DNA of 64,000 nucleotides from Pelotomaculum schinkii (GTDB taxonomy: Bacteria > Bacillota > Desulfotomaculia > Desulfotomaculales > Pelotomaculaceae): positions 992,001 through 1,056,000 of the forward strand of contig NZ_QFGA01000002.1 in assembly GCF_004369205.1 (NCBI RefSeq). The letters are read 5' to 3'. The translations under genes and the position numbers were made by a program. How positions within the stretch are numbered: the stretch's first letter is position 1; each line of letters starts with the position of its first letter. The notes below the pieces were generated by a model. The model made no database searches. It worked only from the letters and a program-made list of their open reading frames with translations, and was not told the DNA's origin. Positions 1 through 64,000 of this stretch are shown here, one piece after another.

Positions 1-582
1 CCTTCTTCCAAGCTTTTTAAAGGAAGCATGTCCTTTTTTCAAATTGATTTCAATCCTTGTAAGAACTTCATCCGGTTTGGCGACAGTCTTTCCCGGCCCT
101 GTGAAAAATTCTGAAGCTTTTACTGTTCTCTCTTTTTTTTCCGACTTTAAAATGAAGTTTGCATCCAGTACTATAAAGGTTGGGATGCTATCATTAGCCG
201 GAGAGGCATTCATAATGTTTCCACCGATCGTTCCAGTATTTCTAATTGTAAGCCCCGCCATTTGACTAATTGTTTCAACCAGAACGGGAAGTTTTTCACA
301 AATAACAGGATTTTTCATTATATCGTTCAGTTTGCAGCAAGCACCTATAGAGATTATTCCGTCCTTTTCAATAATGGAATCTATGCCAAGGCATCCCAAA
401 TACATGATTTGCAGGGGCTGTTTTTGTTCGCTTGGGATCATATTCAGTTCAAAATTAAGCCGGGGAACAAAATCCGTTCCCCCTGCCACGAACTTTATTT
501 CGTCCTTCTCGAAATTGGCTCTGTGCATAATCTCAAAAAGCTCTTCAAACGACTGCGGCGCTTCAAACTTGTATTTTCTCAT
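1..582 (-). CDS. FAD-binding subunit of a molybdenum hydroxylase (xanthine dehydrogenase/CoxM family), 3' part outside the window
   Basis: The reading frame is open from an ATG at 582 to the window edge (194 codons), preceded by AGGAGG at good spacing. The N-terminus reads MRKYKFEAPQSFEEL. A flavin-binding segment FVAGGTDFVPRLN lies near residue 50, followed by IGACCKLNDIMKNP, MAGLTIRNTGTIGGNIMNAS and ending FKKLGRR. These are hallmarks of the FAD subunit of molybdopterin dehydrogenases, which carries electrons between the iron-sulfur and molybdenum subunits at the cytoplasmic side. Full-length family members are about 280-300 residues, so about one third is missing. The substrate cannot be told. 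Partner subunits would lie beyond the left edge. Confidence 0.9.
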   Translation of the reverse strand, partial: MRKYKFEAPQSFEELFEIMHRANFEKDEIKFVAGGTDFVPRLNFELNMIPSEQKQPLQIMYLGCLGIDSIIEKDGIISIGACCKLNDIMKNPVICEKLPVLVETISQMAGLTIRNTGTIGGNIMNASPANDSIPTFIVLDANFILKSEKKERTVKASEFFTGPGKTVAKPDEVLTRIEINLKKGHASFKKLGRR

Positions 583-729
583 GAAGTATCATCCTCCTCT
601 TATACGCAGCATTTCATCAACAGCAATTCTTGTTACAGCTCAGATAGCAATAATTTATTTTATTACTATATTAAATAACCCCCTTTGTTTTCTTAATGTT
701 ATAATATGGATTTCACCGCGACAAATACC

Positions 730-873
730 TTAAAGCTGGTCAAACAACCGAGGATCTGTAAGCTTCTTTCCGGCTACGATCATTTTCCTCAACGTATCAA
801 GTTTTTCTTTCAGAAAGGTTTGCAACATAAATTCTTCTTGAGAAACACAAAAATAAGCAATAAACTCATTCAT
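730..873 (-). CDS. small uncertain ORF (47 aa), faint Spo0E-like look
   Basis: An ATG at 873 opens 47 codons to a TAA at 732-730. An AAGGAT stretch lies close upstream. The product contains KLDTLRKMIVAGKKLTDPRL, which recalls the first helix and turn of Spo0E-type aspartyl-phosphate phosphatases, but the diagnostic SxxLD second helix is absent. It may be a frameshifted remnant or not a gene. The rest of the 583-1205 stretch is AT-rich and shows nothing I recognise. Confidence 0.25.
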   Translation of the reverse strand: MNEFIAYFCVSQEEFMLQTFLKEKLDTLRKMIVAGKKLTDPRLFDQL

Positions 874-1210
874 TACATCCTTATCCTTCTTAAACAATGG
901 CTTTGTCTTATCATATTAAGTCTGCACCTCTACTTATAATTTTAAAGTATGCATATATACTAGTCTAATTCTTAAAATTTAATATATTAGGACATATCAT
1001 AGATAACATCTATAGATTGCATTCTTAATCCATTTCTACCAATTAAATGGAAACAATAAATGTAAAATCGTAACCATTTAAGGTTGAATCTTTGCTTTTA
1101 CGTATAAAATTTGATCCACCGAATAATAAAGCGGCTATAGACTTATTAAACGTTCATTGCATCCACGGAATACCGCTGTAAATACTTGTCATAGACCAGC
1201 TGAGTAGCTG

Positions 1211-1239
1211 TTGACAGTAGTTGTCAGATTTGATATAAT
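1211..1239 (+). promoter_or_regulatory. sigma-A type promoter of the thiamine (thiC) transcript
   Basis: TTGACA at 1211-1216 and TATAAT at 1234-1239 are both perfect consensus, separated by exactly 17 bases. Transcription would start near 1246, about a dozen bases before the TPP riboswitch, so this is the native promoter of the leader. Confidence 0.9.
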
Positions 1240-1255
1240 TTATATACAATTGAAT

Positions 1256-1343
1256 AATGAGCTAGGGGCGCCTTGTGGCTGAGAGAGAGGAATCTCGACC
1301 CTCTGAACCTGATCTGGGTAATACCAGCGTAGGGAAGCAGAAG
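1256..1343 (+). promoter_or_regulatory. TPP (THI element) riboswitch
   Basis: The leader holds the conserved thi-box blocks in order: a CTGAGAGA segment near 1289, the ACCCTCTGAACCTGATCTGG core near 1298-1317, then GGTAATACCAGCG and AGGGAAG up to about 1337. It should bind thiamine pyrophosphate and switch the downstream terminator at 1378-1402. In most genomes it sits directly before thiC. Here an insertion element separates it from thiC by about 2.2 kb. Confidence 0.96.
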
Positions 1344-1377
1344 CTGTTATTTTTGGAGCAGTAGCAGCATATCAGAG

Positions 1378-1402
1378 GCCTACCCTAACGGGTGGGCTTT
1401 TT
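1378..1402 (+). terminator. riboswitch-controlled transcription terminator
   Basis: An 8-bp hairpin, GCCTACCC / GGGTGGGC with a TAAC loop, is followed directly by TTTTT. It lies about 35 bases after the TPP aptamer, the standard place for an expression platform. TPP binding is expected to favour termination. Confidence 0.85.
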
Positions 1403-1534
1403 GTTTGTTAAGTTACTTTCATACAAGGAGGTGTGAAGCAGCTACAGATTAATTAAACAAAAGTAAAAATAAACCAATAAACCATTGACACCGAACAAGT
1501 GTTTCTGTTAGGGTGATGGTAAGAGGTGGTGTCA

Positions 1535-1786
1535 ATGGAAAAGCTGTTAACATCTCACCAGCTAGCAAAGTTATTAAATGTATGGCCTCATACGTTGCAT
1601 TGCTGGGAAAGAGAAGGGAAATTAAAACCACTGCTTACACCTGGCGGCCATAGGCGGTACAAGGAATCACAAATAATGACTTCTAGTTTTTCCGCCAGGA
1701 TATACGGTAAGCGTGGCTGGAGAGTGGCAAAAAAGCTGACCTGGCTTATTGAGCAGGAGGTGACTGCCTGTGAAAACCACGGTTAG
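1535..1786 (+). pseudogene. tnpA: truncated IS607 TnpA: MerR-type HTH joined to the recombinase C-terminal tail
   Basis: The likely start is the ATG at 1535, with AGAGGTGG just before it; a GTG at 1526 is also in frame. Residues 1-45 form a MerR-like winged helix (SHQLAKLLNV, then LTPGGHRRYKESQI). The next residues, SFSARIYGKRGWRVAKKL, match the extreme C-terminus of a normal IS607 TnpA; the intact copy at 25517-26083 ends TSFCARLYGRRAAKNKAKKA. The whole serine-recombinase catalytic domain (about 110 residues) is missing by an in-frame internal deletion. The protein could still bind DNA but cannot recombine. Its end overlaps tnpB by 17 bases, so translation of the two may be coupled. Confidence 0.8.
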
Positions 1787-3221
1787 GGGCGTCATTCTCC
1801 AGCTCACGGAAGTTCAAAAAACCTTCCTCGACAACCTCATGGGACGCTATTGCGCCGCCGTAAGGTGGGGCTTTAAAAGGCTTTTGGATGGTTGGAAAAC
1901 CCAGGACATACGCTTGGCCGTACAAAGTAAATTCAACCTAAATTCCCGCCAGGCCAACGACACGGTGCACGATGCCCAGGCAACTATTTCATCACAAAAA
2001 GAGCTGGTAAAGCTAAACCATGCCAATGCTACAAAGAAAGTGGAATTCACCCGAAAGCGTCTGGAAAAAGCCAGGTCCCCCAGAAAGAAAGACAACCTGC
2101 AAAAGCGACTGGACAAAGAAGAAAGGAAACTGGCATTTTGGCAGAAGCACCTTGATGCCGGCACATTTCCGTCGGTGGTATTCGGCGGGAAGAGACTCTT
2201 CCATCAGAGATGCAAAGGCAACATTACCCTTGATACGTGGCAGGACGCCCGGAGCAACCGTTATCTTTCCAGGGGTGATAAGACCAAGGGCGGCAACCTG
2301 AACACCCGGCTATATGCCAAAGACGGTATCATCTACCTGGATATAGCAGCAGAGCCGGTCGAGACAAAAAAGTCTATCCGTTACAACCGAATCACAGTCC
2401 CGGTCTATCTGGCCTATAAGCCTTCCAAGAAGACAGGGCTGATCAACGGGCTCAACTACCGGCAGATGGTTATAGACTATTTAATAACAGGCAGCGCCTA
2501 CCAGGTGGAAATTATCCGGAAGAACGGCTGTTATTACATTCACGTCACCATTGAAGAAGAAGCGCCGGTACAATACACAGCCTATAACGGGGTTATCGGA
2601 GTGGATACCAACCCCGATGGTCTGGGCATAACCCATGCAGACTACCTAGGGCAATTCAAAGAAAGCCTTTGGATACCGCAGGGAGAATGGACATATGCAC
2701 GGAGCAACCGGCGGAATAAGCTGATCGGCGAGGCTGCAGCCATGGTGGTAGATTTGGCAAAACGGTTAAACTGCGTCCTCGCCGTAGAGAACCTGGAGTT
2801 TAAAAACGACAAGTCCGTAACAGCCAAGTTTAACCGGATAATCAACGGTTTTATGTGGTCGAAATTCCTGCAGGCAGTAGAACGCAAAGCCGCCCGCGAG
2901 GGAATACACCTGGCAAAAGTGCCGCCGCCGTTCACCTCGGTCATTGGTATTCTGAAATATCAACAGCAGCACGGGATCTCGAATCATGAGGCGGCAGCTT
3001 ACGTAATAGCCAGGCGCGGCTTAGGATTCAGTAACGAAAAGATACCTAAACAATTGGAGCAAAAGTACGTCAAGAAAAAAGAGAGCTTCACGTTGTTAAC
3101 CAACTGGAAGCAGTGGAGCGTAATCAAGAAAGCAGCAATTGCTGCTGTTAAAAAACATACCAAACAGGAGGTGAAAAGCCTGGTTTCCTGGCATCATTAC
3201 AGGAAACAACTGGTGAGCTAA
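1770..3221 (+). CDS. tnpB: TnpB-family RNA-guided nuclease homologue lacking the usual zinc finger
   Basis: A 483-residue protein with the TnpB layout: a basic, helical N-terminal region (residues 70-125, coiled), then RuvC pieces. RuvC-I is IGVDTNPDGLGI (Asp), RuvC-II is LAVENLEF (Glu). The usual CxxC...CxxC zinc finger is absent. The third motif region reads ISNHEAAAYVIARRGLGF, where the usual catalytic Asp is replaced or displaced by Glu. TnpB proteins use an element-encoded omega RNA to cut DNA and aid transposon retention. This one may still be active, since Glu is acidic, or may act only as a guided binder. It lies in the same transcript as the TPP riboswitch, so its expression may follow thiamine status. 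Confidence 0.85.
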   Translation: MKTTVRGVILQLTEVQKTFLDNLMGRYCAAVRWGFKRLLDGWKTQDIRLAVQSKFNLNSRQANDTVHDAQATISSQKELVKLNHANATKKVEFTRKRLEKARSPRKKDNLQKRLDKEERKLAFWQKHLDAGTFPSVVFGGKRLFHQRCKGNITLDTWQDARSNRYLSRGDKTKGGNLNTRLYAKDGIIYLDIAAEPVETKKSIRYNRITVPVYLAYKPSKKTGLINGLNYRQMVIDYLITGSAYQVEIIRKNGCYYIHVTIEEEAPVQYTAYNGVIGVDTNPDGLGITHADYLGQFKESLWIPQGEWTYARSNRRNKLIGEAAAMVVDLAKRLNCVLAVENLEFKNDKSVTAKFNRIINGFMWSKFLQAVERKAAREGIHLAKVPPPFTSVIGILKYQQQHGISNHEAAAYVIARRGLGFSNEKIPKQLEQKYVKKKESFTLLTNWKQWSVIKKAAIAAVKKHTKQEVKSLVSWHHYRKQLVS

Positions 3222-3455
3222 GGTAAACCCTCTTGGCCATGAAGTTTGCGGTGCGGCACAGTACACGCAGCGAAAGGCTGTTGCCGCAAGTAACGACCAG
3301 GCGGTGGGTAACACCCCCTCCGGGCAGTACTGGCCATCCCTGGGCCAGGCGGTGAGCGCAAGGCGAGCCACTCGGAATATGGGCGAAAGTCCATAGCTAA
3401 GCAGTTGAATCCTGTGACACTGCCTCCCGTTAGTCGGCGGGAGAGAAATCTAATG
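3222..3455 (+). ncRNA. candidate omega RNA / structured 3' tail of the tnpB element
   Basis: This GC-rich non-coding stretch between the tnpB stop and thiC has several local inverted segments, for example GGTGCGGCAC near 3249, TGGCC...GGCCA around 3341-3359, and CTCCCG...CGGGAG near 3423-3442. Omega RNAs of TnpB elements overlap the tnpB 3' end and finish at the element's right edge. The role is inferred from position only. Confidence 0.4.
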
Positions 3456-3515
3456 AAATCTGGATTATCCTGTATAAATCAGATTTGTTTAGCTTTCAGA
3501 AACCAGGTTTAACAC

Positions 3516-4811
3516 TTGAACTATGCGACACAAATGGAAGCAGCCCGTAAGGGAATAATCACGAAGGAGATGGAGGCGGTAGCATATAAGGAGCAGGTGA
3601 GTCCAGATGTCCTACGGGAACTGATCGGGCAGGGCCGGGTGGTGATTCCCGCTAATAAAAACCATACATCCCTGGATCCGTGCGGCATTGGCCAGGGCCT
3701 TAAGACGAAAATTAATGTCAACCTGGGGGTTTCGAAGGACTGCTGCGATATCGAAGCCGAGTTGGAAAAGGTGAGGTGGGCTATAAAGCTGCAGGCGGAC
3801 GCCATAATGGATCTGAGCTGTTACGGCAAGACCGGGGAATTCAGGCGGCGGTTGGTTGAGATTTCACCCGCTGCGATTGGCACCGTGCCCATTTACGATG
3901 CTGTGGGCTTTTATGAACGGGAACTTAAAAATATTTCCGCCAGGGAGTTCCTGGGAGTAGTGGAGAAACACGCGCGCGACGGGGTGGATTTTATGACTAT
4001 CCACGCCGGGGTCAACCGGGAGGCTGTGGCCAGGTTAAAGAAAAACCCGAGGCTTACCAACATAGTTTCCAGGGGCGGTTCCCTCCTTTTCGCCTGGATG
4101 GCGATGAATGACCAGGAGAATCCTTTTTACGAGTTTTACGACGATCTATTGGATCTATGCCGGCATTATGATGTCACCATCAGTCTGGGTGATGCCTGCC
4201 GCCCTGGCAGCCTTAGGGATGCCGTTGATGCCTTACAAATCCAGGAGTTAATCAACATGGGGGAATTGACCAGGCGGGCCTGGGAAAGGGATGTCCAGGT
4301 GATGATCGAAGGGCCCGGCCATATGGCCTTAAACGAAATTGTTACGAATATGCTGCTCGAAAAGAAGCTGTGCCACGGCGCCCCATTTTACGTGCTGGGG
4401 CCGCTGGTTACCGACATTGCTCCCGGTTATGACCACATTACCAGCGCTATTGGGGGGGCTTTGGCAGCAGCCCATGGTGCGGATTTCCTCTGCTATGTAA
4501 CTCCGGCTGAACACCTGCGCCTGCCCACTTTGGATGATATGAAGGAGGGCATTATCGCCTCAAGGATTGCTGCTCATGCTGCCGACATTGCCAAAGGGGT
4601 GCCAGGGGCCAGGAAATGGGATGACGAGATGAGCGATGCGAGGCGACGCTTGGACTGGACGAGGATGTTTGAACTTGCTTTGGACCCGGAGAAGGCCAGA
4701 CTTTACCGGTCGGAGTCCATGCCTGAGAACCACGACTCCTGTACCATGTGTGGCAAGATGTGCGCCGTGCGGACAATGAACAAAATAATGGCTGGCGAAA
4801 ACCCCTTGTGA
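3516..4811 (+). CDS. thiC: phosphomethylpyrimidine synthase ThiC
   Basis: A full-length 431-residue protein that converts aminoimidazole ribotide to HMP-phosphate with SAM and a [4Fe-4S] cluster, the pyrimidine branch of thiamine synthesis. It is recognisable from [17 protein letters not shown] at the N-terminus, the [16 protein letters not shown] and EGPGHM blocks, and the C-terminal cluster motif [11 protein letters not shown]. It starts with TTG ([13 protein letters not shown] matches clostridial homologues). No convincing Shine-Dalgarno precedes it, probably because the insertion element ends just upstream. It should be controlled by the distant TPP riboswitch by readthrough. Confidence 0.97.
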
Positions 4812-5475
4812 ACCTCTCCCGCTTGTAGAAGTGGGGGCTTCAGGGAGCTTACCGGTAAGAATTTCTGGCAGCAACCTGTTCAGGTAGCCTCATCCACAAA
4901 GGATGCTTTCCTTCCTGCCGATTCTCCCGACAACAATGGTACAAACGGCTTTTGCCTCCCATCGGGCCCGGTTCCAGGCTTCTACTACTTTCTACTTCTC
5001 ACGAAGCAGGCCGTAGATACTTGATGTTTTCGACACTCCAATCCAGTGTGCGAATCTCGCCATATTTGTGCTTGGCGTAGATATTCCTTGCGCCATGCAC
5101 ATCCCGATGGCATATGTACCCGCAATGACACTGATACGTCCTGCCGGAAGGCTTTTTCTTCCGACCACAGACAGGGCATGTCTGCGTAGTGTAACTCTCA
5201 TCGATCTTGATCAGGTCGATACCAAGAGCAGCCAGCTTATATGTAAGATAAGCCAGCAACAACCCGAATGGCCATTGGCTCATCTTTTGGTTTAATCCGC
5301 GACAATGACGTTTCTGCTTAAGATTTTTCTTATTGCGCCTGAACGTGTTCCTTTGCACGCACTCTACGTCACACTTTCATTGTACCACAAAATGCCAGCG
5401 ATTGAAACATATGTTCCGGGGCGGTAACCGGCATTCATCCCCCACTTTGGAAGTGGGGGTTCTGCCGAAAGATGA
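4812..5475 (-). mobile_element. decayed IS200/IS605-type element
   Basis: Both edges carry the short imperfect palindromes usual at IS200/IS605 ends: CCCGCTTGTAGAAGTGGG near 4817 and CCCCCACTTTGGAAGTGGGGG near 5440. Only a C-terminal tnpB fragment lies between them and no tnpA is present, so the element has lost most of its coding capacity. Confidence 0.7.
4999..5358 (-). pseudogene. tnpB: TnpB C-terminal fragment (IS200/IS605 type)
   Basis: 119 residues survive, against about 370-400 for a whole TnpB. The fragment keeps the zinc finger (CPVCGRKKKPSGRTYQCHCG) and the last RuvC motif (HRDVHGARNIYAKHKYG) but lacks the first two catalytic motifs. Upstream sequence toward 5400 resembles an insertion-element leader (GTGGTACAATG), so the middle was probably lost by internal deletion. 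Unlike the TnpB at 1770-3221, this one has the classic zinc finger, so the two elements are unrelated lineages. Confidence 0.8.
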
Positions 5476-5635
5476 TAAAAGTATATTACTGGAGAGTGGT
5501 TGTACAAGAATGCAAAAGTGTCAGTTTACCAATTGTTGACGTCGAAAAGTGTCAGTGCAACGTCCTTTTGATGTCAACCAATACATATCTAACAGCCGAT
5601 TATAACAAAAATTTAGCTAACCCCAGGTTATTAAT

Positions 5636-6931
5636 TTATAAAGGGAATTTTTTATCCAATTTGTTATGCTTGAATGTTTTTACTCTGTTAGAGTAATCCG
5701 CTACAACATGACCTTTGCCTATTAACTTATATTTATAAATAACCAGCCCTTCCAGACCTACCGGACCCCTGGCATGAATTTTACTTGTGCTTATTCCCAC
5801 TTCAGCGCCAAAACCGTAGCGGAAACCGTCGCTAAAGCGGGTGGAGCAATTCCAAAAAACATTCCCCGAGTCAACCAGGGCCATGAAGCGAGCCGCATTT
5901 TCCTCGCTTTCCGTAATGATGCTGTCAGTGTGGCCGGAGCCGTAATAATTAATATGGTTGATCGCTTCATCAACATCATCTACCACTTTAATCGACAGCT
6001 TGTAGTCCAGGTACTCCGTCTTCCAGTCCTGTTCTGTGGCCGGAGCCACAGGAATAATTTTTTGTGTCCTGGGACAGCCGGTTATCACCACCTGTTTTTG
6101 TTCTAGAGCATCTTTCAATAAGGGCAGAAATCCGGCGGCAGCCTTTTCATGCACCAGCAGGGTTTCCGTCGCGTTGCATACGGCCACATACTGGGTTTTT
6201 GAATCAACCACAATGTTAACCGCCATATCCAGCCCGGCAGCTTCATCGACATAACAGTGACATATGCCGTCCGCATGACCCATTACCGGTATCCTCGAAT
6301 TATCCATTATATATCTGACAAAATCATTTGAGCCTCTGGGTATAATCAGGTCGATATATTCATCCAGCTTCAACATTTCGCTGACTTCCGCCCTGGTCTC
6401 CATAAGCTTGAGCCAGTTGGCGGGGACTCCTGCTTCTTCAGTTGCTTTCGTAATGACGTCTGCCAGGATCCGGTTGGTCGCCATGGCCTCGGAGCCGCCT
6501 TTAAGCAGCACACAGTTGCCGCTTTTCAGGCAGAGGGTAGAAATCTGCACCAGGGCATCGGGCCTGGACTCGAAAATCACTCCGATTACCCCAATCGGAC
6601 AAGTAACTTTATATAATTCCAGACCATCGTCCAGCCCGGTCGAAAGCAGCGTCTTGCCGACAGGATCCTCCAACTTAATCAGGCTGTTGATCCCGTCAAC
6701 GCCATCCGCTATCTTTGATTGATCGAACTTCAGCCTTTTTAACAGAGGCTCCGGAAGGTTTTCCTTTACGCTCCGCTTCAAATCCTCCTGGTTGGCTTTG
6801 ACAATTTCGTTCTCGCGTTCAGTTAAAGACCTGGCTATCTGCGCCAAAGCCCTGTTCTTGTGCTCCGCTTCCATTGCAGCCAGCTTAATGGAAGCTTCCT
6901 TGACCTGACGGGCTATATCATTGATCCCCAT
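5636..6931 (-). CDS. proA: gamma-glutamyl phosphate reductase
   Basis: A 431-residue NADPH-dependent reductase that turns gamma-glutamyl phosphate into glutamate semialdehyde, the second step of proline synthesis. It belongs to the aldehyde dehydrogenase superfamily. Landmarks are GVIFESRPDALVQI, KGGSEAMATN, IPRGSNDFVRYI, the active-site cysteine in YVAVCNATETLLVH and the C-terminal FRYGFGAEVGISTSKIHARG. ATG at 6931 is preceded by AGGAGAGG. No proB neighbour is visible, so the glutamate 5-kinase must be elsewhere. Confidence 0.97.
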   Translation of the reverse strand: MGINDIARQVKEASIKLAAMEAEHKNRALAQIARSLTERENEIVKANQEDLKRSVKENLPEPLLKRLKFDQSKIADGVDGINSLIKLEDPVGKTLLSTGLDDGLELYKVTCPIGVIGVIFESRPDALVQISTLCLKSGNCVLLKGGSEAMATNRILADVITKATEEAGVPANWLKLMETRAEVSEMLKLDEYIDLIIPRGSNDFVRYIMDNSRIPVMGHADGICHCYVDEAAGLDMAVNIVVDSKTQYVAVCNATETLLVHEKAAAGFLPLLKDALEQKQVVITGCPRTQKIIPVAPATEQDWKTEYLDYKLSIKVVDDVDEAINHINYYGSGHTDSIITESEENAARFMALVDSGNVFWNCSTRFSDGFRYGFGAEVGISTSKIHARGPVGLEGLVIYKYKLIGKGHVVADYSNRVKTFKHNKLDKKFPL

Positions 6932-7117
6932 CCTGACCTCTCCTTATAAATAAGTATTGACTGAATTATAACGCAAAAATATAAACATATAAACTAAAAA
7001 AACGGTTACCATAAACAAGTTCACCTTCAACTTTCAGTAACGTCGGCAGGTGTTATAAAAATTATTATACAGGGACTACATGCGGGAGATAATATTTTAG
7101 GATTAGAGGTAAGAATA

Positions 7118-7145
7118 CAAAAAAGGGATTTGTAAATCCCTGCTA
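7118..7145. repeat. short hairpin upstream of the glucan operon
   Basis: AGGGATTTGTAAATCCCT forms a 7-8 bp stem flanked by A and T runs. It lies between the divergent proA and malQ genes and could attenuate the malQ transcript or be incidental. Confidence 0.35.
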
Positions 7146-7205
7146 ATTCCATAATGCTATTCTAATGGCTTATCGCAATAACTTAAAGCTCGGTAGGGAT
7201 TGATT

Positions 7206-9266
7206 ATGGTGTCGGGAAAAGAAATTCGCTTGCTTCACCGCCTTTGCCGTTTATACGGAATAGAGACAGGTTACCCGGATATAGATGGACACCGCCGGCT
7301 GGCCACGCCGGACTCGCTGCTGGCGGCGCTGCGTGCACTGGGCGCGCCGCTTATGTGCCTGTCCGGTTTGCCGGGGGCGCTCCGTGAAAGAATTCGGGAA
7401 CAGTGGGACCGTTTAAGTGAACCGGTGGCCGTGTCGTGGGATAAAAAACCGGTTCACCTGGAACTGCGCCTGCCTTTATCATGGCGGGAACACATTGCCG
7501 ATTGCCGGATGGAGTTGGGAAACGGCGGTGCAGCGCGCTGGGTTTGCCGTCCCGGCGACCTGCAGCTGTTGAAGTCAGCTTCGGTTGAAGGGATGGATTA
7601 TGAAGTAAGGCGGCTCTCCCTACCCTCCGGGCTTCCCTGGGGCTACCACCGGCTAACGCTGGACCTGCCGGCCCGCCGGCACGAGGTTTTAATTATCTGC
7701 GCCCCTCGCCGGGCCTTCACCTTAGCCTCCTCCAGTATGACAGGACACCGCGTATGGGGGTGCTTTCTGCCGCTCTATGCCCTCCACTCCTCCCGAAGTC
7801 CGGGCGCCGGGGACTTCACCGATCTGGACGCCCTGCTGAACTGGGTCCGGGATCTGGGAGGAGGTTTTGTAGGTACTCTGCCATTGCTTGCTGCCTTTCT
7901 GGACCAGCCCTTCTCACCGAGTCCCTACGAGCCGGTCAGCCGCTTGTTTTGGAACGAGTTTTACATTGATGTTGAACAAACCGAAGAATTTAAAAACAGC
8001 CCAAAGGTCCGGGAACTGTTCAATTCCCCGGCAGTTCAGGAGGAATTTGCACGCTTACGGTCTACGCCCCTGGTGGACTACCACCGTACAATGGCAGTTA
8101 AACGCAAGCTCCTGGAATACTGCGCTGAGGCCTTTTTTGCCGCAAACTCCGGAGGGCAGGAGGCTCTGCAGCGCTGGTTGACAAAAAACCCCGCAGCCCG
8201 TGACTATGCCCGCTTCCGGGCAGCCGCGGAAAAACGCCGCACAGGCTGGACGGATTGGCCCGGCCCGATGCGGGACGGGATCCTGCGGGAGGGGGACTAT
8301 GACCCCGCGGCTGAGCGCTATCACCTGTATGTGCAGTGGCTGGCTCAACGGCAGCTCCGGGATCTCTCGGCCCGGGCCCGAAGAAACGGACAAAACCTGT
8401 ATCTTGATTTCCCCCTGGGTGTCCACAGACACGGGTACGATGTCTGGCGCGAGCGCACCGCCTTTGTGCCGGAAGCCAGCGCCGGCGCCCCGCCGGACGC
8501 TTTTTTCAGCGGGGGGCAAAACTGGGGGCTGCCTCCCCTGCACCCGGAAAGAATCCGGGTACAGGGTTACCGCTACTACATCGCCGGTCTGCGCAATCAT
8601 CTCCAGTACTCCGGTATCCTGCGCCTCGATCATATAATGGGCCTGCACCGCCTCTTTTGGGTGCCCGGGGGGCTGCCGGCCGGCGAAGGGGTTTACGTGC
8701 GCTACCACGCCGAAGAATTCTACGCCGTCCTGGCCCTGGAATCCCACCGGTACCAGGCGCTGCTGGTGGGCGAGGACCTGGGATTGGTACCCGGCAGTGT
8801 CCGTACGGCTATGGCCAGGCATAATGTATATCGCATGTATGTATTGCCCTTTGAATACACCAGGGAACCGCGAAAGCTTCTTCGCGACGCCCCGGCCGGC
8901 GCCCTGGCTTCCCTTAATACTCACGACATGCCGCCCTTTGCATCTTTCTGGCTGGACAAAGGGAAAAGACCCTTTGACCGGGCCGCCCTGCCGGTTTTTC
9001 TATACCACCGGGGCCGTCTCAAGGTACCCACCAATAATTTAAAGGCAGTTTTTAGGGCCTGCCTGGAGCACCTGGCCGCCAGCCGGGCTGAAGTCCTGCT
9101 GGTCAATCTTGAGGATTTATGGCTGGAGACAGAACCACAGAACGTCCCCGGCGCCACTGGCGCCTATCCCAACTGGCGGCGGAAGGCACGGTTGGCCCTG
9201 GAGGAGTTTAGCCAAAACCGCGAAGTGCTGGAAGAGCTGCAAAAAATCAATGGCCTGAGGAGATGA
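7206..9266 (+). CDS. malQ: 4-alpha-glucanotransferase (amylomaltase, GH77)
   Basis: Transfers alpha-1,4-glucan segments between malto-oligosaccharides in the cytoplasm. Catalytic blocks are visible: LRLDHIMGLHRLFWVPGG (nucleophile Asp), LVGEDLGLVPGSV (acid/base Glu) and SLNTHDMPPFASFW (third Asp). ATG at 7206 is favoured over the TTG at 7200 because GGTAGGGA sits at the right distance before it. First gene of an operon: treZ starts 4 bases after it. The roughly 150-residue N-terminal extension before the catalytic barrel is seen in other long MalQ proteins. Confidence 0.93.
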   Translation: MVSGKEIRLLHRLCRLYGIETGYPDIDGHRRLATPDSLLAALRALGAPLMCLSGLPGALRERIREQWDRLSEPVAVSWDKKPVHLELRLPLSWREHIADCRMELGNGGAARWVCRPGDLQLLKSASVEGMDYEVRRLSLPSGLPWGYHRLTLDLPARRHEVLIICAPRRAFTLASSSMTGHRVWGCFLPLYALHSSRSPGAGDFTDLDALLNWVRDLGGGFVGTLPLLAAFLDQPFSPSPYEPVSRLFWNEFYIDVEQTEEFKNSPKVRELFNSPAVQEEFARLRSTPLVDYHRTMAVKRKLLEYCAEAFFAANSGGQEALQRWLTKNPAARDYARFRAAAEKRRTGWTDWPGPMRDGILREGDYDPAAERYHLYVQWLAQRQLRDLSARARRNGQNLYLDFPLGVHRHGYDVWRERTAFVPEASAGAPPDAFFSGGQNWGLPPLHPERIRVQGYRYYIAGLRNHLQYSGILRLDHIMGLHRLFWVPGGLPAGEGVYVRYHAEEFYAVLALESHRYQALLVGEDLGLVPGSVRTAMARHNVYRMYVLPFEYTREPRKLLRDAPAGALASLNTHDMPPFASFWLDKGKRPFDRAALPVFLYHRGRLKVPTNNLKAVFRACLEHLAASRAEVLLVNLEDLWLETEPQNVPGATGAYPNWRRKARLALEEFSQNREVLEELQKINGLRR

Positions 9267-9270
9267 AACC

Positions 9271-11121
9271 ATGACCGCTCAGGTTAGTCTGGGAGCCATC
9301 TATAAGGGAGACGGCCGCTGCCGGTTTTTAGTATGGGCGCCCCTGGCCGAGCATGTCGCGGTACATATAGTGTCCCCCCAGGAGCGTTTGGCGCCCCTGA
9401 CGAGGGGTCAACATGGCTATCATCATGGAGAAGTTGCGGGAGTCGAGCCTGGCAGTCTCTACTTCTACCTCCTGGATGGAAAGAAGGAGCGTCCTGATCC
9501 GGCGTCGAGGCACCAGCCTCAGGGTGTTCACGGCCCTTCGCAGGTGGTGGACCCTCATGACTTTGCATGGTCGGATCAGCGCTGGGTTGGTTTGGCCCGA
9601 CAGGATTTGGTATTCTATGAACTTCATGTGGGAACTTTTACCCCGGAGGGCGCCTTTGAGTCCGCTATTCCCCACCTTGAAGGACTGCGTCAACTGGGGG
9701 TCACCGCTGTCGAGATCATGCCGGTGGCCCAGTTCCCGGGCAGCCGCAACTGGGGTTACGACGGTGTTTACCCCTTTTCGGCGCAGAACTCATACGGCGG
9801 GCCCGAAGGTCTCAAACGGCTGGTGGACAGCTGCCACCGGCACGGACTGGCGGTTTTTCTGGATGTGGTGTACAACCACCTGGGTCCCGAAGGAAATTAC
9901 CTGAGGGATTTCGGGCCATATTTTACGGACCGTTATCTTACCCCCTGGGGACAGGCGCTTAATTTTGACGGGCCCGGCAGCGATGAAGTACGGCGCTTTT
10001 TCATGGAAAATGCGCTTTACTGGCTGACCGAGTTCCACATGGACGGCCTGCGGCTGGACGCCGTCCATGCCATCACCGACAAATCTGCCCTGCCTTTCCT
10101 GGAGGAACTGGCTGCGACACTACACCGGACCGGGGATAAACTGGGCCGTCGGGTTTACGTGGTGGCTGAGAGTGACCTGAACGATCCCCGCCTGATCCGG
10201 CCCAGGGCTGTTGGGGGGTACGGCCTGGACGGCCAGTGGAGCGACGACTTTCATCACGCCCTGCATGCCCTGTTGACCGGGGAGCACAGCGGTTACTACC
10301 GTGACTTTGGGCAGCTTCAGCACCTGGTCCGGGCCTTGCGCCTGGGTTATGTCTACACCGGCCAGTATTCCGCCTACCGGCAGCGGCGGCACGGTCAGCA
10401 AGCACATTTTTGCGAGACTTCCCAGTTCGTGGTTTTCACCCAGAATCACGACCAGGTAGGCAACCGCGCCCGGGGAGAAAGGCTGAGCCAACTGGTCTCC
10501 TTTAACGGGCTGAAGTTGGCCGCCGGTGTGCTCATCCTCTCTCCCTTTACACCCCTGCTGTTTATGGGCGAGGAGTACGGTGAAACAGCGCCCTTTCAGT
10601 ATTTCACCAGCCATTCGGACCCGGACCTGGTGGAGGCGGTGCGCAAAGGAAGGCGGGAGGAGTTCGCCTCCTTCGGCTGGGAAAATGGAGTCCCCGACCC
10701 CCAGGATAAGGAGACCTTTCTGAGATCCCGGCTCGACCATAGCCTTTGCCGGCAGGGCCGTCACCACGCGCTGCGCCGGTTCTACCAGGAACTTTTCCGG
10801 CTGCGCCGGGAACTGCCGGTCCTGTCCGGCCTCAACGGCAATAACATGGAAGCTGATGCCGTTGGCTATGAACCGGTGCTTTTGTTGCGCAGGTGGAGCA
10901 GTGACGATGAAATCTGCGCTGTCTTTTCTTTTCATAATAAGGAGACCGCCGTCTCCCTGCCTCTGCCGGCCGGCAACTGGCGCAAGCTTCTGGATTCCGC
11001 GGAGGAGCAGTGGCTGGGAGAGGGAAGCAAAGTTCCTGCTGCTCTAACATCTCCGGAAGAGATGTGGATCACCTTGAGTCCCATGGCCTGTCTTTTGTTT
11101 GAGCGCATAAAGGAGGCGTAA
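9271..11121 (+). CDS. treZ: malto-oligosyltrehalose trehalohydrolase
   Basis: A 616-residue GH13 enzyme that releases trehalose from the terminal maltooligosyl-trehalose made by TreY. An N-terminal carbohydrate-binding (CBM48-like) region, RFLVWAPLAEHVAVHI, precedes the barrel. Catalytic residues lie in MDGLRLDAVHAITD (Asp), VVAESDLNDPRLI (Glu) and FTQNHDQVGNRARGERL (Asp). It is packed between malQ and the GH57 gene (gaps of 4 and 5 bases), so they are translated from one message. Confidence 0.95.
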   Translation: MTAQVSLGAIYKGDGRCRFLVWAPLAEHVAVHIVSPQERLAPLTRGQHGYHHGEVAGVEPGSLYFYLLDGKKERPDPASRHQPQGVHGPSQVVDPHDFAWSDQRWVGLARQDLVFYELHVGTFTPEGAFESAIPHLEGLRQLGVTAVEIMPVAQFPGSRNWGYDGVYPFSAQNSYGGPEGLKRLVDSCHRHGLAVFLDVVYNHLGPEGNYLRDFGPYFTDRYLTPWGQALNFDGPGSDEVRRFFMENALYWLTEFHMDGLRLDAVHAITDKSALPFLEELAATLHRTGDKLGRRVYVVAESDLNDPRLIRPRAVGGYGLDGQWSDDFHHALHALLTGEHSGYYRDFGQLQHLVRALRLGYVYTGQYSAYRQRRHGQQAHFCETSQFVVFTQNHDQVGNRARGERLSQLVSFNGLKLAAGVLILSPFTPLLFMGEEYGETAPFQYFTSHSDPDLVEAVRKGRREEFASFGWENGVPDPQDKETFLRSRLDHSLCRQGRHHALRRFYQELFRLRRELPVLSGLNGNNMEADAVGYEPVLLLRRWSSDDEICAVFSFHNKETAVSLPLPAGNWRKLLDSAEEQWLGEGSKVPAALTSPEEMWITLSPMACLLFERIKEA

Positions 11122-11126
11122 GCTCA

Positions 11127-13556
11127 ATGGAAAAATATATCTGCCTGCACGGCCATTTTTACCAGCCGCCGCGGGAAAACCCGTGGCTGGAGGATGTTGA
11201 GCTCCAGGACTCGGCCTATCCCTACCACGACTGGAATGACCGGATAACCGCCGAATGTTACGAACCCAACACCGTTTCGCGTATTCTAAGCGGGGACGGC
11301 TGGATCAGGAAAATTGTCAACAACTACTCCAAAATCAGCTTCAATTTCGGCCCCACGCTGCTTTCCTGGCTGGAGAAAAAAAGACCTGAGGTCTATCAGG
11401 CCATTATTGAAGCCGACCGGCAAAGCCGGCAAAACTTTTCGGGGCACGGGTCGGCCCTGGCCCAGGCGTACAACCACATGATCATGCCCCTGGCCTGCCG
11501 TCGCGATAAATATACCCAGGTAATCTGGGGTCTTAAGGATTTCGAATACCGCTTCGGCCGCAAGCCCGAGGGAATGTGGCTGCCCGAGACCGCGGTAGAC
11601 CTGGAAACCCTGGACATCATGGCGGAACAGGGCATCCGCTTTACCGTCCTGGCTCCCTATCAAGCCAGGCGGGTCCGCTCCCTGGGCGCCGGGCAGTGGT
11701 ATGATCCGGGACCGGGGGGGATTGACACCACCATGCCCTATCAGGTCCGTATTCCCGCTTCGGGCCGGATTATCAATGTGTTCTTTTATAACGGCGAAAT
11801 TTCCCGGGCCGTGGCATTTGAAAAACTGCTTACCAATGGTGAACGCTTTGCCAGGCGGCTGACCGGCGCTTTCAACGAAAATTCCGGCGCTCCGCAGCTG
11901 GTGCACATCGCCACCGACGGTGAAACTTACGGGCACCACCACCGGCACGGGGATATGGCCCTGGCCTTCGCCCTGCACTATATTGAATGCAACAACCTGG
12001 CCCGGCTCACCAACTATGGGGAATATCTGGAAAAGCACCCGCCCACCCACGAGGTGGAAATTGTGGAGAACAGCGCCTGGAGCTGCGCCCACGGAGTGGA
12101 ACGCTGGCGGAACAACTGCGGCTGCAACTCCGGCATGCACCCCGGCTGGGGTCAGGCCTGGCGGGCTCCCCTGCGGAACTCACTGAACTGGCTCAGGAAC
12201 AGCTTGGCCCCCCGGTACCAGGAAACTGCGCGCCAGTTTTTCAGGGATCCCTGGGAAGCCAGAAACGGTTATATCAATGTGATCCTGAGGCGGTCGCCGG
12301 AAAGCATCAAGCAGTTCCTGGAGGAACACGCCACCCGCCGGCTGAACCCGGAGGAAACGATCAGAGCGTTAAAGCTTTTGGAGCAGCAGCGACACGCCAT
12401 GTTGATGTTCACCAGCTGCGGCTGGTTCTTTGATGAAATCTCAGGCATCGAGACCGTACAGGTGATTAAGTACGCCGCCCGGGTCATCCAACTGGCCCGG
12501 GAGCTGTTCAACAGCGACCCGGAGCCAGACTTCCTGGAAATGATGGCCAAGGCCAAAAGCAACATCCCGGATCACCGGGACGGCGCGCATATCTATGAAA
12601 AGTTCGTCCAGCCGGCGATGGTGGACCTGCTCAAAGTAGGCGCCCACTATGCCATCTGCTCCCTGTTCGAGTCGTACGACGATTATTCCGGGATATACTG
12701 CTACAACGTCCACCGGGAAAACTACCAGAACCGCCTGGCCGGATCCGCCAGGCTGTGCGCCGGGCACGCCCGTGTTACTTCAGAGATCACGCAGAAATCT
12801 GTGCATATCAGTTACGGAGTGATTAATTTAGGCAACCACGATGTGAATTGCGGGGTCAGGCCCTTCCAGAACGAGGAGGCCTATAACCGGATGTTGCAAG
12901 ACTTGACCGGAGCCTTCGAACGCGGAGATTTTACAGGGGTGATCCGGCTTTTGGATCAGCACTTTGAAGGGGCCACCTACTCGCTGAAGCAGCTTTTCCG
13001 GGATAAACAGCGGGTGGTCCTGGACATCATTCTGGAAACCACCCTGGACGAGGTAACCGCGGAATACAGGAAGATTTTCGACCGTCACGCCTCCCTGATG
13101 CATTTCTTAAAGGATATGGACACTCCCCAGCCCAGGGCCCTGTCGGCGGCCGCCGAATTAATGGTAAACACCAGCCTCCGCCAGGCCTTTGCGGCTGATA
13201 TGCTGGACATCGATTATATCAAAGCCCTCCTGGGAGAGGCCCAAATGTCCAACATTCCGCTGGACGGGGCCGGCCTCGGCTATGTTCTGGAACAAAGCCT
13301 GGAGGAGATTGGAGAACATTTCCACCAGCAATCCGACCTCTCCCAGATTGCTTACCTGGACGCTGTTATCGATATGGTCCGTTCACTGCCCTTCGAGGTT
13401 AACCTCTGGAAGGTGCAAAACATCTATTACGGACTGCTTCAAACGGTATGCCAGGAACGCAAGAAAAAGGCCGCACAGGGTGATGGGGAGGCAAAGGCAT
13501 GGGTAGACCGTTTTAATGCGCTGGGTGATAAACTTCGCATACGAAGGGGCAAATAA
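11127..13556 (+). CDS. glycoside hydrolase family 57 enzyme with DUF3536-type C-terminal half
   Basis: 809 residues. The N-terminal half is a GH57 barrel: LHGHFYQPPRENPW opens it, GMWLPETAVDLETLD carries the nucleophile-type Glu, and HIATDGETYGHHHRHGDMAL is a conserved GH57 block. The C-terminal half (from about residue 380) matches the DUF3536 pattern that accompanies this GH57 subgroup. Family members cleave or transfer alpha-glucans; exact specificity is not visible. The setting inside a trehalose/maltodextrin operon suggests that it trims glycogen or long maltodextrins for TreY and MalQ. Confidence 0.9.
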   Translation: MEKYICLHGHFYQPPRENPWLEDVELQDSAYPYHDWNDRITAECYEPNTVSRILSGDGWIRKIVNNYSKISFNFGPTLLSWLEKKRPEVYQAIIEADRQSRQNFSGHGSALAQAYNHMIMPLACRRDKYTQVIWGLKDFEYRFGRKPEGMWLPETAVDLETLDIMAEQGIRFTVLAPYQARRVRSLGAGQWYDPGPGGIDTTMPYQVRIPASGRIINVFFYNGEISRAVAFEKLLTNGERFARRLTGAFNENSGAPQLVHIATDGETYGHHHRHGDMALAFALHYIECNNLARLTNYGEYLEKHPPTHEVEIVENSAWSCAHGVERWRNNCGCNSGMHPGWGQAWRAPLRNSLNWLRNSLAPRYQETARQFFRDPWEARNGYINVILRRSPESIKQFLEEHATRRLNPEETIRALKLLEQQRHAMLMFTSCGWFFDEISGIETVQVIKYAARVIQLARELFNSDPEPDFLEMMAKAKSNIPDHRDGAHIYEKFVQPAMVDLLKVGAHYAICSLFESYDDYSGIYCYNVHRENYQNRLAGSARLCAGHARVTSEITQKSVHISYGVINLGNHDVNCGVRPFQNEEAYNRMLQDLTGAFERGDFTGVIRLLDQHFEGATYSLKQLFRDKQRVVLDIILETTLDEVTAEYRKIFDRHASLMHFLKDMDTPQPRALSAAAELMVNTSLRQAFAADMLDIDYIKALLGEAQMSNIPLDGAGLGYVLEQSLEEIGEHFHQQSDLSQIAYLDAVIDMVRSLPFEVNLWKVQNIYYGLLQTVCQERKKKAAQGDGEAKAWVDRFNALGDKLRIRRGK

Positions 13557-13557
13557 A

Positions 13558-16398
13558 ATGTTAAGCCCGCAGCCCCCCGCCGCCACATACAGAATCCAGT
13601 TCAACCGACATTTCAGTTTCGCCGGCGCCCGGACTCTGGTACCATACCTGCAAGACTTGGGTATGACCGAGCTTTACGCATCCCCCCTGCTTAAAGCCAG
13701 GCGGGGAAGTCCTCACGGCTACGACGTGACCGACCCGACCAGTCTAAACCCGGAACTGGGAAGCGAGGAGGATTTCACGGCCCTGACGGAAACCTTGCGG
13801 CAGCACGGGATGGGGCTTTTACTGGACATAGTGCCCAACCACATGGCCGCCGGCGCCGAAAACCCGTGGTGGCTGGATACCATGCGTAACGGACCCGGTT
13901 CGCCTTACGCCGGTTTTTTCGACATCGACTGGAACCCAATCAGCCCGGGGCTGGCCGGCAAGGTGCTGCTGCCCATCCTGGGTGAACCCTACGGGAAGGC
14001 GCTGGAAAACCGGGAACTGACACTAGAAGCAACGGAAGATGGTTTATGGATCCGCTACTTTGATCATCGCCTGCCGCTTAGCCCCGGCTCCTCTGGCCGG
14101 ATTCTTGCCGGCTGGTCCAGGGAGCTGGCCGGAGTTCAGGGACGCCCTCCTTTACCGCAGCTGACCGGTTTGCTTAATATGCTGGAGAAACCGGCGCCCG
14201 ACTTCGTACATGCGTGGGTTATTTTCTGGCGCTTGTACAACACTTATCCCTGGATAAAAACCTTCACTGACCATAAACTTGATGTTTTCAACGGAAAAAA
14301 AGGTGTCCCGCAGAGTTTTGACCGGCTGGACGGATTACTGTCGGAACAGTATTCCCGGCTGGCCTTCTGGCGATCCGCCAGGGAGAAAATAAACTACAGG
14401 CGTTTCTTTGACGTCAGCAGCCTGGTTTCTCTCCGGATGGAGGACGAAAAAGTATTTGAGGCCACGCATTCCTTGATTTTGAACCTGGCCCGGTCCGGAC
14501 AGGTCACCGGACTAAGGATTGACCATGTTGACGGCCTGCGCGACCCATATTCCTACCTTGCCCGCCTTCAAGACCGCCTGTCCTGCAGGGGAGACCTTTC
14601 CAGCTTTTACGTGGTGGTCGAAAAAATACTGGGCGACGACGAGGACCTGCCCACCGCCTGGCCGGTTAGCGGTACAACGGGCTACGATTTCCTCAATACG
14701 CTGAACGGTATCTTCGTGGACCGGTGCGGGGCAGCGGAGCTGGACCGGCTTTATACTGGGCTCACCGGGTCCGGGGAGGATTTTGAGACGGTGGTGTACA
14801 CCCAAAAAAAGCGGGTAATAGCCGAACTTTTCGCCGGCGACACGCGCACCCTGGCACACCGGCTGGGCCGTCTGGCGGAAGAGGACCGCTGGGGCCGTGA
14901 ATTCACACTTGCCGAACTGGAACAAGCGCTGGTGGAAATAACAGCTCGTCTCGGTGTCTACCGCACCTATATAAACGACTTTAACGTGGCCGCACAAGAC
15001 CGTTTTTACATCGAACAAGCGGCCGCCGGGGGCATGCAGGGAAATCCTTCTGCCGGCCCGGCCTGCAAGTTCTTGAAGCGGGTACTGCTGCTGGAATTTC
15101 CGGATTACCTCTCCCCGGACCAGCGGGCGTCATGGCTGCGCTTTACCATGCGCTGGCAACAGTTTACCGGACCTGTTATGGCCAAGGGCTGCGAGGATAC
15201 CGCCCTTTATATGTATAACCGGCTGGTCTCCCTTAACGAGGTTGGAGGCCGCCCGGGGACCGCAGGCATACCGGTGGAGGAGTTCCACCGCCGCAACAAG
15301 ATCAGGATTGAGCGCTGGCCCTGCGCCATCAACGCCACCTCCACCCACGACACCAAGCGGAGCGAGGATGTCCGCGCCAGGATCAACGTACTGTCTGAAA
15401 TCCCCGCCGCATGGGAGCGGCGGGTGGAGCGCTGGCGGCAGTGGAACGATTCCCAAAAGCCGCTTTTACATGGCCGGCCTGTACCGGACGAAAACACTGA
15501 ACTTTTTATTTACCAGACCCTGGTGGGGGCCTGGCCGTTACAAGAAGAAGATATGGCCGATTTCGGGAACCGGCTCCGGGCCTACCTGGTTAAGGCGGCC
15601 CGGGAGGCCAAAGTCCACACCAGTTGGCTTTACCCCGACCCCGAATATGAAAGCGCTCTGGAAAAGTTCGTAACATCCATTTTGGAGCCCAGGGACGGGA
15701 ATTTATTTTTACAGGAGTTCACCAGATTCCAGAAAATCACCGCCTATTACGGAGCGCTAAGCTCACTGGGACAGGCGCTGCTCAAGATAACCTCCCCGGG
15801 GATACCGGACTTTTACCAGGGAACCGAGCTGTGGAATTTAAGTCTGGTGGACCCGGATAACCGGCGACCGGTTGATTTTAAGACCCGGGTCCGGCTCCTG
15901 GCAGAACTTAAGGAAGAAGATGAGAAAGCCGGCGGCGGGCTTCACCTGGCCCAAACCCTGCTCTCCTGCTGGCCGGACGGCCGGATAAAACTATATCTTA
16001 TCTATAAGGCTCTGAACTTCCGCCGGGCTCACCGGGACCTGTTCATCACCGGGAAATATATCCCTCTGGCAGCCACCGGGCACGGGCAGGAACATACCTG
16101 CGCCTTTGCCCGGAGGCTGGAAAGCTGCTGGAGCCTGACTGTAGTGTCCCTTCTTTTGGCCAAGCTCCAGATATCCAATCGGTCAGCCCATTGCGAAGAT
16201 GGACTGCCGGAAACCGGCTTCCTGCCGGGGAAGGCATGGGAAGACAGTGCCCTTATTCTGCCTGCACAGTCACCAGGCCGCTGGTTGAACATTTTTACCG
16301 GGGAGGTTCTGAACGCTAATAGGGAAGACGGAAAAAACACTCTGCCGCTGGCCAGTCTGTTCCACAGCCTGCCTGTCGCCCTGCTAACGTCAGAGTAA
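13558..16398 (+). CDS. treY: malto-oligosyltrehalose synthase
   Basis: Turns the reducing-end alpha-1,4 link of a maltodextrin into the alpha,alpha-1,1 link of trehalose. Landmarks: TYRIQFNRHFSFAGA at the N-terminus, VPNHMAAGAENPWW, LRIDHVDGLRDPYSYLARL (nucleophile Asp), VVEKILGDDEDLPTAWPVSG (acid/base Glu) and NATSTHDTKRSEDVRARI (third Asp). About 946 residues, normal to slightly long. The start is the ATG at 13558, one base past the GH57 stop; an in-frame ATG at 13516 would add residues not seen in the family. It works directly with TreZ. Confidence 0.95.
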   Translation: MLSPQPPAATYRIQFNRHFSFAGARTLVPYLQDLGMTELYASPLLKARRGSPHGYDVTDPTSLNPELGSEEDFTALTETLRQHGMGLLLDIVPNHMAAGAENPWWLDTMRNGPGSPYAGFFDIDWNPISPGLAGKVLLPILGEPYGKALENRELTLEATEDGLWIRYFDHRLPLSPGSSGRILAGWSRELAGVQGRPPLPQLTGLLNMLEKPAPDFVHAWVIFWRLYNTYPWIKTFTDHKLDVFNGKKGVPQSFDRLDGLLSEQYSRLAFWRSAREKINYRRFFDVSSLVSLRMEDEKVFEATHSLILNLARSGQVTGLRIDHVDGLRDPYSYLARLQDRLSCRGDLSSFYVVVEKILGDDEDLPTAWPVSGTTGYDFLNTLNGIFVDRCGAAELDRLYTGLTGSGEDFETVVYTQKKRVIAELFAGDTRTLAHRLGRLAEEDRWGREFTLAELEQALVEITARLGVYRTYINDFNVAAQDRFYIEQAAAGGMQGNPSAGPACKFLKRVLLLEFPDYLSPDQRASWLRFTMRWQQFTGPVMAKGCEDTALYMYNRLVSLNEVGGRPGTAGIPVEEFHRRNKIRIERWPCAINATSTHDTKRSEDVRARINVLSEIPAAWERRVERWRQWNDSQKPLLHGRPVPDENTELFIYQTLVGAWPLQEEDMADFGNRLRAYLVKAAREAKVHTSWLYPDPEYESALEKFVTSILEPRDGNLFLQEFTRFQKITAYYGALSSLGQALLKITSPGIPDFYQGTELWNLSLVDPDNRRPVDFKTRVRLLAELKEEDEKAGGGLHLAQTLLSCWPDGRIKLYLIYKALNFRRAHRDLFITGKYIPLAATGHGQEHTCAFARRLESCWSLTVVSLLLAKLQISNRSAHCEDGLPETGFLPGKAWEDSALILPAQSPGRWLNIFTGEVLNANREDGKNTLPLASLFHSLPVALLTSE

Positions 16399-16487
16399 GC
16401 GTGTTTTGTAACACATACAACGCATAGAGGGAATAAAAATAATCACTACTTCAGCAACTCTCACTATTGAAAAGGAGAGAACAAATA

Positions 16488-17705
16488 ATGCCTGTCTTAG
16501 AATTGAAAGATTACGAGAATGTGGCCGGAAGCGCGGTTATAAAAGAAATCAGGGAATTGGGAGAAAAATTAGAGGGTTACAGCGTTTTGCATATCAACTC
16601 CACCAAGCTGGGCGGCGGTGTGGCCGAGATACTGCACACACTGGCGCCGCTGATGCAGGAAGCGGGACTGTTGGTCAGATGGTCGGTGCTGGAAGGGAAC
16701 CCGGACTTTTTTAACGCTACCAAGCAGTTCCACAACGGGCTGCACGGCCAACCTGTTAAAATCACGGGTGATATGATGGAAAGCTACCTGGCCACGGCCC
16801 GGAAAAACCGGCAACTGGTGGCGGAGGAAAACGACCTGGTGATCATCCACGACCAGCAGCCTCTGGGGTTGACTGCCTTCCGCAGTGAGTCCGGCGGCCG
16901 CTGGCTGTGGTATTGCCACATCGACCCGCGCTATGCCGTTCCGGCGGTTTGGTATTTTCTGGCGCCCATGGCGTCTGCCTGCGACGTTTCTGTTTTTCAC
17001 CTGCCGGAGTATGCCCGGAACCTGCCGGTTCTCCAGTACTTTATGCCGCCGGCCATCGCTCCCCTGTCCGATAAGAACAGGGATGTATCCCAGGAGGAGT
17101 ACTACTCTGTGTTGAAAAAACTGGGAATAGACCCTGAGGGCCCACCGGTAATCCTGCAGGTATCCCGCTTCGACCGTCTGAAGGATCCCGTCGGTCTGAT
17201 CCAGGCTTTCAAGCTGGTCAGGAAAAACAGGGAATGCCGGCTGATCCTGGCCGGCGGCAGCGCAGACGACGATCCCGAAGGGGCGGCCGTCCTTGATGAT
17301 GTGCGATTAGAGGCGGACAATGACCCGGACATAACCATCCTGGCGCTGCCACCGGACGCCAACCTGGCAATAAATGTCCTGCAAAGGCGGGCCGACGTGG
17401 TGGCGCAGAAGTCCCTCCGTGAGGGATTCGGCCTGACCGCCACCGAAGCACTGTGGAAGGGCAAGCCGGTGGTGGCCACACCTACAGGAGGCCTGGCCCA
17501 CCAGGTGCTGGACGAAAAAACCGGGCTGTCGGCCAAAACGGTGGAAGAAACCGCCGCTCAGGTAGACCGCCTGCTGGCCGACCCTGAGCTGGGCAGGCGT
17601 TTAGGAGCCAAAGGGCGTGAGCACGTGCGCCTTAACTACATCCTGCCGGTCTACCTGCGGAACTGGCTTAAACTCATAAACCTTATCAACTCTCGCCCAC
17701 GTTAA
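16488..17705 (+). CDS. treT: trehalose synthase TreT (GT4 glycosyltransferase)
   Basis: Makes trehalose in one step from NDP-glucose and free glucose. A 405-residue GT-B fold enzyme with NSTKLGGGVAEILHTLAPL at the N-terminus, the nucleotide-sugar pocket ILAGGSADDDPEGAAV and EGFGLTATEALWKGKPVVAT with the paired Glu residues of GT4. ATG at 16488 follows AAGGAGAG at good spacing and beats the TTG at 16467. It lies 89 bases after treY in the same direction and ends at a strong terminator, so it closes the operon and gives the cell a second, maltodextrin-independent trehalose route. Confidence 0.9.
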   Translation: MPVLELKDYENVAGSAVIKEIRELGEKLEGYSVLHINSTKLGGGVAEILHTLAPLMQEAGLLVRWSVLEGNPDFFNATKQFHNGLHGQPVKITGDMMESYLATARKNRQLVAEENDLVIIHDQQPLGLTAFRSESGGRWLWYCHIDPRYAVPAVWYFLAPMASACDVSVFHLPEYARNLPVLQYFMPPAIAPLSDKNRDVSQEEYYSVLKKLGIDPEGPPVILQVSRFDRLKDPVGLIQAFKLVRKNRECRLILAGGSADDDPEGAAVLDDVRLEADNDPDITILALPPDANLAINVLQRRADVVAQKSLREGFGLTATEALWKGKPVVATPTGGLAHQVLDEKTGLSAKTVEETAAQVDRLLADPELGRRLGAKGREHVRLNYILPVYLRNWLKLINLINSRPR

Positions 17706-17728
17706 TATCTACCCTGAAGGATACATAC

Positions 17729-17764
17729 AAAAAAAGCCTTTCCGTTTGTTGAAAGGCTTTTTTT
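17729..17764. terminator. bidirectional rho-independent terminator after treT
   Basis: AAAAAAAGCCTTTC pairs with GAAAGGCTTTTTTT around an 8-base loop. The T run is on both strands, so it can end treT and the convergent acyl-CoA ligase gene. Confidence 0.92.
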
Positions 17765-17792
17765 ACCAGCTCTTTTAAACGATACTGTTGTC

Positions 17793-19397
17793 CTAACCAG
17801 TGGCCAGTTTTCTATCGTTTGGGGCGCAGTCATCAAGATTAAAGGCCTCTTTCTTGCCACTATACTTCATACGCAGTCTGGGTTTTTCAATCTTGCCTGT
17901 GGGGTTCCTGGGCACCTTATCAAAGAAAACCTTAAGCGGCCTTTTGTACTTGGGCAAAGCTTGACAGAATTCAATGACCATAGCCTCTGTAAGCAACCTG
18001 CCGGGCTTGGTCTCCACAATCGCTACGGGAATCTCCCCCAGGCGATTGTGGGGCATGCCAATCACAGCGACATCCTTGATATCGTCATGAGCCTGCAGGA
18101 AATCTTCAATTTCCACCGGGAAGATATTCTCTCCACCATAAATAACGATATCTTTTTTGCGATCCACCAGGAAGATAAACCCGTCTTCGTCCTGCCACGC
18201 CATATCTCCGGTATGAAGCCAGCCGTTCTTCAAAACATTCCCGGTGGCCTCCGGGCTTTCATAATAACCATTCATCACGCCCGGTCCCCTGACAAGCAAT
18301 TCCCCAACCTTACCTCTGGGAACAGGCCTGTCGCGATCATCAACAATCATTACCTCCCAGTTAAAACCGGGAATCCCAATAGCCCCAACCTTGTGTATGT
18401 TTTCAATTCCAAGGTGAACGCAACCAGGACCGGTTGCCTCACTTAAGCCGTAGTTGGTGTCATAGAGCTGACCAGGAAAGTACTTCTGCCACCTGCGGAT
18501 CAGGCTAGGAGGCACAGGCTGGGCTCCAATATGCATAAGCCGCCACTGAGCAAGGTTATATTCCTCAAGGTTAATTTCCCCGCTTTCAATGGCGTCGAGG
18601 ATATCCTGCGCCCACGGGACAAGCAGCCATACGATGGTTGCCCTTTCTTCCGATACGGCCTCAATAATCCAACGGGGGTTTATGCCGCGCAGGATAACGG
18701 CTTTAGAACCTACAACTAGACTGCCGAACCAGTGCATCTTAGCCCCGGTATGGTACAGCGGGGGGATGCAAAGGAAATTGTCCTCGCGTGTCTGAAGGTG
18801 ATGGCGGTTTTCCGTAATGCAGGCCGATACAAGGTTGGCGTGCGTTAGCAGAATCGGTTTGGGTATACCGGTGGTACCGGAAGTAAAGTAAAGCGCGGCT
18901 TCATGATGGTCGTAAATTTTAACCTCAGGAGCGCCGGCAGGGAATTGGGCCAATAGTTCGTTATAATTTTCAGCGGTTTCAGGGCAATCCTCGCCTACAA
19001 AAATAAAGCTTTCGGTGCAGCTGAGCGCACCGCGTATTTCGTTGATTTTTTCCCGGAACTCGGATCCATAAACAAGCGCTTTGGCATGCGCGGTTTCTAC
19101 ACATTTCCTGATTTCTTCCGCAGTAAAGCGGAAGTTCAGCGGCACTGCCAGGGCTCCGGTTTTCAGAATTCCAAAATAAACAGGCAGCCATTCCAGACAG
19201 TTCATCATCAGAATAACAACCTTGTCTCCCTGCCCGATACCTCTTGACAATAAAAGGTTTGCCAGCCTGTTGGCCGAGTTTTCAAATTCCAGCCAGGTAA
19301 TCTCTCTTCGCTTGTCTACAGCCGGCTCACGCTCAATCAGAGCAGTATCGTCAGGGTACATCCGCGCGTTACGACAAAGCATTTCTGTTATTGGCAT
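17793..19397 (-). CDS. AMP-dependent acyl-CoA synthetase/ligase
   Basis: An ANL-superfamily enzyme of about 534 residues that activates a carboxylic acid with ATP and joins it to CoA. The AMP-binding loop is YFTSGTTGIPKPILLTH. NYGLSEATGPG, WLHTGDMAWQDEDGFIFLVD, RKKDIVIYGGENIFPVEIE and the C-terminal lysine motif PRNPTGKIEKPRLR follow in order. The ATG at 19397 with GGGGGG upstream is preferred to the GTG at 19415. The sequence suits a fatty or aromatic acid ligase; the substrate cannot be read. It is a lone gene, convergent with the trehalose operon. Confidence 0.9.
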   Translation of the reverse strand: MPITEMLCRNARMYPDDTALIEREPAVDKRREITWLEFENSANRLANLLLSRGIGQGDKVVILMMNCLEWLPVYFGILKTGALAVPLNFRFTAEEIRKCVETAHAKALVYGSEFREKINEIRGALSCTESFIFVGEDCPETAENYNELLAQFPAGAPEVKIYDHHEAALYFTSGTTGIPKPILLTHANLVSACITENRHHLQTREDNFLCIPPLYHTGAKMHWFGSLVVGSKAVILRGINPRWIIEAVSEERATIVWLLVPWAQDILDAIESGEINLEEYNLAQWRLMHIGAQPVPPSLIRRWQKYFPGQLYDTNYGLSEATGPGCVHLGIENIHKVGAIGIPGFNWEVMIVDDRDRPVPRGKVGELLVRGPGVMNGYYESPEATGNVLKNGWLHTGDMAWQDEDGFIFLVDRKKDIVIYGGENIFPVEIEDFLQAHDDIKDVAVIGMPHNRLGEIPVAIVETKPGRLLTEAMVIEFCQALPKYKRPLKVFFDKVPRNPTGKIEKPRLRMKYSGKKEAFNLDDCAPNDRKLATG

Positions 19398-19650
19398 AAA
19401 AAAACAACCCCCCACCGTTCTACCATTCTACAGATCCCTCTTTCAAATATGATTTTTTAATTTGCATACATTGCTACTGATAAAGAATATTCAACACAAG
19501 AGTTTTATTTCCTGCCAAATTTATTTTTTTCTCGCATGCTTTGAAATCAATAAGTTCCTCGTTTGAGGGCGAATAAACCCGGGGCGCTCCCCCTCAAAAT
19601 GTTTCCATAAAGAATACGCCTCTCCGGCGTAAGCAAATTGTGTAAGTGAC

Positions 19651-19794
19651 TTATTTGAGCTTGCTTGATAAATCCCAAAGCCCATCTATTTCATCTCCAC
19701 TTAAAGGCTGATAGCCTTCCCCGCCGGAGGTGAATTCATATTTCATTTCCTGGCCTTCAGTAAGCCCAGTAGAAATGCAATTTGAAAGAGGTAG
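19651..19794 (-). pseudogene. short coding-looking remnant (up to 47 aa), unrecognised
   Basis: An open frame ends EFTSGGEGYQPLSGDEIDGL...WDLSSKLK before a TAA at 19653. An in-frame ATG at 19746 would give 31 residues, but it has no well-placed ribosome site. The composition looks protein-like, so it may be the tail of a lost gene. The rest of the 19398-19884 gap shows nothing else I can name. Confidence 0.3.
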
Positions 19795-19884
19795 TCAGTA
19801 TCAATTATACTGGGAATATTCCCCGAGGATTGGATTTAACCTGTTGGGTAGATTATAAATTGATAAACCTTTAGGAGGCAAACC

Positions 19885-19986
19885 ATGACTGGTATAGCCA
19901 TTGCCATAGGTTTAGGTTTCTTTATTGTTGCAACATTCATTGTGAAAATTGCAAAGCGGAAATCTAAAACGGGGCCACTGGAGTAA
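19885..19986 (+). CDS. 33-residue single-pass membrane peptide
   Basis: ATG at 19885 is preceded by AGGAGG at ideal spacing. The product begins MTGIAIAIGLGFFIVATFIV and ends with a basic tail KIAKRKSKTGPLE. One transmembrane helix with a positively charged cytoplasmic end is clear; function is unknown. It lies 110 bases before the DUF1657 gene on the same strand, and both may belong to a spore-related set. Confidence 0.65.
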   Translation: MTGIAIAIGLGFFIVATFIVKIAKRKSKTGPLE

Positions 19987-20097
19987 GAATACCCCTGGAA
20001 TGGTATTGTACAAAGGCAATGGATTATTTTACTAGCTTAAAAATAGAATATTTGGTTAATCATAAATAAAGATTTTAAATTATAGGAGGTGGCTTTC

Positions 20098-20448
20098 ATG
20101 ACAATAGGGACCAAAATGCACCAAACTCTTGCAAGCCTTGAGGCAGCTGCTGCAAATCTACAAATGTTCGCATTGGACACACAGGATCAAATGGCAAAAC
20201 AGATGTTTTCAGCATTAAACCAGCAAGTTGAAGGTGTTTGTCAGGTATTGAGAGGCCGTGTTAACTATATAGAACAGAAAGAACCCCAGTATAGAGTAAT
20301 GCAGCCTGCGATGCAACCACAACAACAGCAATATCAACAATATCAACAATATCAACAATATCAACAACAGTATAACCCTATGCAACCACAACAACAGTAT
20401 TTCCGGACACAGCCACAACAGCAACAATACTATCGGCCGATGCCGTAA
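20098..20448 (+). CDS. DUF1657 domain protein with glutamine/tyrosine-rich tail
   Basis: Residues 1-65 match the DUF1657 pattern (TIGTKMHQTLASLEAAAANL, FALDTQDQMAKQMF, RVNYIEQKEPQYR), a small helical domain of spore formers often found with spoVA-type genes. Residues 70-116 form a low-complexity tail with tandem YQQ units and PQQQQY blocks. The start is the ATG at 20098 after TAGGAGGTGG; a GTG at 20089 overlaps that site. A clean terminator follows at once. The tail is unusual for the family and looks adhesive or coat-like, which is inference. Confidence 0.8.
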   Translation: MTIGTKMHQTLASLEAAAANLQMFALDTQDQMAKQMFSALNQQVEGVCQVLRGRVNYIEQKEPQYRVMQPAMQPQQQQYQQYQQYQQYQQQYNPMQPQQQYFRTQPQQQQYYRPMP

Positions 20449-20460
20449 CAACAACAGTAT

Positions 20461-20491
20461 AAAAAGGATATGGTAAACCCATATCCTTTTT
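20461..20491 (+). terminator. rho-independent terminator after the DUF1657 gene
   Basis: AAAAAGGATATGG pairs with CCATATCCTTTTT around a short loop and ends in a T run. Confidence 0.9.
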
Positions 20492-20657
20492 ATACTGTCC
20501 GCGTCGCACAGTTGCTACATGTACAAAAGCTGAAGAGACTGGACTCCTTCATGTACATACAAGCCAGCCGGCAAGCCGTTTAATAGCAGAGTTTACTCAT
20601 GGCAAAACCCGCCTTTTAAGGCGGGCAAAAAGAAGGAAGAAAAAGGAGGTTAAAAAG

Positions 20658-20708
20658 GTGATCCTGGTATATCATCCGGCTGACAACCGGTTATTTTTAG
20701 TTCAATAA
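20658..20708 (+). CDS. possible 16-residue peptide
   Basis: GTG at 20658 lies 8 bases after AAAAGGAGG and encodes MILVYHPADNRLFLVQ before TAA. Only the strong ribosome site supports it. A GC-rich hairpin (CCCGCCTTTTAAGGCGGG, 20608-20625) precedes it. The remaining 20500-20929 sequence holds short GC hairpins in AT-rich DNA and nothing else recognised. Confidence 0.25.
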   Translation: MILVYHPADNRLFLVQ

Positions 20709-20929
20709 GCAGTTCAACGATTGATTATATTTTAGCGTTGGATTCTTAAATTAAGCTGAAAAATATATTATGTTTTCATTAATATTAGGTAAATAAACGC
20801 AAAAAGCCCCGCTCCGAAGAACGGAATTGCGCCATTATTCTTGTAAAATAATTAAGCCCCTTCACAGGGACTTTCCTTTTCTTAAAAATAATAAAAAAAT
20901 TATTAAAACCAAAAACCACTTAACTTGCG

Positions 20930-21136
20930 TCATTCATTGTTTTTTACAGTATCTACAATTTCACATATCAGAGAGTCAATTTCATTAATTTCATTAATTA
21001 GTATCAATGAATAATCAATCTTTTTATGCTCTTTACCAAGTATGAGGTAGCCTTTCAGAATGGTGAGCTTATCAAATAACTTGCTGCAAATATTTAGTAT
21101 CTTTTCTTCCACTTTAACCAGTGCCCCTTTGAGCAA
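20930..21136 (-). CDS. small helical hypothetical protein (68 aa)
   Basis: A TTG start at 21136 gives LVKVEEKILNICSKLFDKLT and a Lys/Glu/Ile-rich product that is probably all helix. No family recognised. The ribosome site is weak, and base composition is more AT-rich than the core genes. It could be a minor sporulation or regulatory peptide, or chance. Confidence 0.35.
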   Translation of the reverse strand: MLKGALVKVEEKILNICSKLFDKLTILKGYLILGKEHKKIDYSLILINEINEIDSLICEIVDTVKNNE

Positions 21137-21208
21137 TTTTACTACTTATATACAATTAACTTATTAATCGACATCTCTTGCATTTTGTAGGAAATTATAT
21201 TTAGAAAA

Positions 21209-21242
21209 CAAAAAAAGCCCGCTCCGGAGAGCGAGGCCTTTT
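21209..21242 (-). terminator. rho-independent terminator (minus strand)
   Basis: On the minus strand GCCTCGCTC pairs with GAGCGGGC and runs into TTTTTTT. It lies about 40 bases after the stop of the minus-strand ORF at 21282-21617 and supports a transcript in that direction. Confidence 0.75.
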
Positions 21243-21281
21243 GTATGTCTACTTATTTAGTTTGCTGCCGTGGTAGTCGTA

Positions 21282-21617
21282 CTATCCCCGGAGGTTCATT
21301 GGCAGGCTTAAAAACTGGGCCAGCTTATCTTTCAGGACTTCAATGCGCCCAGATGGCTGGGATTGCAACTTCAACCCCAGCAGAACTGCCGGGTCAAATG
21401 TGGTCACCAACGCTGTCAATACTGTTTTTTCCAGTATGGTTAAACAAAGGAGGACCTTCACCTTGGCAGCCCTCTCAGATACCTTCGCTAGCGGGATACT
21501 CTTTCTGCAATCGCCTGAGCAGTCCTCTTTGATACCGGTTCCCCCTTCTAAACATGTAGCAACAACTGGCATTTTTGAATAATCTACTAATAGCAAAAAT
21601 GGAAGGGGGTACTTCAA
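21282..21617 (-). CDS. hypothetical protein (111 aa), uncertain
   Basis: ATG at 21617 opens 111 codons that stop 40 bases before a minus-strand terminator. A Met at residue 16 (MPVVATCLEGGTGIKEDC) is an alternative start. The C-terminal half, KVKVLLCLTILEKTVLTALV, is amphipathic or hydrophobic. No domain recognised. It is divergent from, and directly abuts, the membrane protein gene at 21618. The opposite strand also has an open frame here, so coding sense rests mainly on the terminator. Confidence 0.4.
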   Translation of the reverse strand: MKYPLPFLLLVDYSKMPVVATCLEGGTGIKEDCSGDCRKSIPLAKVSERAAKVKVLLCLTILEKTVLTALVTTFDPAVLLGLKLQSQPSGRIEVLKDKLAQFLSLPMNLRG

Positions 21618-22145
21618 TTGAATTACTTTTATGGAATTTTATTAATAATACTTGGATTGTTAATTTTAGCCCGTTATGTTTTCCAGGTTAAAGTACCAAT
21701 TTTCATAGTCTCAACTGCTATAATCATCATTATTGTAGGAGTCTCATTATTTTTCCATAGGCCTGAGCCAGGATCCAATCGTGATATAGTTTTTAGCAAT
21801 AAAACTATCCAAGTTACAAATCCGGCTGAAGAATACAATTTAGCTTTTAGCGGAGGTACAATTGACTTATCGATGGTGTCACCTCAGTACAAAGGGCAAA
21901 AGATTAAAATAAACAGTCTTCTTTCATGCGGAACCATTAAAATTAATCCAGGAACACCTGCTATTATTAGAATTAATTCCGTACTTTCAGTAACTCAAAC
22001 ACCAGATAACTCATCTGTCTACCTTGGAAGATATAATTACAAGACAGCAAGTTTTAAAGAAAACTCAAATTATCTTGATATAGAAATTAAAAATATTTTT
22101 TCCAAATTAAAAGTTGACGAAGCCATAAAAACGAAAACACCGTAA
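21618..22145 (+). CDS. LiaF-like membrane protein with cell-wall-response type C-terminal domain
   Basis: TTG start with AGGGGG about 9 bases upstream. Two N-terminal transmembrane helices (LLIILGLLILARYVF and IFIVSTAIIIIIVGVSLFF) precede a soluble beta-rich domain. YNLAFSGGTIDLSMVSPQ, KINSLLSCGTIKINPG and repeated short beta segments are as in the C-terminal region of LiaF/YvqF proteins that govern envelope-stress regulators. No LiaRS kinase pair is adjacent, so a regulatory role is inference. Confidence 0.6.
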   Translation: MNYFYGILLIILGLLILARYVFQVKVPIFIVSTAIIIIIVGVSLFFHRPEPGSNRDIVFSNKTIQVTNPAEEYNLAFSGGTIDLSMVSPQYKGQKIKINSLLSCGTIKINPGTPAIIRINSVLSVTQTPDNSSVYLGRYNYKTASFKENSNYLDIEIKNIFSKLKVDEAIKTKTP

Positions 22146-22204
22146 ACTTCAACCACGCCGAAAAGGCCTATACCAAAAAAACCGACAAAGAAACCAAATG
22201 CGCT

Positions 22205-22279
22205 ACAAAAAGTCCTCCGAACGCTTAACGCGATCCCCGGAGGACTTGATTTCACTGGTGGGTGGGATAAGAATTGAAC
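22205..22279 (-). repeat. partial copy of tRNA-Val 3' end plus its terminator
   Basis: 22256-22279 repeats the last 24 bases of tRNA-Val (24127-24150) with one difference, and the flanking hairpin AAGTCCTCCG...CGGAGGACTT repeats the tRNA terminator. With the intact copy at 24081-24201 it brackets a 1.85-kb segment of phage debris, like an old attachment-site duplication. Confidence 0.8.
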
Positions 22280-22359
22280 AGCCTGATAATATCATCGATA
22301 GACCGGAACTCCGTTTCTTCAACCTCTGACACAACAGATCATCCCGACAATAATGACCT

Positions 22360-22671
22360 TCATACTGCTGGTCTTTTCATCGTAACCCTGGTGGGCTTCC
22401 TTGGTAGTTTTACGTTCCTGGAGAACCCCTTTCTGCTTCTCGTCAACCCTTCTTTAAGCTTTTGAATCCGCTGCACCATCCTCCGTTCCCGAAGGGAAAG
22501 CAAACGTATCGTATCGACGATCTGCGCCAAGGGATCGGTCTCAATCTGCTCATACAGGTCAAGTTCGTCCTCGTCAAGCATGTCTTTCCAGATGGCTTCA
22601 TGCTCCCCGGTCTTAAGAGCGTTTTTATTTGCAGGTGGAGCGCCACTCCCGGCGCACCCCCCACAGATCAT
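22360..22671 (-). pseudogene. phage terminase small subunit, N-terminally broken
   Basis: The core reads GAPPANKNALKTGEHEAIW, LDEDELDLYEQIETDPL, then IRLLSLRERRMVQRIQKL, a typical small-terminase pattern of Gram-positive phages (DNA recognition for packaging). The normal N-terminal HTH region is missing: the frame before the GAPP segment is shifted. No large terminase follows. This is direct evidence that the segment between the tRNA-Val copies came from a prophage. Confidence 0.75.
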
Positions 22672-22841
22672 CCACGGTCTTTATCTCAATCCGCCCCTCC
22701 CGAAGTCCTTTACCCGCCGATGAGTTGACCGATATGATTTTACTTTACGTTGAATGCTTTTACCGACATTAACGCACTTTCTCTCATGGATAATGTAAAA
22801 GGAGAACGGTAAAAATATATCCTTGAAAGGACTGAAATGCT

Positions 22842-23222
22842 GTGGAAATTAGAGAAAACGTCATTATTCCCTTGGGATATGGAAAGTTCGTTCGTTCCGA
22901 TAAAATTATCGCACTGGAGCCCATCGAAGAAGACAGAGGCCCTGGGCGAAGAACCCGTGTTTATGTAGAACAAATGTGTAATCCTCTGATTGCCTCCCGA
23001 ACTGAAACTTCGGTATTAGCCAATATGGTTGAAACCCCTAAAGAAATTATGGAAGCCAACGCATCACTGGAGCTTCTCCGGGACATCTATGATGACATAC
23101 ACCAGATAGGCCCAATGCTTAGAAAAAGCATAAAAAAAGAGGCCAACCTTGACCTGGGTAAAATTGAAAGAAGAATTGAAGAAATACTAAAACATGAAAT
23201 TGAATTTGAAAAAACACAATAA
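22842..23222 (+). CDS. RemA-like (DUF370) protein with C-terminal helical extension
   Basis: GTG start with AAAGGA upstream. Residues 6-60 follow the RemA/DUF370 plan: IIPLGYGKFVRSDKIIALEP, then GRRTRVYV. RemA is a DNA-binding regulator of biofilm and osmolyte genes in Bacillus. Residues 65-126 add a charged helical region not found in the 80-90-residue RemA. It lies inside the phage-debris segment, so it may be a passenger gene or phage-borne regulator. Function beyond possible DNA binding is unknown. Confidence 0.6.
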   Translation: MEIRENVIIPLGYGKFVRSDKIIALEPIEEDRGPGRRTRVYVEQMCNPLIASRTETSVLANMVETPKEIMEANASLELLRDIYDDIHQIGPMLRKSIKKEANLDLGKIERRIEEILKHEIEFEKTQ

Positions 23223-23283
23223 TATTTAATTATACTTCATCCTTTATGGGACTTATGAACGCACTCAGGGCAGACCTCCTTCC

Positions 23284-23600
23284 TTACGTCCTTTTCAACT
23301 GACTCATCGCACTCCGGGAACTCGCCATCAGGATCAAGTTTCTCGCCAACTTTTCCAATTCAGCCTCATTATACCCCGTCAGTTCCACATCAAATGCATT
23401 CCTGATTTCTTTTGCCAAATCAATTAACATGGCGTTATCAATCTCCGCCAATTCCGCGAACCGGTTGTCAAAAACCAGGTCCGCCAACTCTTCGGCCTTC
23501 GGTTGCCATAGTCCTGACAGTTAACGGGTACCTGCTCGGCACCGGGGAACTTAGCAGCATCATGCGCTCATGGCCGCGAACAATAAACCCGCTTCAGGAC
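23284..23600 (-). pseudogene. fragment of a phage ParB-like/DNA methyltransferase gene
   Basis: The in-frame part (23284-23487) reads LVFDNRFAELAEIDNAMLID and LTGYNEAELEKL, the pattern that follows the ParB-fold domain of phage adenine methylases (normally LADN...AE...D). Upstream sequence encodes RGHERM and PGAEQVPVNCQD in other frames, matching the preceding RGHxR and pVi blocks. Frameshifts and truncation leave it non-functional. Second phage remnant in this segment. Confidence 0.65.
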
Positions 23601-23663
23601 TTAAATTCATAATTGTTTGATATTGCCATAATATATAAATATAAACAAAAAGGTGGTCTTGGT

Positions 23664-24053
23664 ATGCATGAGTATTCCTTTGTCAGGGATGCCCAAAAGG
23701 TAGGATTCAGATGGCAAAGAGTTCATTGTTATAATGATAAAGGAAATGAGGTTGGTTTCTTTGATTATGATATACAAGCTCCAGGCTGGATTACACTTCA
23801 GAAGTTATTCGTTGTAAAAGCCTTCCGAGGGAATGGAATAGCCAGCCTATTAATTAAACACTTTTTGGAGCTGTCTTTTTATAAACTTCACGCAAATTAT
23901 GTTTCTGTTTATATAGCCCCTAGAGAAAAGGGAATAAGTGTAAATGGACTTATAAAGCTTCACCAAAAACATGGTTTTGACATTACTGATCGCAAATTAT
24001 CAGAAGCCAAGGCGAGTTTAAAGTTGCAAGCATTCTTAGACAACAATAAATAA
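23664..24053 (+). CDS. GNAT-type acetyltransferase-like protein
   Basis: ATG at 23664 follows AAAGGTGG by 7 bases. The 129-residue product has the GNAT signature: a beta strand FDYDIQAPGWITLQKLFVVK followed by the acetyl-CoA loop AFRGNGIASLLIKHFL (pattern R/QxxGxG/A), and a C-terminal LHQKHGF segment. The substrate is unknown. AT-rich, unlike the core genes; probably cargo of the inserted segment. Confidence 0.7.
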   Translation: MHEYSFVRDAQKVGFRWQRVHCYNDKGNEVGFFDYDIQAPGWITLQKLFVVKAFRGNGIASLLIKHFLELSFYKLHANYVSVYIAPREKGISVNGLIKLHQKHGFDITDRKLSEAKASLKLQAFLDNNK

Positions 24054-24080
24054 AACGACAAATGAGTGCCGGGCATCAAA

Positions 24081-24118
24081 AAGCCCTCCGGGCACTTTAC
24101 GCGATCCCCGGAGGGCTT
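24081..24118 (-). terminator. terminator of tRNA-Val
   Basis: AAGCCCTCCG pairs with CGGAGGGCTT just 3' of the tRNA on the minus strand. A near copy lies at 22212-22247. Confidence 0.75.
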
Positions 24119-24126
24119 GATTTCAC

Positions 24127-24201
24127 TGGTGGGCGGGATAAGAATTGAACTTACGACCTTCTGCGTGTCAAGCAGACGTTCTCCCACTGAACTACCCGCC
24201 C
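24127..24201 (-). tRNA. tRNA-Val (anticodon GAC)
   Basis: On the minus strand the acceptor GGGCGGG pairs with CCCGCCC and CCA is encoded. The D-arm is GTAGTTCAGTGGGAGAAC, the anticodon arm TCTGC-TTGACAC-GCAGA gives anticodon GAC, and the T-loop is TTCAATT. Its 3' end was probably an integration target (see 22205-22279). Confidence 0.96.
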
Positions 24202-24250
24202 ATTAAGCTGTCAGTACAATATATTATGCCTGATAGCCCGCCATAAGTCA

Positions 24251-24290
24251 AGCTTTATCAATCAAACACTTTATCCCATTACCTGTGCCA
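24251..24290 (-). repeat. displaced copy of the dacF 3' end
   Basis: Minus-strand sequence encodes GWHR-stop-WDKVFD-stop, matching the final codons (GWHRQLWDKVFD) of dacF at 27331-27370 with a small deletion; the last 24-25 bases are identical. The 3-kb segment between the copies holds the IS607 element, tandem repeats and a YjcQ-like gene. Confidence 0.8.
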
Positions 24291-24426
24291 ACCGTTCCTT
24301 TCTTCATAGAAGAATATTTCTACTACGAAATTCCTGCATCATCGACCCGTGACTAAATGGTTTACCATCCCCGCCAGAGGGATCTCTACAGGCGTAAATT
24401 CCCGGAGAACTTCCGGTACTCAAATT

Positions 24427-25527
24427 TTAAGCAACGCTTATTGCATATTTCTTCAGGTTGACAGCTGCATTAACGTCACGGTCATGATGCGCTCCGCAGC
24501 AAGGACAGTCCCATTCACGAATAGATAGGGGCATGCTGTCCATCACATAACCGCAAGATGAGCATGTCTTGCTGCTGGGATAAAAACGGGGAGCGACTAT
24601 CAGTGTTGACCCGTACCACACAGTCTTATATGCTAATTGCTGCCGGAATTCTCCCCAGCCCACGTCTGCGATATGCCTGGACAACCGGTCATTTTGCAAC
24701 ATCCCGTGGACATTCAAATCTTCGATCACGATCCCCGACTTGGTTTTCGTCAGAGCTGTCGTGAGCTTGTGAATGAAGTCCTGCCGGCTGTTGCGGATGC
24801 GCCGGTGCAGCCGGGCTAATCCAAGAGCGCTTTTCTTCCGGTTGTTGGAGCCTTTTTGCATCCTGCTGTGTTTCTTGGATAATCGCTTGAGTCTTTTCAG
24901 ATACTTGCCCAGAGGTTTAGGGGCTTCGATCTTTGTCCCGTCAGAAATGCTCACAAAATGATTAAGTCCAACATCAATACCGATAACTTCGCCGGTGACT
25001 TGTTCTGGTTCTGGAATCTCCACCTCGCAGGTTAAACTGACAAACCAGCGATCCGCTTCCCGGCTGACAGTGGCCGAAAGAATCCGGCCGGCTATCCCTG
25101 TTTCTTCTTTGAGGCGGAGCACCCCCAGACGGGGAAGCTGGACGGCCTTATCTTCAACTCTGATCGATCCCGTCAATCGAAAAGAGTCATGCACGCCCTT
25201 CTTTTTGAACTTGGGAAAGCCAACACGCTCTCCAGCTTTCAGGCCGGCGAAGAAGTTCTTGAAAGCCCGGTCCAGATCCCGAAGGGCTTCTTGGGGAGCG
25301 CACTTGGATACCTCGTACATCCAGGGAAAATTCGTTTGCTTGAGTTTATTCAATTCCCGGTGTTGCGCTATGGCATTGGTAGACTTCTTTTCCGTTTGAT
25401 ATAACGCTATCCGGCGGGCTAAACCCCAGTTGTAGGCGAAGCGGGCGCATCCGGCATGTTTGGCCATGAGGATTCGCTCTCGCACATTTGGCTTCAGCTC
25501 ATACCTATAGGCACGGTTAATGATCAT
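24427..25527 (-). CDS. tnpB: IS607-type TnpB RNA-guided nuclease
   Basis: 366 residues with every expected element: N-terminal basic region (RFAYNWGLARR), RuvC-I GIDVGLNHFVSI (Asp), RuvC-II IVIEDLNVHGM (Glu), zinc finger CSSCGYVMDSMP...CPCCG and RuvC-III DRDVNAAVNLKKYA (Asp). It should cut DNA under guidance of an omega RNA transcribed from its 3' end, aiding element retention. Start codon at 25527, overlapping tnpA by 11 bases. Compare the zinc-finger-less copy at 1770-3221. Confidence 0.93.
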   Translation of the reverse strand: MIINRAYRYELKPNVRERILMAKHAGCARFAYNWGLARRIALYQTEKKSTNAIAQHRELNKLKQTNFPWMYEVSKCAPQEALRDLDRAFKNFFAGLKAGERVGFPKFKKKGVHDSFRLTGSIRVEDKAVQLPRLGVLRLKEETGIAGRILSATVSREADRWFVSLTCEVEIPEPEQVTGEVIGIDVGLNHFVSISDGTKIEAPKPLGKYLKRLKRLSKKHSRMQKGSNNRKKSALGLARLHRRIRNSRQDFIHKLTTALTKTKSGIVIEDLNVHGMLQNDRLSRHIADVGWGEFRQQLAYKTVWYGSTLIVAPRFYPSSKTCSSCGYVMDSMPLSIREWDCPCCGAHHDRDVNAAVNLKKYAISVA

Positions 25528-26083
25528 GCTCTATAGCCTCCATTGCTTTTTTGGCCTTGTTTTTAGCTGCTCTGCGGCCATACAGCCTGGCACAGAAAGA
25601 TGTGAGGACTTCAATCATGTCCTGAACTAAGTCATCTTTCATTTCAGACTGATCCATCACGATCACACGTCTACCCTGGGCGGAAAGACAGCTTTCCACG
25701 TATTCAAAGCCAAATCGCATGAGACGCTCACGATGTTCCACCACGATCACTCGAACCTTTGGATCTGACAGCAATTTCATTAATTTCGGGCGGCGCCCAT
25801 TCAAGCCGGAACCGATCTCTGTTACGGCTTTACCGATTTCCCAACCTTGTGCGTTTGCATAGGTTAGCAGGCGGGAAATTTGACCGTCCAGATCGCTTTT
25901 CTGGTCTGCGCTGGATACTCTCGCATACAAAGCGACTGTTCCTGATGATTCTCCGCTTTCTTTGATCAGGATTGTTCCTGTTGGGGTTTGTTCCGCGGGA
26001 ACAGGTAATTTTCCTGACTTGAACCATTTCCAGGCAGTCCTGTAGGTAATTCCGTTTTTCTTTGCCCATTCACTTAGCTTCAT
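25517..26083 (-). CDS. tnpA: IS607 TnpA, MerR-HTH serine recombinase
   Basis: 188 residues. An N-terminal MerR-like helix-turn-helix (KKNGITYRTAWKWFKSGKLP) is followed by a small serine-recombinase domain. VALYARVSSADQKSDLDGQI contains the catalytic Ser, VVEHRERLMRFGFEY is conserved, and the protein ends SFCARLYGRRAAKNKAKKAM. It catalyses insertion and excision with little target specificity. The ATG at 26083 is the clear start. Its intactness shows what the copy at 1535 has lost. Confidence 0.93.
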   Translation of the reverse strand: MKLSEWAKKNGITYRTAWKWFKSGKLPVPAEQTPTGTILIKESGESSGTVALYARVSSADQKSDLDGQISRLLTYANAQGWEIGKAVTEIGSGLNGRRPKLMKLLSDPKVRVIVVEHRERLMRFGFEYVESCLSAQGRRVIVMDQSEMKDDLVQDMIEVLTSFCARLYGRRAAKNKAKKAMEAIEHDH

Positions 26084-26281
26084 GGAAGTATTGTACCATG
26101 AAAGGCAATATATTTCTATATTTTAATTAACAGCTTGGAACCCCTGAGGGAAAGTCAAACGTTTTAACCGACCACTTCTTTCAGTTTTTTTCCAAAATAT
26201 TAAAGCGTTCATGTATAAATTCAAGTGGACCCTTTAAGGGTCTCTTTAAGGCATTTACTCTGTTAAATATTTAAGCCTTCC

Positions 26282-26470
26282 TCAAAACAACTGTTCCCTC
26301 CTGCCCTTACGAATCCTCCGCTCCAACAAGAATTCTTTTTCAGCGTCAATCCGAATTCCTCTGGAGCCATCCATATGGCTTTCATTGATAACGTGGCCTG
26401 GTTCACTTTTTTTGAACTTTTCAATATCTTCAATGCCATTAGTATCAATATCAAAGAATTCAATAGTCAT
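26282..26470 (-). CDS. small hypothetical protein (62 aa), uncertain
   Basis: ATG at 26470 gives MTIEFFDIDTNGIEDIEKF and a charged C-terminus RRIRKGRREQLF. No ribosome site is evident and no family recognised. It lies just downstream (on the minus strand) of the tandem repeat block and may be a fragment. Confidence 0.3.
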   Translation of the reverse strand: MTIEFFDIDTNGIEDIEKFKKSEPGHVINESHMDGSRGIRIDAEKEFLLERRIRKGRREQLF

Positions 26471-26514
26471 AAACAAGATATCGGGCTTTCAACCACTTTT
26501 CATTAATGCATTGT

Positions 26515-26643
26515 ACAATCAATACAAAATAACAATGATTTTATTGAACAATCAATACAAAAATAACAATTGTTTTATTGTACAATCAATACAAATAACC
26601 ATTATTTCTTTAAACAAGTCAAACAAAACTAACAATATCTTTA
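26515..26643 (+). repeat. four tandem AT-rich repeats of about 33 bp
   Basis: Units begin ACAATCAATACAAA at 26515, 26548 and 26582; a more diverged unit (ACAAGTCAAACAAAA) starts at 26614. Lengths are 33, 34, 32 and about 30. The repeats are contiguous, so this is not a CRISPR. Iteron-like or an RNA/regulatory repeat are both possible. The rest of 26477-26898 is very AT-rich with no gene. Confidence 0.8.
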
Positions 26644-26898
26644 CATAGAAAATAAATAATTACTCATAACTAAGAAATATCAATTAAATATCATAATTTA
26701 ATTAAATAAAGATTATTTATCACTCTTAATCTCCTTATATCTTTTATTTACTCCAGCTCACTCCGCTTTGCCATCATTGTCTAATGTTTAATAATCATGA
26801 TATATTTAATAATATATAGACTAAAAAATTAATATTAGGTTTTATCGAAATATTTATGCAGGAGCACCTTTTTCTCTTAGTAGAAAGGAGGTGATACT

Positions 26899-27159
26899 AT
26901 GAGTAATGAAGATAAAGTATTATTAGCTATCTTTGATGAGAGTAAAAAAGATTCACCCAATATTAGTCAGGAGATTACAAAAGAAAAATTAAATATGGAT
27001 CTCGATGAATTTAACATAGCATTAAAAAAACTTAGCGACTTAGAACTAATCAAAGGAGCTAATATAATTCTTAGTAGTGGTAATATTGTTGCAGTTTTTA
27101 CAAAAAACATTTCTATTACTGACACTGGGAAAGAATATGTAAGTAAAAATTTGTTGTAA
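26899..27159 (+). CDS. YjcQ-like small winged-helix protein
   Basis: ATG at 26899 has a near-perfect site (AGAAAGGAGGTGATACT). The 86-residue product starts MSNEDKVLLAIFDESKKD, then MDLDEFNIALKKLSDLELIK and ends ITDTGKEYVSKNLL, the pattern of the phage-associated YjcQ family (winged-helix fold). A terminator follows. Probably mobile-element cargo with a regulatory role, which is inference. Confidence 0.7.
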   Translation: MSNEDKVLLAIFDESKKDSPNISQEITKEKLNMDLDEFNIALKKLSDLELIKGANIILSSGNIVAVFTKNISITDTGKEYVSKNLL

Positions 27160-27188
27160 AATTAAATATTTATATCAAGTTAGTTTTT

Positions 27189-27219
27189 AGACACTTGTTT
27201 AAACAGGTGTCTTTTTTTT
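27189..27219 (+). terminator. rho-independent terminator after the YjcQ-like gene
   Basis: AGACACTTGTTT pairs with AAACAGGTGTCT and is followed by a run of eight T. Confidence 0.9.
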
Positions 27220-27330
27220 GGCAGAGGTACTCATTATCTCCACATGGATATTTTGCTGTTCTGCGAAACCAGCAGTTTCTGTCTCTGCGTGATCTAAACT
27301 AAGCGAGCCACGAGAAGCTTATCGAGTTTA

Positions 27331-28461
27331 TCAATCAAACACTTTATCCCATAATTGCCTGTGCCATCCTGGTCTTGGGACGTCCTCTGCCGCCACAAGG
27401 TTTAACCGCCCGATTTCCTGGCCATCCAGGAAGTAAACTGCCTGGCCAAGGCTCTGTCCCTGTTTAACCGGCGCCGGCACGGTTTCCTTGATTTCCAGGC
27501 GCTGTTCCAGTTTAGGCAGAAAATCAGGGTCTATTCTTACCTCCAACGCATCTTGGGCTACAGCATCCACTGATGGTTGGACACCTCCAGTCACCGCCGC
27601 TTGTGTGACCTTCTCGCCTGCCCCGGCAACAGTCACCGGCTTCACTACCTCAAACCCGTAGTCCAGCAGAGTTATACAATCCCGGTAGCGATCGTAGCAG
27701 TTAAGCGCCACAGCAATTAAACGCCGCCCATCCCGGGTGGCTGAAGCGATCAGGCAGTTGCCGGCCATGGGCGTGGTCCCTGTTTTCACCCCGTCGATGC
27801 CATCATAGCCGATGGAGAGCAGGCGGTTGCTGTTTATTATCTTTTCCTCCCGCTGCTGCGGTTCAACCCAGTGTACCGTAGCCTCCCGCGTCTGCACCAG
27901 TTCATTGATCTTGGGGAGCCCGAGGGCATACCTGGTCAGCACCGCCAGATCGCGGGCGGTGGTATAGTGGTTGGGGTGATGATAGCCGTTGGTATTTATA
28001 TATCTGGTGCCGAACAAACCCAGGGCCACCGCCTTGGCGTTCATCATGCGGACAAAGCGGTCATGGCTGCCCCCGACATGCTCGGCTATGGCTACGGTGG
28101 AATCATTGGCGGAGGTCACCAGCGCAGCCTTGAGGAGTTCCTCCAGGGTTATTTTTTCACCCTTGCGCAGATCGATAATCGACCCCATTTCCACTGATGA
28201 CGACCGTCCGGTTATAGTGACTACATCATCTAGTTTACCACTTTCCAGGGCAACGACAGCTGTCATGAGCTTGGTCAAGCTGGCCGGGTCGGCCCGCCTG
28301 GCGGCGTTCTTGGTAAAATACAACTGGCCGGTTGTCACGTCCATAAGTACAGCGGCGCTTGAGCTTACGCGGGGCGCTGTTGCCAGCGCTGTAGATGGGC
28401 AAAACAGGCACAATATAAGCGCTAAAAGAAGAACTGGTTTATACCTGGACAATCCGGACAT
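27331..28461 (-). CDS. dacF: D-alanyl-D-alanine carboxypeptidase (PBP5/DacF type)
   Basis: Removes the terminal D-Ala from peptidoglycan stem peptides; in spore formers DacF-type enzymes tune cortex crosslinking. A signal peptide (PVLLLALILCLFCPSTALA) precedes the catalytic domain with all three penicillin-binding motifs: DPASLTKLMTA (SxxK), SANDS (SxN) and DGVKTGTT (KTG). A beta-rich C-terminal domain follows. 376 residues, normal. ATG at 28461 has a GGAGG site. The last codons are duplicated at 24251-24290. Confidence 0.93.
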   Translation of the reverse strand: MSGLSRYKPVLLLALILCLFCPSTALATAPRVSSSAAVLMDVTTGQLYFTKNAARRADPASLTKLMTAVVALESGKLDDVVTITGRSSSVEMGSIIDLRKGEKITLEELLKAALVTSANDSTVAIAEHVGGSHDRFVRMMNAKAVALGLFGTRYINTNGYHHPNHYTTARDLAVLTRYALGLPKINELVQTREATVHWVEPQQREEKIINSNRLLSIGYDGIDGVKTGTTPMAGNCLIASATRDGRRLIAVALNCYDRYRDCITLLDYGFEVVKPVTVAGAGEKVTQAAVTGGVQPSVDAVAQDALEVRIDPDFLPKLEQRLEIKETVPAPVKQGQSLGQAVYFLDGQEIGRLNLVAAEDVPRPGWHRQLWDKVFD

Positions 28462-28552
28462 TTTGCCTCCTGAAATATTGGCAATAATTGTAATATCCCG
28501 TTTACTTCGCTCATATATAATGGTAAATACTTCTAGGTACGGAGTGACGGTG

Positions 28553-29302
28553 ATGAAAACTTATTTTTTGGACCTCTCTAAAATTAAAAAGCCTATGCAG
28601 GCAGTCCTGCTCGTAGGTTTGACAGCCTTCATTTTTACAGTTGCGCTGGTCCAACCGGATGGCATCCTGCCTGTCCACGCCAAGCACCAGGCTATTTGCA
28701 AGGCCAAGACCAGCCATAAAGTTGTGGCGCTGACCTTCAACATAAACTGGGGCGGCAAGGTACCAGGTCCGGTGCTGGACACCCTAAAGACACAAAACCA
28801 GCAGGCCACTTTTTTCATATCCAGCGCCTGGGCTCAAAAATACCCTCAGTTGGCCCGCCGTATCGCCGCTGAAGGGCATGAGATCGGGAGCAGCCTTGAC
28901 CGCCAGGTGACCCCGGATAACAGTACCGCGGCCGAACTGAATGAAGAACTTCTTACCATGAAGGAGGTCACTTGCCAGGCCTCCGGTGTAACTCCCACCC
29001 TGCTCAGGATCTCGCACGGGGAATGGAACGAACTGTTCCTGTCTGCGGCTGCTGAAGCCGGATACACTGTGGTCCAGTGGAACCTGAACTCAATGGATAT
29101 CCAAACGCCTGGCAAGGACAACATTGTAAATAACGTGGTCAAGGGCGTTCAACCGGGCTCAATTATCCTGATGAACGCCTCCGATACCGCCTCTCAGACC
29201 CCCGGCGCGCTCTCTGATGTTATTGCCGGGCTGAGGGCTGAGGGCTACGAATTGGTGACGGTATCCTCACTCTTAAAGATTGGCCAGGGCGTCACTGATT
29301 AA
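28553..29302 (+). CDS. PdaB-type polysaccharide deacetylase-like sporulation protein
   Basis: ATG at 28553 with GGAGTGAC upstream; a much longer open frame exists but reads back across dacF. A membrane anchor or signal (AVLLVGLTAFIFTVALVQP) precedes a NodB-fold domain: VVALTFNINWGG, ATFFISSAWAQKYPQLARRI, EGHEIGSS, LLRISHGEW and VQWNLNSMDIQTPGKDNI. PdaB is needed for late spore-cortex maintenance. The normally metal-binding TFDDG motif reads TFNIN and HxxxH is replaced, so catalytic deacetylation is doubtful, as in other degenerate PdaB proteins. Confidence 0.8.
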   Translation: MKTYFLDLSKIKKPMQAVLLVGLTAFIFTVALVQPDGILPVHAKHQAICKAKTSHKVVALTFNINWGGKVPGPVLDTLKTQNQQATFFISSAWAQKYPQLARRIAAEGHEIGSSLDRQVTPDNSTAAELNEELLTMKEVTCQASGVTPTLLRISHGEWNELFLSAAAEAGYTVVQWNLNSMDIQTPGKDNIVNNVVKGVQPGSIILMNASDTASQTPGALSDVIAGLRAEGYELVTVSSLLKIGQGVTD

Positions 29303-29307
29303 TTCTT

Positions 29308-29336
29308 AAAAACCGCATTTTTGGATGCGGTTTTTT
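29308..29336 (+). terminator. rho-independent terminator after the deacetylase gene
   Basis: AAAACCGCAT pairs with ATGCGGTTTT and ends in TTTTTT. It sits between two convergent genes and may serve both. Confidence 0.9.
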
Positions 29337-29339
29337 CCC

Positions 29340-29846
29340 TTACTTGGAGGTGGGGGACATCCTCTTAACAATTTCCGCCAGTTCACTATCGAAAGCGGAT
29401 ATTGGCTGCCCTGCGGCTATTCCTTCGGCTACCCGCCTGATACGTGTTACTGTGTCCGCATCACTGCTTACATAAACAGTGGTAAGCCGCGGCTCTGCTT
29501 TCTTGGCCTCGTCGCTGACCTCGCTTTTGATCCTGTCAGTTTCACTCTGCTCCGTTCCAGCCTTCTGGTCAACACCTACATAGGCTATCGATCCTGCTAT
29601 AACTGTGGTGGCGGTGTTGACTCCGCGTACCTTCATGGCTGCGCTGGAGATTTTATTTGCTATATTGTTTAATTCACCGGCATCGGTGGGCATGGGCTGC
29701 TGGCTGGGCGCTGCAGGCGCCGTGGGCTGCTGCTGGGTAGGTGGATTCTGCGGCTCAGGCTTCCTCACCGCATTGCAGCCAGCCAGCAACGCTGCCCCGA
29801 AAACCACCGCCGCAACCCAAGCTACAAACTTTTCAGGCTTTTTCAT
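29340..29846 (-). CDS. YhcN/YlaJ-family sporulation lipoprotein
   Basis: A lipoprotein signal ends in LLAGC (lipidated Cys at about residue 24), followed by a Pro/Gln-rich linker and the YhcN/YlaJ domain with NIANKISSAAMKVRGVNTAT, YVGVDQKAGTE and RIRRVAEGIAAGQPISAFDS. Family members sit in spore membranes and affect germination or outgrowth. The ATG at 29846 has an AGGAGGG site. 168 residues, full length. Confidence 0.88.
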   Translation of the reverse strand: MKKPEKFVAWVAAVVFGAALLAGCNAVRKPEPQNPPTQQQPTAPAAPSQQPMPTDAGELNNIANKISSAAMKVRGVNTATTVIAGSIAYVGVDQKAGTEQSETDRIKSEVSDEAKKAEPRLTTVYVSSDADTVTRIRRVAEGIAAGQPISAFDSELAEIVKRMSPTSK

Positions 29847-29958
29847 TTTTCAACCCTCCTTTCCCTTTCATGGCTATTATCTCAAATGTGATTAAACTTA
29901 TTCGCACATAAAATAACTAAAGCCCGCTTGCCAGAGCGGGCACGGATTTCGTCGCTAT

Positions 29959-30591
29959 TTAGTCGGCCATTTTCAGAATTACGATGGGGGTCTGCTGGTC
30001 GTCGTTGCCGAATGGATTGTCTGCCAGGTCCCTGGTCAACCCTCCGGTGTCGACCCCCTTGGAGACAGCCAGGATATCGACATTCCCCGTGTCATTCACA
30101 TCCACGATAACCGCCCCGGCGCCGATGGCGTCCCTGATCCTGTCAACTACCTGCTGGGGATCTTTAGGCCCGAGGACAATGTGTTTCTCGAAGGGGTACA
30201 TTGTTCCGGCCACATCATCGATGAGCGCCAGGTGATGTCCGGCCACCCGGTAAAAATCCCCCCTGCGCCCTACAAGCCTGCCTGCTGCAGCCGCGACAAC
30301 CCCCAGTAGGATCTGCAGGGTCCCGGTTTCTTGAATAGCGAGCTGCATGGCATGGGGAGTCGCCAGGCTCCCGTCCTTGCCCGGGAAACGACAGAGAATT
30401 TTGGCCAGAAACCCCGGGCGCACTGTTTCCGGCAGGATCGCCCGGCCCTGGGTAATCGCCACCACACTTTCAGCTACGGTGACAATATCCCCGGGCTCCA
30501 CTATGTCTCCGGTATATTTTTTAACGACATCAACAATATCGTCCTTCTCGGTAAGGATGTGAGTCCTGATAGGTATCCTGGCCGTAATCAC
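29959..30591 (-). CDS. CofE-like (F420-0:L-glutamate ligase fold) protein
   Basis: 210 residues with the CofE-domain plan: PIRTHILTEKDDIVDVVKKY, PGDIVTVAESVVAITQGRAI, GAVIVDVNDTGNVDILAVSKG and DNPFGNDDQQTPIVIL. True CofE adds glutamate to coenzyme F420, but this shorter Firmicute version is found without F420 genes, so the substrate is uncertain. Its ATG overlaps the end of the upstream amidase gene by 4 bases, so the two are translationally coupled. Confidence 0.7.
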   Translation of the reverse strand: MITARIPIRTHILTEKDDIVDVVKKYTGDIVEPGDIVTVAESVVAITQGRAILPETVRPGFLAKILCRFPGKDGSLATPHAMQLAIQETGTLQILLGVVAAAAGRLVGRRGDFYRVAGHHLALIDDVAGTMYPFEKHIVLGPKDPQQVVDRIRDAIGAGAVIVDVNDTGNVDILAVSKGVDTGGLTRDLADNPFGNDDQQTPIVILKMAD

Positions 30592-31511
30592 ACTAACACC
30601 TCTTGCTGCCGGACGGAACCCGCCAGGTAATTCTTCACCCCGTTGAAAATCCCTTCCGCCGCTTTCTTGTGCACTGTCGGGCTACGCAACAGCCCTTCTT
30701 CCACCCAGTTGGTGATGGTGACTACCTCGACCTCAATGGCCGGTATTGAGCCTAATATCCCGTATTCCTTTTTTTTTCTGATCCCGCGATCCACAAGTTT
30801 GAGTTTCTTGAGCAGTTCTTCCTTGACGTGTCCAGCCAGGCCGGCGCTGTCACGGCTGGAGGATGAATACAGCACCGCCGCCCCGCTTACCTTGTTATTC
30901 TGGTCAATATTGGTATGAATACTTACAAAGATGCAGGCATTTTGGTCCTTCGCAGCCTTCATCCGTTCCGTGGGAGAAACCGCCTGGTCCTCCTGTCTGG
31001 TCAGGATAACTTCCGCCCCGGCCTGTTCAAACAATTTCTTTAAATTTAAGGCAATTAGCATTACCACGTTCTTTTCGACAAGGTTAACCGGTCCCCGGCC
31101 TCCCAGGTCCTCTCCGCCGTGCCCGGGGTCGATCACTATTTTCTTGCCTTGAAATAACCTGGTAATAAAGCTTCTCTCCAGAGTGACGGATGTCCTTACG
31201 GGCAATTCTCCGGTAACCCCAAAGTCAAATGCCGCCGGGTGTTCGGTTTCGATAGCTACAGTAATCCTGTCGTGACCGGCCTGATCCAGCGATACCCTCC
31301 GGATCAGCCCATCGTTAATTTCCACAGGCCCTAACGGCATATTGGCCATAACCCCTGAACCTTCGAGCAGGATTTTACCGCCCTGCCGCTTTACTTTAGT
31401 CTGAAAGGCCCCGGTTGATTCGATAACTACTCTGGAAAAGAGCAAACCATCCTCGTTTTCAACCACTTTAGACCAGATATTGGTGATCCTGGGGATTTTT
31501 CCAGAAGACAA
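30588..31511 (-). CDS. N-acetylmuramoyl-L-alanine amidase (Amidase_3)
   Basis: Zinc amidase that cuts the amide between muramic acid and the peptide stem. The N-terminal 110 residues are a beta-rich AMIN-like region. The catalytic domain shows IVIDPGHGGEDLG (zinc His), LVEKNVVML (Glu), VSIHTNIDQNN (zinc His) and VEVVTITNWVEE (catalytic Glu). TTG start at 31511 with GGAGG at good spacing. There is no signal peptide at this start, so it may be released with forespore/mother-cell lysis or use another export route. CwlD is a plausible functional match, not proven. Confidence 0.85.
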   Translation of the reverse strand: MSSGKIPRITNIWSKVVENEDGLLFSRVVIESTGAFQTKVKRQGGKILLEGSGVMANMPLGPVEINDGLIRRVSLDQAGHDRITVAIETEHPAAFDFGVTGELPVRTSVTLERSFITRLFQGKKIVIDPGHGGEDLGGRGPVNLVEKNVVMLIALNLKKLFEQAGAEVILTRQEDQAVSPTERMKAAKDQNACIFVSIHTNIDQNNKVSGAAVLYSSSSRDSAGLAGHVKEELLKKLKLVDRGIRKKKEYGILGSIPAIEVEVVTITNWVEEGLLRSPTVHKKAAEGIFNGVKNYLAGSVRQQEVLV

Positions 31512-31604
31512 TAGGGGGCCTCCTTCCCAAAATCATGCGACCTGGACAGGCAAAATTGTCATTACTAAAGCTTATTCTCTACCGGTAAGAATATATGTGT
31601 TATT

Positions 31605-32189
31605 TTATGGGATATGGGGGGGGCGCCTGGTCCTTCTGGAAGGCCTGTAAACACTTGCCTCCAACCCCAAAACAAATCTGGCGCATAACACCCCCAGCAG
31701 GACTCCGCCCAGGATGTCCAGGGGATAGTGGACGCCAACGTAAACCCTGGAAAATGCCATAACAACCGCCATCAGCAGCGCCGGCCAGGCCAGCCGGGGT
31801 ATTTTGCGGGCGACCACAAGGCTTGAGGCGAAAGCGTTGGCTGCATGTCCTGACGGAAAGGAAAAAGAACCGGGTGAACCCACCAGCAGGTTTACTCCCT
31901 CAAGGCCTAAAAAAGGCCTGGGTCTCTGAAATATGTGCTTTAAGATTTCCTCTCCAATCACAAAGCTGATGAAAAGGGCTAACAGCATCAAAAAAGAGGT
32001 CCTTCTCGTTTTAGGTCCAAATAGATAGAGAAGGAGCGCGAAGAGCAACCAGAGCAGGCCATTATCGCCGACATTGCTGACAAAGGGCATAACCACGTTA
32101 AAGAGGGCATTATGCAGGGACTGATTAACGAAATAAAACCATTGTATGTCCAAGTTTTTGATAGTTAAGAAGACGCTCTCCAGCATCAT
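31605..32189 (-). CDS. PAP2-family membrane phosphatase
   Basis: Integral membrane phosphatase of the PAP2/undecaprenyl-diphosphatase superfamily. The three signature blocks are intact: KHIFQRPRP, FPSGHAANAFA and SRVYVGVHYPLDI. Five or six hydrophobic helices surround them. AGGTGG just upstream favours an ATG at 32189 or 32186 over the GTG at 32195. Likely substrates are lipid phosphates such as phosphatidic acid, PGP or undecaprenyl diphosphate; which one cannot be read. Confidence 0.9.
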   Translation of the reverse strand: MMLESVFLTIKNLDIQWFYFVNQSLHNALFNVVMPFVSNVGDNGLLWLLFALLLYLFGPKTRRTSFLMLLALFISFVIGEEILKHIFQRPRPFLGLEGVNLLVGSPGSFSFPSGHAANAFASSLVVARKIPRLAWPALLMAVVMAFSRVYVGVHYPLDILGGVLLGVLCARFVLGLEASVYRPSRRTRRPPHIP

Positions 32190-32419
32190 AGCCACCTGTT
32201 ATTCGTAATTCTGTTCTTATTAATACTAGAGACGGAAAATATTAGGATGGGACATCCCGGTTGACAAGGCGTCAGCAGGGCATGAAAAACCAAGCGATGC
32301 GGGCGCGAATGGATTCTAAGCATATCCGCATACCTGTGGAGCCAATGAAAAATTAAGACCTGCGCGTTTACAGGTTAGTGCAAAGGATAATCAGGCTCTT
32401 GTTGGCTATACCCATGTGG

Positions 32420-33031
32420 CTAGCGCTTGCGGCGCAGCCACAGGTAGACGGCCAGGGCAACCAGGCCGAGCGCGACAACTATGTCCAGCTTGTGGTACAA
32501 GGGTTCAATCGCTTTCCAGTTTTGCCCCAGCTTAAACCCTACATAGGTGAGCAGCAGACTCCAGGGCAGTGAGCCCATGAAGGTGTAAAAAACAAACTTT
32601 TTAAAATTCATCCCGCCGATTCCTGCGGGAAGAGAGATAAAGGTGCGTACAATCGGCATCAACCGGGTAAAAAAGACCGTGACCTCACCGTAGCGCTCAA
32701 ACCAACCGGTAGCCTGGTCCAGGTGTTTTATTGAAAAGCCAAAGTAACGGCCATATTTAAGCAGGAAAGGCCTCCCCCCCAACAACCCCAGGTAGTAGGA
32801 GAGGATCGAGCCAACTGTCCCGCCTATTGTTCCAGCCAGCACGGCACGGTAAAACTCGAGCCGGCCGGTTGAGACCAGATAACCGCCAAAAGGCAAAATC
32901 ACCTCGCTGGGTAGGGGGATATTGGCGCTTTCTATGGCCATGCCGATCGCAATCCCCCAGTACCCGGTGGCTGCGATTGCATCGGTAATAGTTTTGAAAA
33001 CAACTTCAATTAATCCAGTTATAAAAGTCAA
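32420..33031 (-). CDS. DedA-family membrane protein
   Basis: 203 residues with the SNARE-associated/DedA domain: IESANIPLPSEVILPFGGYL near the N-terminus and FFTRLMPIVRTFISLPAGIG in the middle, plus C-terminal membrane helices. DedA proteins are implicated in undecaprenyl phosphate or phospholipid recycling. The start is best placed at a TTG (33031) 5-6 bases after AAGGAGG; an upstream in-frame ATG at 33055 precedes that ribosome site. Confidence 0.9.
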   Translation of the reverse strand: MTFITGLIEVVFKTITDAIAATGYWGIAIGMAIESANIPLPSEVILPFGGYLVSTGRLEFYRAVLAGTIGGTVGSILSYYLGLLGGRPFLLKYGRYFGFSIKHLDQATGWFERYGEVTVFFTRLMPIVRTFISLPAGIGGMNFKKFVFYTFMGSLPWSLLLTYVGFKLGQNWKAIEPLYHKLDIVVALGLVALAVYLWLRRKR

Positions 33032-33122
33032 AATGTCCTCCTTATAAAAACACATCCCGTCTGTAAAAAAGCGGGATGCGCATCCCTTTTAGAACTGCGG
33101 CCGGTTATGTTGCCCTTGTAGA

Positions 33123-34595
33123 CTAGAAGAGGATGGTTTTCCTGCAACCGTGCAGGGGTGGTTTTTTGCTGGTATAGCGATTATCGTAGGCGACCAGTTG
33201 GAGGGATTGGCAGAGCAGCCTGAACCTGGACGAGATGGTCGATGACGCAACTCCATACTGCCCGGCCAAATCCTGCTGTTTAACCGCTTTTTCGTTTTCC
33301 AGCCTGCTAAAAGCATATATCACCGTGGCGGCCCAGACCGCTGTTTTGCGAATGGACGGCTGCTCTTTGGAGCAAAAGTCATACCAAAGTTTAAGGGCTC
33401 CCTTCTGCTGTTTGGGTCCATAACCGAGCGCTTTAAGTCCGTCCTGGACCCGGTCGGCTACCGCCGCATAGCCGGGTTCCGGCCAGGAGTAAAACGCAAG
33501 CGGCGCGGTCATTCCTTCGGCCGGCCGTTCCCGGCGGCGGCCTATGCTCTCTACAATATTCTCCTGAAACAGGGCGATTAACATTCTCCTGGCTTCCTGC
33601 ATAAACCCCGTTGTTGCGACAGTTATGACCATAAACTTTGGTGTCAGGAGCAGGTGGCCTATTACCACCCGCAGCGGCTTTTTTCCGCAAGACCGGCCCA
33701 ACAGGGCGGCAGCCGCCTGTCTGAACCCCCCTGACGAATCATAGAGATCCCGGAGCAACGTGAAGTCACCCGATTGATTAATCTTTTCCAGGGCTTCCTG
33801 CCAGTTTTCCACGGCAAATACGGCCATGCGCTCCAGCCCGCTTTTCCCCGGACTGTCTTGATCCTGCTGCGCTCCTGAGGCGCCAAGCTCCAGGACGTAG
33901 GCGTTGATTTTATGTGCTCTTTCTTTCAGGTAGCTTCTCCAGCCCCGGGCCTTAGTCCTTCGCTTGTCAAAATACTCCTGCCGGTCCTGGTACAGGTAAT
34001 TAAGGAGCGCTTCCTTACAGTTACCGGGCAAGGCCAATCCGCTGGTAGAAAACTCGTATTCCTCTCCCACCTTGAGGACCCTCATCAGGAGGATGCTTCC
34101 CGATTCTATTTCAGATGCCGCGTTCACATCGTGCACGCGGATTACCCCGCGACCGAGTAATTCCCTGATCAACAACCCTTCACCGGGCAGGGCCATGGTT
34201 ACCTCGTAGAGAGATATGGGAGAATTGGCCCAGTCCCTGGCCAGCCCGGAACCTTTTTCCCCCAGGTCTTGGAGGTTTTCCTGCCAGAATGTTTCAATCA
34301 CCGTCTTGCCGCTGGACAGTTTATAATCAAAGATAAACCATTCAAAGCAGCGTTCCATGGTGAAGTCATCATAGCGATCAACCAACTGCTGGTCCATACA
34401 GCCCAGGTACAGGTCCTGTGCCCGTGCCGCTTCCCAGGCAAAGAAGGGCTGGTCTGCAAAATCACCGAGCCTGCGGCGTAAATCCTGCCCGGTGTGACGC
34501 CACCTGATCTGGTCAAGAGGGAAGACTTTCCGGCTGCAGCAGTGAAGGTAGGGCTTTCCGCTGCCGCACGGACATGACTTTTCGGTTCCGGACAT
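33123..34595 (-). CDS. SEC-C zinc-motif protein with C-terminal HTH
   Basis: 490 residues. The N-terminus has the SEC-C metal motif CPCGSGKPYLHCC. The middle is a helical domain rich in Trp and aromatic residues. The C-terminal 90 residues resemble a cyclin/TFIIB-like or sigma-type HTH (KAVKQQDLAGQYGVASSTIS). ATG at 34595 follows GGGGAGGTG. Such proteins occur in clostridia as lone genes of unknown function; a nucleic-acid or ribosome-related role is only a guess. Confidence 0.7.
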   Translation of the reverse strand: MSGTEKSCPCGSGKPYLHCCSRKVFPLDQIRWRHTGQDLRRRLGDFADQPFFAWEAARAQDLYLGCMDQQLVDRYDDFTMERCFEWFIFDYKLSSGKTVIETFWQENLQDLGEKGSGLARDWANSPISLYEVTMALPGEGLLIRELLGRGVIRVHDVNAASEIESGSILLMRVLKVGEEYEFSTSGLALPGNCKEALLNYLYQDRQEYFDKRRTKARGWRSYLKERAHKINAYVLELGASGAQQDQDSPGKSGLERMAVFAVENWQEALEKINQSGDFTLLRDLYDSSGGFRQAAAALLGRSCGKKPLRVVIGHLLLTPKFMVITVATTGFMQEARRMLIALFQENIVESIGRRRERPAEGMTAPLAFYSWPEPGYAAVADRVQDGLKALGYGPKQQKGALKLWYDFCSKEQPSIRKTAVWAATVIYAFSRLENEKAVKQQDLAGQYGVASSTISSRFRLLCQSLQLVAYDNRYTSKKPPLHGCRKTILF

Positions 34596-34676
34596 GAGAA
34601 CACCTCCCCATATAAGTTATGCCTGAGTAGCAATTATTCTTGACCAGATCGACTATTATTTATATCACATATGAAA

Positions 34677-36146
34677 TTATTTCTCAATGGTGATCCGGCC
34701 GTTATCGACCTCCACTTTCAAATTAAAAAAATTCAGCGATGAGAGGGGTATATAGGTTATTTCATTTTTATGAAGAAGGGGAGTTGCCTCCGTCACTACT
34801 TGTCCGCCGGATAAAACCCGCCCGTCTTCTCCGGGATAAAAGAGCGCTTCCGATCGGGTATCTGCCACCTTGACGCTGCCGTCAGAAGACTGCCAGTCAA
34901 CCCGGTAGCCCAGCGCCTCAAAGACAAACCTGAGCGGCAGATATATTGTGTCGCCCTGCTGCAGCGGCGCCTGCGAAAGCTTAACGGCGCTTCCGTTAAC
35001 AATGGCCTCCGTCCCGCCGTCCTCAAGGATAACCGTTGTTTTGTCCGGAGGGTTTAACCAATTTTTAGCCGCTTCCAACTGAAGCTCCGGGGTCAGTACC
35101 TGGATGTCCGGAGCTAAGCCCGTATGGTCAATAACTCTGTCATTCGGGGTATGATAGTTGGCTGTGGTCAGTTTTAAAGCCCCTCCGGCTTGCAGTGGAA
35201 TGACGGTCTGGACCGTCCCTTTACCAAAGGTCCTGTCGCCGATCAGTGCCCCCACGCCGTAATCCTGCAGGGCGGCGGCCAGGGCTTCCGACGCGCTGGC
35301 GCTGGCTCCGTTGACCAGGATTGCCACAGGCATACCTTCGGCAACCATATTGCCTTTGGTATAGTAACTCTGACGCTCATTATTGCTGTCGACGATACTG
35401 ACTACCACCCTGCCTTTCTCCACAAAATCCCCGGCTATTTGGACGGCCGCTTGGAGATAGCCGCCCGGGTCGTTCCTCAGGTCCAATATCAACTTCTCCG
35501 CACCCTTTTGTTTCAACGTAATGAGAGCTTCTTCGAAATCATCAGCGGTACTGCTCCCAAAGATATCGATATTAATATAGCCGATACCACCATCAAGAAG
35601 CTCCCCCTGTACGGAAGGCAAATTGATGCTGGAGCGAAGCAGCTCAACATCAAAGTCGTCCCTTCCATCCCTCCGTATGGTCAACCGTACTCTGGTCCCT
35701 TCCGGTCCCCGTATTTTCTGGACGATATTGGGAAGTGATTCTTCAGCTATATCGTTCCCGTCAACTTTAATGATGATATCACCGGCACTGATCCCGGCGT
35801 TTTCAGCCGGGCTGCCTTCGATGATACGAAGTATGCTGGGATAGCTGTAACCGGGCGCGACTTCAATACCCACCCCAACAAATGTGCCTTGCAAGGAATT
35901 GCTGAATTCCTCCAACTCGTCCGGCTTCATATACACTGTGTAGGGATCTTCCAAAGTATCGACAAGCCCGTTGATGGCTCCGTCGTACAGTTCCTCCTCC
36001 TGCGGGCTGCTGATGTGCAGCTCATGGACGTACTCCAGGATCTCCTCAAAAGCGCCGGCCGATGAAGCGCCGGCCAGGGGCGGACCTGCCATCCAACAGG
36101 TCAGGAACAATGCCATGCACAGAACCCACCGGGCTCTTTTGCTCAA
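34677..36146 (-). CDS. C-terminal processing protease (S41) with PDZ and stalk domain
   Basis: An exported serine protease. A signal/anchor (WVLCMALFLTCWMAGPPLAGAS) is followed by a PDZ domain (GIEVAPGYSYPSILRIIEGS, then AGDIIIKVDGNDI), and an S41 catalytic domain with Ser in NGASASASEAL and Lys in TFGKGTVQTV. A C-terminal copper-amine-oxidase-N-type stalk domain, LPLRFVFEALGYRVDW, probably binds the envelope. Start taken as TTG at 36146 after GAGGTGATC; the in-frame ATG at 36224 adds a poorly conserved, charged leader. CtpB-type enzymes signal between spore compartments, so a sporulation role is possible. Confidence 0.9.
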   Translation of the reverse strand: MSKRARWVLCMALFLTCWMAGPPLAGASSAGAFEEILEYVHELHISSPQEEELYDGAINGLVDTLEDPYTVYMKPDELEEFSNSLQGTFVGVGIEVAPGYSYPSILRIIEGSPAENAGISAGDIIIKVDGNDIAEESLPNIVQKIRGPEGTRVRLTIRRDGRDDFDVELLRSSINLPSVQGELLDGGIGYINIDIFGSSTADDFEEALITLKQKGAEKLILDLRNDPGGYLQAAVQIAGDFVEKGRVVVSIVDSNNERQSYYTKGNMVAEGMPVAILVNGASASASEALAAALQDYGVGALIGDRTFGKGTVQTVIPLQAGGALKLTTANYHTPNDRVIDHTGLAPDIQVLTPELQLEAAKNWLNPPDKTTVILEDGGTEAIVNGSAVKLSQAPLQQGDTIYLPLRFVFEALGYRVDWQSSDGSVKVADTRSEALFYPGEDGRVLSGGQVVTEATPLLHKNEITYIPLSSLNFFNLKVEVDNGRITIEK

Positions 36147-36298
36147 TTGGATCACCTCACTATTTTTATCCGCTCTATTCTCCCTCGGCCAGGCAAAGTC
36201 CTGCAAGTTTTTCCTGCGCTCCAATATTAGGGTAGAGAAGGTATTTCGGGTCCAACCGGTGAAATAATATAAAAATGCTTAGAAAGGTGTTAATAACT

Positions 36299-39043
36299 GT
36301 GCCTCCAGAAATTATGATCATTATTGACGGCAACAGCCTTGTCCACCGCGCTTATCACGCCATACCCCTTCTCTCCACCAGTCAGGGGCTGGCAACTAAT
36401 GCTGTCCTCGGTTTTACCAATATGCTTCTCAAGGTACTGGCCGAAGAAAACCCCGGCCTCATTGCTGTTGCCTTTGACAAGGGGCGGGTAACTTTCCGCC
36501 ACACCGACTTCGAAGACTACAAGGCCACCCGCAGCCCTACACCTGAGGACCTGCGGCCCCAGTTTCCATTATTAAAAGAAGTCCTGCAAGCAATGCGCAT
36601 ACCGGTTTTTGAGATTGACAATTTTGAGGCTGACGACCTGATTGGAACACTCTCCGCACACGCCGAGCAGGCCGGGATTAAAAGTATTATTCTGACCGGC
36701 GACCGGGACGCCCTCCAGCTTGTATCTCCGCTAACCAGCGTTAAACTCACCCGGAAGGGCATCAGTGAATTGGAGGAATACGACGAAGGAAAGGTCTGGG
36801 ACAGATTCGGCATAACTCCCCTGCAGTATACCGACTTTAAGGGACTGACCGGTGACCCGTCGGACAATGTCCCGGGCGTCCCGGGCATTGGTGAAAAAAC
36901 AGCCTCACGGCTGCTCAAAGAATACGGCAGCCTGGAGTCGCTCCTCTCCGCAGCCGGTGAAATTACCGGTCGGACCGGAGAACAGGTCAGAGCTTTTAGG
37001 GAACAGGCGGCGTTGTCTAAAAAGCTAGTAACGATCCACCGGGAGGCGCCGATAGACATCGACCTGGAACAATGCCGGTGGAAGGGTCCGGACTACAAGG
37101 AACTTCTGGAGATATTTAAGAAGCTGGAATTCAAATCCCTGATTAAGTCCATTTACCGGGATGACGGGGTAACGGGGAGGAAAAAAAGGGAGGGCTTACG
37201 CAAATCCAGCGCCGCCCAGCAGGCCTTTCCGGAACCTGATCTGGAAACCTACCCTGTCGATTTTCAGAGTCTGCTCACTCCAGCCAGCCTCAAGAGCTTC
37301 GTTAAAGCAACTCAAAAGTCGGGGCTGGTGACTTTAGCCGCCTCAGGCGACGCCAGGGGGAATGTGACCTCGTTGGGATTTGCCCTCAAAGGAGATAAAA
37401 CCTACTGCCTGAACTTGCAACCAGTCGAAGCAGACTGTCAGGATGAAGCCGCCGGCGAGAATCTCACTTTGTTTTCCAATACAGCCGCAACCAGCCCGGA
37501 CAATTTTAACTCGAAAGCTATGGAGGCCTTGAAGGTTGTTTGCGAGGACCCCAACGTCAAAAAATACTGCCATAACGGCAAGGAAACCATCTGGCTGCTG
37601 CAGCGCAGCGGCATCGGCTTCAAGCACCTGGCTTTCGACACCATGATCGCTGCGTACCTGCTCAACCCGGCTAACCCCAACCGCGAACTTGAGGATGTCT
37701 CTTTGGAACATTTGAGCGAGGTACTGCCCAGGGGCAAGGACCAGCTCCCTGCCAGGGCGCATTGCATCCTGCAATTGGTTGAGGTGCTGGACAATAAGCT
37801 GAAGCTCCAGGAACAAGACCGGCTTTTCTATGACGTGGAGATGCCTCTGGTTGCAATCCTGGCCAGCATGGAAATCGAAGGGATCACGGTAAATAAAAGC
37901 AAGCTGGAAGAAATGTCAAGAGATTTGGGCAGCTTGATTGACAATCTGGCGGGCGCCATTTACCGGCTGGCCGGCCAGGAATTTAATATCAACTCACCCA
38001 AACAGCTGGGCAAAGTCCTGTTTGAGGATTTGAAGCTCCCTGCGGGTAAAAAAACCAAGACCGGTTATTCTACCGATGCAGAGGTATTGGAGGAACTAGC
38101 CATGGCCCACGAGGTGGTAGCCAAAATTTTGGAGTACCGCCAGCTGGTAAAGTTGAAGTCAACCTACACCGACGGGCTGGCAGCTCTGACCAACCCTAAA
38201 ACCGGCCGCCTGCACACTACTTTTCACCAGACGGTTACCGCGACCGGGCGGTTGTCCAGTTCAGAGCCTAATTTGCAGAATATACCGATCCGTCTGGAGG
38301 CAGGACGCCTGATCCGCAGGGCTTTTACTGCCTCCAAGCCGGAGAACCTGCTTTTGACTGCAGACTACTCGCAGATTGAGCTGCGCATACTGGCTCATGT
38401 AAGCGGTGACCCGGTGCTGATTAATGCCTTCAATAACGGGGAAGATATCCACACCAGGACTGCCGCGGAGGTCTTTGACGTCTCCCCGGAGGACGTGACG
38501 CGGGAGATGCGCAGCCGGGCCAAAGCCGTTAATTTCGGTATCGTCTACGGCCTGAGCGATTTCGGCCTGAGCAGGGACATCAAGGTATCCCGCCAGGAGG
38601 CCAGACGGTATATTGACAGCTATTTTGCCCGTTATGCCGGAGTTAAGAACTACATCGAGCGGGTGATCCGCGAAGCGCGGGAAAAGGGTTATGTTACCAC
38701 TCTTTTAAACAGGCGCCGCTACTTGCCCGACCTCTTCAGCCCCAACCGCACTCTGCGTAATTTCGGTGAGAGGACGGCCATGAACACCCCTATCCAGGGC
38801 AGCGCCGCGGATATCATCAAGCTGGCCATGGTCAATATCCACCGCGAGCTGGGCGAACATGGCTTCACAGCAAAAATGCTCCTCCAGGTGCACGATGAGC
38901 TTATTTTTGACGCTCCAGCAGGAGAAATAGACGGGCTGAAGGAGCTGGTCAGGCACTGCATGGAAAATGCCCTGGTCTTGGACGTACCGCTCACCGTCGA
39001 TATTAAAATAGGGCCAAACTGGTACGACGTAAAAAGGGTCTAA
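36299..39043 (+). CDS. polA: DNA polymerase I
   Basis: Fills repair and Okazaki gaps. Residues 1-290 form the 5'-3' exonuclease (MIIIDGNSLVHRAYHAIP, FEADDLIGTL, DNVPGVPGIGEKTA). The middle 3'-5' exonuclease-like domain lacks the DxE proofreading motif (VTLAASGDARGNVTS), as in Taq and Bacillus-type enzymes. The polymerase domain has motifs A DYSQIELRILAH, B RSRAKAVNFGIVYG and C QVHDELIFD. GTG at 36299 sits 9 bases after AAAGGTG; an ATG at 36314 is possible. It begins an operon with mutM, ytaF and coaE. Confidence 0.96.
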   Translation: MPPEIMIIIDGNSLVHRAYHAIPLLSTSQGLATNAVLGFTNMLLKVLAEENPGLIAVAFDKGRVTFRHTDFEDYKATRSPTPEDLRPQFPLLKEVLQAMRIPVFEIDNFEADDLIGTLSAHAEQAGIKSIILTGDRDALQLVSPLTSVKLTRKGISELEEYDEGKVWDRFGITPLQYTDFKGLTGDPSDNVPGVPGIGEKTASRLLKEYGSLESLLSAAGEITGRTGEQVRAFREQAALSKKLVTIHREAPIDIDLEQCRWKGPDYKELLEIFKKLEFKSLIKSIYRDDGVTGRKKREGLRKSSAAQQAFPEPDLETYPVDFQSLLTPASLKSFVKATQKSGLVTLAASGDARGNVTSLGFALKGDKTYCLNLQPVEADCQDEAAGENLTLFSNTAATSPDNFNSKAMEALKVVCEDPNVKKYCHNGKETIWLLQRSGIGFKHLAFDTMIAAYLLNPANPNRELEDVSLEHLSEVLPRGKDQLPARAHCILQLVEVLDNKLKLQEQDRLFYDVEMPLVAILASMEIEGITVNKSKLEEMSRDLGSLIDNLAGAIYRLAGQEFNINSPKQLGKVLFEDLKLPAGKKTKTGYSTDAEVLEELAMAHEVVAKILEYRQLVKLKSTYTDGLAALTNPKTGRLHTTFHQTVTATGRLSSSEPNLQNIPIRLEAGRLIRRAFTASKPENLLLTADYSQIELRILAHVSGDPVLINAFNNGEDIHTRTAAEVFDVSPEDVTREMRSRAKAVNFGIVYGLSDFGLSRDIKVSRQEARRYIDSYFARYAGVKNYIERVIREAREKGYVTTLLNRRRYLPDLFSPNRTLRNFGERTAMNTPIQGSAADIIKLAMVNIHRELGEHGFTAKMLLQVHDELIFDAPAGEIDGLKELVRHCMENALVLDVPLTVDIKIGPNWYDVKRV

Positions 39044-39055
39044 GGAGATGACATA

Positions 39056-39883
39056 ATGCCGGAACTTCCCGAAGTGGAAACCGTCAGGCGGACACTTGAG
39101 CCCAAACTTGCGGGGCTCAAGTTTACTGCTGTCCAGATACTGATGCCCAAGGTTATCAAAACCCCGGACCCTGATCAGTTCAAAGAAATTATCCTGGATA
39201 AAAAAATAATAAAGATCAACAGGCGCGGCAAATACCTGCTTTTACACCTCAGCGAAAAATACACCCTCCTGGTACACCTGCGCATGACCGGCAGGCTTAC
39301 TTATTCAGAAAAAGAAGCGCCTGTAGCCAAGCACACCCATGTTATCTTTACGCTGAGCAACGGTTGCCAGCTCCGCTTTTGTGATACCCGCCAATTTGGA
39401 AGGCTGTGGATGGTCCCCGTGCCTTCCCTGGAAGAACTGGCCGGATTCAAGGACTTGGGTGTTGAGCCCCTGGACGACCGTTTCACCAGGGATTACTTAA
39501 AAAAAGAGCTGCGCCGCCGGCATGCCCGGATTAAGCCACTGCTGCTTGACCAAACCTTTATCGCGGGACTGGGCAACATCTATACCGATGAAGCGCTGCA
39601 CCGCGCCAGGATCAATCCGGAACGCCTCTGCACAACATTAACCCCCCGCGAAATCGCCCACCTCTATCATGCTATCCAGGAGGTGCTCCAGGAAGGCATC
39701 GAAAACCGGGGTACCACAGTGCGGGACTTTATTGACGGCAACGGCCGGGCCGGCGGCTACCAGGAACTGCTGCGGGTCTACAGCCGGGAGGGTGAACCCT
39801 GTCCCCACTGCAACAGGCCCATCGTCAGGAAAAAGGTGGGCGGCCGCAGCTCCTACTACTGTCCCTTCTGCCAAAAAATTTAG
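39056..39883 (+). CDS. mutM: formamidopyrimidine-DNA glycosylase
   Basis: Removes 8-oxoguanine and formamidopyrimidines and nicks the abasic site. Pro1 follows the initiator Met in PELPEVETVRRTL, the catalytic start of the family. LLVHLRMTGRL, the H2TH region (AGLGNIYTDEALHRARINP) and the C-terminal zinc finger CPHCN...CPFC complete it. 275 residues. It lies 12 bases after polA, a common repair pairing in Firmicutes. Confidence 0.97.
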   Translation: MPELPEVETVRRTLEPKLAGLKFTAVQILMPKVIKTPDPDQFKEIILDKKIIKINRRGKYLLLHLSEKYTLLVHLRMTGRLTYSEKEAPVAKHTHVIFTLSNGCQLRFCDTRQFGRLWMVPVPSLEELAGFKDLGVEPLDDRFTRDYLKKELRRRHARIKPLLLDQTFIAGLGNIYTDEALHRARINPERLCTTLTPREIAHLYHAIQEVLQEGIENRGTTVRDFIDGNGRAGGYQELLRVYSREGEPCPHCNRPIVRKKVGGRSSYYCPFCQKI

Positions 39884-39998
39884 TCTTTCGTTGGCTATAT
39901 TCCAAACCGGGGAATCCTTCGAAGATGTCAGTAACCAACTGCTCCAAGCCTCCATAGATTAAAAGGGAATGAACCCTTTTGGCAGGAGGCAAAGAACA

Positions 39999-40643
39999 TT
40001 GGAAATACCTTTATATATCCTTTTTGCCCTGGCGCTGAATGTTGACTCCTTTAGCACCGGTCTCACTTACGGGGTAAAAGCGATAAAAGTTCCACCTCTG
40101 TCGCTTTTAATTATCAGCCTGGTTTCCATGCTCTCAATCGCCATATCAATGGCCGCCGGTCGGCTTCTGGCGGCAAACATTCCGGCTCCCCTGGCTTACC
40201 GTCTGGGGAGCGCCTTGCTCCTTTTGATTGGCTTTTGGATACTATTTCAAACCCTATGGAAGAAACAGTTAAAAAGTCGCCTTTCTCCTGAACACCCCTC
40301 AGCCAAAAGCGTTGAAATAAGGCTCCGCCCCTTCGGCCTGGTCATCCAGATCCTCAAGGAACCGGCCCGGGCTGACTTTGACAGTTCCGGGGTGATCTCC
40401 CCGCGCGAGGCGCTCATCCTGGGGACCGCACTGGCGATGGACGCCTTTGTAGCCGGGTGTGCCGTTTCCCTGCTTGGTTTTTCCATGCTGATCACCGCGC
40501 CGGCCGTGGGTCTCGGGTATTTCTTATTGGCCTGCCTCGGAATAGCCGCCGGCCGCAGCAACAGAGCCAGCCTGCTGGAACGGCAGCTCACCGCCCTGCC
40601 GGGCTGCATCCTGATTCTGCTGGGACTTCTAAAAATCTGCTGA
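39999..40643 (+). CDS. ytaF: sporulation membrane protein YtaF (MntP-like)
   Basis: Six-helix membrane protein. NVDSFSTGLTYGVKAIKVP and the later ALAMDAFVAGCAVSLLGF are internal repeats with the Asp/Asn residues seen in MntP-type exporters. A TTG start at 39999 is favoured by AGGAGG 10 bases before it; an ATG at 39969 precedes that site. YtaF is found only in spore formers, next to mutM and coaE as here. Transport role is presumed from fold. Confidence 0.88.
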   Translation: MEIPLYILFALALNVDSFSTGLTYGVKAIKVPPLSLLIISLVSMLSIAISMAAGRLLAANIPAPLAYRLGSALLLLIGFWILFQTLWKKQLKSRLSPEHPSAKSVEIRLRPFGLVIQILKEPARADFDSSGVISPREALILGTALAMDAFVAGCAVSLLGFSMLITAPAVGLGYFLLACLGIAAGRSNRASLLERQLTALPGCILILLGLLKIC

Positions 40644-40775
40644 GCCTTGGAGCGGCGCCACGGTAGAGAATCAAAACCAGCAAATCTGCAACGTTATTTT
40701 CGGGGTTGTAAATATTCTTGGAGGAACAATAATAGTCGAAGAAGAAATAAAAAGGGAAGATTTAGGGAGGTTGTC

Positions 40776-41393
40776 ATGCCGGTTATCGGGCTTACAGGAA
40801 ACATTGGGAGCGGGAAAAGCAGTGTGGCCCGCCTTCTGCGTGATTTAGGGGCGAAAGTTGTCGACGCCGACCAGGTCGCACGGGAAGTTGTGCTGCCCGG
40901 CGCCCCGGCCCTGGCAGAATTGACAAGAGAATTTGGGCCTGACATCCTGGACCCGGCTGGTTCGCTGGACCGTAAAAAAATGGGTTCAATTGTTTTTGCC
41001 GATCCCCGGGCCAGGGCCCGCCTAAACCAGATCACCCACCCCCGCATTAAGGAGGCAATCGACCGTGTCATCACCTGTTTCAGGCAGGACCCGCATGCCT
41101 CTTCTCCTGCCGGGGTACTGGTCATCGAGGCCCCCCTGCTGATTGAAGTGGGACTGGACCGGGATGTTGATGAGGTATGGGTGGTAAAAGTTGACGAGGA
41201 CAAGCAGGTCGAGCGGCTGGTTGAAAGAGACGACCTGACCGACCAGGAAGCCCGCAGCCGGATGGACGCACAGCTTCCTCAGGCCGTTAAGCTAAAGTAC
41301 GCCAAAAGAGTCATAGATAACAGCGGTGATTTTTCAGCCACGAGAAAACAAGTGGAACATAACTGGGATGAATTCCAAAAAAAACATCTCTAG
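40776..41393 (+). CDS. coaE: dephospho-CoA kinase
   Basis: Last step of coenzyme A synthesis, phosphorylation of the ribose 3'-OH. The P-loop GLTGNIGSGKSSVA lies at the N-terminus, followed by VVDADQVAREVV and LVIEAPLLIEVGLD (CoA-binding lid region) and RMDAQLP. ATG at 40776 follows AGGGAGG. 205 residues, normal. Sits between ytaF and a lytic transglycosylase gene. Confidence 0.96.
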   Translation: MPVIGLTGNIGSGKSSVARLLRDLGAKVVDADQVAREVVLPGAPALAELTREFGPDILDPAGSLDRKKMGSIVFADPRARARLNQITHPRIKEAIDRVITCFRQDPHASSPAGVLVIEAPLLIEVGLDRDVDEVWVVKVDEDKQVERLVERDDLTDQEARSRMDAQLPQAVKLKYAKRVIDNSGDFSATRKQVEHNWDEFQKKHL

Positions 41394-41450
41394 GGTAAGC
41401 GCAGCATATAAACATTATATAAGCTCAAAAATCTAAGCGGAGTGATATGT

Positions 41451-42026
41451 TTGTCGGCAGTGTCTCGCAAAAGGATCAACAAGAAGAAGATGCAACGCAG
41501 AATACTCCTTATTTTTCTCTTACTGCTGGCAATACTCAACTTTGACAGCATCGTCCGTTTTTTTAACCCGCTCCCTTATCATGACACCATAACCTTTTAC
41601 GGCAAGGTCTACAATGTGGACCCTGCGCTGATTGCGGCTGTGATTAAAGCTGAAAGCAACTTCAACAGCAAAGCGGTTTCGGTGCGGGGAGCCAGGGGAC
41701 TGATGCAAATTATGCCCGAGACCGGCCTCTGGGCAGCCAGCCAGACGGGTGAATCTGCATTTGACAGCGAATTTCTTTTCGACCCGGAAACCAACATCAA
41801 GCTCGGGACCTGGTATCTTTCCGACCTGGGCAAAGAGTTCGACGGCAGTACCGTTCTGATTCTCGCGGCTTATAACGGAGGGCGCGGGAATGTCAAAGAC
41901 TGGCTTGCAGGAAAGACCCTGATTAACCCCGAAGCCTCCATTTCCCAGATCCCTTTTCCTGAAACCAGACACTATGTGAAAAAGGTTTTACTTTATTACC
42001 GGCTCTACAGCTACTTATACAAGTAG
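41451..42026 (+). CDS. SLT-family lytic transglycosylase
   Basis: Cleaves peptidoglycan glycan strands with anhydro-muramic ends. A membrane anchor (ILLIFLLLLAILNFDSIVRF) precedes the goose-lysozyme-like domain: YNVDPALIAAVIKAESNFN holds the catalytic Glu, SVRGARGLMQIMPET is conserved, and ILAAYNGGRGNVKDW and YVKKVLLYY complete the fold. A TTG at 41451 with GGAG upstream is the likely start. It ends the polA-coaE gene run. Confidence 0.9.
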   Translation: MSAVSRKRINKKKMQRRILLIFLLLLAILNFDSIVRFFNPLPYHDTITFYGKVYNVDPALIAAVIKAESNFNSKAVSVRGARGLMQIMPETGLWAASQTGESAFDSEFLFDPETNIKLGTWYLSDLGKEFDGSTVLILAAYNGGRGNVKDWLAGKTLINPEASISQIPFPETRHYVKKVLLYYRLYSYLYK

Positions 42027-42028
42027 GG

Positions 42029-42050
42029 AGGCTTATTTAGCCTCCCTACC
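42029..42050. terminator. hairpin between convergent transglycosylase and SleB genes
   Basis: GGAGGC pairs with GCCTCC around TTATTTA directly after the transglycosylase stop. T runs are weak, so termination is probable but not certain. Confidence 0.5.
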
Positions 42051-42056
42051 GCACGC

Positions 42057-42749
42057 TCAGCGGGCAAACACGTGCCTGCCGATTTGGGTCACGATTGGCC
42101 GGGACCATACCCACTGGCTGCTGGACTTGGCCGGGTTCCAGAAGTAAAGGGCCCCGCCGGTGGGATCACTGCCGTTTAAGGCTTCAATTGCAGCATTCAT
42201 CGAGTCCCGGCTCAAGGGCCTCTGGAACTGGCCGTTGCTGACCGACTCGAAAGCGTCTCGTTCATAGATAACCCCCGGGATAGTGTGTGGAAACTCACCG
42301 CTTTCGGTCCGGTTCAAGATAACAGCGCCTACCGCTACCTTGCCCTGATACGGTTCGTCGGCAGCCTCACCCTCGATAACCTGGGCCAACAGGTTGACAC
42401 TGGCGCGGTCCACCTGGCCGCCTCTGGAGGTTTCGGGAACCCCGCTCCGGCCGGCTTGCGCCGGTTGCTGCACGTCCCCGGACAGCTCTTCCGGCGGCGC
42501 AGAAATAATCTGCTGCTCCTCTTTAACCGGTTTCATGATTTTCTGAAGGGCTGCTCCCTGATGCAGCAACAGAGCGGCCGGAAGCAACATTACACATGCT
42601 GCCAGGCATATACCCATCTTAGTTTGGTCATATTGTCTGCAAAGCTTGCCTATTACTATCTTAAGCTGTTCAAGTTTAATACGCTTGCAAACCTTCAACA
42701 ATCTCATTAAATCCAACCTGATATGGTTCATTAGCTTGGATATCTTCAT
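42057..42749 (-). CDS. SleB-type spore cortex/cell wall hydrolase
   Basis: An N-terminal membrane segment (LAACVMLLPAALLLHQGAAL) leads to a linker and the Hydrolase_2 domain: VNLLAQVIEGEAADEPYQGK with the catalytic Glu, VAVGAVILNRTESGEFPHTI, then FWNPAKSSSQWVW. SleB-type enzymes break down cortex peptidoglycan at germination. 230 residues. The peptidoglycan-binding domain of classical SleB is absent, as in CwlJ-like forms. Confidence 0.85.
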   Translation of the reverse strand: MKISKLMNHIRLDLMRLLKVCKRIKLEQLKIVIGKLCRQYDQTKMGICLAACVMLLPAALLLHQGAALQKIMKPVKEEQQIISAPPEELSGDVQQPAQAGRSGVPETSRGGQVDRASVNLLAQVIEGEAADEPYQGKVAVGAVILNRTESGEFPHTIPGVIYERDAFESVSNGQFQRPLSRDSMNAAIEALNGSDPTGGALYFWNPAKSSSQWVWSRPIVTQIGRHVFAR

Positions 42750-43090
42750 ATCATATCACCCCATTTTCATTTTCCCGGGGACTTTATGAGTATAACCTAA
42801 GGATTTATGATAGTCAAAGGTAATATTTGAGACAAATTAAAATTACAGCTGATAGACTGTTTTTCAAGCAACTTTGAAAACATCAACTAAAGAACTTAAG
42901 ATAGAATTCATTTGTTCTTTCTAATTCAATCAAATACAAAAAATATGTAGGTGCGAATTCATTCGCACAAGACCTCAAAGGAATACAGTATAAATCCCTT
43001 AAACTGCTGGACAGAGCAAGTGTGATTAAATAACACTTCATCATAACTGGTTAAGACCAATATAATGTGAGATTAAAAAGCAAAGTTAGT
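42750..43090. other. gene-free AT-rich gap with an 18-bp palindrome
   Basis: No credible reading frame. GTGCGAATTCATTCGCAC at 42951-42968 is a near-perfect dyad and could be an operator. Nothing else recognised. Confidence 0.6.
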
Positions 43091-44032
43091 TCATCTCAGC
43101 GCTTTTCCATTAAGGTAATCGAATTTCTTCCCCTGGTAAATATCCTTCTGCTCCAAATACTCCTCAATACGCTGTTTTACCAGCCACCAACTGACGCCCC
43201 AGTTGCTGAATAGAAGGCTGTCCTTGGGGCCGCGGCCAACCAGTCGCTGGATTACAACGGACGGCTCCAGGTAGGCCAAAAATTCCCCCACCCTTTCCAC
43301 ATAATCCTGCAATGATATAACCTCAAACTCTCCGCGCTCGAACATGTCACCAAGCGCTGTTCCCCGCACCACATACAGGGAATGTAGTTTTACATATTCC
43401 ACACCGAGGGCGGAAAGGATTTTAGCGTTTTCCACAGTGTCGGCCAGTTCGTCCCAGGGCAGATTCAGGATCAGGTGCGCACAGGCAGCAAACCCGTGTT
43501 TTTTGATCCTCAGTACGGCATCGATAAACTCCGCCAGGGTATGTCCCCGGTTGACCCTGGCCAGGGTGCGATAGTTAACCGTCTGCAGGCCAAGCTCAAT
43601 ATTGATATCCACACCATGGTCTTCCTTTACCGCATACAAAAAATCCAGGTAACTGTCGTTTACACAGTCAGGCCTGGTTGAGACGGATATGCCCACCACG
43701 TCCTGGTCCAAAGCGTCCAGAATATTTGCCTTGAAGCGGTCAAACGGCAGGTATGTATTGGTGAATGCCTGAAAGTAAACAATAAATTTTCCGGCATTGT
43801 ATCGTTTGCGAAAGAACGCTTTATTCATGGCCACCTGCTGTCCTACTGCCAGATCATTGGACAAACACTCGAACCCTGAACCATCTTCATCGCAAAAGAT
43901 GCACCCGCCCCAACCGACTTTTCCGTCACGATTGGGGCAGGTCCCAGGCAGGTTGACCGGGAGTTTGTATACCTTTTCTCCAAATTTCTTGACCAGGTGT
44001 TCTGAATACAGGTTGTAGCGGTTTTTCCCCAT
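43091..44032 (-). CDS. TIGR01212-family radical SAM protein (YtqA-like)
   Basis: About 313 residues. The cluster motif is variant: GTCPNRDGKVGWGGCIFCDE, a CX10CX2C arrangement characteristic of this family rather than CX3CX2C. Later blocks GISVSTRPDCVNDSYLD, LGLQTVNYRTLARVNRGH and HLILNLPWD match the Elp3-like radical SAM fold. Substrate unknown; a tRNA or cofactor modification role is often assumed. ATG at 44032 follows AGGTGGGGGAG and is favoured over the GTG at 44044. Confidence 0.88.
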   Translation of the reverse strand: MGKNRYNLYSEHLVKKFGEKVYKLPVNLPGTCPNRDGKVGWGGCIFCDEDGSGFECLSNDLAVGQQVAMNKAFFRKRYNAGKFIVYFQAFTNTYLPFDRFKANILDALDQDVVGISVSTRPDCVNDSYLDFLYAVKEDHGVDINIELGLQTVNYRTLARVNRGHTLAEFIDAVLRIKKHGFAACAHLILNLPWDELADTVENAKILSALGVEYVKLHSLYVVRGTALGDMFERGEFEVISLQDYVERVGEFLAYLEPSVVIQRLVGRGPKDSLLFSNWGVSWWLVKQRIEEYLEQKDIYQGKKFDYLNGKALR

Positions 44033-44220
44033 TGGCTCCCCCACCTTAATTGAAATATAAATTTATATTACCACGTGGATAATAGTTTGGAAAATCCAGC
44101 CTTTCCAGTCTGTGGAAGACAGCTTTAATCTTGCAATGCTTTGCCTCACAGGTTATTATAGACTAAGATTATTTTTGAGCGGCAAAATCTTTTATTTAGG
44201 TAAAGGGGAAAAGTGGCTGA

Positions 44221-44895
44221 GTGGTTAATGAAAATATGCTGTCCCGTTTCGCTTTAACCCTAAAGCTGTGCTGGCATTATATTGTTGCCCTCAGCGTGCT
44301 GGCAGCAGTGTTTTACCTTATATTTCCAACCCTGGCAGTTGTACCGGTAGTTCTGATCGTCTTTGTTTTATTCTTTTTCCGTAATCCTAAAAGGAATGTC
44401 CCTGACGACAAGAACTGTATTCTTTCTCCGGCGGACGGCGTGATTATGGAGATTGACGAGGTGATTGAAGACAGGTTTATCCAGGGTCCTGCTATACGCA
44501 TCAGCATCTTTCTATCTATTCTAAATGTTCACCTCAACCGCTCCCCCTTGCAAGGTGAGGTAAGGTACAGGTACTATCGACCGGGCAAGTTTATCCCGGC
44601 CTTTAAAAGCCACGCCTCAGATATAAATGAGAAGAATTTTATAGGCATAGAAAGCGGCGATTTTAAAGTGCTGGTCTGCCAGATTACCGGGTTCATCGCC
44701 CGCCGTATTAAGTGCTGGGCGGACGAAGGGAAAAGGTTGGCAGTTGGAGAATTAATTGGTATCATAAAATTTGGCTCGGGTACTGAAATATTCATTCCTA
44801 CCGGCTCTGATTTATATGTCAAAAAAGGTGATAAGGTCAAGGCTGGAGAAAGTGCCCTGGGAATGCTCCCGCCCGGCTTAGACGATAATAAATGA
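44221..44895 (+). CDS. psd: phosphatidylserine decarboxylase (short, pyruvoyl type)
   Basis: Decarboxylates phosphatidylserine to phosphatidylethanolamine at the membrane. N-terminal hydrophobic helices (FPTLAVVPVVLIVFVLFFF), ILSPADGVIMEIDEV, ISIFLSILNVHLNRSP and the self-cleavage site in GIIKFGSGTEIFIPTG (Gly-Ser bond; Ser becomes the pyruvoyl group). 224 residues, typical of the archaeal/Firmicute-type enzyme. GTG start with AAGGGG 12 bases upstream. The next gene makes its substrate. Confidence 0.93.
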   Translation: MVNENMLSRFALTLKLCWHYIVALSVLAAVFYLIFPTLAVVPVVLIVFVLFFFRNPKRNVPDDKNCILSPADGVIMEIDEVIEDRFIQGPAIRISIFLSILNVHLNRSPLQGEVRYRYYRPGKFIPAFKSHASDINEKNFIGIESGDFKVLVCQITGFIARRIKCWADEGKRLAVGELIGIIKFGSGTEIFIPTGSDLYVKKGDKVKAGESALGMLPPGLDDNK

Positions 44896-44908
44896 TGGGG
44901 GTGAACAT

Positions 44909-45412
44909 ATGAGCAGGATGGAGATAATGCCAAACTTATGTACAGCCGCTAATTTACTGCTCGGCGTATCTGCCATCACCTCTGTAATAAACTACAACTT
45001 CCAGTTAAGCGTTGTCCTTATTGTACTGGCCGCCGTTTTGGACCGGGTTGACGGGATTTTAGCCCGCCGCTGCAACGCTGTATCGAATTTTGGCAAGGAG
45101 TTTGATTCTCTAGCCGATCTGGTTTCCTTCGGTGTGGCCCCCGCCGCTCTGCTCTACAGCAGTGCGCTGGCGCACCACCTTAGCACCCCGGGGTTGCTTT
45201 GCTTTTTGCTCTTCACACTGTGCGGCGCCCTGCGACTGGCCAGATTTAACGTAACACAGTCGACAACCTTTTTTCTGGGTGTCCCTATCACTGCTGCCGG
45301 CGCTATACTGTCTATACTGGTGCTCTTGGTACCCAGCACTCCTGCGGTGTTAATTCTCAGCATCATTTTGGCGCTCCTGATGGTAAGCAGCATTCGCATT
45401 CCCAAAATCTAA
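44909..45412 (+). CDS. pssA: CDP-diacylglycerol-serine O-phosphatidyltransferase
   Basis: Makes phosphatidylserine from CDP-diacylglycerol and serine. The CDP-alcohol phosphotransferase signature DG-x2-AR-x8-G-x3-D-x3-D is intact from DGILARR to FDSLAD. Several membrane helices. 167 residues. It lies 13 bases after psd on the same strand, so the two form a phosphatidylethanolamine operon that ends at a strong terminator. Confidence 0.95.
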   Translation: MSRMEIMPNLCTAANLLLGVSAITSVINYNFQLSVVLIVLAAVLDRVDGILARRCNAVSNFGKEFDSLADLVSFGVAPAALLYSSALAHHLSTPGLLCFLLFTLCGALRLARFNVTQSTTFFLGVPITAAGAILSILVLLVPSTPAVLILSIILALLMVSSIRIPKI

Positions 45413-45444
45413 ATCATTTAGGTACATATATTAACAATTATCGC

Positions 45445-45475
45445 AAAAGCGCCTGGATGTGGTCCAGGCGCTTTT
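45445..45475. terminator. rho-independent terminator between convergent genes
   Basis: AAAAGCGCCTGGA pairs perfectly with TCCAGGCGCTTTT. The A/T flanks let it act for pssA and for the convergent gene at 45499. Confidence 0.92.
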
Positions 45476-45498
45476 ATCTTTCTTTAGGTTTTTCTTTA

Positions 45499-46239
45499 TT
45501 AGGCCCTCTGGATAAAGCTTGTAATATTATTCTTGACCAGATTCCCGGTCGTACTGAAGAACTCGTCCAGCTCATTATCTACGCTTGCCGCAGCTTTTTC
45601 AATGAGGAGCGCCACCTTTTTGGTGTCTATTTCCACTTTGTGTTTAAAGAACATTTGAAGCCTGTATTTTTCGGCCAGGGACTCTGCGTCGGCCTTATCT
45701 TGTTCAATTAGCCCGGCAAACTTTTCAACCCTGTAAGGTAATTTTATGTCATTACGTTTCCAAAGGTCGTGTAACATCTCGTTAACTTCGGATATTAAAA
45801 CACGGTTGGCAAAGGCGCTCTTAAATCGTTCGCTGTAAAAATCACGCGAACTGACCAGCAGCTCAATACCCATTTCGACAATATTATGCGCCTTCCACCA
45901 GCCCATGGACAGCGGAATATTGCAGGCCTCCACAGTCTCTAAAATAAACGGCTTGGCCTTTTCAAAACAGTAACCCTTTTCAAAATCCAGGTATTTCTCA
46001 TCCCCGTAGTAGTCGAGCCCTTTGGGCACAAACCCGTGGGTTAAAAGCGCCTTTCCAAAGTCTAGAAGAGTGTTGTGCTTCTTAAGAAAACTATATATTT
46101 CCTCCCCCTTGCTGTGCGACTCATAGTGATCAAAAAGACCCCCGCTAAGTATATCAGGCAGAATACTGCCCAGCGTAACGGGGTCCCCCTTTGTTCTGGT
46201 AATCCATTCAGCAAAGCAGATATGGGTCTGTGGATACAA
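45499..46239 (-). CDS. zinc-dependent phospholipase C-like protein
   Basis: 246 residues beginning YPQTHICFAEWITRTKGDP, then TLGSILPDIL and HYESHSKGEEIYSFLKKH. These His/Asp positions fit the zinc-dependent phospholipase C/P1 nuclease-like family, and HNIVEMGIELLVSSRD adds another His-Glu pair. There is no signal peptide, so it is cytoplasmic and its substrate is unknown. TTG start with GGGGGGAG upstream. Confidence 0.6.
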   Translation of the reverse strand: MYPQTHICFAEWITRTKGDPVTLGSILPDILSGGLFDHYESHSKGEEIYSFLKKHNTLLDFGKALLTHGFVPKGLDYYGDEKYLDFEKGYCFEKAKPFILETVEACNIPLSMGWWKAHNIVEMGIELLVSSRDFYSERFKSAFANRVLISEVNEMLHDLWKRNDIKLPYRVEKFAGLIEQDKADAESLAEKYRLQMFFKHKVEIDTKKVALLIEKAAASVDNELDEFFSTTGNLVKNNITSFIQRA

Positions 46240-46477
46240 TTTTTTCTCCCCCCATAAAAAAACAGCGCCTCCGCCGCCAGTAATAGGTTGTTTTATTTAA
46301 TCATTTGATAAAATTAGAATAACTTAAATTCTATCAAATTACAACACCTAGATTGGTTATTAAAAGAGGGAGTTTATCAAAAAGGCAAGACTTTCACTTG
46401 CTTAAAGAATATCTGTCTGGTATAATAACCTTTGCGAGTACAGGTAGTTCCCTCTCATTAAGGCTTCCAGTAAACAT

Positions 46478-46560
46478 GTCGGAGTGGCGGAATAGGCAGA
46501 CGCGCACGTTTGAGGGGCGTGTGGGTGACCGTGCGGGTTCAAGTCCCGCCTCCGACACCA
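46478..46560 (+). tRNA. tRNA-Leu (anticodon GAG), site of element integration
   Basis: The acceptor GTCGGAG pairs with CTCCGAC and CCA is encoded at 46558-46560. The anticodon loop TTGAGGG gives GAG, and a variable arm is present (83 bases in all). Its last 21 bases are repeated at 61896-61916, so a 15.4-kb element now separates the tRNA from its original terminator. Confidence 0.96.
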
Positions 46561-48221
46561 GTTAAAAACCGCACATTGTTGGATGTTAAAATTTCTGTCT
46601 CATGAACCTGAATTGGGTCTGCGTACCAGTGGATGGTGATACGAGAAGCTTCTGGATCAAATTCCATTCGGCGAATAAATGTACGTATAAACTCCCTACG
46701 CTCTCGGTTAGTTCCATGTGCTAAGACCTGATCTAAACTTTGGACGTAATCCCTTAATCGAATAGTGTCTATTTTTTCTAAAGCTGGCTTGGACAGAGCC
46801 TGCTTTTCTTTTTGTTTTTCCATCTCGCTGATTTCTACTTTTCTCTGTTTAATGGCATCATTATAGAGCTCGATGTTTTCTCCTGATGCAACAGCTGCAA
46901 TAAGATTTTTAATTTCAGCTTGTTTCTCAATAATAACCTTTTCAATTTTTTTAGCGGCCTGCCGGTACTCTTTGGTTTCAGCGTCAATTGCAGCCGATAT
47001 CTTTTCTACCAGTGATTCTAATGCTTCAGGAGAAAACCTTAACCTAATTTGCTTAATTACTTCAGTTTCAAGCCAAATCTTATCCACCCTTACATCCTGG
47101 CAAGCCTCTCTTCCTTGATAGGTTATTGTACCACAGCGGTACTTGTTAGCGTGTCGCCCCCCTTGTATATAGCTCGCCATTCTTCCTCCACAAGCTAGGC
47201 AAACAAAGAAGTCCTCCCCATCATAATTTTTACCGGTGAATAGCCAGGGGCTGTCATGTAAGCGGGGCGGAGTTTTACTTCTTTGTTTTCTTCCACACAA
47301 TTTCCGAGCTAATAATGCTTCTTCCTCAGTAATAATAGCAGGGTGTGCATTTGCAACTTTTACCCATTCGTCTTTATCTTTAAAACGTGTACCCTTGGCC
47401 TGTCTATCTTCACGATTCCAGAAGGCATAGCCGGCAGTCTGAAGCAGCCTGTCCTCTCTAAACAACTCACTAATAAAACTTACGCAAATTGGCCTTCCCT
47501 CAGGACTTTTCACTCCCTGGGAGTTCAAATATTCAACTATTGCTTTATGTGACATTCGCTTTTTTATTTTACACTCCAACACAATAGTTTTTAACAGCGG
47601 CCCCCATTCATCGTCAACCTCCCATAGTTGTTTATAAATTGGGAATCCTCGATGATCAACTCCGCGCTCTACTCGGATATTTCGAAAACCTGCTGGTGCA
47701 CGACCGCCGTTTTTAAAACACCACCCTGTTTCCGGATCGCGCATTGCAATATTTCCTTTCATTTTTTCCAAAACATGTAATGAAGTTGCAAGACTTTCAG
47801 TTTCTGATCTGGTTTCATCTATTGACTCCATCCATTTCCCTTGAATCGTATTCGGGTCATACGGGCTTGTTACTGAAATAACCTGGATACCATGTTCCTC
47901 AAGACCAGCTTTTAAGATATTCGCTTTCCGTTTTCTGCGACAAAAACGAGTTGCATCATGTACTAAAAACAATGATACATGGGAATCGCGTTTTGCAAGC
48001 TCAAGCAGATATTCGAATCTAGGCCGTACTACATCGTCTCTGAATGCTGATTTACCGTCGTCGAATTCTTCAGCAATGATTTCAACATCATTTTGGGCCG
48101 CCCATTTTCGAATAGCTTCAAGCTGTGTTGGGATCGAAACTCCTTTCTCCATTTGCCTCGGATCAGAAACTCTGGCGTAAGCTACTGCGTACTTTTTTTT
48201 CGTTGTTTTTACTCTGCACAT
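46539..48221 (-). CDS. large serine recombinase (integrase)
   Basis: 560 residues. The N-terminal resolvase domain shows the catalytic Ser in AVAYARVSDPRQMEKGVSIP and the ATRFCRRKRKANIL segment. A recombinase domain (residues 180-290), a zinc ribbon (FVCLACGGRM...YRCGTITYQGREAC) and a coiled coil (residues 415-480) follow. ATG at 48221 has AGGAGGTGAC upstream. The gene reads outward into tRNA-Leu: its last codons (GVGGGT, stop) are the antisense of the tRNA 3' end, so the stop codon is supplied by the host. Excision would alter the C-terminus. Confidence 0.95.
   Translation of the reverse strand: MCRVKTTKKKYAVAYARVSDPRQMEKGVSIPTQLEAIRKWAAQNDVEIIAEEFDDGKSAFRDDVVRPRFEYLLELAKRDSHVSLFLVHDATRFCRRKRKANILKAGLEEHGIQVISVTSPYDPNTIQGKWMESIDETRSETESLATSLHVLEKMKGNIAMRDPETGWCFKNGGRAPAGFRNIRVERGVDHRGFPIYKQLWEVDDEWGPLLKTIVLECKIKKRMSHKAIVEYLNSQGVKSPEGRPICVSFISELFREDRLLQTAGYAFWNREDRQAKGTRFKDKDEWVKVANAHPAIITEEEALLARKLCGRKQRSKTPPRLHDSPWLFTGKNYDGEDFFVCLACGGRMASYIQGGRHANKYRCGTITYQGREACQDVRVDKIWLETEVIKQIRLRFSPEALESLVEKISAAIDAETKEYRQAAKKIEKVIIEKQAEIKNLIAAVASGENIELYNDAIKQRKVEISEMEKQKEKQALSKPALEKIDTIRLRDYVQSLDQVLAHGTNRERREFIRTFIRRMEFDPEASRITIHWYADPIQVHETEILTSNNVRFLTGVGGGT
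46540..46560 (+). repeat. attL-type site (tRNA-Leu 3' end)
   Basis: 21 bases (core AAGTCCCGCCTCCGACACCA) identical to 61896-61916. It is followed by GTTAAAAACC (46561-46570), the inverse of GGTTTTTAAC before the other copy. Confidence 0.9.
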
Positions 48222-48567
48222 TTTTAGTCACCTCCTTTGCATAAGCTATCTAAAAGCTTCCCTTCTAATTGAGCTTCTTCCTGCCTACATATACATGATA
48301 TTGAGCAAATAGTGAAAGAAGAATGTTCTCACGGCTTACCTTGAGCCCCGGTGGAGTTGGCTCCGGCTCCAGCACGTTTTTTATGACAATTATAGGCTGT
48401 TTATTATGTTTAGCACGTTTTGAGTTGCTGACAGACACATATGCCCCCCCCCGCTGTAAAGTTAAGTTTTAAGAAAGGAAAAGCCCTGGGTATATTACCC
48501 AAAACAAAGATGATTGATTTTAATCTAACACAATGTTAAAATTAATACGAAAGGTGGAAAATACTGT
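48222..48567. other. gene-free stretch between recombinase and HEPN gene
   Basis: No credible frame. It contains two AGCACGTTTT motifs about 40 bases apart (near 48370 and 48411) and a C-rich run near 48447. The divergent genes on each side mean their promoters must lie here. Confidence 0.5.
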
Positions 48568-48951
48568 ATGCTTATAGAAACTGCCGAGTGGCTTACCCAG
48601 GCCGAATATGACCTAGATACAGCAGATAGCCTTTACCAAGCCGGAAGGTATATCTACACTATCTTCATGTGCCATCTGGCAGTTGAAAAAACACTAAAAG
48701 CGCTTGTGGTTGAAAGAACAGGCAAAGTCCCACCCAAGACTCATAACCTTATTCAACTGATAAAACTTGGGCAACCTAGTCTTAACAATGAACAGACAAG
48801 GTTTGTTACCCGCTTAAGCCTAGCTGGAATTGTTACAAGGTATCCCGAGGAACTCAAAAAGGCATTGAGTGATTACCCGCCTTCAGTTACAAGGGATTAC
48901 CTGAAGAGAGCAAAGGATGTGTTTAAATGCCTGAAACAACAAATAGGGTAG
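48568..48951 (+). CDS. HEPN-domain protein (toxin-type partner of MNT)
   Basis: 127 residues, all helical. AEYDLDTADSLYQAGRYIYT and CHLAVEKTLKALVVERTG then PPKTHNLIQLI match the HEPN pattern of small two-gene modules. ATG with GAAAGGTGG upstream. HEPN proteins in such pairs are RNases or are AMPylated by the partner. The Rx4-6H catalytic motif of HepT is not obvious here, so activity is uncertain. It overlaps the nucleotidyltransferase gene by 25 bases. Confidence 0.8.
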   Translation: MLIETAEWLTQAEYDLDTADSLYQAGRYIYTIFMCHLAVEKTLKALVVERTGKVPPKTHNLIQLIKLGQPSLNNEQTRFVTRLSLAGIVTRYPEELKKALSDYPPSVTRDYLKRAKDVFKCLKQQIG

Positions 48952-49268
48952 CTGAAATTGTTAAAGCCTATCTGATTGTTCTCAAAAAAAAAGGGATTCC
49001 TCTCCAAAGGGCATATTTATTCGGTTCCCAGGCAAAGGGCGCAGCCGGGCCTTATAGCGACATTGACGTAATCGTTGTTTCCCAAGCTTTTACCGGTATG
49101 CCACAGTGGAAAAGGTGGGAAATCCTTGGTGACGCACTGGCTGAAATAATGGAACCTATTGAAGTGCGGGGTTACGCGCCGAATGAAATCGACCAGGCGC
49201 AAAAACAAAAAGCCAGCTTAATTTACGAAGTGCTGACTGAACCCGGAACAATTGAATATAGAGTATAG
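48927..49268 (+). CDS. MNT-type minimal nucleotidyltransferase (antitoxin-type partner)
   Basis: 113 residues with the pol-beta nucleotidyltransferase signature: RAYLFGSQAKGAAGPYSDID, where GS and the DxD pair bind nucleotide and metal. Known MntA antitoxins AMPylate HEPN toxins. It starts inside the HEPN gene and is followed by a hairpin, so the two form one unit. Possible roles are toxin-antitoxin maintenance of the element or phage defence. Confidence 0.85.
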   Translation: MPETTNRVAEIVKAYLIVLKKKGIPLQRAYLFGSQAKGAAGPYSDIDVIVVSQAFTGMPQWKRWEILGDALAEIMEPIEVRGYAPNEIDQAQKQKASLIYEVLTEPGTIEYRV

Positions 49269-49284
49269 CAAAATAAAGAGTATT

Positions 49285-49312
49285 CACCCGGCAGGTTTCC
49301 CCGCCGGGTATT
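49285..49312 (+). terminator. hairpin after the HEPN/MNT pair
   Basis: CCCGGC pairs with GCCGGG around an AGGTTTCCCC loop and is flanked by AT-rich DNA. It lies between convergent genes. Confidence 0.6.
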
Positions 49313-49320
49313 TGAATATT

Positions 49321-49677
49321 TTAACGCATTTCTTCAGCCACGCTCTCAGGAATATACATTCGGTCGTCAGTATCGATATATGCTGCTGCCGGCATTATAA
49401 ACGGAACTCCGTTTTTATATGCTTTTGCTGAACCATCAACAAACTGATATACATCAAAATAATCCTTACCACCCGTAGGGGGATCAGTAAACACAAAAAC
49501 TTGTGGTATATATCCACCAGTCATCTCGAAGTACACCACGTCTCCATAACTCTCAGCATAGGCACGAATGGAAACCATACTAATTTCCTGCTGCTCATTG
49601 GGTGACATTGATTCTTCTGCCATTGCTGGCAAAACTAAAATAAACGTCATTATAGTTGCTAATAAAAACTTTTTCAA
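49321..49677 (-). CDS. small exported protein, unrecognised
   Basis: A TTG at 49677, 9 bases after GGAG, gives a signal peptide (KKFLLATIMTFILVLPAMA) and a 95-residue mature protein with YGDVVYFEMTGGYIPQVFVF and PPTGGKDYFDVYQFVDG. An in-frame ATG at 49686 lies almost on the ribosome site. Likely beta-rich and secreted. First of several exported proteins on this strand within the element. Confidence 0.55.
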   Translation of the reverse strand: MKKFLLATIMTFILVLPAMAEESMSPNEQQEISMVSIRAYAESYGDVVYFEMTGGYIPQVFVFTDPPTGGKDYFDVYQFVDGSAKAYKNGVPFIMPAAAYIDTDDRMYIPESVAEEMR

Positions 49678-49822
49678 ATTTTTCATCTCCAATCGTATAA
49701 TATTAATTCCTTTGGCAATCATCCCACGGAACGGCAAAAAAAAGCTCCTCAAACACCCCCTTTATATACTGAAAAATAATAAGCATGCCTCCTGGTAGTT
49801 CATGCACTACAGGGGGCTTGTT

Positions 49823-51451
49823 TCACTGTGCCAGGCTGTTGACACCTGTCCCGTTAACCAACAATTGGGCAGTTATTGGACTTAATTGCTGCATATAAGA
49901 GCCACTTTTCGTTTGGGAAACACACACACAGTCGCCATCATCTGAACAGACCTCATGAAATGTGACAGTGTTATACTCGACTTGCACGGTAATGTTAGAA
50001 GCCGTAATATTATAATTTTTGGGCTCCTGATTTATTAGTTGGTCTGTAAACCAATCCAAGATATAAGCACCGTCCATAGCCCATAGTTCTTTAAAACTCG
50101 CCGTTGCTTTCTGTCTGCCTGATACATCCATCGATATAGTTTCATCACCTATTGGTGGCAAAGGTTGACCGAACGTAAATTCCGGGTTCTGCTTCGGATA
50201 CGATAGATCCGCGCCTACTATGCGCCAACCCGTAATCCTGGTATACGCTGGTGCGCAGCCACCGGATGGAGGAAGCGGTGGTGCTACGGTAGTGCTGTAG
50301 TCTGGTTCCACCATGTTTTCGCTATACGCGATACTTTGCATCACTGGAGGCACCAGATTTGCCGTAACTATATCTGTCCACTTGGCTGTCCCGGGGGCAC
50401 GGGACGTGCTGCCGTCCTGGCTGACAGCCTGGAAAGTCAGGCTGCCGGGAGTATTGTTGCTGGGCGGCGGGAGCTGCTGCTCCTGGACTATCAGCTGGGC
50501 ATGGCCCTGCAGTGTCTTGCCGTTCACAGCGTAGGTTGCCGTAACCTGGGTAGCACCGGCAGATTTGCCGGTTGCCAGGCCATTGTTAGCGCCGATTATG
50601 GCAATAGAGCTGTTCGCAGTTACCCAGTTGCTGAAGTTAGTCACGTCTTGGCCGTTACCAGCACCCTGACTCTGTGAGTAGGTTGCGACGTATTGCTGCG
50701 TATCACCTACATTAATAATGGCCGATACCGGTGTTACCACAAGAAGATCGAGGTTGTCTAAAAGCATATTAGGCATTATCGGTACGGTGACGTAGTTTAT
50801 CTGCCCGTTTTCACCATATCGCCACATCCTACCGATGCCCCAGGCCAGATCGGTTGGAGGCGCCAACACGTGAATGTATTGTTGGATGTTGTCCCAGAAG
50901 TCCTGGGTTTCAGAAGTGACGCCTTTTACCTGGTAGTTGTTTGCGTTGCTGGGGTCTGTATAGTACACCAGGATGCCCTGGCGGATGTTTTGGGCGTAAA
51001 GGTCGGTACCGTCGAGGCCGTTGTTGAAATCAACGGTGTAATTAGTGGTGACATCACTATTCCACCAAGGCTGATACACCCATTGCTGGTCCTCGAAATA
51101 ACCGCTGTGCGATACGTCCGGAGGAAAAGCCACGTTGGTGTAGTCCTCGCCACTCAGGGTATATCCCAGGTACCGGCTCTGGCTGTCTTTAGTATCACCG
51201 TGGGGACCCCCATAGACTAGGCAGCCGAAATAGTTATCTCCTTTGAGATATTTGGACAGGATCGGGATAGAGACATAGTTAATGGAATCGCCTTTTTGGT
51301 TGTTTTGCTCGTAGTAAGCTCCTGAATTCTGAAGCGCATCATTTATAGCTGTCTGGGCGTCGATGAGCTGTCCGGCGACGGCCGGCAGCACGGCAGTCAA
51401 AAAAAGAAAGACTGCCGCAAGTGCGAACAATCTCTTGAACACCAAAATCAC
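49823..51451 (-). CDS. secreted protein with bacterial Ig-like (BIG) domain
   Basis: 542 residues. The signal peptide is LFALAAVFLFLTAVLPAVAG. The N-terminal region has two similar blocks (INYVSIPILSKYLKGDNYFG and INYVTVPIMPNMLLDNLD), suggesting an internal duplication. A BIG-type domain (VSAIINVGDTQQYVATYSQS...NGLATGKSAGATQVTATY) lies near residues 240-330. The C-terminal region is Cys-containing (CSDDGDCVCV). It is probably displayed or shed at the surface. An exact family was not recognised. Confidence 0.7.
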   Translation of the reverse strand: MILVFKRLFALAAVFLFLTAVLPAVAGQLIDAQTAINDALQNSGAYYEQNNQKGDSINYVSIPILSKYLKGDNYFGCLVYGGPHGDTKDSQSRYLGYTLSGEDYTNVAFPPDVSHSGYFEDQQWVYQPWWNSDVTTNYTVDFNNGLDGTDLYAQNIRQGILVYYTDPSNANNYQVKGVTSETQDFWDNIQQYIHVLAPPTDLAWGIGRMWRYGENGQINYVTVPIMPNMLLDNLDLLVVTPVSAIINVGDTQQYVATYSQSQGAGNGQDVTNFSNWVTANSSIAIIGANNGLATGKSAGATQVTATYAVNGKTLQGHAQLIVQEQQLPPPSNNTPGSLTFQAVSQDGSTSRAPGTAKWTDIVTANLVPPVMQSIAYSENMVEPDYSTTVAPPLPPSGGCAPAYTRITGWRIVGADLSYPKQNPEFTFGQPLPPIGDETISMDVSGRQKATASFKELWAMDGAYILDWFTDQLINQEPKNYNITASNITVQVEYNTVTFHEVCSDDGDCVCVSQTKSGSYMQQLSPITAQLLVNGTGVNSLAQ

Positions 51452-51478
51452 TCTCCCAATATTATTTTAATTACGTCC

Positions 51479-51763
51479 CTATTTTAGACGTTTTAGTATG
51501 ACGACTTCTTCTTCCTGGGTGGAAAGCCGGCTGTCGATCTTCTTAATGTCAGCCCAAATATACTTAAGCTCATTTTTAATTTCTGCCTGACCTTGTTCAA
51601 GTGCCTTCTGACCTTGTTCGAGCGACTTTACGCTTTGATCGAGTCCCTTCTGGCCTTGTTCGAGCGACTTTACACTTTGCTCGAGTCCCTTCTGGCCATC
51701 CGTAAGCGCTTTCAGTTGTTCAAGCACAAGCCTTTGGAATTGTTCATTATCCATGTCTACCAA
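51479..51763 (-). CDS. coiled-coil protein with 14-residue tandem repeats
   Basis: 94 residues. KGLEQSVKSLEQGQ and KGLDQSVKSLEQGQ are tandem 14-residue copies, with a shorter KALEQGQ unit after them (two heptads each). The protein continues as a charged coiled coil (AEIKNELKYIWADIKKIDSR). The 42-bp repeats are visible in the DNA. There is no signal peptide. It may be an oligomeric tether or cytoplasmic partner of the neighbouring genes. Repeat number could vary between strains. Confidence 0.7.
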   Translation of the reverse strand: MVDMDNEQFQRLVLEQLKALTDGQKGLEQSVKSLEQGQKGLDQSVKSLEQGQKALEQGQAEIKNELKYIWADIKKIDSRLSTQEEEVVILKRLK

Positions 51764-51816
51764 CTCCCAACAATCACCCTAATAAGTATTTCCACGAGAA
51801 CCTCGTTTTTCCTGCA

Positions 51817-52752
51817 TCATGATTTATACCATACCGTGATCTGTATTCCGTAGCTGCCCCAAGAGGAACCCACGCAAACTTTCTTATCGGTAGTTTCCCA
51901 AAACTTATTGGTTAATTCCTGATTCCTTTCCGTCTTCTGCATCACGTAGGCCATCACATCATCAACAGCCTGGCTGTCAAGCTTCTGGCTGAGAATAGCT
52001 GCGGCATCCTTCCACTGACCTTCAAGGTCCCCTTTGGTCAGGTCGATGCCGAAACCAATTTCACAACGGTTAGGGTCACCTGGCCCAAAGTCATTAATAT
52101 ATTCTGGAATAACCAACTTCGTTTCTTTCGGGATCTGGTATCCGGCCCTTGTGGTGTACGTTTCACCCTGTACCACAGGCTGTCCCTGCTCATTCAGGTA
52201 ATCAACCGCAACGCTCACGTCCGGCTGTGCTTCTCCGGCCGGCCAGCATACCACCGTCTGGCTGGCTGCATCCCATGCAACTTCATACCCCAACCCCTCG
52301 GCCACGTATCTAGCCGGCAGCATCGTGCGGCCGGGGTCAACCAGCATGGGTGCCACGTCGATGGCCTTCGCTACACCGTCGCTGGTGACTTGGGCCTTGC
52401 CAATCGTCATTTGTAGCATAGCCTTGGCCCCTTCCAATGTGGCCATCTGGCTTGGAGCATCCCAGGTGATATTTTCATCGGTCACGCCCAGTGCGTTGCC
52501 CAGATACCTTACCGGGACAAATGTCCGGTCGTTCTGGATGAACGGAGCTACATCCATTTGGACTCCAGGAGTTTGGTTATTGACCACATAGTATGGGTTG
52601 CCGATCCTAAACACCACAGACTTCACAAGATCGTTCTGCTGGCTGTAAACATTAACGGTTGTACTCTGGGTATCTGCTCTTGCTGCGTGAAGCCAGGGGA
52701 GAAAAATTATGCCCACTGCAACAATAATTACTAAAGCGAAAAATCTTTTCAT
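51817..52752 (-). CDS. exported copper-amine-oxidase-N (stalk) domain protein
   Basis: 311 residues. The signal peptide is FFALVIIVAVGIIFLPWLHA. Two stalk repeats: FIQNDRTFVPVRYLGNALGV...ITWD and LVDPGRTMLPARYVAEGLGY...VAWD. These domains are common in secreted proteins of spore-forming clostridia and may bind the envelope. The C-terminal 110 residues (CEIGFGIDLTKGD to SSWGSYGIQITVWYKS) are unrecognised. Clusters with the BIG-domain protein. Confidence 0.75.
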   Translation of the reverse strand: MKRFFALVIIVAVGIIFLPWLHAARADTQSTTVNVYSQQNDLVKSVVFRIGNPYYVVNNQTPGVQMDVAPFIQNDRTFVPVRYLGNALGVTDENITWDAPSQMATLEGAKAMLQMTIGKAQVTSDGVAKAIDVAPMLVDPGRTMLPARYVAEGLGYEVAWDAASQTVVCWPAGEAQPDVSVAVDYLNEQGQPVVQGETYTTRAGYQIPKETKLVIPEYINDFGPGDPNRCEIGFGIDLTKGDLEGQWKDAAAILSQKLDSQAVDDVMAYVMQKTERNQELTNKFWETTDKKVCVGSSWGSYGIQITVWYKS

Positions 52753-52888
52753 TGAATATACTCCCTCCTTAAACTACTTGTTTAAATTTAACCTGCTACT
52801 AAACGCTTGAAGATATGTTTTTGTTTCTTTTCCTTTACCATCACCCCCAGCACAAACCAGTATAAAAATATAGAAGATTTACAATTAG

Positions 52889-53287
52889 TTATCGAACCAA
52901 ATTGGTTAGAATTAATCGTAAACACTCGTATTTTTTCATTTGAGTGGCCCTTTCTTGCTCTCTAGCATGTCTGGGTACACCAATGCCAGGCAACCTGGGT
53001 ATTTTTTTCTCACCTGAAAGCCTTTTTCTCTCCTGCTCAAAAATGCATTGTTCGACGCACAAAACTGTTCTAGAAACCAGCGGAGAAGCATTTTTATACA
53101 CAATTTCCGGCACAACATAATTACCATTTTCATCTCTAAGATAAAGCACTACAATATTTTCCCTACAATCCCTCCACTGACCTTCACCTCTCTTCACTAC
53201 TCTTACTGCGTTTTTCCGAGACATATTATATTGTTTTACAACCCGGCCGCAATCAATTAAAATAGCCGTAACAGTATTAGTTTTCAT
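52889..53287 (-). CDS. hypothetical protein (132 aa)
   Basis: ATG at 53287 after GGGACGGAG; the in-frame start at 53305 is less likely. It contains TAILIDCGRVVKQYNMSRKN, then VVLYLRDENGNYVVPEIVYK and a basic C-terminus. No family recognised. AT-richer than the host and divergent from the Xre regulator, whose control region lies between them. Confidence 0.5.
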   Translation of the reverse strand: MKTNTVTAILIDCGRVVKQYNMSRKNAVRVVKRGEGQWRDCRENIVVLYLRDENGNYVVPEIVYKNASPLVSRTVLCVEQCIFEQERKRLSGEKKIPRLPGIGVPRHAREQERATQMKKYECLRLILTNLVR

Positions 53288-53424
53288 AGCTCCGTCCCTT
53301 CTCAAAACGGCAATATTAAACTAGGGTAGTTTTTACGCCCAGCCGACCCCCAGCTGTGCTCAATCAAATCGCAAAATAAATGATTAAAAGTCAAAGTATG
53401 CTATAAAATGATAATATGTCAAAA

Positions 53425-53453
53425 TTGATTATTTGTCAATTTTAATTTATAAT
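53425..53453 (+). promoter_or_regulatory. promoter and probable operator of the Xre regulator
   Basis: TTGATT (53425) and TATAAT (53448) are spaced 17 bases. Direct TGTCAA repeats at 53417 and 53434 overlap the -35 and could be the repressor's own operator. Confidence 0.7.
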
Positions 53454-53482
53454 TAATCTAAAAATTTATCCGGAGTAATAAA

Positions 53483-54202
53483 ATGGAAAATGATTTCGGT
53501 GTTCTATTACGTTCGATACGAAAAAGTAGAATGATGAGTCAAAAAGATTTAGCTGAAAAAGCTGGAATTGACCCTTCTCATCTTAATAAGATCGAAAAAG
53601 GTATAAATATGCCTTCTGATAAAGTTTTATTTAATCTTGCTGATGTTCTCGTTGCTGAAGAGCTTTTTACTGCTGCTGGCATGCTTATACCACCTGAGTT
53701 TGAAAAAAAACACCCTCTTAAAGAACCTATTAAATTTCCACAAGTGGAATACCCACAAGTATTAGAAAAAATGCATAATATATATTTAAATGAATTTCAC
53801 AAGGCTTTCCATGAACGACTTGAAAAAGAAGATGAAATTGGTGTAATTATTAGGCTGATTAGTTCGACTAGAAGTGTATATCTTACATATGAAAAAGGTT
53901 TAGGCCAGACAGAAAATGAAAATATCAAGATTTTTGTGGAAACTGCTAATAATTTATTAAAATTATATGGACAGTTAGATGAATTACAATATAAAATGGG
54001 TGAAGACACTAGATATACTGAAGGTGAAGCTGCTGGTAAATGTATGGCATTACAAGATATATGGGAAGAGATACAGAGAAATATAAACTTTAACCTTAGT
54101 GGATTTCTTGCAGATATAATAAAATTAGATAAGAATGACGCCGAATTTATAGCAGATATAATAAACGTACGAAAAAGCAAAAAGCCCCCTACCGTTGAAT
54201 AG
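53483..54202 (+). CDS. Xre-family transcriptional regulator
   Basis: 239 residues. The N-terminal HTH_3 domain is LLRSIRKSRMMSQKDLAEKAGIDPSHLNKIEKGIN. The rest is helical and unrecognised, longer than simple phage repressors and perhaps an oligomerisation or sensing domain. ATG at 53483 with CCGGAGTAA upstream. It faces the excisionase-like gene and probably keeps the element quiescent. Confidence 0.85.
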   Translation: MENDFGVLLRSIRKSRMMSQKDLAEKAGIDPSHLNKIEKGINMPSDKVLFNLADVLVAEELFTAAGMLIPPEFEKKHPLKEPIKFPQVEYPQVLEKMHNIYLNEFHKAFHERLEKEDEIGVIIRLISSTRSVYLTYEKGLGQTENENIKIFVETANNLLKLYGQLDELQYKMGEDTRYTEGEAAGKCMALQDIWEEIQRNINFNLSGFLADIIKLDKNDAEFIADIINVRKSKKPPTVE

Positions 54203-54216
54203 GGGGCTTCACTTTT
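54179..54216. terminator. bidirectional terminator inside two converging gene ends
   Basis: AAGCCCCCT pairs with AGGGGGCTT. The stem encodes the last codons of both the Xre gene (KPPTVE) and the opposing HTH gene (KPPIQR); the two coding regions overlap by 14 bases within it. Confidence 0.85.
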
Positions 54217-54395
54217 GACTGTTCAATAAAATTTAGAAGATCACCTTTTGTAACACGGTGTGTCTTATTAAATTTATACCCTTTTAATATTCCGGCAGCT
54301 ATCCAGCGATAGACACTCCGTTTCGGGACATTTAAAATAGTTGCTACATCTGCAATAGTATAAAATTCTAACACCGTTTTATTAATATCTTCCAC
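54189..54395 (-). CDS. excisionase-family HTH protein
   Basis: 68 residues: FYTIADVATILNVPKRSVYR and KGYKFNKTHRVTKGDLLNFI fit the MerR-like HTH_17/excisionase pattern. ATG at 54395 with AAGGAGAG upstream. Likely a recombination directionality factor or small regulator for the element. Confidence 0.85.
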   Translation of the reverse strand: MEDINKTVLEFYTIADVATILNVPKRSVYRWIAAGILKGYKFNKTHRVTKGDLLNFIEQSKVKPPIQR

Positions 54396-54463
54396 TTATC
54401 TAAACTCTCCTTTTTAATATTTACTAACATTTTTACCGCCTTATAAAAACTCGCCTTTTTCAT

Positions 54464-54598
54464 TCACGCCCGGCGCATGGTCTCCACCGCAGTCATTTTC
54501 CCCTCCTTCCACTCCTGGCATATCTCCTGGAAGTTAGCCGGCACCACACAGCCAGGCCGGCCCAGACGCTTGCCGTTTGCTCTGGCTATTGCTATCCC
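54464..54598 (-). pseudogene. C-terminal remnant of a Tn3-type resolvase
   Basis: The minus strand encodes GIAIARANGKRLGRPGCVVP, then FQEICQEWKEGKMTAVETMR and a stop. This is the linker and DNA-binding start of resolvase/invertase proteins. The catalytic domain is absent. Confidence 0.75.
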
Positions 54599-54879
54599 TT
54601 CCTACTGCTGGTGTTGTCGATCGGTTCTCAATGCCTAATTTGTGCATTTTAAGGACCTTAAATTATTGGCGAAGCTCTGACTAAAAGACCGGCGCGAGCC
54701 GGATCAGGACGGCTGTTATCCGAGTAGTAGTTAGCCCATGCAATTCCAGATTGACAATTATATTGTTTTTGATATATTATATCAAGAACAATATATTATT
54801 CAGTGATGGTGATTCTTCAAGTGCCTAAGACAATAATTAACAATTTACATAAAAAACTAAGCAGTACTAAAAACATTAT

Positions 54880-55169
54880 CATATCCCCAAAGTAGCTGCT
54901 AAAATTATTAGAAATATTATAATATTATATTGCTTGACGAATTTGGATTTAACTTGCCAGTAGACTACATACATAGGATATGGGCAAGTAAAGAAAGCTT
55001 TGGGAACTCAGGACAAAGTTTTCCAATAATGCCGAAAGAACACTCTTCTTTACTGTCCACAAGGGTAAATTTTTGCTAACCAACTGCTTCCGTAAGGATA
55101 CCGATGACTAAAAATGAAATACGAAAATCTGAAAAAATCCTCAAAGAATTCTTAAAGTCCAAGGGGTGA
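54880..55169 (+). pseudogene. HigB/RelE-like toxin with frameshifts
   Basis: Read across frames: LDEFGFNLPVDYIHRIWASK, then WELRTKFSNNAERTLFFTVH, KGKFLLTNCFRKDT and finally KNEIRKSEKILKEFLKSKG before TGA. This matches phage-derived HigB-type mRNA interferases. At least two frame changes (near 55002 and 55105) disrupt it. The intact antitoxin gene follows 75 bases later. Confidence 0.8.
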
Positions 55170-55244
55170 TAATAAAGGATAGTAAGACTTCGTAAGTACA
55201 AAAAAGCTTTAAATTATTTAATATATTTCCAGAAGGTGATTATA

Positions 55245-55625
55245 ATGAAATTTTTCAATATGAACGAGCTTACAACAGAGCTAGAGAAAAAACGCCCGGA
55301 TATTATTGAAGAGATAATTAAAGATGAGCCTAATTATTTATTGGTTCGTGATATTATCAAAACGCGAATTAAAAAAGGGCTAACTCAAGCTGAACTGGCC
55401 AAAAAATCCAGCCTTACCCAAACCCAAATATCACGTATTGAAAGCGCCCAACTCGGCAGCATTAATACCATTACCAAAGTCCTGAATGCTTTGGATTTGC
55501 GCCTTACTATCACGGAAAAAAACAAGCCAAAACTCTGCCGTTATTCAACAAAAATCGCATCACCAAGAAGGACTAGGGGGAAAAAATCCGTTGAAGAAGA
55601 ACAAAAGGAACTATCAAAAGCGTGA
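55245..55625 (+). CDS. HigA-type antitoxin (Xre HTH)
   Basis: 126 residues. HTH: KKGLTQAELAKKSSLTQTQI followed by SRIESAQLGS, then LDLRLTITEKNK, as in HigA antitoxins. ATG at 55245 after AGAAGGTG. Its toxin is inactivated just upstream, so it is now an orphan that may still repress its own promoter or neutralise related toxins in trans. Confidence 0.85.
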   Translation: MKFFNMNELTTELEKKRPDIIEEIIKDEPNYLLVRDIIKTRIKKGLTQAELAKKSSLTQTQISRIESAQLGSINTITKVLNALDLRLTITEKNKPKLCRYSTKIASPRRTRGKKSVEEEQKELSKA

Positions 55626-55652
55626 AAAAAATCGGCATTTAGCCGATTTTTG
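55625..55652 (+). terminator. rho-independent terminator after the HigA gene
   Basis: AAAAATCGGC pairs with GCCGATTTTT, directly after the stop codon. Confidence 0.85.
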
Positions 55653-55767
55653 GGGTATACAGATTAGTGTATTGATACCATTATCTGCATATCTGAACTG
55701 TAAATATTAGCAAATATATTCTATTAAAATGCTACACACCACCTGTCCCGGTATGTGGCGCACTTTG

Positions 55768-56247
55768 TTATTTTTTCTTGGATGCTAAGTAACTAATCTG
55801 TATATCGTAAACTTTTTCCCTTGGTACATAAGAAATTATTCCCTTATTCATTAAAATATCTAATTTCTGAACCCTTTTAAGTATCTCGCTTTTACGCTTT
55901 GGATTTAAGACTACAATTTCTTTACCATTTACTTTAAAGGGATCGCCAATAAATTCTTTTCTCACATAAAACATGTTTTGAATCAAAAGGTAGTTATCGT
56001 ATTTATTTATATTAATCGGATATACTAAATCAGTTTTTTTGGGGTCATCAAAAAGATTCTTATATTTAACATTTTTATCATCATCCTTAGAGATAGGTAT
56101 GCAACAATAACAATCCGGATAATTATGCTCCTCAATAACGAGAATCATAACAGGACGACTTCCATGAGTAGTTATCTTGTAACTCCTCCAGTCACAAATT
56201 TGGTGGAACTCCGAAGTTAACAAGTAAATTTTATAATTTTCTACCAC
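55768..56247 (-). CDS. type III toxin, ToxN/CptN-like endoribonuclease
   Basis: 159 residues from a GTG at 56247 with TGGAGGAAA upstream. The pattern fits type III toxins: a short N-terminal strand (YKIYLLTSEF), then SRPVMILVIEEHNYPDCYCC with CIPISKDDDKN (compare the RPY...PLSS block of ToxN), VYPININKYDNYLLIQNM (compare INxNNMIPV), and a helical C-terminus. Toxins of this class cut RNA and are held inactive by a repeated RNA. Decisive support is the context: promoter, 45-nt repeats and terminator immediately upstream in the same orientation. I favour the CptN branch on repeat length and protein size; TenpN is an alternative. Confidence 0.85.
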   Translation of the reverse strand: MVENYKIYLLTSEFHQICDWRSYKITTHGSRPVMILVIEEHNYPDCYCCIPISKDDDKNVKYKNLFDDPKKTDLVYPININKYDNYLLIQNMFYVRKEFIGDPFKVNGKEIVVLNPKRKSEILKRVQKLDILMNKGIISYVPREKVYDIQISYLASKKK

Positions 56248-56270
56248 GCTATTTCCTCCAGTTACACAGA

Positions 56271-56302
56271 AGAAGGGAACAGGATTTCCCCTGCTCCCTT
56301 CA
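56271..56302 (-). terminator. attenuating terminator between RNA antitoxin and toxin
   Basis: On the minus strand GAAGGGAGCAGG pairs with CCTGTTCCCTTC around a short loop and is followed by a weak T-rich tail. In type III systems a leaky terminator here makes antitoxin RNA exceed toxin mRNA. Confidence 0.85.
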
Positions 56303-56303
56303 C

Positions 56304-56405
56304 ATAAAATTTACCTATCCGCCACATTTTAGTTGCATACGGATCAGCAACAAACTTACCTATCCGCCACATTTTAGTTGCATACGGATTAGCAACAAAT
56401 TTACC
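56304..56405 (-). ncRNA. type III antitoxin RNA: 2.2 tandem 45-nt repeats
   Basis: On the minus strand unit 1 spans 56405-56361 and unit 2 spans 56360-56316, both 45 nt and differing at two bases; a 12-nt partial third unit follows. Each unit can form an H-type pseudoknot: GTTGC pairs with GCAAC, and the loop ATCCG pairs with the 3' CGGAT. The two variable bases fall outside both stems. This is the fold expected of a processed, toxin-binding RNA. Confidence 0.88.
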
Positions 56406-56412
56406 CATTAGT

Positions 56413-56441
56413 ATTTTATCACCACCTCAAAAAAATATCAA
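56413..56441 (-). promoter_or_regulatory. promoter of the type III toxin-antitoxin operon
   Basis: Minus strand: TTGATA (56441-56436), a 17-base spacer and TAAAAT (56418-56413). Transcription would begin at about 56407-56405, exactly at the first repeat. Confidence 0.88.
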
Positions 56442-56789
56442 GATTTTTTTTGTTTTACCTATGATAATTAGTCTCATTGGAACCATAACACGAATATTGG
56501 AGAAAAAACATAGTAATAATAAGGATTATTTGGCTTTTTAACGGGCACGTTATAAAGATTTAATACACCAACCAACCTGTTCCTCTAATTTACTGACCTG
56601 TCCAGACTGGTTGACCACCAGCTTGGGCTATTAATACCTCCAGCGCCGCCTTTTCCTCCCTTGCCCTAGCTCGGCTATAACAATTATATTAGTCAGATAC
56701 TTGATTCATTTCCGTCTTAGCCCGTATTCCCAAAATTTTTGCACAACTGAGATAAAAAATTTTCTACTTATTGCCAGGTATATAACCTT
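56442..56789. other. gap with no recognised gene
   Basis: AT-rich. A GC-richer patch at 56590-56690 encodes AREEKAALEVLIAQAGGQPV on the minus strand without a complete frame and may be a gene remnant. Confidence 0.4.
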
Positions 56790-57080
56790 CTATTCACCGA
56801 AACTAATGATCCAGCTTGCGCCACGGCATCTATCTTCCAATATAAACTCCACTCTTACTGAATCTAACTGAGCCGTATTGTAAAGCATCTCGATAAACTC
56901 AATGCCCTTGCAGCTTGATTTAGATTTAGAACCTTTCAAAAAACTTTCAGCCAGGGTAAGAATTTCTTTCTGCCTTTCAGTTGGTGATTTAAAAAAACCA
57001 ACTATAAAATCGTAAATTTTTTGACCAATTTCAACATCTTGATCTTTGCAATTAACAATAACCACGCTGTTTTGTAACAC
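56790..57080 (-). CDS. hypothetical protein (96 aa)
   Basis: GTG at 57080 with AAAGGAG 9 bases upstream. Residues include SVVIVNCKDQDVEIGQKIYD and FFKSPTERQKEILTLAESFL, ending RGASWIISFGE. No family recognised. Well-placed ribosome site and codon usage suggest a real element gene of unknown role. Confidence 0.55.
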   Translation of the reverse strand: MLQNSVVIVNCKDQDVEIGQKIYDFIVGFFKSPTERQKEILTLAESFLKGSKSKSSCKGIEFIEMLYNTAQLDSVRVEFILEDRCRGASWIISFGE

Positions 57081-57207
57081 CTAGCACGACTCCTTTGTTT
57101 TTTACATTATTCATCTTTCAGGTAGCAAAGGTAAGTATTTAGTATTTAGTATTAAATCTCACCTTAGTAAGTACCAATAAATCCAATAGATGCAAACTTA
57201 CCTTCAT

Positions 57208-57420
57208 CTATTTACCTTGAATAATCTCATCCTTAAATACAACAATTAAATTCTCTGGAGCATTGAAAAACGTGTAGTAAAAACTTCGAAGCTCCTCTTT
57301 TACAACGTCCAACAGTTTTTCCCTTTCATCAAGTCTCCCCGGAGGGGAGATATAGAGGGGCAAAACCCCTTTAAACAAAACCCGCCGTTTAAAACCGCCG
57401 TCCGGCTTTAGCCTAGTCAA
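57208..57420 (-). CDS. small uncertain ORF (70 aa)
   Basis: Starts MTRLKPDGGFKRRVLFKGVL and continues DEREKLLDVVKEELRSFYYT. The N-terminal third lies in one arm of an inverted repeat, so it may be a fused or chance frame. No family recognised. Confidence 0.3.
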   Translation of the reverse strand: MTRLKPDGGFKRRVLFKGVLPLYISPPGRLDEREKLLDVVKEELRSFYYTFFNAPENLIVVFKDEIIQGK

Positions 57421-57594
57421 AGTACTGCGCGGTTTCCCTGGTGCAAGGGGCGGCCGCTTTTTGGCCGGGTTGGGAGGGATACCGGACTGATTCCTACCTC
57501 AAAGGAATGCCCAGGAGAATATGCTCACGGCCTTTACCCCTTACGCCAGGGTGTAATGTGCTAGGCTAAAATAAAGTCCGGACGGCGGTTAAAA
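57388..57594. repeat. inverted repeat pair of about 29-34 bp (MITE-like)
   Basis: AAAACCGCCGTCCGG...CTTT...AGCCTAG at 57388-57416 recurs inverted at 57561-57594 with a small insertion. The 144-bp centre is non-coding. Size and form fit a small non-autonomous element; no target duplication is evident. The rest of 57421-57756 has no gene. Confidence 0.65.
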
Positions 57595-57705
57595 AAGCTC
57601 CGCACTAGCGAAGCTTCCTTGTAGGCCAAAGAGAATACATCCAAAATGGCCCAAAATTATATATAGGTTTTCTGGTTCTGCCGCCATCGTCAAAATTGCA
57701 AAGAC

Positions 57706-57735
57706 AAAATAACCGGCATAAAGCCGGTTATTATT
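57706..57735 (-). terminator. terminator after the BrnA-like gene
   Basis: AATAACCGGC pairs with GCCGGTTATT around an ATAAA loop, 20 bases past the stop of the minus-strand gene. Confidence 0.85.
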
Positions 57736-57756
57736 TGTGAAATCACGTATCCGTTT

Positions 57757-58044
57757 TTATATAATTTCAGTTTCAATTTTCTCTGTAATCCACATGCGGA
57801 TTAAAGTTTGATATGGTAGCCCTTTCTTACCGGCGATTTTTTTAACGGCATCTATTTGGTTAGGCTCCAAACGCAGAGTGACAGGCTTTTTAAGCTCTCG
57901 TCTTTTTAATATTTCTTCCTCTAGTTCTTGTGCAACTTCAATATCTAAAGGCTCAAAATCATCAAGAAACTCCGCGCTGTCATGATTATCCCAAAAGCGG
58001 GCTTCTTCTTCTTCAGTTTTAAACTCAGGTATTTCTTTGGCCAT
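57757..58044 (-). CDS. BrnA/CopG-type antitoxin
   Basis: 95 residues: EIPEFKTEEEEARFWDNHDS is the classic BrnA-like N-terminus, and the C-terminal ribbon-helix-helix is KPVTLRLEPNQIDAVKKIAG, then LPYQTLIRMWI. ATG at 58044 after GGGGGG; an in-frame start at 58065 is less likely. The adjacent toxin frame is broken. Confidence 0.85.
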   Translation of the reverse strand: MAKEIPEFKTEEEEARFWDNHDSAEFLDDFEPLDIEVAQELEEEILKRRELKKPVTLRLEPNQIDAVKKIAGKKGLPYQTLIRMWITEKIETEII

Positions 58045-58045
58045 A

Positions 58046-58319
58046 TTACCAACCCCCCCTTTCACGAAGGTAATAGCGTCTTTCTGATTGGGTCATGTCT
58101 CTCGCCGTTATTACCCGAACAATACCACCTGGTTTGAGGGCAGCAACCACTAAAATATATCGTCCAGGGTCAGTTACTCCATTATACCAATAAACGCCTT
58201 TCCCGGCCTTTGCGAAATAGAGCGTCCAGAAATGCTTCTTCGGCTTCATCAGGTGTTAGGTTGTGCTTTGCTATATGTTCAATATTTCTGTTATCCCAAC
58301 CGAATTTACTAATTTTCAA
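58046..58319 (-). pseudogene. BrnT-like toxin with a single frameshift
   Basis: From a TTG at 58319 the frame reads KISKFGWDNRNIEHIAKHNL, TPDEAEEAFLDALFRKGRE. The continuation GKGVYWYNGVTDPGRYILVV to VRVITARDMTQSERRYY is in another frame. The break is near 58206, where a one-base change in a GGGAAAGG tract would rejoin them. Either a recent inactivation or a sequencing error. Confidence 0.8.
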
Positions 58320-58401
58320 TTATCTTTAATATATTACCATGTATTTACAATGTCAATACATTATATTCATACATATATATTTACATTGACCGGTGCCAGC
58401 C

Positions 58402-58476
58402 GGACGGATAAATGGACGGCGTTTAAAAAGCCTAATATAATTATATAAGTACGGAAAAGGACGGATAAATGGACGG
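58402..58476 (+). repeat. 18-bp perfect direct repeat
   Basis: GGACGGATAAATGGACGG occurs at 58402-58419 and 58459-58476, 57 bases apart. Each copy itself holds GGACGG twice. A duplicated 15-mer, CCTGCCTTTCATCGC, lies nearby at about 58576-58604. Role unknown. Confidence 0.75.
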
Positions 58477-58737
58477 AGTGTAGTTTCTAAGGACGGAGTT
58501 TTATTTTAACTTAAAAAGTCTTGCACCACGCGGCACTGCCGCGTGTGTGTTCTATTAGGACGGAGTCCTCTTATCCTGCCTTTCATCGCCTGCCTTTCAT
58601 CGCGCGGGAGCCCAAATTTGAGATTATAAGTTTCACCTGCGGGACCGGAAAAAAATGGTCTCAATGCCGGCATTTCAAACCCATGTCCCTTCCTTGCCAT
58701 AGCCTGTGGGCCTGCTGTATCTCAAACCTGCAAGATA

Positions 58738-58818
58738 CCTCAATTTTTAATTTGGAAGGGCTAGACTGGCGTTGTGGTTTTCAAGGCCAGTCTAGTCCTT
58801 CCAAATTAAAAATTGAGG
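58738..58818. repeat. large hairpin: 33-bp inverted arms with 15-base loop
   Basis: Arms 58738-58770 and 58786-58818 are complementary at 32 of 33 positions; the exception is a G-T pair in one orientation. No poly-T follows the GC end. It is far too long to be chance and lies in a non-coding part of the element. Confidence 0.95.
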
Positions 58819-59876
58819 CACCCCTTCCGGACCGGAAGTAACAGGCAACCTTCCATGGTATAAGCCGTCATACTTGGCAGCCAGGCAACACGATGAGGGC
58901 TGCACGGAACGACCAGTAAAAGCTACAGAACAATACCTGCGGAGCAGGATTTGCCTTCGCAGCTCAAAAGACCAGAACACAAAAAGCCTGCGTAGGCACA
59001 AAAAGCCTCTCGGCGTGGGGCAATCCAACCAAACATGGGAAAGAAAAAAAGACCAAACCCACCCCTTTATGCACTCTTTAAGAGTACCGCCAGGCAACGC
59101 AGTAAGCCGAATGGCGGCTTATTGAACGAAAGATTTTCGATTTGCCCCAGGCGCCGGTATCTCAGACCTGCCAAAATCCTTAATTCTTACTTTTGAAGGA
59201 ATAGCATTAATACTAGTATAGCGCTAGTATTATGCTATATTCATTGATAATTCAGCACTAGACCGGGGCTATCCTTGGCATTAAATAACAACGATGCCAG
59301 CCACCACACACCACTGCCATATGCAACCGGGCCAAGAGAGTTCGCGGATTAATTGGACCTAGTGGCCTATATATTAGCCGGAGGGTTAAGCTTGAGATAG
59401 TTCGACTGCAGCAGACCCTGGTGGAAGCCAGGGGATGCAAGGGAGTGCTAGCTCAAGGTTAATCCCGTAGGCGGATGTTATCATGATAACATCCGCTAAC
59501 ATCAAACATACAACCGTTATTTTGTTAACATTTTTCAAACGCTGTTTTGCGCCGAGACAGATGCGCTCCATAATATGCAGCTCCTCCGGTACTTGGTGGC
59601 CAACAACCTCCGCTGGCACCACGGTCAGGCCCAGGGGGGCAGCCCCGTACCGATGCGGACGATCAAGGTCCTCCAGCTCACTGGTGGTTTTGAAAAAATC
59701 GAAAAGACCTTATTTTAAGGTCCATACTAACCGCCTACGGGATAGGAACGCAATATCTCCCTCATGGCTCTGTTGGAATATAGGCACTAGTATAGTGCTA
59801 GTATTAGCATGCTAGCACAGGTATAGCATGCACGCTTTTCCATGATTTCACAGTACTAGTGCAACACTATCCCTAG
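58819..59876. other. 1-kb gene-poor tract rich in CTAG palindromes
   Basis: Frames here are short and unconvincing. A dyad at 59201-59238 (AATACTAG...CTAGTATT) and a second group at 59786-59835 share the CACTAGTATAGTGCTAG theme. It borders the replication-protein genes and may belong to an origin. Confidence 0.55.
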
Positions 59877-59918
59877 GACGAAGGACAATTATTTCACGTG
59901 AAATAATTGCCCTTCGTC
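59877..59918. repeat. 42-bp near-perfect palindrome with parS-like centre
   Basis: 21-bp arms with one mismatch, centred at TTTCACGTGAAA. The 16-bp centre differs from the ParB-binding parS consensus TGTTTCACGTGAAACA only at the two outer pairs' second bases. It begins right after the YgiT-type gene and could instead be its terminator, but no T run is present. Confidence 0.75.
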
Positions 59919-60119
59919 TTATACGTTGCTATAAAATGTTATGCCCTCCTTAACAAGCTGATCCACTCTGGCCATCACGATAGAGGTCATCATTTCCTCT
60001 CCGCACATCTGGCATTGAACAACCGGTACATCTTTGACTACTGTTCCCAAGTAGTTAAAAATGATTTTAACTGGCTTGATATTTTTACTGCCGCAACTTT
60101 CGCATCTGTGTATTAACAT
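59919..60119 (-). CDS. YgiT-type zinc finger protein
   Basis: 66 residues: RCESCGSKNI and VVQCQMCGEEMM form the CxxC...CxxC zinc site, ending ARVDQLVKEGITFYSN, as in the N-terminal domain of MqsA/YgiT antitoxins. The HTH domain of MqsA is absent and no toxin partner is next to it. ATG at 60119 with GGGGGG upstream. Confidence 0.75.
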   Translation of the reverse strand: MLIHRCESCGSKNIKPVKIIFNYLGTVVKDVPVVQCQMCGEEMMTSIVMARVDQLVKEGITFYSNV

Positions 60120-60567
60120 ATTCCCCCCTAAACCATATATTCTAGCCTGAAGGCATTGATACTGTGAATTAAATTATACATCTAATCCCTCCCAAACAAT
60201 AAATAATATACAATTTTACGCTATTTATTTCAATAGTTTCGTGCCCTGCATAGCTGATACACAAGCTACTGCCGGAACTACTCACACAGCTGGTTTTTAA
60301 TTTATTTACAGCAGGGATTATACCCTCGGTACCATATTTAACTCCAACTACTAAATCATATTTCCACTTATAATTTTCACCTATTTTATAATGTTGCTTG
60401 AATTATTACCAATTTTTAGAATCTTAGCCATCTATAAACCCCCTAATTAAAGTTTAAAAAGGTCATTACTAGTGCAACACTATCCCTGTTACATCATAAG
60501 CACTAGCCCTACACTAACCCTAATTTATTAACCTAGTAAATAGCTAGCTTAATGCAATTATTGCAAT
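60120..60567. other. gene-free stretch beside the replication-like genes
   Basis: AT-rich. It holds the second copy of the 21-bp repeat (60467) and further CTAG motifs (GCACTAGCCCTACACTAACC, CCTAGTAAATAGCTAGC). No gene seen. Confidence 0.5.
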
Positions 60568-61482
60568 TCACAAATACAAAGTTCTTATAAAAGCTTTCTT
60601 CTTGTCAGTAGACGATGATTTCTTGGTATTTTTGTTGTTGCTATGATCTCTTCTTGAAGTTGTTTTTGCTCTGGCAGGTTGATCGGGTTTTATGTCATTT
60701 TCTAACGCATACCTTAGCCATCCTCCCACCCTTTTGATATCGGCACCTCGGTATAGCTGTCGTCGTAGTTCTGAAAGTACTGAATCAACCTTCGCTAATG
60801 AGTAATCCCTAACGATTTCTTGTGCAAAACTAACTGAGACATCGGCTCCGGCTACTGCCCGGACGTTTGCGCGGATGATCTCCCATGCCGGTAGTTCGTC
60901 TAGTCTTTTTTCTTCCCGGGCCGGCAGCAGTTCCTGATTGCCATCTTCAAACATAGCAGCTACCGGCAAATCAAAAGCAGCTCCGTCATTTACGACAATG
61001 CTGCTTGCCTGGTCATCCTTTGAAATTACTTCCACATTGGTAGCTTCTTCAACAACAACATTATTTTCTACTGAGTATTCTTTGTACGACATACATGTCG
61101 TGTCCGGACCTGGCATATTTGTCGTATTCGGATGCGACATATTTGTCGTGTCCGGCATTTTCAGGCGTTCCACAGTTTTTATATCTTTTATATAGTAGAC
61201 ATTGGTCTGGTTCTGCCCACGTCGTCGCCAGGTGATGAGGCCGTACTCCCGTAGCTCAATGAGGTATCTTTGAACCTGCCTAGTACTGATTTCAGCAACT
61301 TGTGCAAGGCGTTCCTGGCCGGGAAAACACTCATTTTCCTGCCATGCGAACATCATCAATAGGCCATAGATAAGCTTTGCCCCGATACTTAATCCCCTCG
61401 CCATCATTACGGCATTAGGAACCGATGTAAAGCCTTTCTTAAGTTTGGGGTTCTCCATGATAAGCGTTTTGTCTGTCATCAT
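60568..61482 (-). CDS. replication-initiator-like HTH protein
   Basis: 304 residues from an ATG at 61482 after GGAGG. An N-terminal winged helix of the HTH_36/RepA-like type: KKGFTSVPNAVMMARGLSIG, then GQERLAQVAEISTRQVQRYL and LREYGLITW. A low-complexity spacer repeats PDTTNM-like units three times (24-bp DNA repeats). A C-terminal basic helical region follows (RRQLYRGADIKRVGGWLRYA). Such proteins initiate replication of plasmids and integrative elements. Its start overlaps the preceding gene by ATGA. Confidence 0.7.
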   Translation of the reverse strand: MMTDKTLIMENPKLKKGFTSVPNAVMMARGLSIGAKLIYGLLMMFAWQENECFPGQERLAQVAEISTRQVQRYLIELREYGLITWRRRGQNQTNVYYIKDIKTVERLKMPDTTNMSHPNTTNMPGPDTTCMSYKEYSVENNVVVEEATNVEVISKDDQASSIVVNDGAAFDLPVAAMFEDGNQELLPAREEKRLDELPAWEIIRANVRAVAGADVSVSFAQEIVRDYSLAKVDSVLSELRRQLYRGADIKRVGGWLRYALENDIKPDQPARAKTTSRRDHSNNKNTKKSSSTDKKKAFIRTLYL

Positions 61483-61748
61483 ATAGCCTCCGCCTCCCGG
61501 ATCAGCCGGTGTTGCTGGAGCTCGATAACACATTTCCGGATCTTCTTTCTATCACTTCCGGTAAACTCTGCAAGGTAGCTCTCCGTAATCTTATCACTAC
61601 GCCAGGTTAACATGAGGAATATTGAAAATAGGGCTTTAGACTCAAGAGATAATGTTTGTAATTTAAGCACGGAATTAGGAACCGAAGTCAGACCGTCCCT
61701 CATGGTGGGATCAAGAAAAATCAAATCCTTAGATTTATTTTTTGTCAT
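61479..61748 (-). CDS. paralogous winged-helix protein (N-terminal domain only)
   Basis: 89 residues: RDGLTSVPNSVLKLQTLSLE, then LMLTWRSDKITESYLAEFTG and CVIELQQHRLIRE. It aligns with the first 80 residues of its downstream neighbour, so it looks like a domain duplication. ATG at 61748 with GAGGTG upstream; the genes overlap by 4 bases and are coupled. It may modulate the initiator. Confidence 0.7.
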   Translation of the reverse strand: MTKNKSKDLIFLDPTMRDGLTSVPNSVLKLQTLSLESKALFSIFLMLTWRSDKITESYLAEFTGSDRKKIRKCVIELQQHRLIREAEAI

Positions 61749-61895
61749 CTTTAATACACCTCACTAGTCTAATGTCTAATCTGGGTGAAATAAAATAGCC
61801 GGGCGATTTTATCGACCGGTCAGAGCATTATAAATGCATCAAAACATTTTATTTTCCCTTAATAAACATCCATTTCCGTAGTGAGGTTTTTAACA

Positions 61896-61916
61896 CAAGT
61901 CCCGCCTCCGACACCA
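61896..61916 (+). repeat. attR-type copy of tRNA-Leu 3' end
   Basis: 21 bases identical to 46540-46560. Preceded by GGTTTTTAAC (61885-61894), followed by host DNA with the tRNA's terminator. Confidence 0.9.
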
Positions 61917-61933
61917 AAAAATGCCCAGTTTTC

Positions 61934-61966
61934 AAGGCTTCCGGGATTTCGACCGGAAGCTTTTTG
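61934..61966 (+). terminator. displaced original terminator of tRNA-Leu
   Basis: GGCTTCCGG / CCGGAAGC followed by TTTTT, about 20 bases past attR. It would end tRNA-Leu transcription if the element were absent. Confidence 0.85.
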
Positions 61967-62080
61967 CTTTGCTTTTTTGGTCGTATTTTGCTCAGGACGT
62001 ATGTGATCATACTTCTTTGTAGCGTGCGGGATGGGGTGTCAGCCGCGTACAACTTTTTGCATGGAGGGATCGCGCACATC

Positions 62081-62308
62081 ATGGGTAAAAGGAGAAAAAA
62101 TGAGCTTCAGCCTTTGACTGAACAAACGGCAGTAAAACTCTTTAAAGAAACCGTACCAGATTTTGAAGAAGCAGAAAGGCTTTTTTATGCTAACGAGAAA
62201 GCCAAGAACCGGCAGAAACGCACCATAGCCTGGCACCGAGAAAATATTCATGTCTTCAAAAAAGCCATGCGGGAGCAGGGTATCGAATTAAATATACCTC
62301 CGGCTTGA
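62081..62308 (+). CDS. tyrosine-recombinase N-terminal (SAM-like) fragment
   Basis: 75 residues from an ATG at 62081. KRTIAWHRENIHVFKKAMRE with QGIELNIPP matches the core-binding domain that begins tyrosine integrases. No catalytic domain follows. The spacing to GGAGGG is long (about 15 bases). Lying just outside attR, it may be a scar of an older element in the same tRNA, or a stand-alone small protein. Confidence 0.5.
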   Translation: MGKRRKNELQPLTEQTAVKLFKETVPDFEEAERLFYANEKAKNRQKRTIAWHRENIHVFKKAMREQGIELNIPPA

Positions 62309-63889
62309 TTAATATTTCCGGTTATAAGATGGGAAATTTATGTTAAAAGTCGTTCCCTTACCCAATTGACTCGTGACATCTATGCTGCCGCCTTGTAACT
62401 GAACCAGCTTTTTCACAATCACCAACCCCAGACCGCTCCCTTTTTCCTGCAGGTAACCGCCGCGCTGGTTCTTGACCTGGTAAAACCTGTCCCAAATGTG
62501 CGGCAGGTCTTCGGGGGCTATACCAATACCATCATCCTCAATGGTCAGTACCACTTCACCCTGGCGGACCTCCACCCCAACCCTGACGGTACCGTTCTCG
62601 GTGGCCCGGACAGCATTCTTCAGCAAGTTCCTGATAATCTGTTCCATTCGGTCAACATCACCGAGCACGACTGCGTTTTCTGTTTTCTTCTCGAACAGAA
62701 TCGAGGTATTTTTGTTAGCGGCCACTGCCTCCATGGACATGGCTACACCTTGGGCCAGGGCGTTCAAGTCCACCGGCAGTTTTTCCACGGCGATATTACC
62801 GCTTTCCAGCCGGCTTAATGCCAATAAGTCATCTACCAGCCTGGTGATATGCACCGTTTGAGTGTAAATCGTATCCAAGTACCTTTCCAGCAAAGCTTCA
62901 TCTTGCACCATACCGTCCCGGATAACTTCTACAAATCCCTGAACAGCAGTTAGAGGAGTACGCAACTCATGTGATATCTCCGCAAATAGCCGGGCTCTTC
63001 CTTCTTCCATTCTACGGCTTTCGGCCTGTATCTCCCGCAGTCGCATTGCCAGTTTATTGAGCTGACCGGTAAGGACATTGATTTCATCCAGTGGCCGTTC
63101 CTCAGAGCTTAAAATGTAACTCCCCCTGCCGATCTCCGCCACGTTTGTAGCCAAACGGGAAATCGGCCTGGAGATGGACATGGCCAGGTAAACGGAAACA
63201 ATAATAATAATTACCAGTATGGCCATCCACCCAATTACCAGGTACAAACGTATTTTGTTTAAAGAAAGGTCGAGATTGGATGGATCCGTTTCAAGCAGAA
63301 TGCCGTTTTCAATGACCTCTTCGTGGTCGTTGTTACCCATGGGGACAACGGCGACAAAGATGGGCTGACCTGTTTCCTGGTCAACCGCCCGGGTAATTAA
63401 GGTTTCATCTTTGTCGAGTAATTTGACGAATTTTGCATCCACCTGGCTGCCGGGCACCACTTTCTGCTCCTCTGAGGTGCCCATGATCTTTCCTTCCCGG
63501 TCAAAGATCGTAATCCTGGCGTCAAATATATCAGCCAAAAATTTCAACAAGTCCTGTCTATCGTGGATCCATTCATTTGTTTGCCCGGCAGGTGGAGCCT
63601 CCCATGTTTGGTCATTTTGCTGGAGCAAGGCAAAGTTTATCCGCTTGGCCTTGCGTAACAACTCCTGTTGGACCTGATCATAGGTTACTTGTTTCATTAT
63701 AAAGCTTGAAAACATCATCAGGGCTACCAGACCGAAAACAAAAACTGTCACATTGGTAAACAAAATCCTGGTGTAAATATTTTTGTTAAATTGTTCCCGC
63801 AGCAAACGCTTGATCTTGATACAGAACCTGCCTGCGGCACGGATTGTTAAATGAAGCCTTTCCTTGCCCTGCCGGAGATAAGAATTCAC
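62309..63889 (-). CDS. membrane sensor histidine kinase
   Basis: 526 residues. TM1 (ILFTNVTVFVFGLVALMMF), an extracytoplasmic sensor of about 140 residues, TM2 (YLVIGWMAILVIIIIVSVYL), HAMP, then HisKA with the phospho-acceptor His in FAEISHELRTPLTAVQGFVE. The ATPase domain has the N box QIIRNLLKNAVRAT, G1 IEDDGIGIAPED and G2 GSGLGLVIVKKL. GTG start at 63889 overlaps the regulator's stop by 4 bases (GTGA). Signal unknown; the architecture suits envelope sensing. Confidence 0.95.
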   Translation of the reverse strand: MNSYLRQGKERLHLTIRAAGRFCIKIKRLLREQFNKNIYTRILFTNVTVFVFGLVALMMFSSFIMKQVTYDQVQQELLRKAKRINFALLQQNDQTWEAPPAGQTNEWIHDRQDLLKFLADIFDARITIFDREGKIMGTSEEQKVVPGSQVDAKFVKLLDKDETLITRAVDQETGQPIFVAVVPMGNNDHEEVIENGILLETDPSNLDLSLNKIRLYLVIGWMAILVIIIIVSVYLAMSISRPISRLATNVAEIGRGSYILSSEERPLDEINVLTGQLNKLAMRLREIQAESRRMEEGRARLFAEISHELRTPLTAVQGFVEVIRDGMVQDEALLERYLDTIYTQTVHITRLVDDLLALSRLESGNIAVEKLPVDLNALAQGVAMSMEAVAANKNTSILFEKKTENAVVLGDVDRMEQIIRNLLKNAVRATENGTVRVGVEVRQGEVVLTIEDDGIGIAPEDLPHIWDRFYQVKNQRGGYLQEKGSGLGLVIVKKLVQLQGGSIDVTSQLGKGTTFNINFPSYNRKY

Positions 63890-64000
63890 GATGTAGTCTC
63901 TCCCTCTCTGACAGGAGGTGTAAACTGGTATCCCACACCCCAAACAGTTGTCAAGTATTCATGGGATAAGGACGCCAGCTTTGTCCGCAGCCTGCGAATG
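63886..64000 (-). CDS. OmpR-type response regulator, C-terminal end
   Basis: The last 37 codons are visible: IRRLRTKLASLSHEYLTTVW then GVGYQFTPPVREGE and stop. This is the winged-helix end of OmpR/PhoB regulators (RRLR...I.TVWGVGY). The rest lies past the right edge. It is cotranscribed with the kinase. Confidence 0.93.
   Translation of the reverse strand, partial: IRRLRTKLASLSHEYLTTVWGVGYQFTPPVREGETTS

Follow-up and report, generated by a model that had tools for sequence, protein, structure and literature searches.

The results presented here suggest, with a probability of roughly 0.6, that a mobile element in Pelotomaculum schinkii carries its attP within the 3' end of its own integrase gene, and that the excised circle would encode a 572-residue enzyme with a selected C-terminal tail and the integrated element a 560-residue enzyme. 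Control of serine integrase direction is relevant to phage biology and genome engineering. In the proposed arrangement, the state of the DNA and the sequence of the enzyme would be coupled inside the gene, which is testable with two constructs that differ by the 12 tail codons.

The recombinase gene and its attachment sites

The window, which is the whole stretch of 64,000 nucleotides that was analysed, contains the following features at the two ends of the element.

46478..46560, + strand: tRNA-Leu(GAG), the integration target, with its 3' end rebuilt at attL (ARAGORN)
46539..48221, - strand: large serine recombinase, integrated form of 560 aa (Resolvase PF00239, 4e-18; Recombinase PF07508, 2e-10; PHROG 95 integrase, 1e-66)
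46539..46541, - strand: stop codon TGA that ends the integrated form, in which TG belongs to the core and A to host T-loop base 46539
46540..46560, + strand: 21-bp att core (T-loop C56 to CCA) at attL, exact direct repeat
46549..46550 (other copy 61905-61906): inferred crossover dinucleotide CC/GG, at the centre of the attP inverted repeats in nine sites
46561..46574: attP arm on the recombinase-end side (GTTAAAAACC-G-CAC), inverted repeat with 61881-61894
61859..61861, - strand: TAA stop of the excised form (junction translation)
61862..61897, - strand: predicted coding sequence of the circle-only tail CVKNLTTEMDVY, whose first codon TGT overlaps the core (junction translation; relatives)
61881..61894: attP arm at the far end (GTG-A-GGTTTTTAAC), an inverted repeat that doubles as code for VKNL and part of T
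61896..61916, + strand: 21-bp att core at attR, exact direct repeat

The recombinase is of the large serine type. PF00239 and PF07508 are both above cut-off, and R17, S19, R92 and R95 are invariant among 12 homologues. C341, C344, C363 and C374 may form a zinc ribbon, with C344 absent from one of the 12. An AlphaFold2 model (11 sequences, mean pLDDT 76.6) has long helices at residues 398-445 and 450-475, with a pTM of only 0.37. A sequence search of solved structures matched a single resolvase-type chain, over the N-terminal part of the recombinase only. The system resembles LI/A118 and the phiC31 type (PMC3783163, PMC5814800) in its resolvase and recombinase domains and in a pseudo-palindromic attP around a central dinucleotide; a zinc ribbon, which its Cys residues would fit, and a predicted long coiled coil may be further common features.

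The integrated open reading frame ends in LTGVGGGT followed by TGA, inside tRNA-Leu(GAG). The TGA is antisense to the T-loop TCA at 46539-46541, and base 46539 lies one base beyond the 21-bp repeat. The sequence-only reading had proposed that the integrated gene reads into tRNA-Leu and ends with GVGGGT and a stop given by the host; the translation and ARAGORN bear this out exactly.

The 21-mer CAAGTCCCGCCTCCGACACCA has two exact copies in the window and no other within three mismatches, with 0 expected by chance. This repeat pair therefore defines an element of 15,356 bp. The inverted arms of attP centre on GG in nine sites, as is typical of large serine integrases, in which attP is a pseudo-palindrome around the central dinucleotide. 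Most of the nine sites beat offset controls; the exceptions are genome G049, where the signal is weak and the arms agree at 5 of 11 positions, and G111, which ties with one offset. The assignment of GG as the crossover is supported by the limits of tRNA identity, which stops at GG in G431 and two bases further on in G014. All crossovers within the 21-bp identity yield one and the same predicted circle junction. In G014, the integrase at locus L035 (G014:C158), 63% identical over its C-terminal part, leaves the core two bases past GG into unrelated DNA, which would fit insertion outside a tRNA gene.

The predicted circle form and the tails of relatives

Joining position 61895 to the core changes TGA to TGT, and the frame of the reconstructed circle continues as GVGGGT-CVKNLTTEMDVY-TAA to give 572 residues. 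The predicted junction on the recombinase strand is GGGACTTGTGTTAAAAACC. The earlier claim that the circle frame passes through attP and gains 12 residues before a TAA was reproduced exactly in this reconstruction, and the two different C-termini that it assigned to the free and integrated forms are predicted from both reading frames. The tail would be confined to the free circle, since insertion into the host tRNA gene supplies a stop codon. An extension of 12 codons is by itself unsurprising, given a median open run of 13 codons from random positions in the element. The surprising part is its conservation among relatives.

Relatives of the recombinase were sought in 113 genomes of the order Desulfotomaculales (E<=1e-40) and were found in 16. 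Many adjoin or overlap a tRNA gene for Leu(GAG), Cys(GCA) or Leu(TAA), or for Thr in the wider phylum. Far ends were located by direct repeats or by a pattern for core copies outside tRNA genes. This pattern matches in six of the 113 genomes, all of which carry this recombinase. In reconstructed circles, seven far-end att sites from six genomes of the order extend the frame by 10-13 residues, and every one of these tails has a stop of its own. The tails that follow GVGG[GA][TN] are as follows.

G000 (the window's genome): CVKNLTTEMDVY
G015: CPKSLTTEMDLNL
G111: WAKTLTTEMHVDV
G049: WSKTLTTEFQL
G033: WVEMLTKISL
G006 (two sites): WAEMNIKISL and WAEMNVEISL

The tails fall into two alignable groups, [CW]xK[NST]LTTE[MF].. 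and W[VA]EM..[KE]ISL. The sequence-only reading had raised the question of whether homologues keep the tail on their circular form; close homologues do keep an alignable one on their reconstructed circles, which suggests that the tail does something. The integrase of G111 is broken and the far att site of that genome is on a separate contig, as is that of G049 with respect to its integrase; the G015 element is a 1.5-kb remnant. In the distant relative of G431, at 36% identity, the tail is 15 residues long and bears no resemblance to these. In favour of a link between tail and integrase, G109, which yielded no relative of the integrase, has an attR-like site at this tRNA but no such tail there.

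A single-protein search of genome contigs gave no relatives, and an alignment search of these contigs gave 23 loci. Phage and plasmid collections contained no relatives at E<=1e-20 and therefore provided no native circle sequence. Two distant relatives are present in viral contigs. One viral contig matched the core pattern but had neither a tRNA nor a similar tail, and none of its listed reading frames was recognised as an integrase; this match was set aside as probably due to chance. Far ends sought for the Cys, Leu(TAA) and Thr relatives gave no convincing second site.

Two further loci contain related sites. An orphan attP-like site in the window's genome (L097, G000:C1:1595893-1595913) has the core GGTGTCGGAGGCGGGAGTTGG and arms CATTTC/GAAATG centred on GG. 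It reads GVGGGSWSEM..., with WSEM kept and no stop nearby; no tRNA was found within the surrounding 3 kb, and no second integrase relative in this genome. At locus L031 (G006:C3:129900-149899), a distance of 2.8 kb separates two att sites. Both have a tail and are accompanied by a copy of the host flank, as would be expected if elements had accreted in tandem at a single tRNA.

Possible roles of the tail and alternative explanations

On the excised circle, the integrase gene would read through attP to produce the 572-residue enzyme, and selection would maintain its tail. When the element inserts into tRNA-Leu(GAG), the codons of the tail would come to lie at the opposite end of the element and the T-loop of the host would complete the TGA, leaving the integrated element to make the 560-residue enzyme. 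The tail may change a property of the enzyme on the circle, be it activity, stability or partner binding, and enzyme and DNA would thereby switch state together. It could, for instance, stimulate integration. Because the final strand of the model is at residues 527-532 and residues 538-560 have a pLDDT below 50, the swap would alter a flexible extension, predicted to be disordered, and leave the folded body alone.

The standard account of serine integrase direction is a separate directionality protein. Excision of this element most likely still requires such a factor, for which there is a candidate gene.

54189..54395, - strand: small HTH_17 protein, candidate excisionase or directionality factor (PF12728, 1e-13; PHROG 66 excisionase and regulator, 1e-7)

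It is therefore likely that the element uses an ordinary directionality factor. Since it has this excisionase-like gene, the tail more likely has a modulating role than that of a pure direction switch, although the latter is possible. It is a tentative idea that the integrase senses its own integration state through the att site, with tailed and trimmed forms that act differently as a self-contained switch of directionality or commitment, with or without a directionality factor.

It is rather improbable that the tail is only the native C-terminus required for full activity, with no evolved switch involved and the integrated form being a hypomorph that is tolerated and holds the element quiet. 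The frame into the tRNA is identical across Leu, Cys and Thr targets irrespective of a stop, as this explanation would have it, and the integrated stop therefore seems unselected. When the host tRNA has A57, on which the integrated stop of the window's recombinase depends, the integrated frame ends at the T-loop TGA (GVGGGT*, GGDTRI*, GAGDRT*, GAHNRD*); when it has G57, the integrated frame of relatives reads on past the T-loop. An Armatimonadetes relative with a tRNA-Met target uses a different frame. However, loss of a conserved segment at every integration would have a consequence anyway, and the sequences fit this explanation and an evolved switch alike.

The possibility that the tail is a by-product of attP, in which the DNA is retained because the integrase binds it as an arm and the peptide has no role, is an unlikely one. 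About half of the tail DNA also serves as attP arm, and the inverted repeat spans tail codons 2-6 and can explain WxEM and xKxL as DNA. The LI/A118 integrase has an attP half-site of 25 bp (PMC3783163), and conservation as DNA may therefore account for the tail codons as far as the first T of LTTE. However, beyond about 25 bp the tails stay conserved as far as the stop, through changes that preserve the meaning and through differing stop codons, and pairwise identity drops to about chance immediately past the tail stop. Between G033 and G006a, at a distance of at least 27 bp from the centre, 5 of 15 bases differ and both sequences retain KISL and the stop (P=0.0002); a combination of three independent pairs beyond the arm shows codon meaning retained more than expected of random changes (P=0.0004, or P=0.0026 with the other G006 copy), and a broader synonymous-change test over the whole tail gives P=0.006, all of which are descriptive only, as pairs and regions were picked after the tails were seen. 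Pairs of the LTTE group beyond the arm are not significant alone. From these sequence comparisons, codon-level constraint beyond the attP arm appears best supported in the W..EM..ISL group, and the tail of the excised form is probably selected as protein and lost upon integration.

The closest precedents for a selected, state-dependent tail are the integration-dependent repressors of mycobacteriophages and the archaeal suicidal integrases. In the integration-dependent immunity of BPs and related mycobacteriophages (PMC9262239), attP lies in coding sequence, the target is a tRNA gene and integration removes a C-terminal tail, as is seen here in the reconstructed circles. In BPs, attP is inside the repressor gene and a stop arises from a Cys codon through the host base that adjoins the core (PMC9262239), the same change as in the present element. 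However, the switched gene in the mycobacteriophages is a repressor and the integrases are tyrosine-type, whereas here the switched gene is the serine integrase. Given this shared architecture, the tail could be a degradation signal that limits the integrase on the circle, with integration giving a stable enzyme, and the tails finish in hydrophobic residues (VY, NL, QL, DV, SL). This explanation is doubtful: the mycobacteriophage tail is an ssrA-like tag, whereas no tail here ends in AA, and the conserved part is internal (KxLTTE, EM..ISL), the final residues varying in the LTTE group. If the selected-tail reading is true, a recombinase has independently acquired the kind of state-dependent tail that mycobacteriophage repressors are known to have.

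The archaeal suicidal integrases (SSV1, pTN3, pT26-2; PMC8371274) likewise have attP within the integrase gene and are altered by integration. Those enzymes are tyrosine recombinases that are split into two pseudogenes, whereas the enzyme described here is of the serine type and would lose its last 12 residues with the folded body whole. The literature searched, with incomplete coverage, contained no serine integrase with a state-dependent C-terminus, a conserved excised-form tail or a 3' end that spans attP.

Content of the mobile element

It is very unlikely that the element has become a fixed relic, unable to excise and never making the circle, since, despite the decay of some relatives (G015, G111), the intact integrase reading frame, exact 21-bp repeats, a regulator, the candidate excisionase and replication genes are all present. 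The element encodes the integrase, a HEPN/nucleotidyltransferase pair, XRE-type regulators, one of which is at 53483-54202, and a CopG-type antitoxin-like protein. Its replication initiation-like proteins are encoded near the far end.

60568..61533, - strand: replication initiation-like protein (PHROG 270, 5e-18; G049 homologue with 48% identity over 135 residues)

Except for the replication-like gene and weak similarities, none of the remaining genes was found in the elements of relatives. A homologue of the host flank beyond the far repeat is present in G091 directly after the 3' end of tRNA-Leu, on a contig that begins within the tRNA; this arrangement is as expected of an empty site.

The HEPN and nucleotidyltransferase (MNT-like) pair at 48568-49268 adjoins the integrase and is likely a toxin-antitoxin pair. 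The region 60568-61748 encodes two neighbouring replication-like proteins with a mutual identity of 29% over 79 residues, and 24-bp repeats at 59851, 60464 and 60498, near these genes, could be iterons. An inverted repeat of 37 nt with a 7-nt loop and 95% complementarity is at 58738-58818. Finally, the small gene at 51479-51763 contains 21-bp tandem repeats (51572-51697), and its product resembles a coiled coil.
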